Shown here: piece after piece, positions 1-38,305 of the stretch
Layout: each line of letters begins with the position of its first letter
Position numbering within the stretch: position 1 is the stretch's first letter
Origin: Prochlorococcus sp. AG-670-O13
GTDB taxonomy: Bacteria > Cyanobacteriota > Cyanobacteriia > PCC-6307 > Cyanobiaceae
Length of the DNA stretch: 38,305 nt
Direction: 5' to 3'
NCBI GenBank assembly: GCA_003209055.1
Contig: QCTB01000008.1
Coordinates: forward strand, 1 to 38,305
The notes under the pieces: generated by a model
What the model was told of the DNA's origin: nothing
The model's database searches: none
The model's input: only the letters and a program-made list of their open reading frames with translations
Program-made: the position numbers and the translations under genes

Positions 1-1038
1 GATGAGACGTCTGTTTCTGTTGTTTCTAATAGTGATGATATTTATAAAATACATTCAAATATTGTTGCATCACAAATTGAAGATCATTCCAAGTGGGGAG
101 GTGTAGTGCCTGAGCTTGCAGCGAGAAAACATTTAGAGTTGATACCTTTAGTCCTTGAACAAGCTCTAGAAGAATCAAAAATAAGTATTGAAGAAATTGA
201 TGTTATTGCGTCCACCGTAACTCCAGGACTAGTAGGATGTTTAAGAGTTGGCTCTATTACTGCAAGATCACTTTGTACTTTATACTCAAAACCTTTCATG
301 GGTGTACATCACTTAGAGGGACATCTATCGTCAATATTATTTTCAAAAAACTATCCGAAATCCCCGTTCTTAACCTTACTAGTTAGTGGTGGACATACTG
401 AATTAATTAAAGTTGGTGAGAGAAGAGAAATGCAAAGACTTGGAAGAAGTTATGATGATGCAGCGGGAGAAGCTTTTGACAAGGTTGGAAGATTATTGGG
501 ATTAAGTTACCCTGGAGGTCCTGCAATTGAAAAGATTGCAAAAAAAGGCAATTCCTCAAAATTTAATTTACCTAAATGCAAGATTTCTGATAAGAAAGGG
601 GGTTTCTTGAAATATGATTTCTCTTTTAGTGGTTTAAAAACAGCAGTATTAAGACTGGTTGAAAAAATCAATCTAAATGGAGATGAGATCCCAATCCAAG
701 ATATTGCAGCAAGTTTTGAGATGGTTGTAGCAGAGGTCTTGGTAGAGAGGACAATAAAATGTGCAATAGATAATGATCTAGATAATATCGTAGTTGTTGG
801 GGGAGTTGCAGCTAACGATACGTTAAGAAAAATGATGATTAGAGAAGCATTTAAAAAATCTATTAAAGTTCATTTAGCTCCCATAAATCTTTGCACAGAT
901 AATGCTGCGATGATTGGAGCTGCAGCCTTATATAGACTTAAATTTAGAGCACATGAAAGTTCTCTTAAATTGGGTATTTCGGGAAGACTTCCTATCGACC
1001 AAGCAAACACACTTTATGAGAAAACCCCCCCCTTTTAA
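1..1038 (+). CDS. tsaD: tRNA N6-adenosine threonylcarbamoyltransferase TsaD, 5' end outside window
   Basis: The frame is open from the first base (reading DETSVSVV), so the gene enters the window about 10 residues after its start; 345 residues are visible, near the family's full length. TsaD transfers the threonylcarbamoyl group to A37 of ANN-decoding tRNAs in the cytoplasm, working with TsaB/TsaE and using the TsaC product. Visible hallmarks are the metal-binding HHLEGH motif (visible residues about 103-108), SGGHTEL, DDAAGEAFDK, YPGGP, FSFSGLKTAV, GGVAAN and TDNAAMIG. The GTG at 106 is internal (inside WGGVVPELAARKH), not a start. The coding end carries a C8 run encoding the TPPF tail. The hli gene follows after 7 nt. 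Confidence 0.96.
   Translation, partial: DETSVSVVSNSDDIYKIHSNIVASQIEDHSKWGGVVPELAARKHLELIPLVLEQALEESKISIEEIDVIASTVTPGLVGCLRVGSITARSLCTLYSKPFMGVHHLEGHLSSILFSKNYPKSPFLTLLVSGGHTELIKVGERREMQRLGRSYDDAAGEAFDKVGRLLGLSYPGGPAIEKIAKKGNSSKFNLPKCKISDKKGGFLKYDFSFSGLKTAVLRLVEKINLNGDEIPIQDIAASFEMVVAEVLVERTIKCAIDNDLDNIVVVGGVAANDTLRKMMIREAFKKSIKVHLAPINLCTDNAAMIGAAALYRLKFRAHESSLKLGISGRLPIDQANTLYEKTPPF
1025..1032 (+). repeat. C8 mononucleotide tract at the 3' end of tsaD
   Basis: Eight consecutive C residues lie just before the tsaD stop and encode part of the Thr-Pro-Pro tail. Long C runs are rare in DNA this AT-rich. Slippage here would only alter the last residues of TsaD and the distance to hli. Confidence 0.9.
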
Positions 1039-1045
1039 ATAACTA

Positions 1046-1228
1046 ATGAAAAACAAATCAAAAATAGAACTTAACAAAACAAAAAAAATTGTTGATAAGC
1101 AAGAGCTAAATTTATGGAAAAGAGGTTTTACTCCTCAAGCAGAGATTTGGAATGGAAGAATGGCGACGATAGGCATTGGAATTATATTAATTATTATCGC
1201 TTTGATTAGTAAATTTCCCTCTATATAA
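1046..1228 (+). CDS. hli: High-light-inducible protein (Hli/HLIP, one-helix CAB family)
   Basis: A 60-residue protein with a charged N-terminus (1-26), the chlorophyll-binding helix motif GFTPQAEIWNGRMATIG with the ExxNxR signature at E33/N36/R38, and a hydrophobic helix to about residue 55. HLIPs are single-helix thylakoid proteins that bind chlorophyll and carotenoid, associate with photosystem assembly intermediates and dissipate excess light energy. Prochlorococcus carries many copies. The gene begins 7 nt after tsaD, so it may be cotranscribed, although hli genes usually also respond to light stress. No individual promoter was identified. Confidence 0.93.
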   Translation: MKNKSKIELNKTKKIVDKQELNLWKRGFTPQAEIWNGRMATIGIGIILIIIALISKFPSI

Positions 1229-1380
1229 GCCTTTTTGAATTTATGCTTTTAATCTTCTAATAAAAAGTTTATACTTTACAAAGTCTTAAATTGGATTAAT
1301 AAATATTGTATATGGTGGACTTAAAATGAGATTATTGATTTAATCAATTTAGTTAATATTTTTTATTAAAAGAAACTTAT

Positions 1381-2580
1381 ATGACGCCTGAAAGGCTTGG
1401 ATTACTTTGGGGTATAACTGTATTTGCAGGGGCATGCGCACGTCTGATCTCTTCTATTTCTGGGTTTCCAAGTGTCGTAATTCTATTACTTTCCGGATTA
1501 TTCATTGGCCGATCAGGTTTAGGACTTGTCGAACCACTCGATCTTGGGCAGGGACTTGAAACTATAGTTGGACTTTTAGTTTGTTTGGTTTTATTTGAAG
1601 GTGGATTAAATTTAAAATTACCTGAAGGAAATATTAGAAATACTGTTTTAAAAATTTCATTAATAAGATTATTTATTTCATTATCAGCAGGAATATTTAT
1701 AGCTCATTGGTTGGCAGGACTTTCATGGTCAGTGGCTGGAGTATATAGTGCAATAGTTCTTGCCACTGGACCGACAGTAGTTTCACCTTTGGTAGACCAA
1801 ATAAAATTAGTCTCCCCCCTTTCCGAGGTCTTAAAAGCTGAAGGATTAGTTCTTGAACCTATTGGAGCAGTTCTTGCTTTACTATTACTAGAACTTATAT
1901 TAGGAGATCTACATGGGATTAAGGAGGTTTTTATTGCCTTAATGCAGAGATTAGGTGGCGGGGTTTTGATTGGTTTGAGCTCTGGATGGTTACTATCTGA
2001 AATTTTAAAAAAAATAAAAAATGAAGCTTCATTTGGAATTGAACTTCAAGTTACATTAGGATTTATTTTTCTTGTATACGGAATGTGTGAATACATTTTG
2101 CCTGAATCAGGGTTGCCTGCTTCTGTTGCTGCGGGATTTGTTGTAGGTAAAAGAGAAATTATTGATAAAGAAAGATTAGATAATTTGATTGGTGAATTAG
2201 CACAACTAGCCATAACAGTACTTTTTCCTCTTCTGGCATCTGATGTTTCTTGGGGAGAATTAAGTCCTTTGGGTTGGGGAGGTATTATTTGCGTATTAAT
2301 GTTGATGTTAATTGTACGTCCAATTTCTATATCTCTAGCAACTATGGGAAAAGAATTAGATATTAAGCAAAGGGTATTTCTAGCGTGGTTGGCACCAAGA
2401 GGAATAGTTACAGCCGCAGTAGCATCTCTTTTTTCAATTAGATTAGAGCAGGCAGGTGTACTTGGCGCAGGACGTCTCCAAGGCTTAGTATTCCTAACGA
2501 TACTTATGACAGTTGGAATTCAAGGACTTACAGCAAGGCCTCTCGCAAATTTTTTGGATTTAATTGAAAAGAAAATATAG
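1381..2580 (+). CDS. Cation:proton antiporter, CPA1/NhaP type
   Basis: A 399-residue polytopic membrane protein with roughly 11-13 hydrophobic segments and no cytoplasmic RCK tail. The family motif LATGPTVVSPLV (about 127-137) and the following KAEGLVLEPIGA (about 152-163) place it in the CPA1 Na+(K+)/H+ exchangers, which expel monovalent cations in exchange for protons at the plasma or thylakoid membrane. The position where many relatives carry DPIGA, or ND in NhaP, reads EPIGA with Glu159. The ATG follows a 152-bp AT-rich gap. The stop TAG directly abuts the stop of the convergent gltX with no base between. Exact ion specificity cannot be read from sequence. Confidence 0.88.
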   Translation: MTPERLGLLWGITVFAGACARLISSISGFPSVVILLLSGLFIGRSGLGLVEPLDLGQGLETIVGLLVCLVLFEGGLNLKLPEGNIRNTVLKISLIRLFISLSAGIFIAHWLAGLSWSVAGVYSAIVLATGPTVVSPLVDQIKLVSPLSEVLKAEGLVLEPIGAVLALLLLELILGDLHGIKEVFIALMQRLGGGVLIGLSSGWLLSEILKKIKNEASFGIELQVTLGFIFLVYGMCEYILPESGLPASVAAGFVVGKREIIDKERLDNLIGELAQLAITVLFPLLASDVSWGELSPLGWGGIICVLMLMLIVRPISISLATMGKELDIKQRVFLAWLAPRGIVTAAVASLFSIRLEQAGVLGAGRLQGLVFLTILMTVGIQGLTARPLANFLDLIEKKI

Positions 2581-4017
2581 TTAAGTAAGACATCTTTTAA
2601 TTAGATAGATATCACTTTTTTTTTCAGAGAATAATTCCCAACTTTGAATTAAATCTGGTCCGCTAAGACAACCAAAAAAAGCTACTCTCAATGATTTCAT
2701 TAAAATTCCTTTTTTTATAGAATGATTTATTGAAATTTTACTAATTATTTCTCGAGCTTTATTGCTTGTAACCTTAGATATATTTTCTTCTTTAAGATAA
2801 TCAACTATATATTGTAAAGATTCTTTTGCTTCTTTTTTATTTTCAAGAAAGTCTGTCCCCTCTTTTTGCATTTGAGATAAACAAAAAAAGGGTTTTGATT
2901 GATCAATCGCATCCCTTAATAGGATCATTGAGTCTTGAATTAAATTTGTTAATTTCAAATCCCATTCTTTAGAAGGAGATTTCCAACCCATATCATTCCA
3001 GTACTTTTTAATAAATTGATTTAATTCTTTCAATTCCATTTTCTTGATGTACTGAGAATTAATCCAATTAAGTTTGTCCCAATTAAATTTGGCTCCAGCT
3101 TTATTAACATCTGACAAATTAAAAATTTTAGATATCTCTGATAAGGATAAAATTTCATTTTCAGGATTTTTTATTGACCATCCTAAAAAAGCCATGTAAT
3201 TAGCTAATGCCTCAGGTAAGTATCCCATCTCTTTAAATTCATCAATTGAAGTGACACTGTCCCGTTTAGATAGTTTTTTACCCTCACTATTCAAGATAAG
3301 TGGAGTATGAGAAAAAATTGGCAATTTAAAATTCAAGGCTCTATAAATCAATATTTGTTTAGCAGTATTTGAGATATGATCTTCACCTCTTACAACATGA
3401 GTAATATTCATGAAATTGTCATCTACTACAACAGCAAGATTATATAGAGGATCTCCTATCTCATCACCTAAAGTTCTTCTTGATAAAACCAAATCACCAC
3501 CAAGATCCTTTCCTTGCCATTTTATTTCGCCTCTAATCTGATCCTCCCATTTAATTTCTGCTTCCTCATCAATTTTAAACCTTATTACAGAAGATCTCCC
3601 TTGAGATATAAATTCTTTAATCTCTTTACTTGTAAGATTTCTGTGTCTATTATCATGCCTTGGTGGTAATCCATTTGCTTTTTGTTTTTCTCTAAGCTCG
3701 TGAATTTCATCTTCTGAAGTAAAACATCTATATGCAGCTCCAATTTCTAAAAGTTTTTTAATATATTCTTTGTGAATAGAAATTCGTTGGCTTTGTTTAA
3801 TTGGCTCTTCATCCCAATTAAGTCCGAGCCAATTTAATCCATCTAGTATGTTTGTTGTAAATTCAGATTTTGATCGGACAATATCTGTATCTTCTATTCT
3901 AATCAGAAACTTACCATTAGTATTTTTTGCATATAACCAATTAAATAGCGCTGTTCTTGCTGTACCTATGTGTAATAAACCAGTTGGACTTGGGGCTAAC
4001 CTTAAACGTTTTTCCAA
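2581..4017 (-). CDS. gltX: Glutamate--tRNA ligase
   Basis: A 478-residue class I synthetase that charges tRNA-Glu (and probably tRNA-Gln for later amidation) in the cytoplasm; Glu-tRNA is also the entry substrate for tetrapyrrole synthesis. The HIGH-type signature [20 protein letters not shown] is at the N-terminus (HIGT 16-19) and the KMSKS equivalent KLSKR is at 248-252. Length and domain layout are standard for bacteria. The start is 17 bp downstream of trnD, so a shared transcript is likely. The gene ends flush against the antiporter gene. Confidence 0.97.
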
Positions 4018-4034
4018 TTTCTTTTAGAAAAGAA

Positions 4035-4108
4035 CGGGACCGACGGGATTCGAACCCGCAACTTCCGCCGTGACAGGGCGGTGCTCTAACCAGTTGAACT
4101 ACGGTCCC
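4035..4108 (-). tRNA. trnD-GTC: tRNA-Asp (GTC)
   Basis: A 74-nt cloverleaf on the minus strand. The 7-bp acceptor GGGACCG pairs with CGGTCCC plus discriminator G, the anticodon loop CTGTCAC gives GTC, and the T-arm is GGGTTCGAATCCC. No encoded CCA. It lies between the hyperconserved small protein and gltX, 17 bp before the gltX start. Confidence 0.97.
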
Positions 4109-4112
4109 AGAA

Positions 4113-4148
4113 TTTAAGTTCCAGTTTAGTTAAAGAACTGAACTTAAA
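4113..4148 (-). other. Inverted repeat upstream of trnD (leader hairpin or processing element)
   Basis: The arms TTTAAGTTCCAGTT and AACTGAACTTAAA pair over about 13 bp with one bulged C and a 9-nt loop. It ends 4 nt before the mature tRNA-Asp 5' end in the direction of transcription and lacks a following U-run, so a 5' leader structure is more likely than an intrinsic terminator. Confidence 0.55.
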
Positions 4149-4263
4149 ATTATCAGATCATAATGCTGAATTAATGTTGTTGTAATAAAAAACATTCATA
4201 AATTTGAGGATTTAAAGAAATAATTGGTTTTTTGTTTTTAAGATAGAAAATAATTAATTTTCC

Positions 4264-4452
4264 TTAAGGCCTAAAGCCTGCAGGCTCAATTAAGCGAACC
4301 TGGTTTCCCCGAGCTGTGAATTCTCTGCCTTGATCGCTTTGAACAACAACTCTACCTCCAGACTTTACTCTGATAACCCTTGCACGAACCCATCCTAAAG
4401 CTGCTGATTCGAGGACTTTAACCACATCTCCTGGTTGAAGATCTAACTCCAT
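4264..4452 (-). CDS. Prochlorococcus/marine Synechococcus hyperconserved protein (PSHCP), 62 aa
   Basis: A 62-residue basic protein starting MELDLQPGDVVKVLES with a compact beta-rich sequence (GWVRARVIRVKSGGRVVVQSD) of the SH3/Tudor type. I recognise it as the hyperconserved protein reported as near-invariant across Prochlorococcus and marine Synechococcus, absent elsewhere, and linked to the ribosome and RNA binding. The recognition rests on length, sequence style and position beside trnW and rplS. I chose the ATG at 4452 because a longer reading frame (to 4548) would run through the mature tRNA-Trp. By hand count 88 of 189 bases are G or C, clearly richer than neighbouring genes. It sits within a run of translation genes on the same strand. 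Confidence 0.85.
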   Translation of the reverse strand: MELDLQPGDVVKVLESAALGWVRARVIRVKSGGRVVVQSDQGREFTARGNQVRLIEPAGFRP

Positions 4453-4490
4453 CTCAATGAAAATAAATAATTTAAAAATGTTGATCCAAA

Positions 4491-4563
4491 CGCGCCGTGG
4501 AGGACTTGAACCCCCGACATCAGGTTTTGGAGACCTGCGTTCTACCAACTGAACTAACGGCGC
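4491..4563 (-). tRNA. trnW-CCA: tRNA-Trp (CCA)
   Basis: A 73-nt cloverleaf on the minus strand. The acceptor GCGCCGT pairs with ACGGCGC plus discriminator G, the anticodon loop CTCCAAA gives CCA, and the T-arm is GGGGGTTCAAGTCCTCC-like. It is placed between rplS (56 bp upstream) and the hyperconserved protein gene (38 bp downstream). Confidence 0.97.
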
Positions 4564-4572
4564 AATAAAAGG

Positions 4573-4578
4573 ATTATA
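4573..4578 (-). promoter_or_regulatory. -10 box (TATAAT) for trnW
   Basis: A perfect TATAAT on the minus strand ends 9 nt before the mature tRNA-Trp 5' end, a spacing that would start transcription 2-3 nt before the tRNA. No good -35 hexamer is visible at 17 bp, which is common in cyanobacterial promoters. It suggests trnW and the downstream small protein can be transcribed independently of rplS. Confidence 0.5.
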
Positions 4579-4618
4579 AGCGCCTTTATGACCATTAGGT
4601 TGAAATTACTTTACAACC

Positions 4619-5089
4619 TTATCGATCAAAGCGTTGTTTTACGCGAGTAGCTTTACCTACTCTATCTCTTAAATAGAATAACTTAGCTCTCCTTACTTTA
4701 CCTCTACGTTCTACTTTTAGAGAGGCAACTTGCGGACTATGTAGCATAAATACTCTTTCAACTCCAATACCTTGGAAAATTCTTCTTACTGTAATTGTTT
4801 GATTAAGGCCACCATGCCTTTTTGCTATAACAACTCCCTCATAAGGTTGAACTCTTTCTTTGTTACCTTCTGTAATTTTTACCCCAACTTTAACTGTATC
4901 TCCAACGTATATTTCCGGTAATTTTTTCTTTAACTGTTCTCCTTCGAATTCTTTAATTAAGTTTGATGAACTTAATCTTTTTTTAGTTTGGGAAACTAAT
5001 TCTTTTTTTTCATTTTCAACAGATATTACTGTGGATGTGTCAGTTTCATTAATGATTTCCGACTCAGTTTCTTGATTCTTTTTTGCCAT
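4619..5089 (-). CDS. rplS: 50S ribosomal protein L19
   Basis: 156 residues. The C-terminal part, from about residue 44 ([21 protein letters not shown]) to the end, is a standard L19: [28 protein letters not shown], the [24 protein letters not shown] segment and a basic tail. L19 sits at the 30S-50S interface. The first ~43 residues are an added low-complexity segment rich in Glu, Thr, Ser and Lys; most bacterial L19 proteins have about 115-120 residues. It is the first gene of a minus-strand translation block. Confidence 0.97.
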
Positions 5090-5119
5090 TTTATGTTTAA
5101 TGTTCTCAAGAATATTATT

Positions 5120-5428
5120 TTAACCTTTCGACTCGCCTTTAGTAACCTTTTTAGGAAATGAAATTTTTTTTGAAAACATTTGGAATCCAGTTATTAGCAT
5201 CCAAATAAGTCCTAAAGAATTTAGGATCACGTATATTAATTCTCCATTATCTCCAAGCCACTCTCCTTCGTGTAAGGACATTAGCCAGTGAACTTCATCT
5301 CTTGAATAGCCTAATAAATCTTTTGAGATCCTATAGAGTAAGCCAGTTAAAGCCGAAATAAATAATGGGAGGAAAACCCAAGGTGCCAATGCTTTATGAA
5401 ATTGCCTAGAATTAGTAATAAATTTCAT
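5120..5428 (-). CDS. Small PepSY-associated-type membrane protein
   Basis: 102 residues with two hydrophobic segments (about 14-34 and 64-84) separated by a polar loop containing EVHWLMSLHEGEWLGD, plus a basic C-terminal tail. The start (FHKALAPWVFLPLFISALTGLLYRIS) resembles the PepSY-associated transmembrane family, in which a His-Lys helix enters the membrane. Function is unknown. It lies 30 bp upstream of rplS and diverges from map across a 90-bp gap that holds a perfect inverted repeat. Confidence 0.7.
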   Translation of the reverse strand: MKFITNSRQFHKALAPWVFLPLFISALTGLLYRISKDLLGYSRDEVHWLMSLHEGEWLGDNGELIYVILNSLGLIWMLITGFQMFSKKISFPKKVTKGESKG

Positions 5429-5455
5429 TTTCTGTTTTTCTTACTGATAGATTTA

Positions 5456-5485
5456 AAATAGCCATCCTGCAGATTATGGCTATTT
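5456..5485. promoter_or_regulatory. Perfect 10-bp inverted repeat in a divergent promoter region
   Basis: AAATAGCCAT and ATGGCTATTT are exact reverse complements separated by 10 nt (CCTGCAGATT). The element is midway between the start codons of the membrane protein gene (5428, minus) and map (5519, plus). Half-site centres are 20 bp apart, about two helical turns, as expected for a dimeric operator; a 5'-UTR hairpin is the alternative. Confidence 0.55.
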
Positions 5486-5518
5486 GATGATATTTACCTA
5501 TTACTATTATTTATTCCA

Positions 5519-6358
5519 ATGAAACATTTTGCAGATCTTTTATTAAATAAAAATAATTCTAAATCCAACGATCAAGTCCCTTTTATACAAAGGAGAAGGG
5601 GTATCGAAATAAAATCATCAAGGGAAATAAATTTGATGAAGAAATCCAGCAGGATTGTTGCGACAGTTTTAAGAGAAATTAATGACCTAATAAAACCAGG
5701 AATGAGTACAAAAGATTTAGATGATTTTGCAGAAAAGAGAATAAGAGAAATGGGTGCTGTGCCAAGTTTTAAGGGATATCATGGTTTCCCCTCCAGTATC
5801 TGCTCTAGCATTAATAATGAAGTCGTTCACGGTATACCAAACAAAAATAAAATAATCAAAGATGGAGATCTTGTGAAAATAGATACTGGTGCTTATCTAG
5901 ATGGCTTTCACGGTGATAGTTGCATCTCTATTTGTGTTGGAGAAGTGCCTGATCAAGCCAGAAAACTTAGTGAAGTAGCCTTAGAAGCTCTTTTTGCCGG
6001 ACTCTCGAAAATTAGGTCAGGGAATACACTTCTTGATATTGCGGGCTCAATTGAAGATGTTGTTAAAGTTAATGGATTTAGTGTTGTTGAAGACTACACA
6101 GGTCATGGGGTAGGACGCAATCTTCATGAAGAACCATCAGTTTTTAATTTTCGAACTAATGAATTACCCAATGTTGTTCTACGAGAAGGTATGACATTAG
6201 CTGTAGAACCTATTGTTAATCAAGGTAGCAAGTTTTGTAAAACCCTAAATGACAAATGGACAGTGATAACCAAAGATGGAAAATTATCAGCACAATGGGA
6301 ACATACAATACTTGTAATGAAAGATGGTATAGAAATTTTGACAGATAGAGATTTCTAG
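5519..6358 (+). CDS. map: Type I methionine aminopeptidase
   Basis: 279 residues. It removes the initiator Met from nascent proteins in the cytoplasm. All five metal ligands are seen: D122 (KIDTG), D133 (HGDS), H196 (YTGHGVGR), E230 (AVEPIV) and E261 (QWEHT), with the substrate-binding His near 104. About 25 residues of basic N-terminal extension precede the catalytic domain. The stop TAG interlocks with the stop of the convergent SDR gene in the palindrome CTAG. Confidence 0.96.
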
Positions 6359-7068
6359 TTGATAAATTTCGATATTGTTAAGAATTTACAATAGAAAAAA
6401 TAATATAACTCTTTGATAGGAAAAATTATATAAGAAATTGGATTTGGGCTTATAATAATTAAAAATATATTTAAATTAGCAATATTGTAAATATTATTGG
6501 ATACAAATTTTGGACTCATAATTCCAATAGGGTTTAATTCTGACTTGAAAGGACCCAATATAATTTTTTTAATTTTTAATTTACTCATTGCCTTTTTATC
6601 AAGAAGGTTCTTTTTAAAAGAAACTAATTGACCAATGAGTGATTTACTTATTTCATAAGAGGGATTTAAGGCTGGCAATATTTCTGCTTCTGAGGTATTT
6701 ATCCAAATTTCTTTTGCTATTGAGGAGTTGTTTTCCATAGCAATTTCTTCAAATAAATTTAATAATTTAAATTTGCTTAAAGCATTTATCTCAATTGAAT
6801 TTTCATAACTTGAATTTTTTTTACTCACATCGTAAATACCATGGTTCAGAATTAAAATATCAATTTTTTTAAGGTGCTCTATTAACAAGAATTCTTTACC
6901 ACAGTGCCATTCAATCCATTCATTTGGAGAATCTATTTCAGTCTCATAATCATTTTTACTATGAGTAAATCCAATAACTTTGAATCCCTTTTTGCGAAAT
7001 ATTTTTGTTAATTCTTTACCTAATGCTCCTGAGGCTCCTGTAATACCAACAGTTTTTTCTTTCACCAT
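6355..7068 (-). CDS. Short-chain dehydrogenase/reductase (SDR) family protein
   Basis: 237 residues. The Rossmann nucleotide-binding motif [13 protein letters not shown] is at 8-20, NHG at about 75-77, a candidate catalytic Ser at 126 and the YxxxK motif as Y138-K142 (SYEISK), so the catalytic set looks complete. NAD(P)-dependent oxidoreductase; substrate unknown. The C-terminal third is hydrophobic and AT-rich with little family character. It overlaps the map stop codon by 4 bp, tail to tail, and diverges from the P-loop gene at 7238. Confidence 0.85.
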
Positions 7069-7237
7069 TATATTAATTAAATTTTTTTTCTAATTTTGAT
7101 AATAGAACAAATCACCATAAATTTATTTAATTAATAGTATGTTTTTTAAATTATTTGATTAAAAGTAATAAATAAATAATTGAATACTTCTTTAAAAAAT
7201 ATTATCTTGAATCTATGGATAAATTAATTAATTCATT

Positions 7238-8347
7238 ATGAGTCAGATATTGTTAATTGGTTCCTGTGAACCATTTAGTGGTAAGTCAGCATTAGTACTG
7301 GGAATATCAAAAAAAATATTAGAGCAGGGAAAGCAAGTCCGTATAGGAAAACCATTAGCAACTTGTATTGAACTTACTAATCTTCCTTCAATGTCCTACG
7401 AAGGACTTATAGACGATGATGTTAAATTTATTGGTTCAACATTAAATATTGAAGAAGAAAACTTAATTCCTTCTGTAGGATTGTTAGATAATATATCTGC
7501 CGAGAAAAGAATCGCTAATAAAGACCTAATTCCAGGTAAAGGTTTTGAACAAATTGAGGGATTAGTAAATGATGATTTTGATGGGTTAAATATTCTTGAA
7601 GCTGCGGGTAGCCTTTATGAAGGAATGATTTATGGTTTAAGTCTTCCACAACTTGCCAACCATTTAAAAGCGAAAGTCCTTATTGTTAATCTTTGGGAGG
7701 ATAGTAAAAGTGTAGATGCTTTATTGGATGCAAAAAAACAATTAGGAGATAATTTTGCAGGAGCTGTTTTGAATGCTGTTGATCCTGAGGATGTAGAAAA
7801 AATAAAGAATGAAATCATACCCTCTCTACAAGAGATGAATATAAAAATATTTGGGGTGATGCCTAAATCTCCATTACTTAGGAGTGTGACTGTAGGGGAA
7901 CTTGTAAGAAGATTAAATGCTCAAGTAATTTGTTGTCCTGAAAAAGAACAATTACTAGTTGAAACATTAAGTATTGGTGCAATGGGAGTAAATTCTGCAA
8001 TGGAATTTTTCAGAAGAAGGAGAAATATGGCAGTCGTTACAGGAGCTGATAGAACTGATATTCAACTTGCAGCTTTGGAAGCTTCTACCCAATGTTTAAT
8101 TCTTACTGGTTTAGGTGAACCTTTATCTCAACTGATTTATAGAGCAGAAGAGTTAGAAGTGCCAATTTTGAAAGTAGAATTAGATACTCTTGCGACAGTA
8201 GAAATTATTGAACAAGCTTTTGGCCATGTCAGGATACATGAATCAATAAAAGCTTCATACGCTGTTCAATTAGTTCAAGAGCATGTAAATCTAAAAAATA
8301 TTCTTGAAACAATAGATTTTCCCTGCAATTTTTCAGATAAATGCTAA
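7238..8347 (+). CDS. P-loop (BioD-like) and DRTGG domain protein, Pta N-terminal family
   Basis: 369 residues. The N-terminal half is a BioD/CobB-like P-loop domain with a modified Walker A at 8-17 (GSCEPFSGKS); the C-terminal half, from about 210 (LRSVTVGELV), is a DRTGG domain. This pairing is found in the N-terminal part of long phosphotransacetylases, but the catalytic PTA domain is absent, so acetyl-phosphate synthesis is not expected. A nucleotide-binding or regulatory role is inferred. Followed after 25 bp by a Rossmann-fold gene with which it may work. Confidence 0.82.
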   Translation: MSQILLIGSCEPFSGKSALVLGISKKILEQGKQVRIGKPLATCIELTNLPSMSYEGLIDDDVKFIGSTLNIEEENLIPSVGLLDNISAEKRIANKDLIPGKGFEQIEGLVNDDFDGLNILEAAGSLYEGMIYGLSLPQLANHLKAKVLIVNLWEDSKSVDALLDAKKQLGDNFAGAVLNAVDPEDVEKIKNEIIPSLQEMNIKIFGVMPKSPLLRSVTVGELVRRLNAQVICCPEKEQLLVETLSIGAMGVNSAMEFFRRRRNMAVVTGADRTDIQLAALEASTQCLILTGLGEPLSQLIYRAEELEVPILKVELDTLATVEIIEQAFGHVRIHESIKASYAVQLVQEHVNLKNILETIDFPCNFSDKC

Positions 8348-8372
8348 TTTCAAATATAGTAACTATTTTATT

Positions 8373-8885
8373 TTGAGCCGTTCTTTAGATCTACCCTCAA
8401 CTGAAGGTGTTGACACATTAGCTCAAGAGCTTGCAAAACTTCAGGATAAAGGGAAGAGAAGGATTGCTTTTTTGGGCAGTAGACATGTGCCTGTTGTTGA
8501 TATACATTTGATCGAACTTATCGCGAGGTCATTAGCGCAAGAGGGACATACTATCCTTACATCTGGATCTCAGGGAGTTAATGCAGCTGTTATAAGAGCT
8601 GTTTTAGAGATTAATCCATCCTTGCTGACTGTGCTTTTGCCACAAAGTTTAGATAAGCAATTACCTGAAATTAAAGAACAATTAGAGAGCGTCATGCATT
8701 TAGTTGAGAAGAGTGAGAATGATGAATTACCTTTGCCCATGGCAAGCAGTCTTTGTAATCAAGAAATTATTAATAGATGTGATCAATTAATTTGTTTCGC
8801 TTTTCATGATAGTGAAACCTTATTGAATAGTTGTAGATGTGCAGAAGAAATGGGAAAGGTTGTTAGTTTGTTATTTTTTGATTAA
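8373..8885 (+). CDS. Rossmann-fold protein of the LOG/DprA-like superfamily
   Basis: 170 residues starting at TTG (no in-frame ATG fits before conserved sequence). RRIAFLGSRHVP near residue 29 and HTILTSGSQGVNAAVIRAVL near 60-80 are typical of SMF/DprA or TIGR00725-like nucleotide-binding folds: a beta strand, GSR turn and a GSQGV loop. No PGGxGTxxE motif of LOG phosphoribohydrolases is seen, so cytokinin-type activity is not supported. It follows the DRTGG gene closely. A T13 run follows the stop. Confidence 0.7.
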   Translation: MSRSLDLPSTEGVDTLAQELAKLQDKGKRRIAFLGSRHVPVVDIHLIELIARSLAQEGHTILTSGSQGVNAAVIRAVLEINPSLLTVLLPQSLDKQLPEIKEQLESVMHLVEKSENDELPLPMASSLCNQEIINRCDQLICFAFHDSETLLNSCRCAEEMGKVVSLLFFD

Positions 8886-8951
8886 ATTAATTCTCTTTTT
8901 TTTTTTTTAAGTTTATTTGGGGTAATAATTAAATTAACTTGAATTTAAGTA

Positions 8952-9449
8952 ATGGCAGAAAATTTTTCATTCGATGTAGTTTCTGATTTTGATAGACAAG
9001 AATTAGTAAACGCTTTGGATCAGGTTAAAAGAGAAATTTCTCAAAGATATGACCTTAAGGGAACTGATACCTCTTTAGATTTGGAAAAAGATAATATTTT
9101 TATAATTACAAATAGTGAATTAACTCTAAATTCTGTAATTGATATTATTAGACAAAAGGCAATAAAAAGAAAACTATCTTTAAAAATTTTTGATTACAAA
9201 GACATTGAAGTTGTAAGCGGAAATAGAGTAAAGCAAACTATCACTTTAAAGAAAGGACTTAATCAGGAAATTGCAAAAAAGATCAGTAAGAAAATAAGAG
9301 ATGAATTTAAAAAGGTAAATGTAAGTATTAATGGAGAGACCCTAAGAGTAATAAGCAAAAGTAAGAATGATCTTCAGTTGACAATTAAATTACTTGATAA
9401 TTTGGAGGAGACATATAAAATTCCTCTCCAAGCAAATAATTATAGATAA
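8952..9449 (+). CDS. YajQ family nucleotide-binding protein
   Basis: 165 residues covering the whole YajQ/UPF0234 family: FSFDVVSDFDRQELVNALDQ at the start, then QRYDLKGT, and a second RNP-like half with KQTITLKKGLNQEIAKKISK and the ending NNYR. The fold is two ferredoxin-like domains; members bind RNA or nucleotides, and in some proteobacteria c-di-GMP. Its partner here is unknown. It is 24 bp upstream of a 69-residue gene, probably one transcript. Confidence 0.93.
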   Translation: MAENFSFDVVSDFDRQELVNALDQVKREISQRYDLKGTDTSLDLEKDNIFIITNSELTLNSVIDIIRQKAIKRKLSLKIFDYKDIEVVSGNRVKQTITLKKGLNQEIAKKISKKIRDEFKKVNVSINGETLRVISKSKNDLQLTIKLLDNLEETYKIPLQANNYR

Positions 9450-9473
9450 AATATTGTTAATTAACATTTTACA

Positions 9474-9683
9474 ATGGCAGATTATTCAAAATCTCTTATA
9501 GATTCATTGTGCTTAAAAATAAAAGATTATCCACGTTTTTCATTAAGAGAGCTTGAGAAATTTTGTTGGATGGCAGCTCATGAGCATAAGCATGGAGTCT
9601 TACCTTCTGAATATGATATAAGAGAAATAGATGAGGATCTTTATTTACAATTATTGCGGAAATTTAAATCAAATAATCTTTAA
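9474..9683 (+). CDS. Conserved hypothetical protein, 69 aa
   Basis: A soluble 69-residue protein without membrane or signal segments; predicted largely helical. It has the sequence FSLRELEKFCWMAAHEHKHGVLPSEYDIREID, with a His/Glu-rich AAHEHKHG stretch. I do not recognise a family with a function. The ATG follows the YajQ stop by 24 bp, in the same direction, and the size and spacing suggest a real gene. Confidence 0.7.
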   Translation: MADYSKSLIDSLCLKIKDYPRFSLRELEKFCWMAAHEHKHGVLPSEYDIREIDEDLYLQLLRKFKSNNL

Positions 9684-9793
9684 AGTTTAATAATTAATTA
9701 TTTAAAACAATTATTAAAAAAATATTTTAATTAAATACCTAATTAATGCATTAATTAAATTCTTTAAATATGATTAATTAAAAGCAAATTTAA

Positions 9794-10600
9794 ATGTCAA
9801 CTTCTTTCAAAAATGTAACCCCAACTGGTCCTGGAGGAACAGCAACACTACTTATCGTTTTATCTTTTACTGGATTCCTTTTGCTCACACAATCCTTATT
9901 TGTGGTACCTTCTGGACAAGTAGCTGTAGTAACAACTCTAGGAAAAGTAAGTGGTGGTTCAAGAAGACCAGGATTGAATTTTAAAGTCCCTTTTGTTCAG
10001 TCGGTATTTCCCTTTGATGTGAAAACTCAAGTTCAACCTGAGAAATTTGAGACTTTAACAAAAGATCTTCAAGTTATTAGAGCAACTGCTACTGTTAAAT
10101 ATTCAGTTAAGCCAAGTGAGGCAGGTAGGATTTTTGCCACAATTGCTAGTAGAAACAGTGATGTCTATCAAAAGATAGTTCAACCTTCCTTACTTAAAGC
10201 TCTTAAATCAGTTTTCTCACAATATGAATTAGAGACTATAGCAACCGAATTTAATGTAATTTCTGAAAAAGTCGCTTCTACTGTTGCTGAGGAATTGAAT
10301 TCCTTTGATTATGTGGATGTTAAGAGCTTAGATCTCACGGGTTTAGAAATAGCTGAGGAATATAGAGCTGCTATTGAACAGAAACAAATTGCTGGACAGC
10401 TACTCTTGAGAGCCAAAACAGAGGTAGAAATTGCAGAACAGGAAGCTTTAAGGTATGAAACTTTAAACAAAGGATTAAATGATCAAGTGCTCTTTAAACT
10501 ATTTTTAGATAAATGGGATGGCAGTACTCAAGTCGTTCCAGGGCTCCCAGGGACTAATTCAGGGATGCCACCAGTAATTGTTGGAGGTAAAAATAAATAA
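9794..10600 (+). CDS. phb: Prohibitin/SPFH domain membrane protein
   Basis: 268 residues. An N-terminal transmembrane segment (about 17-37) is followed by the SPFH domain (VPSGQVAVVTTLGKVSG, RPGLNFKVPFVQSVFPFDVKTQ) and a helical region EEYRAAIEQKQIAGQLLLRAKTEVEIAEQEA typical of prohibitins, ending in a Gly/Pro-rich tail. Prohibitins form ring scaffolds in membranes and modulate FtsH proteases; in cyanobacteria they are found on thylakoid and plasma membranes. Ends 2 bp from the convergent hemL. Confidence 0.92.
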   Translation: MSTSFKNVTPTGPGGTATLLIVLSFTGFLLLTQSLFVVPSGQVAVVTTLGKVSGGSRRPGLNFKVPFVQSVFPFDVKTQVQPEKFETLTKDLQVIRATATVKYSVKPSEAGRIFATIASRNSDVYQKIVQPSLLKALKSVFSQYELETIATEFNVISEKVASTVAEELNSFDYVDVKSLDLTGLEIAEEYRAAIEQKQIAGQLLLRAKTEVEIAEQEALRYETLNKGLNDQVLFKLFLDKWDGSTQVVPGLPGTNSGMPPVIVGGKNK

Positions 10601-10602
10601 AG

Positions 10603-11904
10603 TTAATTTTTTAAGATACTAAAGGATTGATCGAATGCTTCTAATGTTCGATCAATTTCTTCTTCACTATGTGATAAAGAAGTAAAGCCAGCTTCAAATG
10701 AACTTGGAGCCAAGTAAATTCCTCTTTTGAGCATCTCTCTGTGTAGTTTTCCAAATAATTCTGAATCGTTTGTTTTTGCTTCTTCAAAATTTCTTACAGG
10801 CCCTTCGCATAAGAAAAATCCGAACATTGCGCTTACACTGCCACCATTAATAGCGATGCCATTATTCTCTGCTGATTGGATAATACCTTCAATCAACCTT
10901 GAGGTTGTAGATTCTAGTTTCTCATAAGTACCTTCTTGTCTTAACAATTCAAGTGTTTTGATTCCTGCTGTCATTGCGAGTGGATTTCCACTTAAAGTAC
11001 CAGCTTGATATACAGGACCAGATGGGGCAACCATGGACATTATTTCTTTTCTCCCTCCATAAGCTCCAACAGGTAAACCTCCACCAATTACTTTGCCGAG
11101 AGTTGTCAAATCTGGAGTAACTCCAAACTTTTCTTGGGCCCCTCCATAGCTAATTCTGAAACCTGTCATAACTTCATCAAAAACTAATAATGATCCATTT
11201 TCAGTTGTAAGCTCTCTCAAACCTTCAAGGAAACCAGGTTCAGGAGTAATGAATCCTGCATTTCCTACTATAGGTTCAAGAATTACTCCTGATATTGCAT
11301 CAGGATTCTCCGAAAATAATTTTTTTACAGCTTCAAGATCGTTGTAAGGGGCAGTTAGAGTGTTTGCCGTTGTAGTTCTCGGAACACCTGGGGAGTCAGG
11401 TAAGCCTAAAGTAGCAACACCAGATCCTGCTTTTACCAAAAACATATCTGCATGTCCGTGATAGCACCCGTCAAATTTAATAACTTTATCTCTTCCAGTA
11501 AATGCTCTCATTAGTCTTAAAACTGCCATGCAGGCTTCAGTCCCACTGTTTACAAATCTAACCATTTCTACCGATGGAACAGCATCTATTACCATTTCAG
11601 CAAGTTTATTTTCTAATACACAAGGTGCTCCAAAACTAGTACCTTTTTCAATTGCTTCTTGCAATGCTGTGATTACTTCAGGATGAGCATGTCCACATAT
11701 GGCTGGCCCCCAACTACCTATATAATCTATGTACCTATTTCCATCAACGTCCCAAGCAAATGGTCCTTTTACCCTATCAAAAACAATTGGCTTTCCACCA
11801 ACAGACTTAAATGCTCTTACAGGGGAACTAACACCTCCAGGCATTAATTTTAATGCTGAAGAAAAAACTTCTTCAGAACGTGCGATATTAAATATGTCAG
11901 TCAA
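10603..11904 (-). CDS. hemL: Glutamate-1-semialdehyde 2,1-aminomutase
   Basis: 433 residues. This PLP enzyme converts glutamate-1-semialdehyde to 5-aminolevulinate, the committed precursor of chlorophyll and heme. PLP-binding features are FDEVMTGFR (Asp243) and the Schiff-base lysine K271 in [15 protein letters not shown]; the N-terminal [17 protein letters not shown] is family-specific. Full length. Upstream is a 229-bp AT-rich gap to xthA, which must hold its promoter; I could not assign boxes. Confidence 0.97.
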
Positions 11905-12133
11905 AATTTAAATGAATTGAGTTTTGAGAAAAATTTCATCATGTCCTAAATTAGAAATAAGTAAAAAATTTGTCAATCAGATTGAAATTCTACATTATGA
12001 TATTTTTATTGCGTTATTTTGGAATGTAAATAATTAATTTTTAGGAAAATTTGATACAAAACTAATTTATCTCTAAATTTTTCTTTAATAATAAGCGTTT
12101 TGAAGGTTTATAAGGCTAAAAAATCTTCGGGAT

Positions 12134-12979
12134 CTATATTCCGAAAAGATCATCATCATCATCAAAGAAATCTTCATCGTGATTATCGATATCTAAATTA
12201 ATTAACACTGGAGCATGATCACTAGGTTGTAAATTTTCTCTTTGATTCCTTTCTATTACACAGCTTTTTAGTCTTGATGAAAGGTTTTTACTGACATAAA
12301 TATGGTCTATCCTCCAACCTTTATTTAGTTCATAAGCATTATTACGGTAATCCCACCAACTCCAATAACCAGTATCTTTCTCAAAAATACGAAAAGAATC
12401 AATAAATCTTCCTTTAAGAACATTATTAAGTGCCTCTCTTTCAATCTTTGAGGCCATTATCCCCCCTTCGTATTTCTGGGGGGAATGAATATCTATATCG
12501 TGTGGAGCAATATTAAAATCACCAACAAGACAAACTAAATCATCTGGTCTAACTTGCTCATCTAAAAAAGTTGATAAGTGTTTTAACCATTTGATTTTAT
12601 AATCAAATTTTTCAGAATTTAATGAAGAACCATTAGGAACGTAAACATTTATTATTTTCAAACCATTGATATCTGCAGAAATCAACCTTTTTTGTTCATT
12701 AAAATCTATAGAAATGTTTTTTTTATAAATATCATTAGTAAATCCTTTATTTACATTTTCGAACTTAAATTTACTAATTATTGCTACTCCATTGTAAGAT
12801 TTTTGGCCACAAATAATAACTTCGTACCCTAATTCTTGAAAAGGTGCTAAAGGGAAATCATTATCAGTAACTTTGGTCTCTTGAAGACAAAGGATATCAG
12901 GCTTTACATCGTTAATCCAATTAGTTATTTGAGAAAGCCTTGTTCTTACCGAGTTAACATTCCAAGTTGCGATTAACAA
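12134..12979 (-). CDS. xthA: Exodeoxyribonuclease III (AP endonuclease)
   Basis: 281 residues of the EEP fold that nicks DNA at abasic sites and trims 3' ends in base-excision repair. Catalytic positions are seen: E34 (CLQETKV), D154/N156 (VGDFNIAP), D225 (WRIDHIYVS), D254/H255 (SDHAPVLI). The C-terminus carries an extra acidic tail (HDEDFFDDDDDLFGI), reminiscent of tip motifs that contact partner proteins. The window keeps 71 bp between it and the divergent gene at 13051. Confidence 0.95.
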   Translation of the reverse strand: MLIATWNVNSVRTRLSQITNWINDVKPDILCLQETKVTDNDFPLAPFQELGYEVIICGQKSYNGVAIISKFKFENVNKGFTNDIYKKNISIDFNEQKRLISADINGLKIINVYVPNGSSLNSEKFDYKIKWLKHLSTFLDEQVRPDDLVCLVGDFNIAPHDIDIHSPQKYEGGIMASKIEREALNNVLKGRFIDSFRIFEKDTGYWSWWDYRNNAYELNKGWRIDHIYVSKNLSSRLKSCVIERNQRENLQPSDHAPVLINLDIDNHDEDFFDDDDDLFGI

Positions 12980-13050
12980 TTTATGACCAATCTATGTAAA
13001 ATTAAAATAGCAAATAATTTTAACCTTAAATTATTTTGAAATTAAACAAA

Positions 13051-13347
13051 ATGAAAATAAAACTAAATAAATATTTATCCAGATCAGCGAAAATTTTTAT
13101 TTTATTTATTTCATTAATGAATATAAAATCAATTTTATTAATCGCAGAAGACTTATACTTGAATGAAATTGAAATTGATAGTTCAACAAAAATAGATAAA
13201 AATAGTTCTAGTTTGCCTACTAATCCTTTTGAGATAGTCGAGATGATTAGAAGAGCAAATAGTTTGAATGATGCAACTAAACCTTCTGATGCTATTGATG
13301 ATGCTTTAAAATCATTTGATAAGATTGGAGAAAAAGAAAATCTTTAA
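13051..13347 (+). CDS. Hypothetical secreted or membrane-anchored protein, 98 aa
   Basis: The N-terminus has Lys/Arg residues and a hydrophobic stretch (IFILFISLMNIKSILLIA, about 15-32), compatible with a signal peptide cleaved near LLIAED or an anchor. The rest is polar: NPFEIVEMIRRANSLNDATKPSDAIDDALKSF. I do not recognise a characterised family, though NPFELVEMIRRANS-type segments recur in picocyanobacterial small proteins. ATG at 13051 is preferred over an in-frame TTG at 13036. It begins a four-gene plus-strand run. Confidence 0.65.
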   Translation: MKIKLNKYLSRSAKIFILFISLMNIKSILLIAEDLYLNEIEIDSSTKIDKNSSSLPTNPFEIVEMIRRANSLNDATKPSDAIDDALKSFDKIGEKENL

Positions 13348-13386
13348 TTTAATAAATTTTCATATTTAATTAAAAAAATCTCAAAT

Positions 13387-13986
13387 ATGTATAAAAGTCC
13401 TATTCAAGAAGTTACAAATAAACTACAGTACCGTGCTATTGGTATTGTAGAAGGTATTTACAAACCAAATAATACAGATCAATTAAATAGAGGCGTATTA
13501 ACAGATAAAGAAGGGAAAACAGTCGAAACAGTTATACTTGGTAAAGCTTTATCTTTAATAAAAAAATATATTAATTTAGAAAATTATTATTTTTGGATAG
13601 TTTATCCAAGAAATAAAAACACTAATAATTTACATCTGCAAGTGGTAGGAATATGGGACCCTTATCAATTAAATCAACTTGATAAGAATGTCTCTGAAAA
13701 GGATCCTTCTAAATTATTAGAGGAATTAAATTTGAACAATAATTATTTTTCGATAAGAGGTGAATTGGTTTATGTAAATACACAAAAGAAAGAGGTTGTT
13801 ATAAAAATTTGTGCTTCTTCATCTGTAAAAAAATTAAAAAATGCAACTTTTAAAATTGTTATTGAAGGTGAGATCCCTCTTAAGTTATTGAATAATTTTG
13901 TAAGCCTGGATGTTATTAGGGATGGGAATACACTTAAAATGGTTAAGTACGAAGTTATTGAAAAAATAATATCTAAAAAAGGATAG
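13387..13986 (+). CDS. Conserved cyanobacterial hypothetical protein, 199 aa
   Basis: A soluble protein opening with LQYRAIGIVEGIYKP and containing YFWIVYPRNK and LHLQVVGIWDP, a pattern I associate with a cyanobacterial family of unknown function. Predicted beta-rich, with an OB-like rhythm in the second half (YFSIRGELVYVNTQKKEVVIKI). No signal peptide, no membrane helix and no catalytic motif. It sits 39 bp after the small secreted protein gene and 65 bp before larC. Confidence 0.72.
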   Translation: MYKSPIQEVTNKLQYRAIGIVEGIYKPNNTDQLNRGVLTDKEGKTVETVILGKALSLIKKYINLENYYFWIVYPRNKNTNNLHLQVVGIWDPYQLNQLDKNVSEKDPSKLLEELNLNNNYFSIRGELVYVNTQKKEVVIKICASSSVKKLKNATFKIVIEGEIPLKLLNNFVSLDVIRDGNTLKMVKYEVIEKIISKKG

Positions 13987-14051
13987 GATTAGAAATGGTT
14001 AATAAGTTCTTACCTTTTGTATTCTTATTATTCAAAAATTTATAAAGGGTC

Positions 14052-15275
14052 ATGGAAGAAATATTAATTGAATGTTCCCCTGGCGTATCTGGGGATATGT
14101 TATTAGGAGGTTTTTATGATTTGGGTGTACCAAAACATGTGATTGAAAAAACTCTTGCATGTTTTGGATTAGAAAATTTGTATTATTTAAATCTGAGAGA
14201 ATCTAAAAGTTGCTCAATTCGAGGAATTAAGATTGAAGTAGGAGCAACTAATCAAAGCATCAAAAGAGATTGGAGTAGTATTAAAGATTTAATTTTGAAG
14301 GCTAAATTAGAAAAACAATTAAAGAAAAGAATCTACGAAGTTTTTGAGTCTTTAGCCATTGCAGAGGGCAGAGTTCATGGTATTGAGCCTGAAGAAGTTC
14401 ATTTTCATGAGATTGGTGCAATTGATTCTTTGGTAGATATCATTGGAGTCTGCGCCTCAATCGAATATTTACAGCCGAAAAATGTTTTTTGTAATCAACC
14501 AACTTTGGGCAGAGGTTATGTTCAGACTGATCATGGCAAGCTATCAATACCATCTCCTGCGGTAATAGAGTTATTAAAGGGAAAAGATATTAAGGTGATT
14601 TCAAGTATTGATTCAATAGATGGTGAATTGTCAACTCCAACGGGAATAGCCTTACTCATTAATTTGGTCGAATCTTTCCAAACCCCTTATAAATATTCCA
14701 TTGATTCTTATGGAGTAGGTATTGGAAATTTAGAACTTCCATGCCCTAATTTGGTAAGGGTATTAAAAATTAATACTAATGAAGAAAATTTGAAAGATAA
14801 AAATATTAGTCCAAGATATGAAGAGATTTGTATTCAAGAGGTATGGATTGATGATCAATCATCTGAAGAAATAGCTAATTTATTGGAGCTATTTAGAAAA
14901 GAGGGAGCTTATGATGTTTCATCACAGATAATTTATATGAAAAAAAACAGGATAGGTTTTTCTCTCCAAGTCATCTTACCTATTGAAAAGCAAGATTATT
15001 TCAGGAATTTATGGTTTAAACATTCTACTTCTATAGGAATTAGGGAAAGAAAACAATCGAGGTGGGTTTTACTTAGAAGAAAAGGAGAGTGTCTAACATC
15101 TTTTGGGAAAATTAAGTTTAAACAGTCAATGAAACCTAACGGAAGAATCTATATGAAACCAGAGAATGATGAAATTTTAAGATTGCAAATTGAAAATAAT
15201 AAAACGGCTGAAGAAGTAAAAAATATTCTTAAAGAATCATGCAGGGAATTTAAGGCTTTTGAAGATTGGAAATAA
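14052..15275 (+). CDS. larC: LarC-family nickel-insertion protein (TIGR00299)
   Basis: 407 residues in one continuous frame. The start ECSPGVSGDMLLGGFYDLG and the central EGRVHGIEPEEVHFHEIGAIDSLVDI, with clustered His/Glu, are LarC hallmarks; the C-terminal ferredoxin-like part begins about residue 265. In Lactobacillus LarC inserts nickel into the pincer cofactor of lactate racemase, using CTP, and is made through a programmed frameshift; here no frameshift is needed. No larA, larB or larE lies in this window, so the client is unknown. An ATG at 15284 follows the stop by 8 nt. Confidence 0.88.
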   Translation: MEEILIECSPGVSGDMLLGGFYDLGVPKHVIEKTLACFGLENLYYLNLRESKSCSIRGIKIEVGATNQSIKRDWSSIKDLILKAKLEKQLKKRIYEVFESLAIAEGRVHGIEPEEVHFHEIGAIDSLVDIIGVCASIEYLQPKNVFCNQPTLGRGYVQTDHGKLSIPSPAVIELLKGKDIKVISSIDSIDGELSTPTGIALLINLVESFQTPYKYSIDSYGVGIGNLELPCPNLVRVLKINTNEENLKDKNISPRYEEICIQEVWIDDQSSEEIANLLELFRKEGAYDVSSQIIYMKKNRIGFSLQVILPIEKQDYFRNLWFKHSTSIGIRERKQSRWVLLRRKGECLTSFGKIKFKQSMKPNGRIYMKPENDEILRLQIENNKTAEEVKNILKESCREFKAFEDWK

Positions 15276-15283
15276 GATTCAAA

Positions 15284-16228
15284 ATGAATAAAAAATTTTT
15301 TATAAAGATTTTAAAGAATATTAATTTTGCAATCATTAAGAAACTTTTTTTTCTATCAAGCATATCTTATTTCTGTTTTTATTTTTTTAAAAATTTAGAT
15401 CAAATTTCTTTTAATATTGATTTTGCCAGAAATGGAAATTTTATATTCTTATCATTTTTGTTTTGTATACTAAGTATTTTTTTTAATGCTCTAGCTTGGA
15501 AAAATATAGTTTTTTGGTTTGGTAAAACTAAGACTAAAAATAATTTAATTACCTTTTATGTTCTTACAAATGTTCTTAAATATGTACCAGGAGGGATTTG
15601 GCATTTCTTTGAAAGGTATAACTTTCTTAAAGATATTAGTAATCCTCAATTAGCTTTTTATTCTACGCTAATTGAGCCATATTTCATGTTGTGTGCATCT
15701 TTTTTATTGGCATCAGTTGGTATATTTTTTTTTCCATTGTATTTTTTATTACTCATACCACTAGTATTTCTGAATAGAAAATTAATTTTCCTAATTTTGC
15801 AAAGATTAGAAACCTTGAAAGGCAAAACAATTAGGGCTTTAAATTTCAACAATGAAAAGTATCTTTTTGAGGAAAGAATAAAAATTATTTCTTTCTTCCC
15901 CGCCAGAGCTTTTTTGATGGAAATCCTTTTTGTCTTATCAAAATTTATTGGATTTATTATTTGTTTTTATGTAGTTAATTTAGAAAATCAGTATAGTATT
16001 TTTTATTTATTAGCAATTTTTTGTTTGTCATGGGCTTTTGGATTAATAGTGCCAACAGCCCCAGGAGGGGTAGGTGTATTTGAGGCTTGTTTTATTTTTT
16101 TTGTTGGAAAAAATATTCCGCAAAATATAATTCTTGTAATTTTAATTTATTTTAGATTGATATCTACCTCGGCAGATTTATTTTTAGGTCTGCCTTTTTT
16201 ATTAAGAAAATTTTTAAAAAGAATTTAG
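15284..16228 (+). CDS. Multi-pass membrane protein, lysylphosphatidylglycerol synthase TM/UPF0104-like
   Basis: 314 residues with about 7-8 hydrophobic segments; the motif PTAPGGVGVFEACFIFF near the C-terminus is the signature of the LPG synthase transmembrane (flippase-like) family. There is no cytosolic transferase domain, so lipid aminoacylation itself is unlikely; transport or a glycolipid role is possible. An in-frame TTG at 15266 would overlap larC, but the ATG at 15284 lies 8 nt after the larC stop and fits better. The stop TAG interlocks with the futB-like stop in TTAG. Confidence 0.82.
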   Translation: MNKKFFIKILKNINFAIIKKLFFLSSISYFCFYFFKNLDQISFNIDFARNGNFIFLSFLFCILSIFFNALAWKNIVFWFGKTKTKNNLITFYVLTNVLKYVPGGIWHFFERYNFLKDISNPQLAFYSTLIEPYFMLCASFLLASVGIFFFPLYFLLLIPLVFLNRKLIFLILQRLETLKGKTIRALNFNNEKYLFEERIKIISFFPARAFLMEILFVLSKFIGFIICFYVVNLENQYSIFYLLAIFCLSWAFGLIVPTAPGGVGVFEACFIFFVGKNIPQNIILVILIYFRLISTSADLFLGLPFLLRKFLKRI

Positions 16229-17763
16229 TTCTTTTTTTCTAAGTTTGGAATTAATGTACTTGATGCAATAAGTCCCAAGGCTGTTATAAAAAGTGCAGGT
16301 AATAAGGCTTCTGCCATTCGCTCATCTCCAGCATATTGATATATCCTTACAGATAAGGTATCAAAATCGAAAGGTCTAAGAATAAAAGTAATTGGTAATT
16401 CCTTAATCGTGTCTACAAAAACTAAAAGAGATCCAACAAATATTGGACCTTTTAATAGTGGAATATGTATCTTTTTGATAACACCAAGCCAATTTGATCC
16501 TAGTCCTTTTGCAGCCTCATCAAGGCTGGGAGATATTCTTTCAAAACCAGACTCAAGGGTACCTTTTGAGATAGTTAAAAAACGGACTACATAACCCCAG
16601 ATCAGAAGGAATATGGCAATAAAATAAAAATTTGAATTTGTAAAGGTTATTAATGATATCGCTAATACTGTTCCAGGTATTGCATATCCAATACCCGCAG
16701 GGAATGTTATTAATCTCATAAGTAAGTTCTTATTCTGACGATTAGATAGTGTTAATATTAATGAGAAAACTAAAGTTACTAATGCAGTAATTATCCCAAG
16801 ACCAATAGTTCTAAGAGTAAGAAATAGTAATTCTATTGTGAATCCTTTTTTTAACTGATCAATATTTAAGAGAAACCATGAAAACGGAATCCCAATTGAA
16901 AATAATGGTGGTAATAGAGTAAACAAAATTGCTAAGTAAAACCTATCTCCTTTTAACTGAAAACCCAACGAATCTAATGATGCAGGATTTTCACTCCAAC
17001 GTTTCGTCTTGCTTCTAGAAAGTTTTTCAAACAAAATTAAAGCAAAAACTATTATTAAGGCAACTAATGATAATCCAATCGCGCTCTTAGGATTACCTTC
17101 AATTATCCAATTCTCAGTTATACCTTTAGAAATACTTGGAATATTTAATAACTCAACTGCCCCTAATTCATTCATAACTTCCATACACATAAGGCTGATT
17201 CCAGTTATTAATGCTGGGAAAGCCATTGGAAGAGCAATTTTAAAAAAGCTGCCCCATGGTCCAACCCCTAATCCTCTACTAGCATTAATTTGATTAGCTC
17301 CAAATTTATTAAAGCTTTCATTAGCAAGTAAAAAAACATAAGGATATGTAGTAATTGAAAGTATAAGAACTGCCCACCAAAAACCAGTTATTTGATATCC
17401 CAAAATACTTCCTAAATCCTGTAAAACTGCAGTTAATAAATATGCAGGAATTGCTAGTGGAATTAGTTGAAAAATACGCAGAGTTTTCCTTAATCTGAAT
17501 TCGCAATTGGATAGTAACCATCCATTTAAGGTGCCTAAACCACCCCCAAAAAAACTAGTAAGTATTAAAAGTTTTAATGTGCCAAATATTTCTTTTCTTC
17601 CTGCAATACCTAAAGAGAAATTTCCACTTAAAATAAAATCTATTCCTTCAATTAAGAAACTAAAAATCGGAAGTATTACTATAAATGCAACTATAAAAGA
17701 AGCAATATTTAAGGGCTTTAAATCTGATAAAAATATTTTTATTTGTTTATTAAAGATTTTCAA
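16225..17763 (-). CDS. futB: Iron(III)-type ABC transporter permease (FutB/AfuB-like)
   Basis: 512 residues forming two fused permease halves, about 12 membrane spans in total. Each half carries an EAA loop: INASRGLGVGPWGSFFKIALP (about 160-180) and DEAAKGLGSNWLGVIKKIHIP (about 415-435), where the ATPase docks. This organisation is that of ferric iron or thiamine permeases; iron is favoured in marine cyanobacteria but is not proved by sequence. The binding protein (futA/idiA) and ATPase are not in the window. It is the last gene of a minus-strand run with a CobW-type chaperone 18 bp upstream. Confidence 0.87.
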   Translation of the reverse strand: MKIFNKQIKIFLSDLKPLNIASFIVAFIVILPIFSFLIEGIDFILSGNFSLGIAGRKEIFGTLKLLILTSFFGGGLGTLNGWLLSNCEFRLRKTLRIFQLIPLAIPAYLLTAVLQDLGSILGYQITGFWWAVLILSITTYPYVFLLANESFNKFGANQINASRGLGVGPWGSFFKIALPMAFPALITGISLMCMEVMNELGAVELLNIPSISKGITENWIIEGNPKSAIGLSLVALIIVFALILFEKLSRSKTKRWSENPASLDSLGFQLKGDRFYLAILFTLLPPLFSIGIPFSWFLLNIDQLKKGFTIELLFLTLRTIGLGIITALVTLVFSLILTLSNRQNKNLLMRLITFPAGIGYAIPGTVLAISLITFTNSNFYFIAIFLLIWGYVVRFLTISKGTLESGFERISPSLDEAAKGLGSNWLGVIKKIHIPLLKGPIFVGSLLVFVDTIKELPITFILRPFDFDTLSVRIYQYAGDERMAEALLPALFITALGLIASSTLIPNLEKKN

Positions 17764-17781
17764 ATATAAAATAAAACTTTA

Positions 17782-18813
17782 TTATGCTTTGTCTTTAGAA
17801 TTAAATCTACAACAATCAAGTTGATTCTTAATAGTTTGATGATCTAATTCTTTTCCTATTAGAACAATTTTGTTTGATTTCTCATTTTCCCATTCATAAT
17901 CATCAAGAGAAAAACGTTTACCAGACAAATGAAAAACATGTTTTCTTTCGCTTTCCATAAACCATAAAATTCCTTTAGCTCTAAATACATTTTGTGAAAT
18001 CTGATTGTCTAAGAAATTCTGAAACTTCCTTAATGAAAATGGTTCATTCGTCTCAAAAGAAATAGAGGTAAATCCTTCAATATTATTAATTAAATCATGT
18101 GAATGGGAGGAGTGATCATGTGAATGGGAGGAGTGATCATGTGAATGGGAGGAGTGATCATGCGAATCTTGATCCTTATTAATCTTTTCTTTAAATTGAA
18201 AAGTATCTGTTTCAAATAGTCCCACACTCATTATTGTTTGCAAACCAACTTCACTATTAATCGATCTCAAAATTCTTGGTTCTTTTTTAATACTATTAAT
18301 GTGACTTTCTATTTTTTTTAGATGAATATCAGTTACTAAATCGCATTTGTTGAGCAGTAAAATATCACCATATAAAATTTGTGAGTAAGCAACACTAGAA
18401 TTTTTTAAATCAAAATCAAAGTTATCTGCATCAATAAGAGTAATAATTGAATCTAATCTTACTTTTTCTCTAAGATCACCCCCAGCAAAAGTCATTGCTA
18501 CGGGGAGAGGGTCTGCAAGTCCAGTAGTTTCAACAATTAAGTAATCTAATTTTTCAGGTCTATCTAAAATTTTTGAAACAGTGTTTAATAATTCTCCATT
18601 TATTGTGCAACAAATGCATCCGTTATTTAATTCGATCATATCTTCAGCAGTTTTTATAATTAATTCATTATCAATTCCTATCTCTCCAAACTCATTAACT
18701 AAAACAGCAGTTTTAATACCAACTTGATTTTTTAAAATGTGATTTAAAAGCGTAGTTTTACCTGAACCTAAGAAACCACTAATAATAGTAACAGGGAGTA
18801 AGTTTTCTGCCAT
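17782..18813 (-). CDS. CobW/COG0523 GTP-dependent metallochaperone with His-rich loop
   Basis: 343 residues. Walker A GFLGSGKTT at 13-21, the metal-binding CxCC motif GCICC at 65-69, and NKCD at 155-158 define a G3E-family GTPase; the C-terminal CobW domain covers about 250-340. Between them a loop at 218-240 is made of repeated HDHSSHS units, giving about a dozen His residues for metal buffering or delivery. COG0523 proteins move Zn, Co or other metals into enzymes. The gene is 44 bp downstream of a pterin dehydratase gene and 18 bp upstream of the iron-type permease gene, a metal-related operon. Confidence 0.92.
   Translation of the reverse strand: MAENLLPVTIISGFLGSGKTTLLNHILKNQVGIKTAVLVNEFGEIGIDNELIIKTAEDMIELNNGCICCTINGELLNTVSKILDRPEKLDYLIVETTGLADPLPVAMTFAGGDLREKVRLDSIITLIDADNFDFDLKNSSVAYSQILYGDILLLNKCDLVTDIHLKKIESHINSIKKEPRILRSINSEVGLQTIMSVGLFETDTFQFKEKINKDQDSHDHSSHSHDHSSHSHDHSSHSHDLINNIEGFTSISFETNEPFSLRKFQNFLDNQISQNVFRAKGILWFMESERKHVFHLSGKRFSLDDYEWENEKSNKIVLIGKELDHQTIKNQLDCCRFNSKDKA
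18094..18167. repeat. Tandem repeat, three identical 21-bp units plus a partial fourth
   Basis: Units at 18094-18114, 18115-18135 and 18136-18156 are identical (each encodes the 7-residue HDHSSHS unit on the minus strand); a fourth partial unit has one substitution (tgt to tgc). Perfect identity at the DNA level points to recent copy-number change. In frame, each gain or loss adds or removes three His residues of the CobW loop. Confidence 0.95.
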
Positions 18814-18857
18814 TTTTATAGTTTTTTTTAAACGTATAAAGTTAATTCAATTGTAAA

Positions 18858-19148
18858 TTATTTTTCTAAAATATCATTAATTTCTGAGGCGATTGTTTGA
18901 TCTAAATTTGTAATACCTCCTAAATCATGAGTACTTAGTTTAATAATTACTTTTGAATAGATATTTTCCCAATTGGGATGATGGTTATGTTTTTCGCAAA
19001 TTAAGGCAATCTTTGTCATAAAGGAGAAGGCATCTATAAAGTTACTAAAATTAAATTCTCTTTCAATATGATTCGTCATAATCACCCACCCTCTTATTTT
19101 TGCAGATAGTTCTTTTAATTCTTCATTTTGTAAAAGGTAAGGTTTCAT
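18858..19148 (-). CDS. 4a-hydroxytetrahydrobiopterin dehydratase (PCD/DCoH) family
   Basis: 96 residues, the full length of the family. The catalytic signature EKHNHHPNW ... STHDLGGIT is intact, with adjacent His residues and the downstream His-Asp. PCD dehydrates 4a-carbinolamine pterins to recycle biopterin for aromatic hydroxylases; in organisms without such an enzyme its role is unclear. It lies 15 bp downstream of the YjbQ gene and 44 bp upstream of the CobW gene. Confidence 0.93.
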   Translation of the reverse strand: MKPYLLQNEELKELSAKIRGWVIMTNHIEREFNFSNFIDAFSFMTKIALICEKHNHHPNWENIYSKVIIKLSTHDLGGITNLDQTIASEINDILEK

Positions 19149-19163
19149 TAATATTTATTGTGA

Positions 19164-19640
19164 CTATTTATCATTATAGATACTTGAACTTTTTTCCCCA
19201 ATAATATGTACATTTATACTTCTTTTTTTTGTACTAAATCGATGTTCCCACAAATAAATTGCTTGCCAAGTGCCAAGAATGAGTTTCCCTTTTTGAAAGC
19301 TTAAGGACATATTAGTATTTGTTAAAGCAGTTTTAATATGAGCTGGCATATCGTCCTCCCCTTCTTGAAAATGTTCATAATATATCTCCTCTTTTCCTTT
19401 TGATAATGATGTATAACAGTTGTAAGGAACTATAGATTTCATAAACTTTTCTAAGTCCTTAAGAACATTTGGATCTGCATTTTCATTTATAGTCAAACTA
19501 CAACTTGTGTGTAGTAAGGTTAAGTTAAAAATTCCTGAATGAAAATTACTTTTTTGTATGAACAAATTTAAATCATTAGTAATATCAGTGAATCCCTCGC
19601 CTTTAGTTATAAAGTTTAATTTTGAGAAAATTTGTTCCAT
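19164..19640 (-). CDS. YjbQ/UPF0047 family protein (secondary thiamine-phosphate synthase type)
   Basis: 158 residues. Family motifs are LLHTSCSLTINENADPNV (about 62-80), DDMPAHIKTAL and LGTWQAIYLWEHR near the C-terminus, where His residues line a proposed active site. E. coli YjbQ has weak thiamine-phosphate synthase activity; physiological role uncertain. It is the first gene of the YjbQ-PCD-CobW-permease run and shares a 109-bp divergent gap with the M32 carboxypeptidase. Confidence 0.92.
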   Translation of the reverse strand: MEQIFSKLNFITKGEGFTDITNDLNLFIQKSNFHSGIFNLTLLHTSCSLTINENADPNVLKDLEKFMKSIVPYNCYTSLSKGKEEIYYEHFQEGEDDMPAHIKTALTNTNMSLSFQKGKLILGTWQAIYLWEHRFSTKKRSINVHIIGEKSSSIYNDK

Positions 19641-19749
19641 AAATATTTAAAGTCCTAATAATCAATACTCTATTATGAATATAGTTTGAAAATTTTATAC
19701 TTAGAATAATATTTTTGTCTAAAATACCAAATAATCCATATAATTATTT

Positions 19750-21255
19750 TTGGCTGAGAAAGAATGGAATAAGCTAGGAGCTTATTTAAAAGAAACTCAA
19801 ATATTAGGCTCTATACAGAGTGCTCTTTATTGGGATCAAAATACGGGTATGCCTAAGAAAGGAGCATCTTGGAGATCTGAACAACTTACCTATATCGCAA
19901 AAATATTGCATAAAAGAAATTCCTCAGAAGAGTTTCTAGATTTAATTGCAGCTGCTCAGGATGAGTTTCAAGGAGGGTTAGAGAAATCATTAAGTCAAGA
20001 AATTATTCAAAGTAAAAAAAGAAATATTGAATTATTGATAAAGGAATTTAATAGGCAAAAAAATTTAGATCCTAAATTAGTTGAAGAACTCGCTAAGGCT
20101 AAATCAAAAGGTTATGAAAGTTGGCAAGAAGCCAAAAGAAAATCAGATTTTGAGATTTTCTCACCAATTTTTAAAAAGTTGATTCAATTACGTATTGAAG
20201 AGGCAAGGCAAATATCAGATAAATACACACCTTGGGAAACTTTAGCGCAGCCTTATGAGCCTGATTTAACTTTGGAGTGGTTAAATAAAATCTTCCAGCC
20301 AATTAAAGAAACTATCCCATATCTAATAAGTGATATCAAAAAATCAGAAAAATATCATTGGGATTTAAGTCCTAAATCTCAGCAAAATTTATGTTCTAAA
20401 TTACTTGATGAGTTTGGGAGAGACGAAGATTTAGTGGTTGTAGCAAAATCTCCTCATCCTTTTTCTATTACTTTAGGCCCGGAAGATTATAGGATTACTA
20501 CTAGAGTTGTAAAGGGTGAACCCTTATCAAGTTTTCTAGCTACTGCGCATGAGTGGGGACATTCTATATATGAGCAGGGTTTACCTTCTCAAAGTCATCA
20601 ATGGTTTGCTTGGCCTTTGGGTCAAGCAACATCAATGGGTGTTCATGAAAGCCAATCTTTATTTTGGGAAAATAGGATAGTTAAATCAAAATCTTTTTCA
20701 AAAAGGTTTTTCAAGCATTTTGTTTCCGAAGGTTGTTCTTTAAAAAATCATTTAGAACTTTGGAAATCTCTTAATCATTTGAAAGCAGGTTTAAATAGAG
20801 TTGAAGCAGATGAATTAAGTTATGGGTTGCATATTTTAATTAGAACTGAACTTGAAATAGACTTAATTGAAGGAGATCTAGAGGCTAAAGATGTTCCATC
20901 AGAATGGAATAAAAGATATGAGGAGCTTTTAGGAATTAGACCATCTAATGATGCAGAAGGTTGTTTGCAAGATGTTCATTGGAGTGAAGGAGCCTTTGGA
21001 TATTTCCCTTCATACTTGTTAGGTCACCTTATAAGTGCACAAATCTCATTTCAAATGGAAAAAGAAATAGGATTAATTGATAATTTAGTTGAGAACGGAG
21101 AATATGAAAAAATAATTTTATGGTTAAAAAATAATATTCATAACTATGGAAGATCTGTTAATTCTATGAAATTAGTCATAAATGTCACAGGAGAAGAACT
21201 AACATCAAATTACTTTATTAATAATTTGAGATCGAAAATAAAAGATTTCTGCTAA
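19750..21255 (+). CDS. M32 family carboxypeptidase (Taq type)
   Basis: 501 residues, standard for the family. Zinc ligands are in HEWGH (267-271), and the family motif HESQSLFWEN begins at 299 with the third ligand expected at E300. It removes C-terminal residues from peptides in the cytoplasm. The start is TTG at 19750: the next in-frame ATG (residue 34) would remove the conserved ALYWDQNTGMP segment, so TTG is favoured. Confidence 0.93.
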   Translation: MAEKEWNKLGAYLKETQILGSIQSALYWDQNTGMPKKGASWRSEQLTYIAKILHKRNSSEEFLDLIAAAQDEFQGGLEKSLSQEIIQSKKRNIELLIKEFNRQKNLDPKLVEELAKAKSKGYESWQEAKRKSDFEIFSPIFKKLIQLRIEEARQISDKYTPWETLAQPYEPDLTLEWLNKIFQPIKETIPYLISDIKKSEKYHWDLSPKSQQNLCSKLLDEFGRDEDLVVVAKSPHPFSITLGPEDYRITTRVVKGEPLSSFLATAHEWGHSIYEQGLPSQSHQWFAWPLGQATSMGVHESQSLFWENRIVKSKSFSKRFFKHFVSEGCSLKNHLELWKSLNHLKAGLNRVEADELSYGLHILIRTELEIDLIEGDLEAKDVPSEWNKRYEELLGIRPSNDAEGCLQDVHWSEGAFGYFPSYLLGHLISAQISFQMEKEIGLIDNLVENGEYEKIILWLKNNIHNYGRSVNSMKLVINVTGEELTSNYFINNLRSKIKDFC

Positions 21256-21317
21256 AAATTTACTTTTTAGAATTTGATTGAGTGTCAGGATGTAAGATAA
21301 ATAAAAATAATATTTTG

Positions 21318-21905
21318 ATGGCAAACCTTAATCAACCTCCAAGTAGAGTTACTCCTAATTTATTGCATATTTTAGATGCTTTTATAGACAATACAAACTC
21401 AGTCGTTAATACAATTATCGAATTAAATTCTAATACTATAAATAAGTATGAGTTAATTACTGAAACTGGACATTTGAAACTTGATAGAGTGGGTTATTCA
21501 TCACTTGCATATCCTTTCGCTTATGGATGTATTCCAAGAACATGGGATGAAGATGGTGATCCTCTTGATATTGAAATAGTTGGAGTTACAGAACCCTTAG
21601 TTCCTGGTTCAATAGTAGAGTCAAGGATAATTGGAGTGATGAAATTTGATGATGGCGGAGAAGTCGATGATAAAGTAATTGCTGTACTGTCAGATGATAA
21701 GAGAATGGATCATATTCATTCTTTTGAAGATCTTGGTGAACATTGGCTTAATGAGACCAAGTATTATTGGGAACATTATAAAGATCTAAAGAAACCAGGC
21801 ACATGTACTGTTAATGGTTTTTATGGAATAGAAGAAGCTATTAAAGTAATTCAAGATTGTGAATCTAGATACCAAAAAGAAATTGAACCTAAATTAGTTA
21901 ATTAA
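21318..21905 (+). CDS. ppa: Inorganic pyrophosphatase, family I, divergent paralog
   Basis: 195 residues from the ATG at 21318 (a longer frame from GTG at 21282 is less likely). It hydrolyses PPi to two Pi in the cytoplasm with Mg2+. Compared with the E. coli enzyme every active-site residue I could align is present: E35, K43, E45, R57, Y69, the DGDPLD motif (D79, D81, D84), D112, D117, K119, Y154 and K155. A second, cyanobacterial-type pyrophosphatase at 36691 lacks two of these. The gene is 7 bp from the convergent hemC stop. Confidence 0.94.
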   Translation: MANLNQPPSRVTPNLLHILDAFIDNTNSVVNTIIELNSNTINKYELITETGHLKLDRVGYSSLAYPFAYGCIPRTWDEDGDPLDIEIVGVTEPLVPGSIVESRIIGVMKFDDGGEVDDKVIAVLSDDKRMDHIHSFEDLGEHWLNETKYYWEHYKDLKKPGTCTVNGFYGIEEAIKVIQDCESRYQKEIEPKLVN

Positions 21906-21912
21906 TATAATA

Positions 21913-22863
21913 TTATTTCTCTCTAAATTGTTCAAATATTTCGGTAAGAATTTTATCAGCCCCCTGAATTTTTAGCTTTTCAGCTAATTTTTTACCAACT
22001 TCCTCTGGATATTTAATATTCCCTATAGATTCATCTTTAATAAGTCTTTTGCCATCAATAGATGCGACCATCCCTCTTAAGTATATTTCATCGTTATGAA
22101 TACTACTATTAACGCCTATTGGAACTTGACATCCTCCTTCAAGTTCTCTTAAAAAAGATCTTTCTGCTAAACATCTTTGGCTTGAGACTTTATCTTCTAA
22201 AACACTAATAATATCTAGAACTTCTCTATCATCAGATTTACATTCTATTCCTAAAGCACCTTGCCCAACAGCATGGAGGGAAATCTCATTAGGAATTATT
22301 TGGTGAATTCTTGATTCAAATCCTAATCTTTTTAAACCCGCTGCAGCTAGAATAATACAGTCAAATTCTCCAGAATCTAGCTTTTCTATTCTAGTGATAA
22401 CGTTCCCCCTAATGTCTTTGAAATTAAGATGGGGAAATTTATTTCTTAATTGAGCCAATCTTCTTAAGGAGCTGGTTCCAACTATTGAACCTGAAGGTAA
22501 ACTCTCTAATTGATAAATCTTATTTTTTTGGTTAATTACTAGAGCGTCTGAAGGATCTTCTCTTTTTGTAATACATCCTAAGGTCAGTCCATCAGGTAAG
22601 TTAGTGGGCAAATCTTTTAAGGAATGCACTGCAATATCTGCATGGCCAACAAGCATTTGAGCTTCAAGTTCTTTTGTAAAAAGCCCTTTATCTCCTATTT
22701 TTGCTAATGCTACATCGAGAATTTTGTCACCTTGTGTTGCCATTGCTTCTATTGATACTTCTAAATCGGGAATATTTTTTTCTAATTGCTCTTTGACCCA
22801 TAATGTTTGAACCATAGCTAATTTACTTCTTCTACTAGCTATCTTTAATTTAAATTTAGTCAT
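21913..22863 (-). CDS. hemC: Porphobilinogen deaminase (hydroxymethylbilane synthase)
   Basis: 316 residues. Polymerises four porphobilinogens into hydroxymethylbilane in chlorophyll/heme/cobalamin synthesis. The dipyrromethane cofactor Cys is C245 in [36 protein letters not shown] and RGN motifs are present. The last ~70 residues form the usual third domain. It follows rpoD by 95 bp, the same direction. Confidence 0.97.
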
Positions 22864-22958
22864 TAAATATATTTTTAATTAGGTTTAAGAGAAAGTCGCA
22901 TCTATTTTAAGATAATATTTGGCAACATTACAAAGCTAGAAAATTATATTTAACTTTT

Positions 22959-24146
22959 TTATTTAATATATTCCTTTAAAACCCCATTTCTGTTTGGATG
23001 TCTTAGCTTTCTAAGCGCTTTTGCCTCAATTTGCCTAATTCGTTCTCTTGTGACATCAAAAATTTGTCCTATTTCTTCAAGAGTTTTCATCCTTCCATCA
23101 TCAATTCCATATCGTAATCTAAGGACGTCTCTTTCCCTTGGGCTTAGAGTCGCTAGAACTCCCTCTAAGTCTTCTCTCAATAAAGTTTTAGATACATCTT
23201 GTTCTGGATTCTCTATATCGGCCTCTATAAAGTCCCCAAGCCTTGAATCCTCTTCTTTACCTATGGGTGTTTCTAGGGAGATTGGAAGCTGAGCACTTTT
23301 AGCAATAAATCTTAATTTCTCAATTGTCATTTCCATGCTCTCAGCTATTTCTTCTTCACTAGGCTTTCTTCCAAATTCTTGGCTAAGAACTTTTGTTGTT
23401 TTTTTAATTCTAGAAATTGTTTCATATAAGTGAACTGGTAATCTAATCGTCCTACTTTGATCTGCTATCGCTCTTGTTATGGCTTGACGAATCCACCATG
23501 TAGCATAAGTAGAGAATTTATAACCTTTTTCGTGGTCAAATTTTTCTGCAGCTCTTATTAATCCTAAGCTTCCCTCTTGTATTAAATCTTGAAAAGATAA
23601 ACCTCTATTCATATATTTCTTTGCAATAGATACAACTAACCTTAAATTAGATTGAACCATCTTCTCTTTAGCTCTTCTCCCTAAGAGAAGTCTTCTTCTG
23701 AATTTAGAAAGAGGCATGTCTATTAATTCAGCCCATTCTCTAACTGAAGGAAAATGTCCTTTCTCAGACTCATATTGCGTAGCTAACTCTTCAAGTTGGA
23801 GAAGATCGGCTATTTTTCTAGCAAGTTCAATTTCTTCATCAGGCCTTAATAGTCTAATTCTCCCAATCTCCTGAAGATAAACTCTTATAGAATCTTCTGT
23901 ATAGATTCCTTTGGGTCCAAGTTTTACGTTCCCAAGGGATTTAGCATCTTCATCTGAAGCATTAAATTCATCATTATTCTCACTAATACCTTTATTATTA
24001 AGATTATCTTGGGAGTTCTGATTAGTATCTTGATTCCTGATAATTTCTTCTTCTCGACCTTTTCCTGAAATTGGATCAATTTTTTTATTAATTTTCTTCT
24101 TAGAACTAGGATTAGAATTCTTTGATTCTGCGGCTACTGGGCACAT
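22959..24146 (-). CDS. rpoD: Group 1 RNA polymerase sigma factor RpoD/SigA
   Basis: 395 residues. After an acidic Asn/Asp-rich N-terminus (1-75), region 1.2 begins at [16 protein letters not shown], region 2 at [26 protein letters not shown] with the core -10 binding [21 protein letters not shown], and region 4.2 is [21 protein letters not shown]. It is the housekeeping sigma. The promoter side contains an inverted repeat at 24193-24230. Confidence 0.97.
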
Positions 24147-24192
24147 AATGGACTCCTTTCTACGGTGAATTTAACTAGGTAAAAATTTAATT

Positions 24193-24230
24193 AAGGCAAA
24201 ATTATACATTTAGTAGTAAAAATTTGCCTT
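24193..24230. promoter_or_regulatory. Inverted repeat upstream of rpoD
   Basis: AAGGCAAA (24193-24200) and TTTGCCTT (24223-24230) are exact reverse complements with 22 nt between. It lies 47 bp upstream of the rpoD start in the 5'-UTR or promoter region. It could be an operator or a leader hairpin; no function is assigned. Confidence 0.4.
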
Positions 24231-24352
24231 GATGACTAGAAGAACTAACTCACAAAAATTGTGATTAAATAAAGTTTTTTAAATTGTTGAAAAATTTAAA
24301 TAGTGTTATAGATTACCTAAAGTAAAAAGTCTTGGGATTTCTCAGACTGGCA

Positions 24353-24382
24353 GATCAATGTTTGAGTTTTTACTCAATGATC
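24353..24382 (+). other. Hairpin enclosing the small-ORF start codon
   Basis: GATCA-ATGT-TTGAGT-TTTT-ACTCAA-TGATC folds into an 11-bp stem with a 4-nt bulge that contains the candidate ATG (24358-24360). A second short stem (AGTCT/AGACT) lies just upstream at about 24328-24347. This would suit a translation-control leader for the small ORF and priA. Confidence 0.4.
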
Positions 24383-24489
24383 AAAGCTTCATGTCTTCCT
24401 TAAGAACAGGATACTTACAATGTGCAAAAACACTTTGTGGAATGTTCAACAATCCAATACTAAGAAAAACTTTTGATGCCGGCAAGTAA
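24358..24489 (+). CDS. Candidate small ORF, 43 aa, overlapping the priA start
   Basis: ATG-TAA frame encoding 43 residues (begins MFEFLLNDQSFM, ends RKTFDAGK), with 11 hydrophobic-amphipathic turns but no clear membrane helix and two Cys. Its frame has been open from 24304. It sits in the otherwise empty 329 bp between the rpoD and priA starts, and its last 14 nt overlap the priA start (ATG 24476), an arrangement typical of translational coupling. Base composition looks richer than the flanking noncoding DNA. I do not recognise it; coding status is plausible, not certain. Confidence 0.4.
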   Translation: MFEFLLNDQSFMSSLRTGYLQCAKTLCGMFNNPILRKTFDAGK

Positions 24490-26749
24490 TAATTTATTAA
24501 ATACCTCTTTTAAATTTGAGGTCTTACTTGATTTAGGTAGTCATAGTAATAGTTTTTCTTATATAGATGGTAATAATCTTGGTGTAGAAGTTGGAGATAT
24601 TGTTTCAGTAAGACTTAAAGGAAGATTATTAAATGGACTAACTATTGGTAAAAACTCTTTTTCAAGAATTGATAAAAATAAAAATAATTTGAACAGAGGA
24701 TCTGATTTTGAATATTTGTTTATAGAAAGTATTGTGCAGAAAAAAGTAATTCAAAACTGGTGGAGAGAATGGTTAGAGGCTTTAGCTTTATTTTATCGAG
24801 TAAGTAATTTAAAAATGTTTAAAACTGCTTTCCCTCCAGGATGGATTGGTAAATATAAAAAAATACCCCAAAATTATAAATATCAAATCTGGATAGAATA
24901 TCAAACAGATTGGGATTTGAGTAATAAGAAATTAAATAAAAGAGAACTTAATTTAATAAATATATTGCGTCATAAAGGTAACTGGCAAAGCGAATTAATT
25001 AAGATTGGTTTTCATTTTGCTCTTATAAATTCAATGATTAAGAAAAACTTATTAATCAAGACTAAAAGAAAAAAAATGTTCAACACCAAATTAAATTCTT
25101 TTAAAAATGATTGTATTGAATTAGAGAGACCACAACTTACTCAGGAGCAAAAAAAAGTATATGAAAAAATGAAAGAGATGAAACCTGGAGATGTCTTTTT
25201 GTTATGGGGAGAAACAGGTTCTGGTAAAACAGAAGTTTATATGAGAATGGCTGAAGATGAATTACAAAATAAAAAGAGCTGTTTAATATTGGCTCCAGAA
25301 ATCGGCTTAATTCCTCAACTTATTGATAGATTCAGTAAAAGATTTCAAAGTGAGGTTTATGAGTATCACAGTAATTGTTCTTCCAAACATAGAACATTAG
25401 TTTGGAAGAGGATAGTTGAGGGAGATAAACCTCTTATCATTATTGGGACAAGGTCAGCAGTATTCCTTCCAATTGAGAATTTAGGCTTAATAGTAATGGA
25501 TGAAGAACATGACGTTTCATACAAACAAGACAGCCCAATGCCTTGTTACGATGCGAGAGATATTGCCCTAGATAGAGTAAAAATAAATCCAGCAAAATTA
25601 ATATTTGGAAGTGCTACTCCCTCAATGAGGACTTGGAAAGAGAGTAATTTTGAGAAAAAAATAAAGTTGCTGAGAATGAAAGAAAGAATATCTAGTACTG
25701 AAATTCCAGAAATAAAGATTGTTGATATGCGAGATGAATTTAAAAAAGGAAATACAAAAATTTTTTGTAATGAATTATTGGAATTAATTTCTAAGCTTAA
25801 AGCGAATAATGAACAAGCAATAGTTTTGATCCCTAGAAGAGGTTATAACGGTTTCTTAAGCTGTAGAAATTGTGGATTTTTAATAAATTGCCCTAATTGC
25901 GATGTCCCATTATCAGTTCATATGGGTTCAAAAGGTAAACAGTGGCTTAGTTGTCACTGGTGTGACCATAAAGCTAAACTCATCAAAATTTGTCCTGATT
26001 GTAAATCGAGTGCTTTCAAACCTTTCGGGATAGGGACTCAAAGAGTCATTGAGTTCCTAAATAGTGAATTTCCTGAATTGAGGGCTATTCGTTTTGATAG
26101 AGACACTACCTCAGGGAAAGATGGTCATAGAAACATTCTTTCAAAATTTGCTAATGGAGAAGCAGATATACTTGTAGGGACTCAAATGTTAGCAAAAGGT
26201 ATAGATATCCCCAATATTACTCTTTCCGTTGTTCTCGCGGCCGATGGGTTACTTCATCGTCCAGATATTTCTGCAGAAGAAAAATCATTACAATTATTTC
26301 TTCAATTAGCAGGCAGAGCAGGTAGAGCTAAAAAAACAGGAAAGGTTATTTTTCAAACATATAAACCAAGTCATCCTGTAATCTCATATCTCAAAAATAG
26401 AGATTACGAAAGATTTTTAGTTGAAAGTTCAAAATTAAGAAAAGAGGCAAATTTATTTCCATTTTGTAAGGTATGCCTTTTAAAAATCTCTGGCGAGAAC
26501 TATGAATTTACTGAAACTACTGCGGTTAAAATGGCGAAATATTTGATCAGTTTTACTAAAGGTAATAAGTGGAATGTAATTGGTCCTGCACCAAGTTTAA
26601 TTGCAAAAGTTGGAAATAAATTTAGGTGGCAAATATTAATGCACGGACCAGAAAACTCGGAATTGCCTTTGCCCGAAACGTCTGAATTATGGAAAATAAT
26701 TCCTAAAAATATATTTTTATCAATCGATTTGAATCCCGTTGAGTTATAG
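24476..26749 (+). CDS. priA: Primosomal replication protein N' (PriA helicase)
   Basis: 757 residues from the ATG at 24476 (TTG precedes it at 24473). A 3'-to-5' superfamily 2 helicase that restarts stalled replication forks. Walker A GETGSGKTEVY is near 245-252, the DEEHD box near 342-346, and eight Cys in two zinc sites (CRNCGFLINCPNC ... CHWCDH ... CPDC) lie within about 460-510, followed by helicase motifs GTQMLAKGIDIPN and QLAGRAGR. The N-terminal DNA-binding domain (1-105) is present but divergent. Its TAG stop directly abuts the stop of the convergent gene. Confidence 0.95.
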   Translation: MPASNNLLNTSFKFEVLLDLGSHSNSFSYIDGNNLGVEVGDIVSVRLKGRLLNGLTIGKNSFSRIDKNKNNLNRGSDFEYLFIESIVQKKVIQNWWREWLEALALFYRVSNLKMFKTAFPPGWIGKYKKIPQNYKYQIWIEYQTDWDLSNKKLNKRELNLINILRHKGNWQSELIKIGFHFALINSMIKKNLLIKTKRKKMFNTKLNSFKNDCIELERPQLTQEQKKVYEKMKEMKPGDVFLLWGETGSGKTEVYMRMAEDELQNKKSCLILAPEIGLIPQLIDRFSKRFQSEVYEYHSNCSSKHRTLVWKRIVEGDKPLIIIGTRSAVFLPIENLGLIVMDEEHDVSYKQDSPMPCYDARDIALDRVKINPAKLIFGSATPSMRTWKESNFEKKIKLLRMKERISSTEIPEIKIVDMRDEFKKGNTKIFCNELLELISKLKANNEQAIVLIPRRGYNGFLSCRNCGFLINCPNCDVPLSVHMGSKGKQWLSCHWCDHKAKLIKICPDCKSSAFKPFGIGTQRVIEFLNSEFPELRAIRFDRDTTSGKDGHRNILSKFANGEADILVGTQMLAKGIDIPNITLSVVLAADGLLHRPDISAEEKSLQLFLQLAGRAGRAKKTGKVIFQTYKPSHPVISYLKNRDYERFLVESSKLRKEANLFPFCKVCLLKISGENYEFTETTAVKMAKYLISFTKGNKWNVIGPAPSLIAKVGNKFRWQILMHGPENSELPLPETSELWKIIPKNIFLSIDLNPVEL

Positions 26750-27859
26750 CTAATTAGAGGGAAGTTCTGGGTAGCTAGTACCTAGCTTATATCTATAAAA
26801 CCTTAAAATATAAGCAATCATTATTATCAATAAAATAAGTATAAATCCTAATATTAATTTGTTCCAATTCCAAAATGAGAACTCTATACTATTTTTTTCT
26901 CCAGGGATTAAATTCCATTTTATAAAATTCTTAGATATTTCTATATTAGGATTACTATAGTCTCTAACGCTAACTTTATTAGGGTTAATAATATTAAAAG
27001 TTAGTTCTACATCGTTAATATTTTCAAGATTTTGTAGATCAAAATCCATCTTGTAATTATATTTTTTTAAAAAGAAAAAATTTTTTTCAGTACTTTTGAT
27101 TCTTAGGTCTGTTGATTCTCCTAAAATCTCTCCAGCAGTTTTTTGTATTTTATAAAGAGCTTCTTGAGCTGTTTCGATATTTAAGTTTTTATTTTTAATG
27201 TAAAAATCTAATTCCCCTTCTGAAATATCCGCATCAGGAAAAATTTTTTTAATTTTTTGTTCGAAATTTATTTGCCAAGGAAATTTTTTAATGTATTTAC
27301 TTTCGATTTTTAAATTATTATTTATTGAGTCAATTTCGCTAAGATCAAGTGTGTTTTCAATCTTAACGCAGCCACTTAAAAGTGGAATGAGTAGCAACAG
27401 TAATAGAGAAATTATAAATATAAATCCTTTCTGAAATGGCTTTGTTTCACCTGTTGGAATATTTGAAGTATTTATAAACTTTTGTTCATTCTTTATCTTT
27501 TTATTCGGCATTAAAGAATTAAGAGATTTTTTGTTTAAGGTAGGATTACTTTCAATAGTAATATTCCAATTCTCAGGTTTTTTTATTTCAGGAGACTCAA
27601 TAATTTCCATTAAAGTATTTGCGTTTTCTCTAACTTTATAATCATGAGATTTTAAAAGCTCTTTGCAAAACTTTTTTGCCTCCTCCTTTTTATTAATTCC
27701 CGTTAGCGCTGTAATTATTATGGTACGTAAATTAACTCCTTCTTTGCTTGAGCTAGGATAAGATTCAATTATTGGGTATAAGTATTCAATGCAGAAATTA
27801 TATTCACCTTTGATAAGAGCAAGCTCAGCTGTCTCTACAACGCGCTTGTACGATTCCAT
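26750..27859 (-). CDS. TPR-like protein fused to a DUF3153 domain
   Basis: 369 residues. The first ~90 residues form helical TPR-like repeats (LALIKGEYNFCIEYLYPIIESYP, then a second repeat near 56-85). A hydrophobic stretch at 145-160 ends in LLSGC (160-164), a lipobox-like sequence, and continues into VKIENTLDLSEID, the start of the cyanobacterial DUF3153 domain (to about 310). A final transmembrane helix spans about 335-355. Known DUF3153 proteins are usually lipoproteins beginning near such a lipobox, so the N-terminal TPR is extra here. Role unknown. It follows argB by 2 bp, a likely shared transcript. Confidence 0.8.
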   Translation of the reverse strand: MESYKRVVETAELALIKGEYNFCIEYLYPIIESYPSSSKEGVNLRTIIITALTGINKKEEAKKFCKELLKSHDYKVRENANTLMEIIESPEIKKPENWNITIESNPTLNKKSLNSLMPNKKIKNEQKFINTSNIPTGETKPFQKGFIFIISLLLLLLIPLLSGCVKIENTLDLSEIDSINNNLKIESKYIKKFPWQINFEQKIKKIFPDADISEGELDFYIKNKNLNIETAQEALYKIQKTAGEILGESTDLRIKSTEKNFFFLKKYNYKMDFDLQNLENINDVELTFNIINPNKVSVRDYSNPNIEISKNFIKWNLIPGEKNSIEFSFWNWNKLILGFILILLIIMIAYILRFYRYKLGTSYPELPSN

Positions 27860-27861
27860 TC

Positions 27862-28712
27862 TCAGGCATTAATCATAGTTCCAATTCCTGAATTTGTAAA
27901 AATTTCTAGAAGTAATGAATGTTCAAGCCTCCCGTCAATAATATGAGCAGCTTTTACTCCTTGAGCTAAGGCTCTAATACAACATTCTGTTTTTGGACGC
28001 ATCCCATTACAAACAATATTTTTTTTAAGAAATTCTCTTGCCTCTTTTAGGTTTATTTGTTTTGCGAGACTGTTTGGGTTGTCTCTTTCTTTAAGTATCC
28101 CAGGAGTATCAGTAAGAAGAATAAGTTTTTCTGCATTTATTGAAGCGGCAACTTCGCCTGCTACGAAATCAGCATTAATGTTATGAGAAATGCCATCTAT
28201 TGTAGAACCAATACTTGAAATAACAGGAATATATCCTTTTTCAATTAGAGGGTCTAATAATTCAGGGTTGACTTTTGTAACCTCTCCAACTAGCCCATGA
28301 CTTCCATCTCCTAATTCTCTTGACTGAATTAAGTTGCCATCAAGACCTGAAATGCCAACAGCTAATGAGCCTGTTTTATTGATCCCCCTCACAATATGTT
28401 TATTAACTCTTCCCATTAGTACCATCTCAACTATTTCCATTGTTTTCTCATCAGTAACTCTTAACCCATTTTCAAACTTTGGAGATATTTCCAACTTGTT
28501 TAACCAATTATTGATTTCGGGACCACCTCCATGTATCACTACTGGACATACACCAACACTTGATAAAAGAGCAATATCTCGAAAAAAAGCTTTTTTAATT
28601 TTTCATCTTCCATAATGGAACCACCATACTTAATAACAATTTTTCTACCTGAAAAACTTTGTATGTATGGTAGTGCTTCACTTAATATTGATACTCTTTG
28701 GGAATCATCCAT
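27862..28712 (-). CDS. argB: Acetylglutamate kinase, reading frame interrupted by an apparent -1 frameshift
   Basis: ArgB phosphorylates N-acetylglutamate in arginine synthesis. From the ATG at 28712 the frame gives 41 residues matching ArgB ([20 protein letters not shown]) and then leaves frame; the rest resumes in the -1 frame as [13 protein letters not shown] then [13 protein letters not shown], through to the stop at 27862. Without a shift, translation stops at codon 58. Joining frames gives 283 residues, the normal length. The junction is TTA AAA AAG (28598-28590), a canonical A AAA AAG slippery heptamer in the right frame; equally, one lost A from an A7 run explains it. Most likely the gene is functional and the base loss is an error or recent mutation, but recoding is possible. 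The downstream C-terminal part is intact. Confidence 0.85.
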
Positions 28713-28777
28713 TACAAACGGGAAATTTGAATTTGATTGAATTGAGAAATTGAATTTTCATAAATATATTCTCATAT

Positions 28778-29308
28778 CTAATAAAAGAAAATCAAATCGA
28801 ATTCCTTTTTATTATCGTTGATAACTAATTCTGAGACAAGACCTTTGACAAAAAATCTATTTAACCTCTCTTGTTTAGCTAACCACTGTTCAAAAGGAAC
28901 ATCATTTATTTCAAAATTCATCCTAAATCCATTTCTTTCTTCTTTTGTTATTTCTTCAATCTCTTTGAGTTGGGGAGGATTATCTTCATTCCACAAATTT
29001 AATGACTCAAGTGATGATTCAAGATGTGCTTTTATTCCGTACCTCCATCTCGTGACATCTTTAACCAAGTCGGTTAATTCTTTGGGTCTATTAAATTTAT
29101 TTTTCTTGAAATTATCACTATTTACTAATTTAACTGGAGGTATTTCAGATGTTTTCAAACCAAGTCCAATAAGTAAAATAGGTACTCCATAAAAGAAAGT
29201 AGGTACACTAAGATTTACTGAATCAGTGAAATAAGCTGTCATTCCAATAAAAGCTAAAACACCACCTGCGACTGTTATTATATTTGCAGGGGAAAGGTAT
29301 TTCTTCAT
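28778..29308 (-). CDS. DUF2854 domain membrane protein
   Basis: 176 residues with two closely spaced hydrophobic segments (about 11-26 and 36-49) and a soluble C-terminal domain; MKKYLSPANIITVAGGVLAFIGMTAY and FFYGVPILLIGLGLKTSEIPP match the DUF2854 family, found in cyanobacteria and plant plastids. Function is unknown; a thylakoid or envelope membrane location is inferred from its phylogenetic range. The start codon directly adjoins an A18 tract on this strand. It is followed by argB after 65 bp. Confidence 0.88.
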   Translation of the reverse strand: MKKYLSPANIITVAGGVLAFIGMTAYFTDSVNLSVPTFFYGVPILLIGLGLKTSEIPPVKLVNSDNFKKNKFNRPKELTDLVKDVTRWRYGIKAHLESSLESLNLWNEDNPPQLKEIEEITKEERNGFRMNFEINDVPFEQWLAKQERLNRFFVKGLVSELVINDNKKEFDLIFFY

Positions 29309-29325
29309 TTTTTTTTTTTTTTTTT
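29308..29325. repeat. A/T homopolymer of 18 bp at a start codon
   Basis: Eighteen consecutive T (plus strand) cover the first base of the DUF2854 start codon and the sequence just upstream; on the minus strand this is A18 abutting ATG. It occupies nearly half of the 39-bp divergent region between two genes. Such a tract is expected to be slippage-prone and would change spacing, not coding. Confidence 0.9.
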
Positions 29326-29347
29326 ACTTGAAAAGTTATTGAATATT

Positions 29348-29530
29348 ATGCAAGATCATAATTCTACAAATCAAGAAGATTTAATTTTAAAACTTGATCG
29401 AGATAGAGCATGGTTATTGGAGAATCTTGATAAAGGTAAATGGTCAGAGATTAGAAGTGAACTTGCTGATCTTGAAAGAAAAATAAGCAAACTTATTATA
29501 CGTGTTCAAGAATCAAATATTGATAATTAA
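29348..29530 (+). CDS. Conserved cyanobacterial hypothetical protein, 60 aa, coiled-coil
   Basis: From ATG 29348 (TTG at 29339 is an alternative), 60 residues with the heptad-rich LILKLDRDRAWLLENLDKGKWSEIRSELADLERKISKL, predicted as a coiled coil. Acidic at the start and without membrane segments. I do not know a function. It ends 1 bp from the convergent Ycf41-like ssb stop. Confidence 0.72.
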   Translation: MQDHNSTNQEDLILKLDRDRAWLLENLDKGKWSEIRSELADLERKISKLIIRVQESNIDN

Positions 29531-29531
29531 T

Positions 29532-29981
29532 TTAAAAAGGTATTTCATCAACCTCTGGAACTAATGGAGAACTATTCCATTGAGAATTTTCGGTATTCCC
29601 CGATTTTTCTTTAGAAGAATTGCTATCGTTGCTAAGAGGAATGTTAGTATCTATTTCTTCTGAGTTTATTTTTCCTGCTGGATTTATATTATGAATTCTA
29701 GAAGCGGTCAGTTCGGTTTGTTTTTCTTTAGTACCATCTTTTCTGGTTACTGAGTTCATCCTAAGACGTCCCTCAATAACTATGTTTTGACCTTTTTTTA
29801 ATTCTTCCACCATTTCTTGCGCAATTGTGCCCCAGCCTAGAACTTTTAATTCTCTTGATGGATCCTCATCTCTTAATCCTTTGAAATTCACGATCATTTC
29901 AGCAATGGGCGTATTATTCTCTTTGGTATATCTCATCTGAGGAGCGCTATTTATTACAGCTTGAATTAAACAATGATTCAT
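29532..29981 (-). CDS. ssb: Single-stranded DNA-binding protein, Ycf41-like
   Basis: 149 residues with an OB-fold: MNHCLIQAVINSAPQMRYTKENNTPIAEM opens like plastid/cyanobacterial Ycf41-type SSB rather than the usual RGVNKVILVG form, and LRDEDPSRELKVLGWGTIAQEM plus IVIEGRLRMNSVTR follow. The C-terminal tail is Asn/Ser-rich and ends DEIPF, the acidic SSB tip that recruits repair and replication proteins. Its start is only 30 bp from the divergent cobK start. Confidence 0.9.
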   Translation of the reverse strand: MNHCLIQAVINSAPQMRYTKENNTPIAEMIVNFKGLRDEDPSRELKVLGWGTIAQEMVEELKKGQNIVIEGRLRMNSVTRKDGTKEKQTELTASRIHNINPAGKINSEEIDTNIPLSNDSNSSKEKSGNTENSQWNSSPLVPEVDEIPF

Positions 29982-30011
29982 TAACTTTCTATTTTAATTA
30001 AAGACATATTG

Positions 30012-30809
30012 ATGCAAAATCCAAAAAATTGCCATGAAAATGTTTGGATCCTTTCAGGAACCTCAGATGGACCAGCAATAGTTAACAAACTATTAAAACT
30101 TAACTATGTAGTGTTTGTAAGCGTTGTCACATATAAAGCAAGTAAGTCTTACGCTAAAAATCCAAAGTTACACATCATTACAGGAAAATTAAATGATATA
30201 AGTGAAATTATCAGTTTTATTGAAAAAAATAAAATAAATTTTGTAATAGATGCGACCCACCCATTTGCTTTAATTATCTCTAAAAATCTAAATGAAGCTT
30301 GCAGAAAAATTAAAAAGCCTCTTTTGGCTTTTGAAAGAAAATCGGAAATAAAATCATTTAAAAATTTTTACTACATAAAGGATTTAAAAGATATAAGCAA
30401 AGAAAGTTTAGTAAATAAAAATATTCTTCTAGCAATAGGATCTAGATTATTAAATGAGACTGCGAATTATTATTCAACCTGCGGTGCAAATGTATTTACA
30501 AGAGTACTTCCAACACATGAAAGTATTGCTAAAGCCTTTGGCTCATGTATAAAAAATTCAAACATAGCAATATTTGAACCTAGTAAAAAAAAAGGAGATG
30601 TTTTGGAAAAAAAACTTTGTGAATATTGGAAGATAGATTTAATACTTTGTAGGGATTCTGGAAGTTATGCACAAATTAATTGGGAGGAAATTGTGTATGA
30701 AAGTGATATGAAGTTATTTATAGTTAAAAGGCCAAAATTAAAAAATATAAATCCTAGCGTGTTTTTTGATTATGATAATTTGATAAACGAGTTAAATAGA
30801 AAAAATTAA
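30012..30809 (+). CDS. cobK: Precorrin-6A reductase
   Basis: 265 residues from ATG 30012 (TTG at 30009 is upstream). NADPH-dependent reductase of precorrin-6A in cobalamin (pseudocobalamin) synthesis. Motifs are the N-terminal GTSDGPAIVNKLL, DATHPFA, then FTRVLPTHES and CRDSGSYAQINWEEI near the end, giving a two-domain Rossmann-like enzyme. Isolated from other cob genes here. cutA follows after 6 bp. Confidence 0.92.
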   Translation: MQNPKNCHENVWILSGTSDGPAIVNKLLKLNYVVFVSVVTYKASKSYAKNPKLHIITGKLNDISEIISFIEKNKINFVIDATHPFALIISKNLNEACRKIKKPLLAFERKSEIKSFKNFYYIKDLKDISKESLVNKNILLAIGSRLLNETANYYSTCGANVFTRVLPTHESIAKAFGSCIKNSNIAIFEPSKKKGDVLEKKLCEYWKIDLILCRDSGSYAQINWEEIVYESDMKLFIVKRPKLKNINPSVFFDYDNLINELNRKN

Positions 30810-30815
30810 TACATT

Positions 30816-31133
30816 ATGATGAATCAAATTTTACTTTTGATAACGACAGAATCTAATAAAAAACTAGCAAAAGAAATTGCTAGATTATTACTCAAAAAAA
30901 AACTTGCAGCATGTGTTTCCTTAAAAGATATTTATTCCATTTATGAGTGGGGAGGCAAACTTGAGGAGGTAAATGAGGTTGAAATTACAATAAAAAGTAA
31001 ACCAGAATTAAAAAATGATTTGATATTTTTCTTACATAAGATGACATCTTATGATGTTCCTCAAATTGTTTATAAAAAGTTTAGCTCTGAAAAAAAATAT
31101 ATAAATTGGGTATCTAAATCATTTTCAAAATAA
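30816..31133 (+). CDS. cutA: Divalent-ion tolerance protein CutA
   Basis: 105 residues; a small trimeric ferredoxin-like protein. The family core LLKKKLAACVSLKDIYSIYEWGGKLEEVNEVEITIKS, then SYDVPQIV and the C-terminal YINWVSKS, are intact. Implicated in copper or general divalent-metal tolerance in E. coli; role in cyanobacteria uncertain. A second ATG at 30819 is possible. The 3' end overlaps the convergent adenosine-kinase gene by 9 bp. Confidence 0.93.
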   Translation: MMNQILLLITTESNKKLAKEIARLLLKKKLAACVSLKDIYSIYEWGGKLEEVNEVEITIKSKPELKNDLIFFLHKMTSYDVPQIVYKKFSSEKKYINWVSKSFSK

Positions 31134-32141
31134 GTGTTCTTGTAATAAATTTTGAAGATTAATATTAGATCTAGAACCTAGCTGAGTAATTATATGTCCA
31201 GCGCATAATGAGCCTATTTCTCCGCACTTCTTTAAAGAATAATTGTTTATTAGACCATGAATAAATCCACCAGCATAAAGATCTCCTGCACCCGTTGTAT
31301 CAATAACTTTTCCTAATAGATTTGGTTTTATTTCTTCAGACACACCTTTATTGCTTACTAAAGAGCCTTTACTTCCTAAAGTAATTATTACTAATTCACA
31401 TATTGAAGATATAGATTTTTTGCAGCTTTTTAAATCATTTTCTTTAAAAAGACTTAAAATTTCTGATTCATTACAAAAAACTATATCTATATAGTTTTCT
31501 ATTAATTTTAAGAAGCTCTCTCGATGTCTATCAACACAAAACGAATCAGACAATGAAAGTATTATTTTTGTATTTGATTCTTTGGCAATCTTTGCAGCAT
31601 TAATAAAGGCTTTTTTAGCTAAATCACTATCCCATAAGTATCCCTCTAAATATAAATACTTGCTATTTATTATAGAATCGAAATTAACATCTTTAGGCTC
31701 AAACTTAGTAGATGCCCCCAAATATGTACACATAGTTCTTTGAGCATCTGGGGTTATGAAAATTATTGAATGTGCGCTTGATGGGCCTTTATCTATAGGT
31801 TGGGTATTAAAAATTGTATTACTTTTTTTAATATCAGTAGAAAAGAAATTTCCAAAATTATCATTCTTTACTCTCCCAATAAATTGAACATTATTTCCTA
31901 ACTCTGCCAAGCATACGACAGTGTTAGCAGACGATCCCCCTGATATTTTTTTAATTACCTTACAATTTCTTAATAAAACTTCAGATTCATTTGAATTTAT
32001 AAGATTCATAGAGCCTTTTTTAAGGTTATTTATCTCTAAAAATTGATCGTCAATGTTTACGATTACATCAACTATTGCATTTCCTAAACCTATGAGGTCA
32101 ATATCTTTTTTAAAATCATTATGCCTAGATTTTTTTTCCAT
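31125..32141 (-). CDS. PfkB/ribokinase family sugar or adenosine kinase
   Basis: 338 residues. Signature 1 region SGGSSANTVVCLAELGNNVQFIGRV (about 68-92) and signature 2 DTTGAGDLYAGGFIHGL (about 283-300, catalytic Asp in GAGD) place it in PfkB. In cyanobacteria this family is often annotated as adenosine kinase, which makes AMP from adenosine; the adjacency to purA (19 bp) supports purine metabolism, though substrate is not proved by sequence. Confidence 0.88.
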   Translation of the reverse strand: MEKKSRHNDFKKDIDLIGLGNAIVDVIVNIDDQFLEINNLKKGSMNLINSNESEVLLRNCKVIKKISGGSSANTVVCLAELGNNVQFIGRVKNDNFGNFFSTDIKKSNTIFNTQPIDKGPSSAHSIIFITPDAQRTMCTYLGASTKFEPKDVNFDSIINSKYLYLEGYLWDSDLAKKAFINAAKIAKESNTKIILSLSDSFCVDRHRESFLKLIENYIDIVFCNESEILSLFKENDLKSCKKSISSICELVIITLGSKGSLVSNKGVSEEIKPNLLGKVIDTTGAGDLYAGGFIHGLINNYSLKKCGEIGSLCAGHIITQLGSRSNINLQNLLQEHLF

Positions 32142-32160
32142 TAAGTTTTAAATAACTAAA

Positions 32161-33474
<1,314 letters not shown>

Positions 33475-33553
33475 TTAAAAGAACATTATTTTTGTACGAA
33501 TATATAATATATTCAAAATTCGATTATATCTTTAAAAAAGTAAATCATTTGTA

Positions 33554-33991
33554 TTAACTTTCTCTTAGAACCATTTTTTCGGCAAGAGAGAATTCTTTAG
33601 TCAAACGCTCTTTAAGCTTATCTGGTAAAGGCCTAGTTGCAAAGTTTTTGTAATGACCTGCCATGGCATTTAATGCTGTCTGCATTGTTGTAAATGATTG
33701 GGTTTTATTAACCATTCCTCTGTTTCTATATCTAGAAATATAGTCAGTTATTAGAGCGAGTGATTCATCTCTAACCTCATTTTTATCAGGAGAATCTTTT
33801 GGAGTGTCAACTGCAATTTGTAAGGTTTTAACAACTGAAATTGTATCTTTGGCATAATCACCTGTCATAGATGTCTTCGCTGCATATGAGGGTGAACTAA
33901 TTAATGTAAAAAAGATTAATAAACAAATGGTAAAAGAAATAACTTTTGCAAAAAATTTAGAAAATAATTCAGAAGTCTCTTTAACTAACAT
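33554..33991 (-). CDS. psb27: Photosystem II assembly protein Psb27
   Basis: 145 residues. Psb27 binds CP43 and free PSII during assembly and repair on the lumen side and holds off the manganese cluster. The N-terminus is a signal peptide (VISFTICLLIFFTLISSPSYA) with a plausible signal peptidase I site at SYA/AK; there is no lipobox Cys, unlike many freshwater cyanobacterial homologs. The mature part (GDYAKDTISVVKTLQIAV, RNRGMVNKTQSFTTMQTALNAMAGHYKNF) is typical. It follows proS by 26 bp. Confidence 0.94.
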   Translation of the reverse strand: MLVKETSELFSKFFAKVISFTICLLIFFTLISSPSYAAKTSMTGDYAKDTISVVKTLQIAVDTPKDSPDKNEVRDESLALITDYISRYRNRGMVNKTQSFTTMQTALNAMAGHYKNFATRPLPDKLKERLTKEFSLAEKMVLRES

Positions 33992-34017
33992 AACTTCACT
34001 CCGAATAAAATTTAGCT

Positions 34018-35820
34018 TTAAGAATTTTCATTGTACATCACTTTTGATTCGGAAATAAATTTTTCTAATAAATTCTTTGAAGCAATCTTAATTTTACTTT
34101 TGTTTGATCTACAGAAAAACTCTACTTCTTTATTAATCGAATCTCTGCCAATTATAATTTGAAAAGGAATTCCAATTAAATCTGCATCTTTAAATTTAAC
34201 TCCTGCCCTATCATCTCGGTCATCAAGGAGGACATCAATTTTTTTACTTTTAAATTCATTATAAATCTCTTCAGTAAGTTGTTTTTGATTAGGATCCTTC
34301 AAATTAGTGGGAATAATTAAAATCTCAAATGGAGAAATTTGAATTGGCCAAGTAATACCATTCTCATCATGATTCTGCTCAATAGCTGCTTGGGCTATTC
34401 TGGTAACGCCAATTCCATAACAACCCATCCATAAATTTTTTAACTGACCATCTCTGTCAGAAAAATTTGCGTTCAATTTCTCACTATATTTTTGTCCTAA
34501 TTGAAAAATATGTCCAATTTCAATACCTCTTTTTTCTTTTAATTCTTCATTACTTTCAAGGCTAATACGATCTCCTTTTTTTGCATTCCTTATATCAGAT
34601 ATTAGGAATTTTTTATCAATAAATGAGAATCCTTGGAATACTTTGTGAAAATTAACTTTATTGCCACCACTTACGAAACTTGAAAGACTACTAACAGAGT
34701 GGTCAGCAATTCTTATCCAACCTTTTTCCCAATTTGAATTATTTTTTATCGTTTCATCTTTTATATCCGGACCGATATAACCTAATGGAAAATTAGTTAG
34801 ATTTCTCTCAATAATTGAATTATCTTCAATTATTTTAAGGTGTATTAAATTGGATTTATATTTTTTGTTGATCAAATTAAAAAGCTTAACTTCATTAATA
34901 TGCTGATCTCCTCTAATACATGTGAGGATTGGAAATTCAGTTTTATTTTCAAATTTCGCAATGAATATAACAACTTTAACTATTTGACTTGCATCTAGAT
35001 TATTTTTTTGACATACATCAAAAATGGATTTTTGATTAGGTGTTTGTAACCATTCATCTTTGCGATTTTTTAAAGGAATCTCTTCAGATGGTAAAGAAAC
35101 AGCTTTTTCCCTATTGGCTGCATATGAACCACTCTCAGTGAATAAAATAGAATCTTCTCCGGCATCGGCTGTTACCATGAATTCTTTAGATGCAGCTCCC
35201 CCAATGGCTCCACTATCAGCATCAACTCCAACTGCAACTAAGCCACAATTTTTAAAAATATTTTTATAAGCTTTTTCCATCTTTTCATAAAAAGATGACA
35301 AATTTTCTTTTGAAGAGTGAAAAGAATAAGCGTCCTTCATTATGAATTCTCGACTTCTCATTAATCCGAATCTTGGTCTTATTTCATCTCTAAATTTTGT
35401 TTGTATTTGGTAAAAACATAGTGGCAGCTGTTTATATGAATTAATAATTTCTGAAGCAATACTTGTAATTACTTCTTCATGTGTTGGCGCTAATCCAAAT
35501 TCTTTTCCTTGCCTATCCTTTAGATTAAACATTATTCCTTCCCCCGCAGTATAACCTTCCCATCTTTCACTTCTTTTCCATAACTCTGCTGGGTGGAGTT
35601 GGGGTAAAAGTAGTTTTGAACATCCATTATTGCTAAGTTCTTTATCAATTATCGTCGATATTTTTTCAATAACTCTAAGCATTATTGGCATGTATGCATA
35701 GATACCACTATTGATTCTGCGAATATAGCCCCCTTTTAAAAGTAATTGATGAGAAATAATTTCTGCTTCAGAAGGAGTATCACGAAGCGTCCCCAGAGGA
35801 AATGAGGTGGTGACGCGCAT
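34018..35820 (-). CDS. proS: Proline--tRNA ligase (bacterial type, with INS editing domain)
   Basis: 600 residues. A class II synthetase charging tRNA-Pro. Motif 2 (KFRDEIRPRFGLMRSREFIMKDAYSFH, about 142-168) and motif 3 (GCYGIGVTRIAQAAIEQ, about 468-484) flank a YbaK-type insertion (about 225-390) that edits Ala-tRNA-Pro; the anticodon-binding domain occupies the last ~110 residues. Long noncoding gap (176 bp) separates its start from the divergent HTH gene. Confidence 0.96.
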   Translation of the reverse strand: MRVTTSFPLGTLRDTPSEAEIISHQLLLKGGYIRRINSGIYAYMPIMLRVIEKISTIIDKELSNNGCSKLLLPQLHPAELWKRSERWEGYTAGEGIMFNLKDRQGKEFGLAPTHEEVITSIASEIINSYKQLPLCFYQIQTKFRDEIRPRFGLMRSREFIMKDAYSFHSSKENLSSFYEKMEKAYKNIFKNCGLVAVGVDADSGAIGGAASKEFMVTADAGEDSILFTESGSYAANREKAVSLPSEEIPLKNRKDEWLQTPNQKSIFDVCQKNNLDASQIVKVVIFIAKFENKTEFPILTCIRGDQHINEVKLFNLINKKYKSNLIHLKIIEDNSIIERNLTNFPLGYIGPDIKDETIKNNSNWEKGWIRIADHSVSSLSSFVSGGNKVNFHKVFQGFSFIDKKFLISDIRNAKKGDRISLESNEELKEKRGIEIGHIFQLGQKYSEKLNANFSDRDGQLKNLWMGCYGIGVTRIAQAAIEQNHDENGITWPIQISPFEILIIPTNLKDPNQKQLTEEIYNEFKSKKIDVLLDDRDDRAGVKFKDADLIGIPFQIIIGRDSINKEVEFFCRSNKSKIKIASKNLLEKFISESKVMYNENS

Positions 35821-35943
35821 ATAAATAAATTTGAAATATGTTTAATATTATCAATTAAGGTGTAAAAATAATTTAAAGTGTCTTGAGTCCCTGAAGGCAG
35901 GTAGTTTAGATTTATCCTTTCTGCTAGTTTCTGCAATAATAAA

Positions 35944-35960
35944 ACTTAAAACTTTTAAGT
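35944..35960. promoter_or_regulatory. 17-bp palindrome ahead of the HTH gene
   Basis: ACTTAAAA-C-TTTTAAGT is a perfect palindrome 36 bp upstream of the start of the putative DNA-binding protein and inside the divergent gap to proS. Position and symmetry suit an operator, perhaps for autoregulation, but AT-rich palindromes are expected by chance in such DNA. Confidence 0.4.
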
Positions 35961-35996
35961 AATTTCATTAACCTTAATGACATTTTTAATAAAGTT

Positions 35997-36347
35997 ATGG
36001 ACAATATAGATTCCAATATTACTAGTTCAGAAGAATTAGTTGGTATTGATGAAGTTCAAAAATTCCTTAACCGATCAAGAGCCTCTGTTTACAGGTATAC
36101 AAATACAGATTTAAGAAATTTAAATCCTAGTTTCAACCCAAGAAAATTAAATCCTGAATATAGAACAGATCTAAAAGAACCATTACGTTTCCACCCTAAT
36201 GAAATTGCAAGATTTGCAAAAGATATTTTAAGAATTAAAGAAGTAACTGTAGAAGTTTTTAATTCTCCATCTTCAGCGGCTCAAAATATACTTTTACAAA
36301 TTCTTGAAGAATTAAAAAGTATTAAATCTTTACTAGAAAAAAGTTAG
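35997..36347 (+). CDS. HTH DNA-binding (MerR/resolvase N-terminal-like) protein, 116 aa
   Basis: Residues about 15-35 (VGIDEVQKFLNRSRASVYRYT) read as a helix-turn-helix of the kind seen in MerR or resolvase N-termini, where the second helix enters the major groove. A basic linker (FNPRKLNPEYRTDLKEPLRFHPNEI) follows, and the C-terminal helix (LLQILEELKSIKSLLEK) could dimerise. No recombinase catalytic domain is present, so it is more likely a small regulator than a resolvase. The ATG follows a palindrome. Confidence 0.65.
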   Translation: MDNIDSNITSSEELVGIDEVQKFLNRSRASVYRYTNTDLRNLNPSFNPRKLNPEYRTDLKEPLRFHPNEIARFAKDILRIKEVTVEVFNSPSSAAQNILLQILEELKSIKSLLEKS

Positions 36348-36357
36348 TTTATAAAAT

Positions 36358-36386
36358 TTAGTTTTTAAACTAATTTTTGATTTTTT
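36358..36386 (+). terminator. Likely intrinsic terminator of the HTH gene
   Basis: TTAGTTT-TT-AAACTAA forms a 7-bp stem directly followed by TTTTTGATTTTTT. It lies 11 bp after the HTH stop and before the next gene at 36447. The stem is AT-rich, so strength is modest. No comparable terminator was found at the convergent gene pairs. Confidence 0.5.
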
Positions 36387-36409
36387 GACTTTTTGATTGT
36401 AAGATAATT

Positions 36410-36437
36410 TTGTTAAGTTAATTACTCAACATAACAA
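36410..36437. promoter_or_regulatory. Imperfect palindrome upstream of the small membrane protein gene
   Basis: TTGTTA-A-GTT ... AAC-A-TAACAA pairs over 9 of 10 positions around an 8-nt centre. It ends 9 nt before the TTG start of the membrane protein gene and contains TTAAGT, also present in the 17-bp palindrome before the HTH gene. A regulator site is possible. Confidence 0.35.
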
Positions 36438-36446
36438 GTAAAACTC

Positions 36447-36701
36447 TTGAAATATACAAATTCAAAGCAGTTTGTTGAAAGTAAATTAAGCGAAAAATCT
36501 TCCTTTGTTACTATTTCAAGTGAATTGGAAAGAGATGATGAAGATCCTTTAAGTATGAGGAAGCTTTCTCTATCATTTTTCGGGATAATTATATCTTCTC
36601 TGACAATTTTATTGCCTTCAATTAGTGTTTTACTTGGTAGACCTTTATCTCAGGGTAATGAGATTACTTCTTTTCACTTAATTAAAAAAGATGGATCTTA
36701 G
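36447..36701 (+). CDS. Small single-pass membrane protein, 84 aa
   Basis: Starts at TTG 36447 with a Ser/Glu-rich polar N-terminus (1-40), then a hydrophobic segment LSLSFFGIIISSLTILLPSISVLL (about 40-63) and a short basic tail. Similar small proteins precede ppa in related genomes as far as I recall, but I cannot name a function. Its stop lies 11 bp inside the following ppa start (36691), so the two may be translationally coupled. The start is uncertain; a downstream Met at residue 37 would leave only the helix. Confidence 0.6.
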   Translation: MKYTNSKQFVESKLSEKSSFVTISSELERDDEDPLSMRKLSLSFFGIIISSLTILLPSISVLLGRPLSQGNEITSFHLIKKDGS

Positions 36702-37239
36702 TTTCATACCTCCATCTCCAATGAAGGGCATAGTTAATTTAGTTGTTGAAATACCTGCTGGTAGCAGGAATAAATACGAATATTGCTCTAAAGCTGGAAT
36801 TATGGCATTAGATAGAATTTTACATTCTTCAGTACGCTATCCATTTGATTATGGCTTTATTCCAAATACTCTTGCTGATGATGGAGCTCCTCTAGATGCA
36901 ATGGTTATAATGGATGAGCCAACATTCGCAGGTTGTCTTATAAAAGCAAGACCTATAGGTGTTTTAGATATGTATGACTGCGGTAAATATGATGGAAAAC
37001 TTTTATGCGTTCCTACAGCTAATCCAAGGCAAGATAATATAATTAGCATTAATCAAATAGCTCCAAACCAATTAGAAGATGTAGCGGAATTTTTTAGAAC
37101 AAGTAAAGGTTTAGATGGAAGGACTGTTCAAATAGATGGTTGGAGAGACTTTAATGTAGTTGAAGAACTTTTAAGAAAATGTACGCTTTTAAAAAAGAAA
37201 ACCTTTAAAGTTCTAAAAAAATCATCAAAAGTTAAATAA
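36691..37239 (+). CDS. ppa: Inorganic pyrophosphatase, family I, cyanobacterial type with active-site substitutions
   Basis: 182 residues, starting MDLSFIPPSP like the freshwater cyanobacterial enzyme. Aligning to E. coli PPase: E20, K28, E30, R42, Y50, Y54, D64, D69, D96, D101, K103 and K139 are kept, but D67 is Ala (A66, in DDGAPLD) and Y141 is Ser (S138, in FFRTSKG). Asp67 is a proposed general base, so hydrolysis should be weakened or lost. An intact divergent paralog at 21318 may carry the PPase duty. It overlaps the upstream gene by 11 bp and the ArsC-like gene starts 1 nt after its stop. Confidence 0.93.
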   Translation: MDLSFIPPSPMKGIVNLVVEIPAGSRNKYEYCSKAGIMALDRILHSSVRYPFDYGFIPNTLADDGAPLDAMVIMDEPTFAGCLIKARPIGVLDMYDCGKYDGKLLCVPTANPRQDNIISINQIAPNQLEDVAEFFRTSKGLDGRTVQIDGWRDFNVVEELLRKCTLLKKKTFKVLKKSSKVK

Positions 37240-37240
37240 A

Positions 37241-37597
37241 TTGAAAAAAATTATTTTTTATAGCTATCCAAAATGCTCAACTTGTAGGAAAGCATCAAAG
37301 TGGCTTGATCAAAATAATATCAAATATCAATTCATTGATATAGTGGATAAACCTCCTTTAAAAAAATTCTTAGAACTTGCCTTAATACAATTTTCATCAG
37401 ACATAAAAAAGATATTTAATACGAGAGGTAAAAGTTTTAAATCAAAAAATTTTGATGTTCTTGGGTTACCAAAAAATAAAATTATTGAACTATTATCAAC
37501 TGACGGGAAATTAATAAAACGACCATTTTTAATAATTAATGAAAATAAATTAATACTTGGATTCAATGAGTCTGAATATGCAGCTAACTTCAAATAG
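37241..37597 (+). CDS. ArsC/Spx-family thioredoxin-fold protein
   Basis: 118 residues from TTG 37241, since no earlier in-frame ATG exists and the first strand KKIIFYSYPKCSTCRKA is conserved. CSTC (12-15) is Spx-like, while the KRPFLIINENKLILGFNE segment near 88-105 contains the ArsC Arg; whether it reduces arsenate, or acts like Spx/YffB on glutathione, is not clear. It starts 1 nt after the ppa stop and precedes lepB by 27 bp. Confidence 0.87.
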   Translation: MKKIIFYSYPKCSTCRKASKWLDQNNIKYQFIDIVDKPPLKKFLELALIQFSSDIKKIFNTRGKSFKSKNFDVLGLPKNKIIELLSTDGKLIKRPFLIINENKLILGFNESEYAANFK

Positions 37598-37624
37598 ATT
37601 TTAACTTTATAAATTAAATATTCT

Positions 37625-38293
37625 ATGAATTCATCTTTTAAAAAATTTGTTCTTGAATGGGGACCATTACTTTTCCTTACTTTCTTTGTTTCTTCCTGTA
37701 GATCTTTTATAGCAGAACCACGTTATATCCCATCTGGTTCTATGCTCCCTGAATTGCAAATAAATGATAGATTAATTATTGAAAAAATTTCTTTAAAAAA
37801 AAGATCCCCTAAAAGAGGAGAGATTGTTGTTTTTAACTCTCCTTATTCCTTTGATAAAGGATATATTTCTCAAAGAGATAAACCATTACCGACAAAAAGA
37901 TATTGCTTTTTTATGAGTTTACCTCCAATGTCATTTATTCCACTTTTAGGAGATCAGGCCTGCGATGCTTATATTAAAAGAGTTGTTGCCCTCCCAGGAG
38001 AGTTGGTAAGCGTTAACAATAAAGGGGAAGTGATAATAAATAATAAAAAAATTGAAGAACCTTACATAGGATCAAAATGTGATGAATCCAATTATTTTCT
38101 TTGTGATGAAATTAATAATGCAAAAGTTCCTGATGACCATTTCTTGGTTTTAGGCGATAACAGAGCTAATAGTAGAGATGGGAGGTCTTGGCCAGGGACG
38201 TTTTTACCAAAAGGGGAGATTATTGGAAGAGCTTATTTTAGATTTTGGCCTTTAAATAATTTTGGTTTTTTTAAAAATCCAGGCCAACATTAA
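37625..38293 (+). CDS. lepB: Signal peptidase I
   Basis: 222 residues. It cleaves signal peptides at the outer face of the plasma or thylakoid membrane. An N-terminal transmembrane helix (about 9-26) precedes the catalytic Ser S39 in YIPSGSM; the general-base Lys is K118 in YIKRVVALPGE, and the GDNRANSRDGR box completes the site. Last complete gene of the window; 12 nt remain after its stop. Confidence 0.95.
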   Translation: MNSSFKKFVLEWGPLLFLTFFVSSCRSFIAEPRYIPSGSMLPELQINDRLIIEKISLKKRSPKRGEIVVFNSPYSFDKGYISQRDKPLPTKRYCFFMSLPPMSFIPLLGDQACDAYIKRVVALPGELVSVNNKGEVIINNKKIEEPYIGSKCDESNYFLCDEINNAKVPDDHFLVLGDNRANSRDGRSWPGTFLPKGEIIGRAYFRFWPLNNFGFFKNPGQH

Positions 38294-38305
38294 TTACTTT
38301 CCCCT

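Follow-up and report, generated by a model that had tools for sequence, protein, structure and literature searches.

In E. coli dnaX, a programmed -1 frameshift takes place on the heptamer A AAA AAG with a purine-rich stretch upstream, and the same heptamer, in the same phase and likewise preceded by purines, stands in the argB gene described here. Unlike dnaX, however, argB has no predicted downstream stem-loop, its site is not conserved, and relatives whose frame is unbroken use its purine stretch as part of their coding sequence. The best heptamers in E. coli, A_AAA_AAG among them, are described in one account as shifting at around 0.3% when no stimulators are present (PMC4066793). A second point of comparison is provided by the homopolymer frameshifts that transcriptional slippage possibly rescues in Blochmannia and Buchnera, where, as in argB, the length of a run has changed in a core gene of an AT-rich genome (PMC3017870). 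However, the runs in that description are long poly(A) runs (PMC3017870), whereas argB carries A6 and T7 and belongs to a free-living organism. A third is found among the singleton frameshift genes of the GeneTack survey, in which a conserved gene likewise carries a one-base break in a single genome while its relatives are intact; the survey, as described, used complete genomes, whereas the argB case comes from a draft, and its description yielded no other difference (PMC3711429). Frameshift genes that are validated by BLAST and remain unclustered are expected in that description to be sequencing errors (PMC3711429).

The window, that is, the whole stretch of 38,305 nucleotides that was analysed, is contig 8 of a genome of 1.06 Mb in 66 contigs, which is 68% complete and whose named relatives are Prochlorococcus. 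Here argB occupies two frames of the minus strand (Table 1). The last 16 of the 57 residues encoded by the 5' ORF, those after KLKK, are out of the ArgB frame; this ORF is 93% identical to three relatives (L002, L007 and L009) over 44 aa, and on its own it has no match to the NCBIfam model TIGR00761 (argB) at E 0.001. The 3' frame, which is -1 relative to the 5' frame and begins GCT TTT TTT CGA GAT (AFFRD), shares 92-93% amino acid identity with the nearest relatives, and the 3' ORF taken from GTG 28539 scores 231.8 bits against the same model, for which the cut-off is 151.3. By this match of its 3' ORF to a curated model, the gene is argB, predicted to encode the N-acetylglutamate kinase of arginine synthesis. 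An earlier note on this DNA had described argB as lying in two frames joined by a -1 shift at TTA AAA AAG. Both coordinates and phase were confirmed on the minus strand, where positions 28598-28581 read TTA AAA AAG and then CTT TTT TTC in the 5' frame, and the junction (28598-28590) is occupied by an X XXY YYZ heptamer in zero frame. The GGAAG that the note had placed 10 nt before the heptamer is present, and the run lengths it had given for the minus strand, A6-GC-T7, are correct.

Table 1. Features of the argB locus, in window coordinates.
Feature	Position	Strand	Description
argB 5' ORF	28539..28712	-	57 aa; residues 1-41 (MDDSQRV...EKLKK) correspond to ArgB
argB 3' frame	27862..28590	-	AFFRDIALL through to the C terminus; 242 codons and a stop
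TTA AAA AAG	28590..28598	-	site with one A fewer than the TTA AAA AAA of close relatives
T7 run	28582..28588	-	within TTT TTT (3' frame); in AG-424-P23 the run is T8 and the frame is broken

At 176 of 178 aligned loci, some genomes being represented by more than one locus, the comparison leaves the window short by one base net; the other two loci (L103 and L227) both come from a single genome, which has a slip of its own. An intact ArgB of 283 aa is encoded at 108 of 110 compared loci (this genome's own plus 29 plus 80 named ones, some genomes possibly being counted twice), the two others being those of this genome and L103. The closest relatives read either TTA AAA AAA GCT, followed by TTC TTC or TTT, or TTA AAA GAA GCT, with few other forms. 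The presence of A7 at the site in close relatives such as L002, L006 and L007 supports the proposal of the earlier note that the assembly or the genome has lost one base. Relative to L006, the window has one A fewer at the site and a silent TTC-to-TTT change that creates the T7 run. The form that the note had predicted for the intact gene, A7-GC-T7, does occur, in a genome (G149, L238) that encodes a 283-aa ArgB.

A genus-wide search covered 266 genomes, 214 of which gave a full-length match to the argB 3' part, and in 212 of these the upstream frame is open for at least 284 codons. The two exceptions are this genome (246 codons, A7 to A6) and AG-424-P23 (G184, matched by contig coordinates to L103, with L227 as a second record; 244 codons, T7 to T8), whose slip lies just downstream of the A run. 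Five partial matches were excluded (G011, G047, G068, G223 and G286, of which that of G223 stops at a contig end), and for 46 of the 266 the search produced no argB match that could be used. The A6 break is private to this genome among the genomes searched, and no other genome of its species was found. It was also observed that the argB search gave no match at E 1e-20 in G227 and G311, which are 94% and 96% complete; that argB is broken near residue 232 in G281 (L254, about 1885), where an A run is two bases shorter than in relatives; and that the N-terminal part of argB spans more than one frame in the draft locus L189 (G096, same class only), at 772-964. Counted over the 215 genomes in which the gene is either full or split, argB is broken in three (this genome, listed as G000, together with G184 and G281), which is slightly above the prediction from the single-cell rate (p = 0.055), although the starting case is itself among the three.

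The differences that separate the 3' part from five relatives number, at codon positions 1/2/3, 13/7/65, 16/6/59, 17/5/58, 17/5/58 and 18/3/67, which amounts to a third-position share of 72-77% (58-67 of 80-88 differences). Such a substitution pattern shows recent purifying selection on the predicted product of the argB 3' part. Because the differences are mostly at third positions, the break is either very recent or not in the cell. The same genome carries open frames for argH and argJ; argC, for which this 68%-complete genome gave only a sub-cut-off match, carries no weight.

The argB break is probably an amplification or assembly error rather than a programmed site. This model proposes that the gene in the cell is an ordinary intact argB now, or was until very recently, and that one A was lost from a seven-A run, most likely by a slip while a single-cell genome was undergoing whole-genome amplification or being assembled. 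The deposited record would then carry A6, and the slippery heptamer would be a remnant of that loss and no recoding signal. Names of single-cell type are carried by 78 of the 80 named relatives, the AG-, AH-, SCGC and scB names being taken here to denote single cells. We infer that the loss happened outside the cell. The pipeline behind 489 Prochlorococcus single-cell genomes is described as leaving 3.0 indels per 100 kb, as the mean of three cultures (PMC6122165), and the size, fragmentation and company of this genome suggest a single-cell (SAG) assembly from this type of pipeline. At 3 per 100 kb, the expectation is 1.15 indels for the window and 3.6 for the 120 kb of coding sequence that was compared. 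However, the Prochlorococcus benchmark culture tended toward the fewest indels in the figures of a further report (PMC5519541), which weighs against an error. An earlier single-cell Prochlorococcus study is quoted with 0.70 and 0.44 gaps per kb (PMC2731171).

Frame breaks elsewhere in this genome were scanned for with 752 ORFs of the complete genome G022, which were compared with the window and 20 further stretches, a procedure that is blind near gene ends. In total 144 ORFs were matched, 47 of them in the window, over 120 kb aligned. The argB break was the sole break counted as real, and the strict count for the window likewise held argB alone. The possibility that the genome is riddled with frame errors was rejected, given one real break (argB) in 120 kb. 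Not counted as breaks were flags raised ahead of proS, at an ORF that overlaps a tRNA gene and, in the window, at an N-terminal leader (residues 1-29 of the reference L132_11458) and at a stop that cuts L132_762 three residues short. At 35838-35936 of the window, on the minus strand, a coding-like stretch, LQKLAERINLNYLPSGTQDTLNYFYTLIDNIKH, lies directly upstream of a proS-like start, MRVTTSFPLGTLRD, the gene downstream being presumably proS. Counterparts of LQKLAERINLNYLPSGTQDTLNYFYTLIDNIKH can be recognised in many further Prochlorococcus loci, where they frequently lie in another frame than the gene or run into a stop, and the stretch at 35838-35936 may be a small leader ORF.

Around argB, the 78 loci of single-cell type held six strict-count breaks in 1.29 Mb of coding sequence, all at runs, and 38 finished-like or isolate stretches held one in 0.67 Mb, an excess that is not significant (6 vs 1, p = 0.25). 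Two L042 breaks, the L103 argB break and one putative L096 break are omitted from the strict count, as they lie near reference protein ends. Nine single-cell breaks were checked base by base; all are +1 and fall in A, T or G runs. Checked in this way, the breaks of L042 and L103 show an extra base at the run, and at L042 and L038 some aligned relatives carry further gaps, so that net differences vary. As the nine are +1 and the argB break is -1, the latter is not of the commonest type here, which weighs against an error. Likewise, the finished-like stretches also have one break, so that the single-cell excess is not significant, and this weighs against a simple error. In L103 (AG-424-P23), at about 9606 and 9950, argB and a neighbouring gene are each +1 in a run (T8 and A8), some 350 bases apart, and stops were flagged in a further gene. 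In L042 (AG-469-F22), at about 2525, a G8 run accompanies a frame break in a gene that is read as CAAGGTGGGGTAAATGC in its relative L032 and that we take to be purA. In L243 (G161, one contig), at about 1815, AAATTCC has become AAATCC by a deletion near residue 79 of a 501-aa gene.

An alternate scenario, rather unlikely, is a real and very recent one-base deletion in this lineage, by which ArgB would be lost or made in traces through slippage, leaving an arginine auxotroph or a leaky cell; such slippage may take place at A AAA AAG or at the A6 and T7 runs. A frameshift of this tolerated kind had been allowed for in the earlier note. The second, different slip at neighbouring codons (the T8 of L103/G184) indicates that argB is exposed to slips, as does the run two bases short elsewhere in argB in G281, although G281 and G184 are drafts as well. 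A one-base deletion in a conserved gene is present in the finished-like G161 too. When another gene was left to drift in the laboratory, indels are described as having arisen in runs of 3-8 bases and been bypassed (PMC3812077), and the core genes of Blochmannia are described as retaining homopolymer breaks that transcriptional slippage possibly corrects (PMC3017870). However, the unstimulated shift on the best heptamers in E. coli is put at only the rate quoted above (around 0.3%; PMC4066793), and transcriptional insertions are reported to climb steeply with run length (PMC5574713), the argB runs being of six and seven. Run avoidance is described as evident at nine in many genomes, and the A6 and T7 of argB are shorter, although the same source allows that shorter runs may slip in some bacteria (PMC1088944). 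Further, a free-living autotroph should be unable to do without arginine synthesis; knockouts of this pathway are expected to be rare there and amplification indels to be common, and an error is thus favoured over a private mutation.

It is very improbable that the adjoining A/T runs at argB codons 40-44 constitute a slip-prone on/off site in Prochlorococcus, at which the gene would alternate between intact and broken (A7 to A6 here, T7 to T8 in AG-424-P23). If this were true, on/off switching would yield short-lived arginine auxotrophs, or leaky ArgB makers, living on the arginine of their neighbours.

The suggestion of the earlier note that dnaX-type programmed -1 frameshifting keeps ArgB alive in this lineage did not withstand comparison and is regarded as extremely improbable. 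It draws on an A AAA AAG in the right phase with GGAAG 10 nt 5' of it. However, removal of any A from TTA AAA AAA GCT gives TTA AAA AAG CT, so that the in-phase heptamer is automatic and not independent evidence, and A AAA AAG stands in phase 52 times in 315 other mechanically called ORFs (at least 150 aa) of this genome. A programmed site would be kept by selection and hence shared; the heptamer break of argB is unshared, which argues that it is not programmed. The frameshift architecture is absent from all other genomes of the 214 with a full-length 3' match, G184 breaking differently. GGAAGATGAAAAATTAAAA is present in 16 other loci, in which at least two genomes are represented twice, and the A6 break in 0 of the 16. 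GGAAG itself, found in the broken argB of this genome and equally in 16 other loci, all of which lack the A6 break, is part of the MEDEK codons in relatives that have no break. RNA folding of 91 nt (28610-28520), without pseudoknots, predicted no stable downstream structure (z = 0.16), with 107 of 200 shuffled sequences folding as well or better. An Rfam search over 28300-28800 at E <= 10 gave seven matches, all below their cut-offs and none a frameshift element. ARAGORN found tRNA-Lys in none of 60 stretches covering parts of two genomes, a result without bearing on whether a single tRNA-Lys reads both AAA and AAG. In the literature on Prochlorococcus frameshifting, homopolymers, slippage or argB slippery sites, no title among the matches listed concerned this case. 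Programmed frameshifting was accordingly rejected on conservation, on upstream and downstream signals and on heptamer background. The probability that argB has become a pair of genes, with the 3' ORF initiating at GTG 28539, comes close to negligible. This GTG does overlap the TAG of the 5' ORF by one base, but its 225-aa product would be without residues 1-58, including the N-terminal KYGG segment that is important for catalysis, a 17-residue ArgB segment would fall in neither product, and the upstream frame is cut in this region in no other same-genus genome searched except G184.

An amplification or assembly error thus remains the probable reading of the argB break, and it bears on how similar sites are to be judged. 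In AT-rich drafts, the loss of one A from an AAA AAA lysine pair before a G yields a textbook-looking A AAA AAG. Since a homopolymer slip alone creates the heptamer, a slippery heptamer should not be taken for recoding where the frame break is private. If the break were real, it would offer a natural test of the extent to which a free-living cyanobacterium can tolerate losing arginine synthesis.
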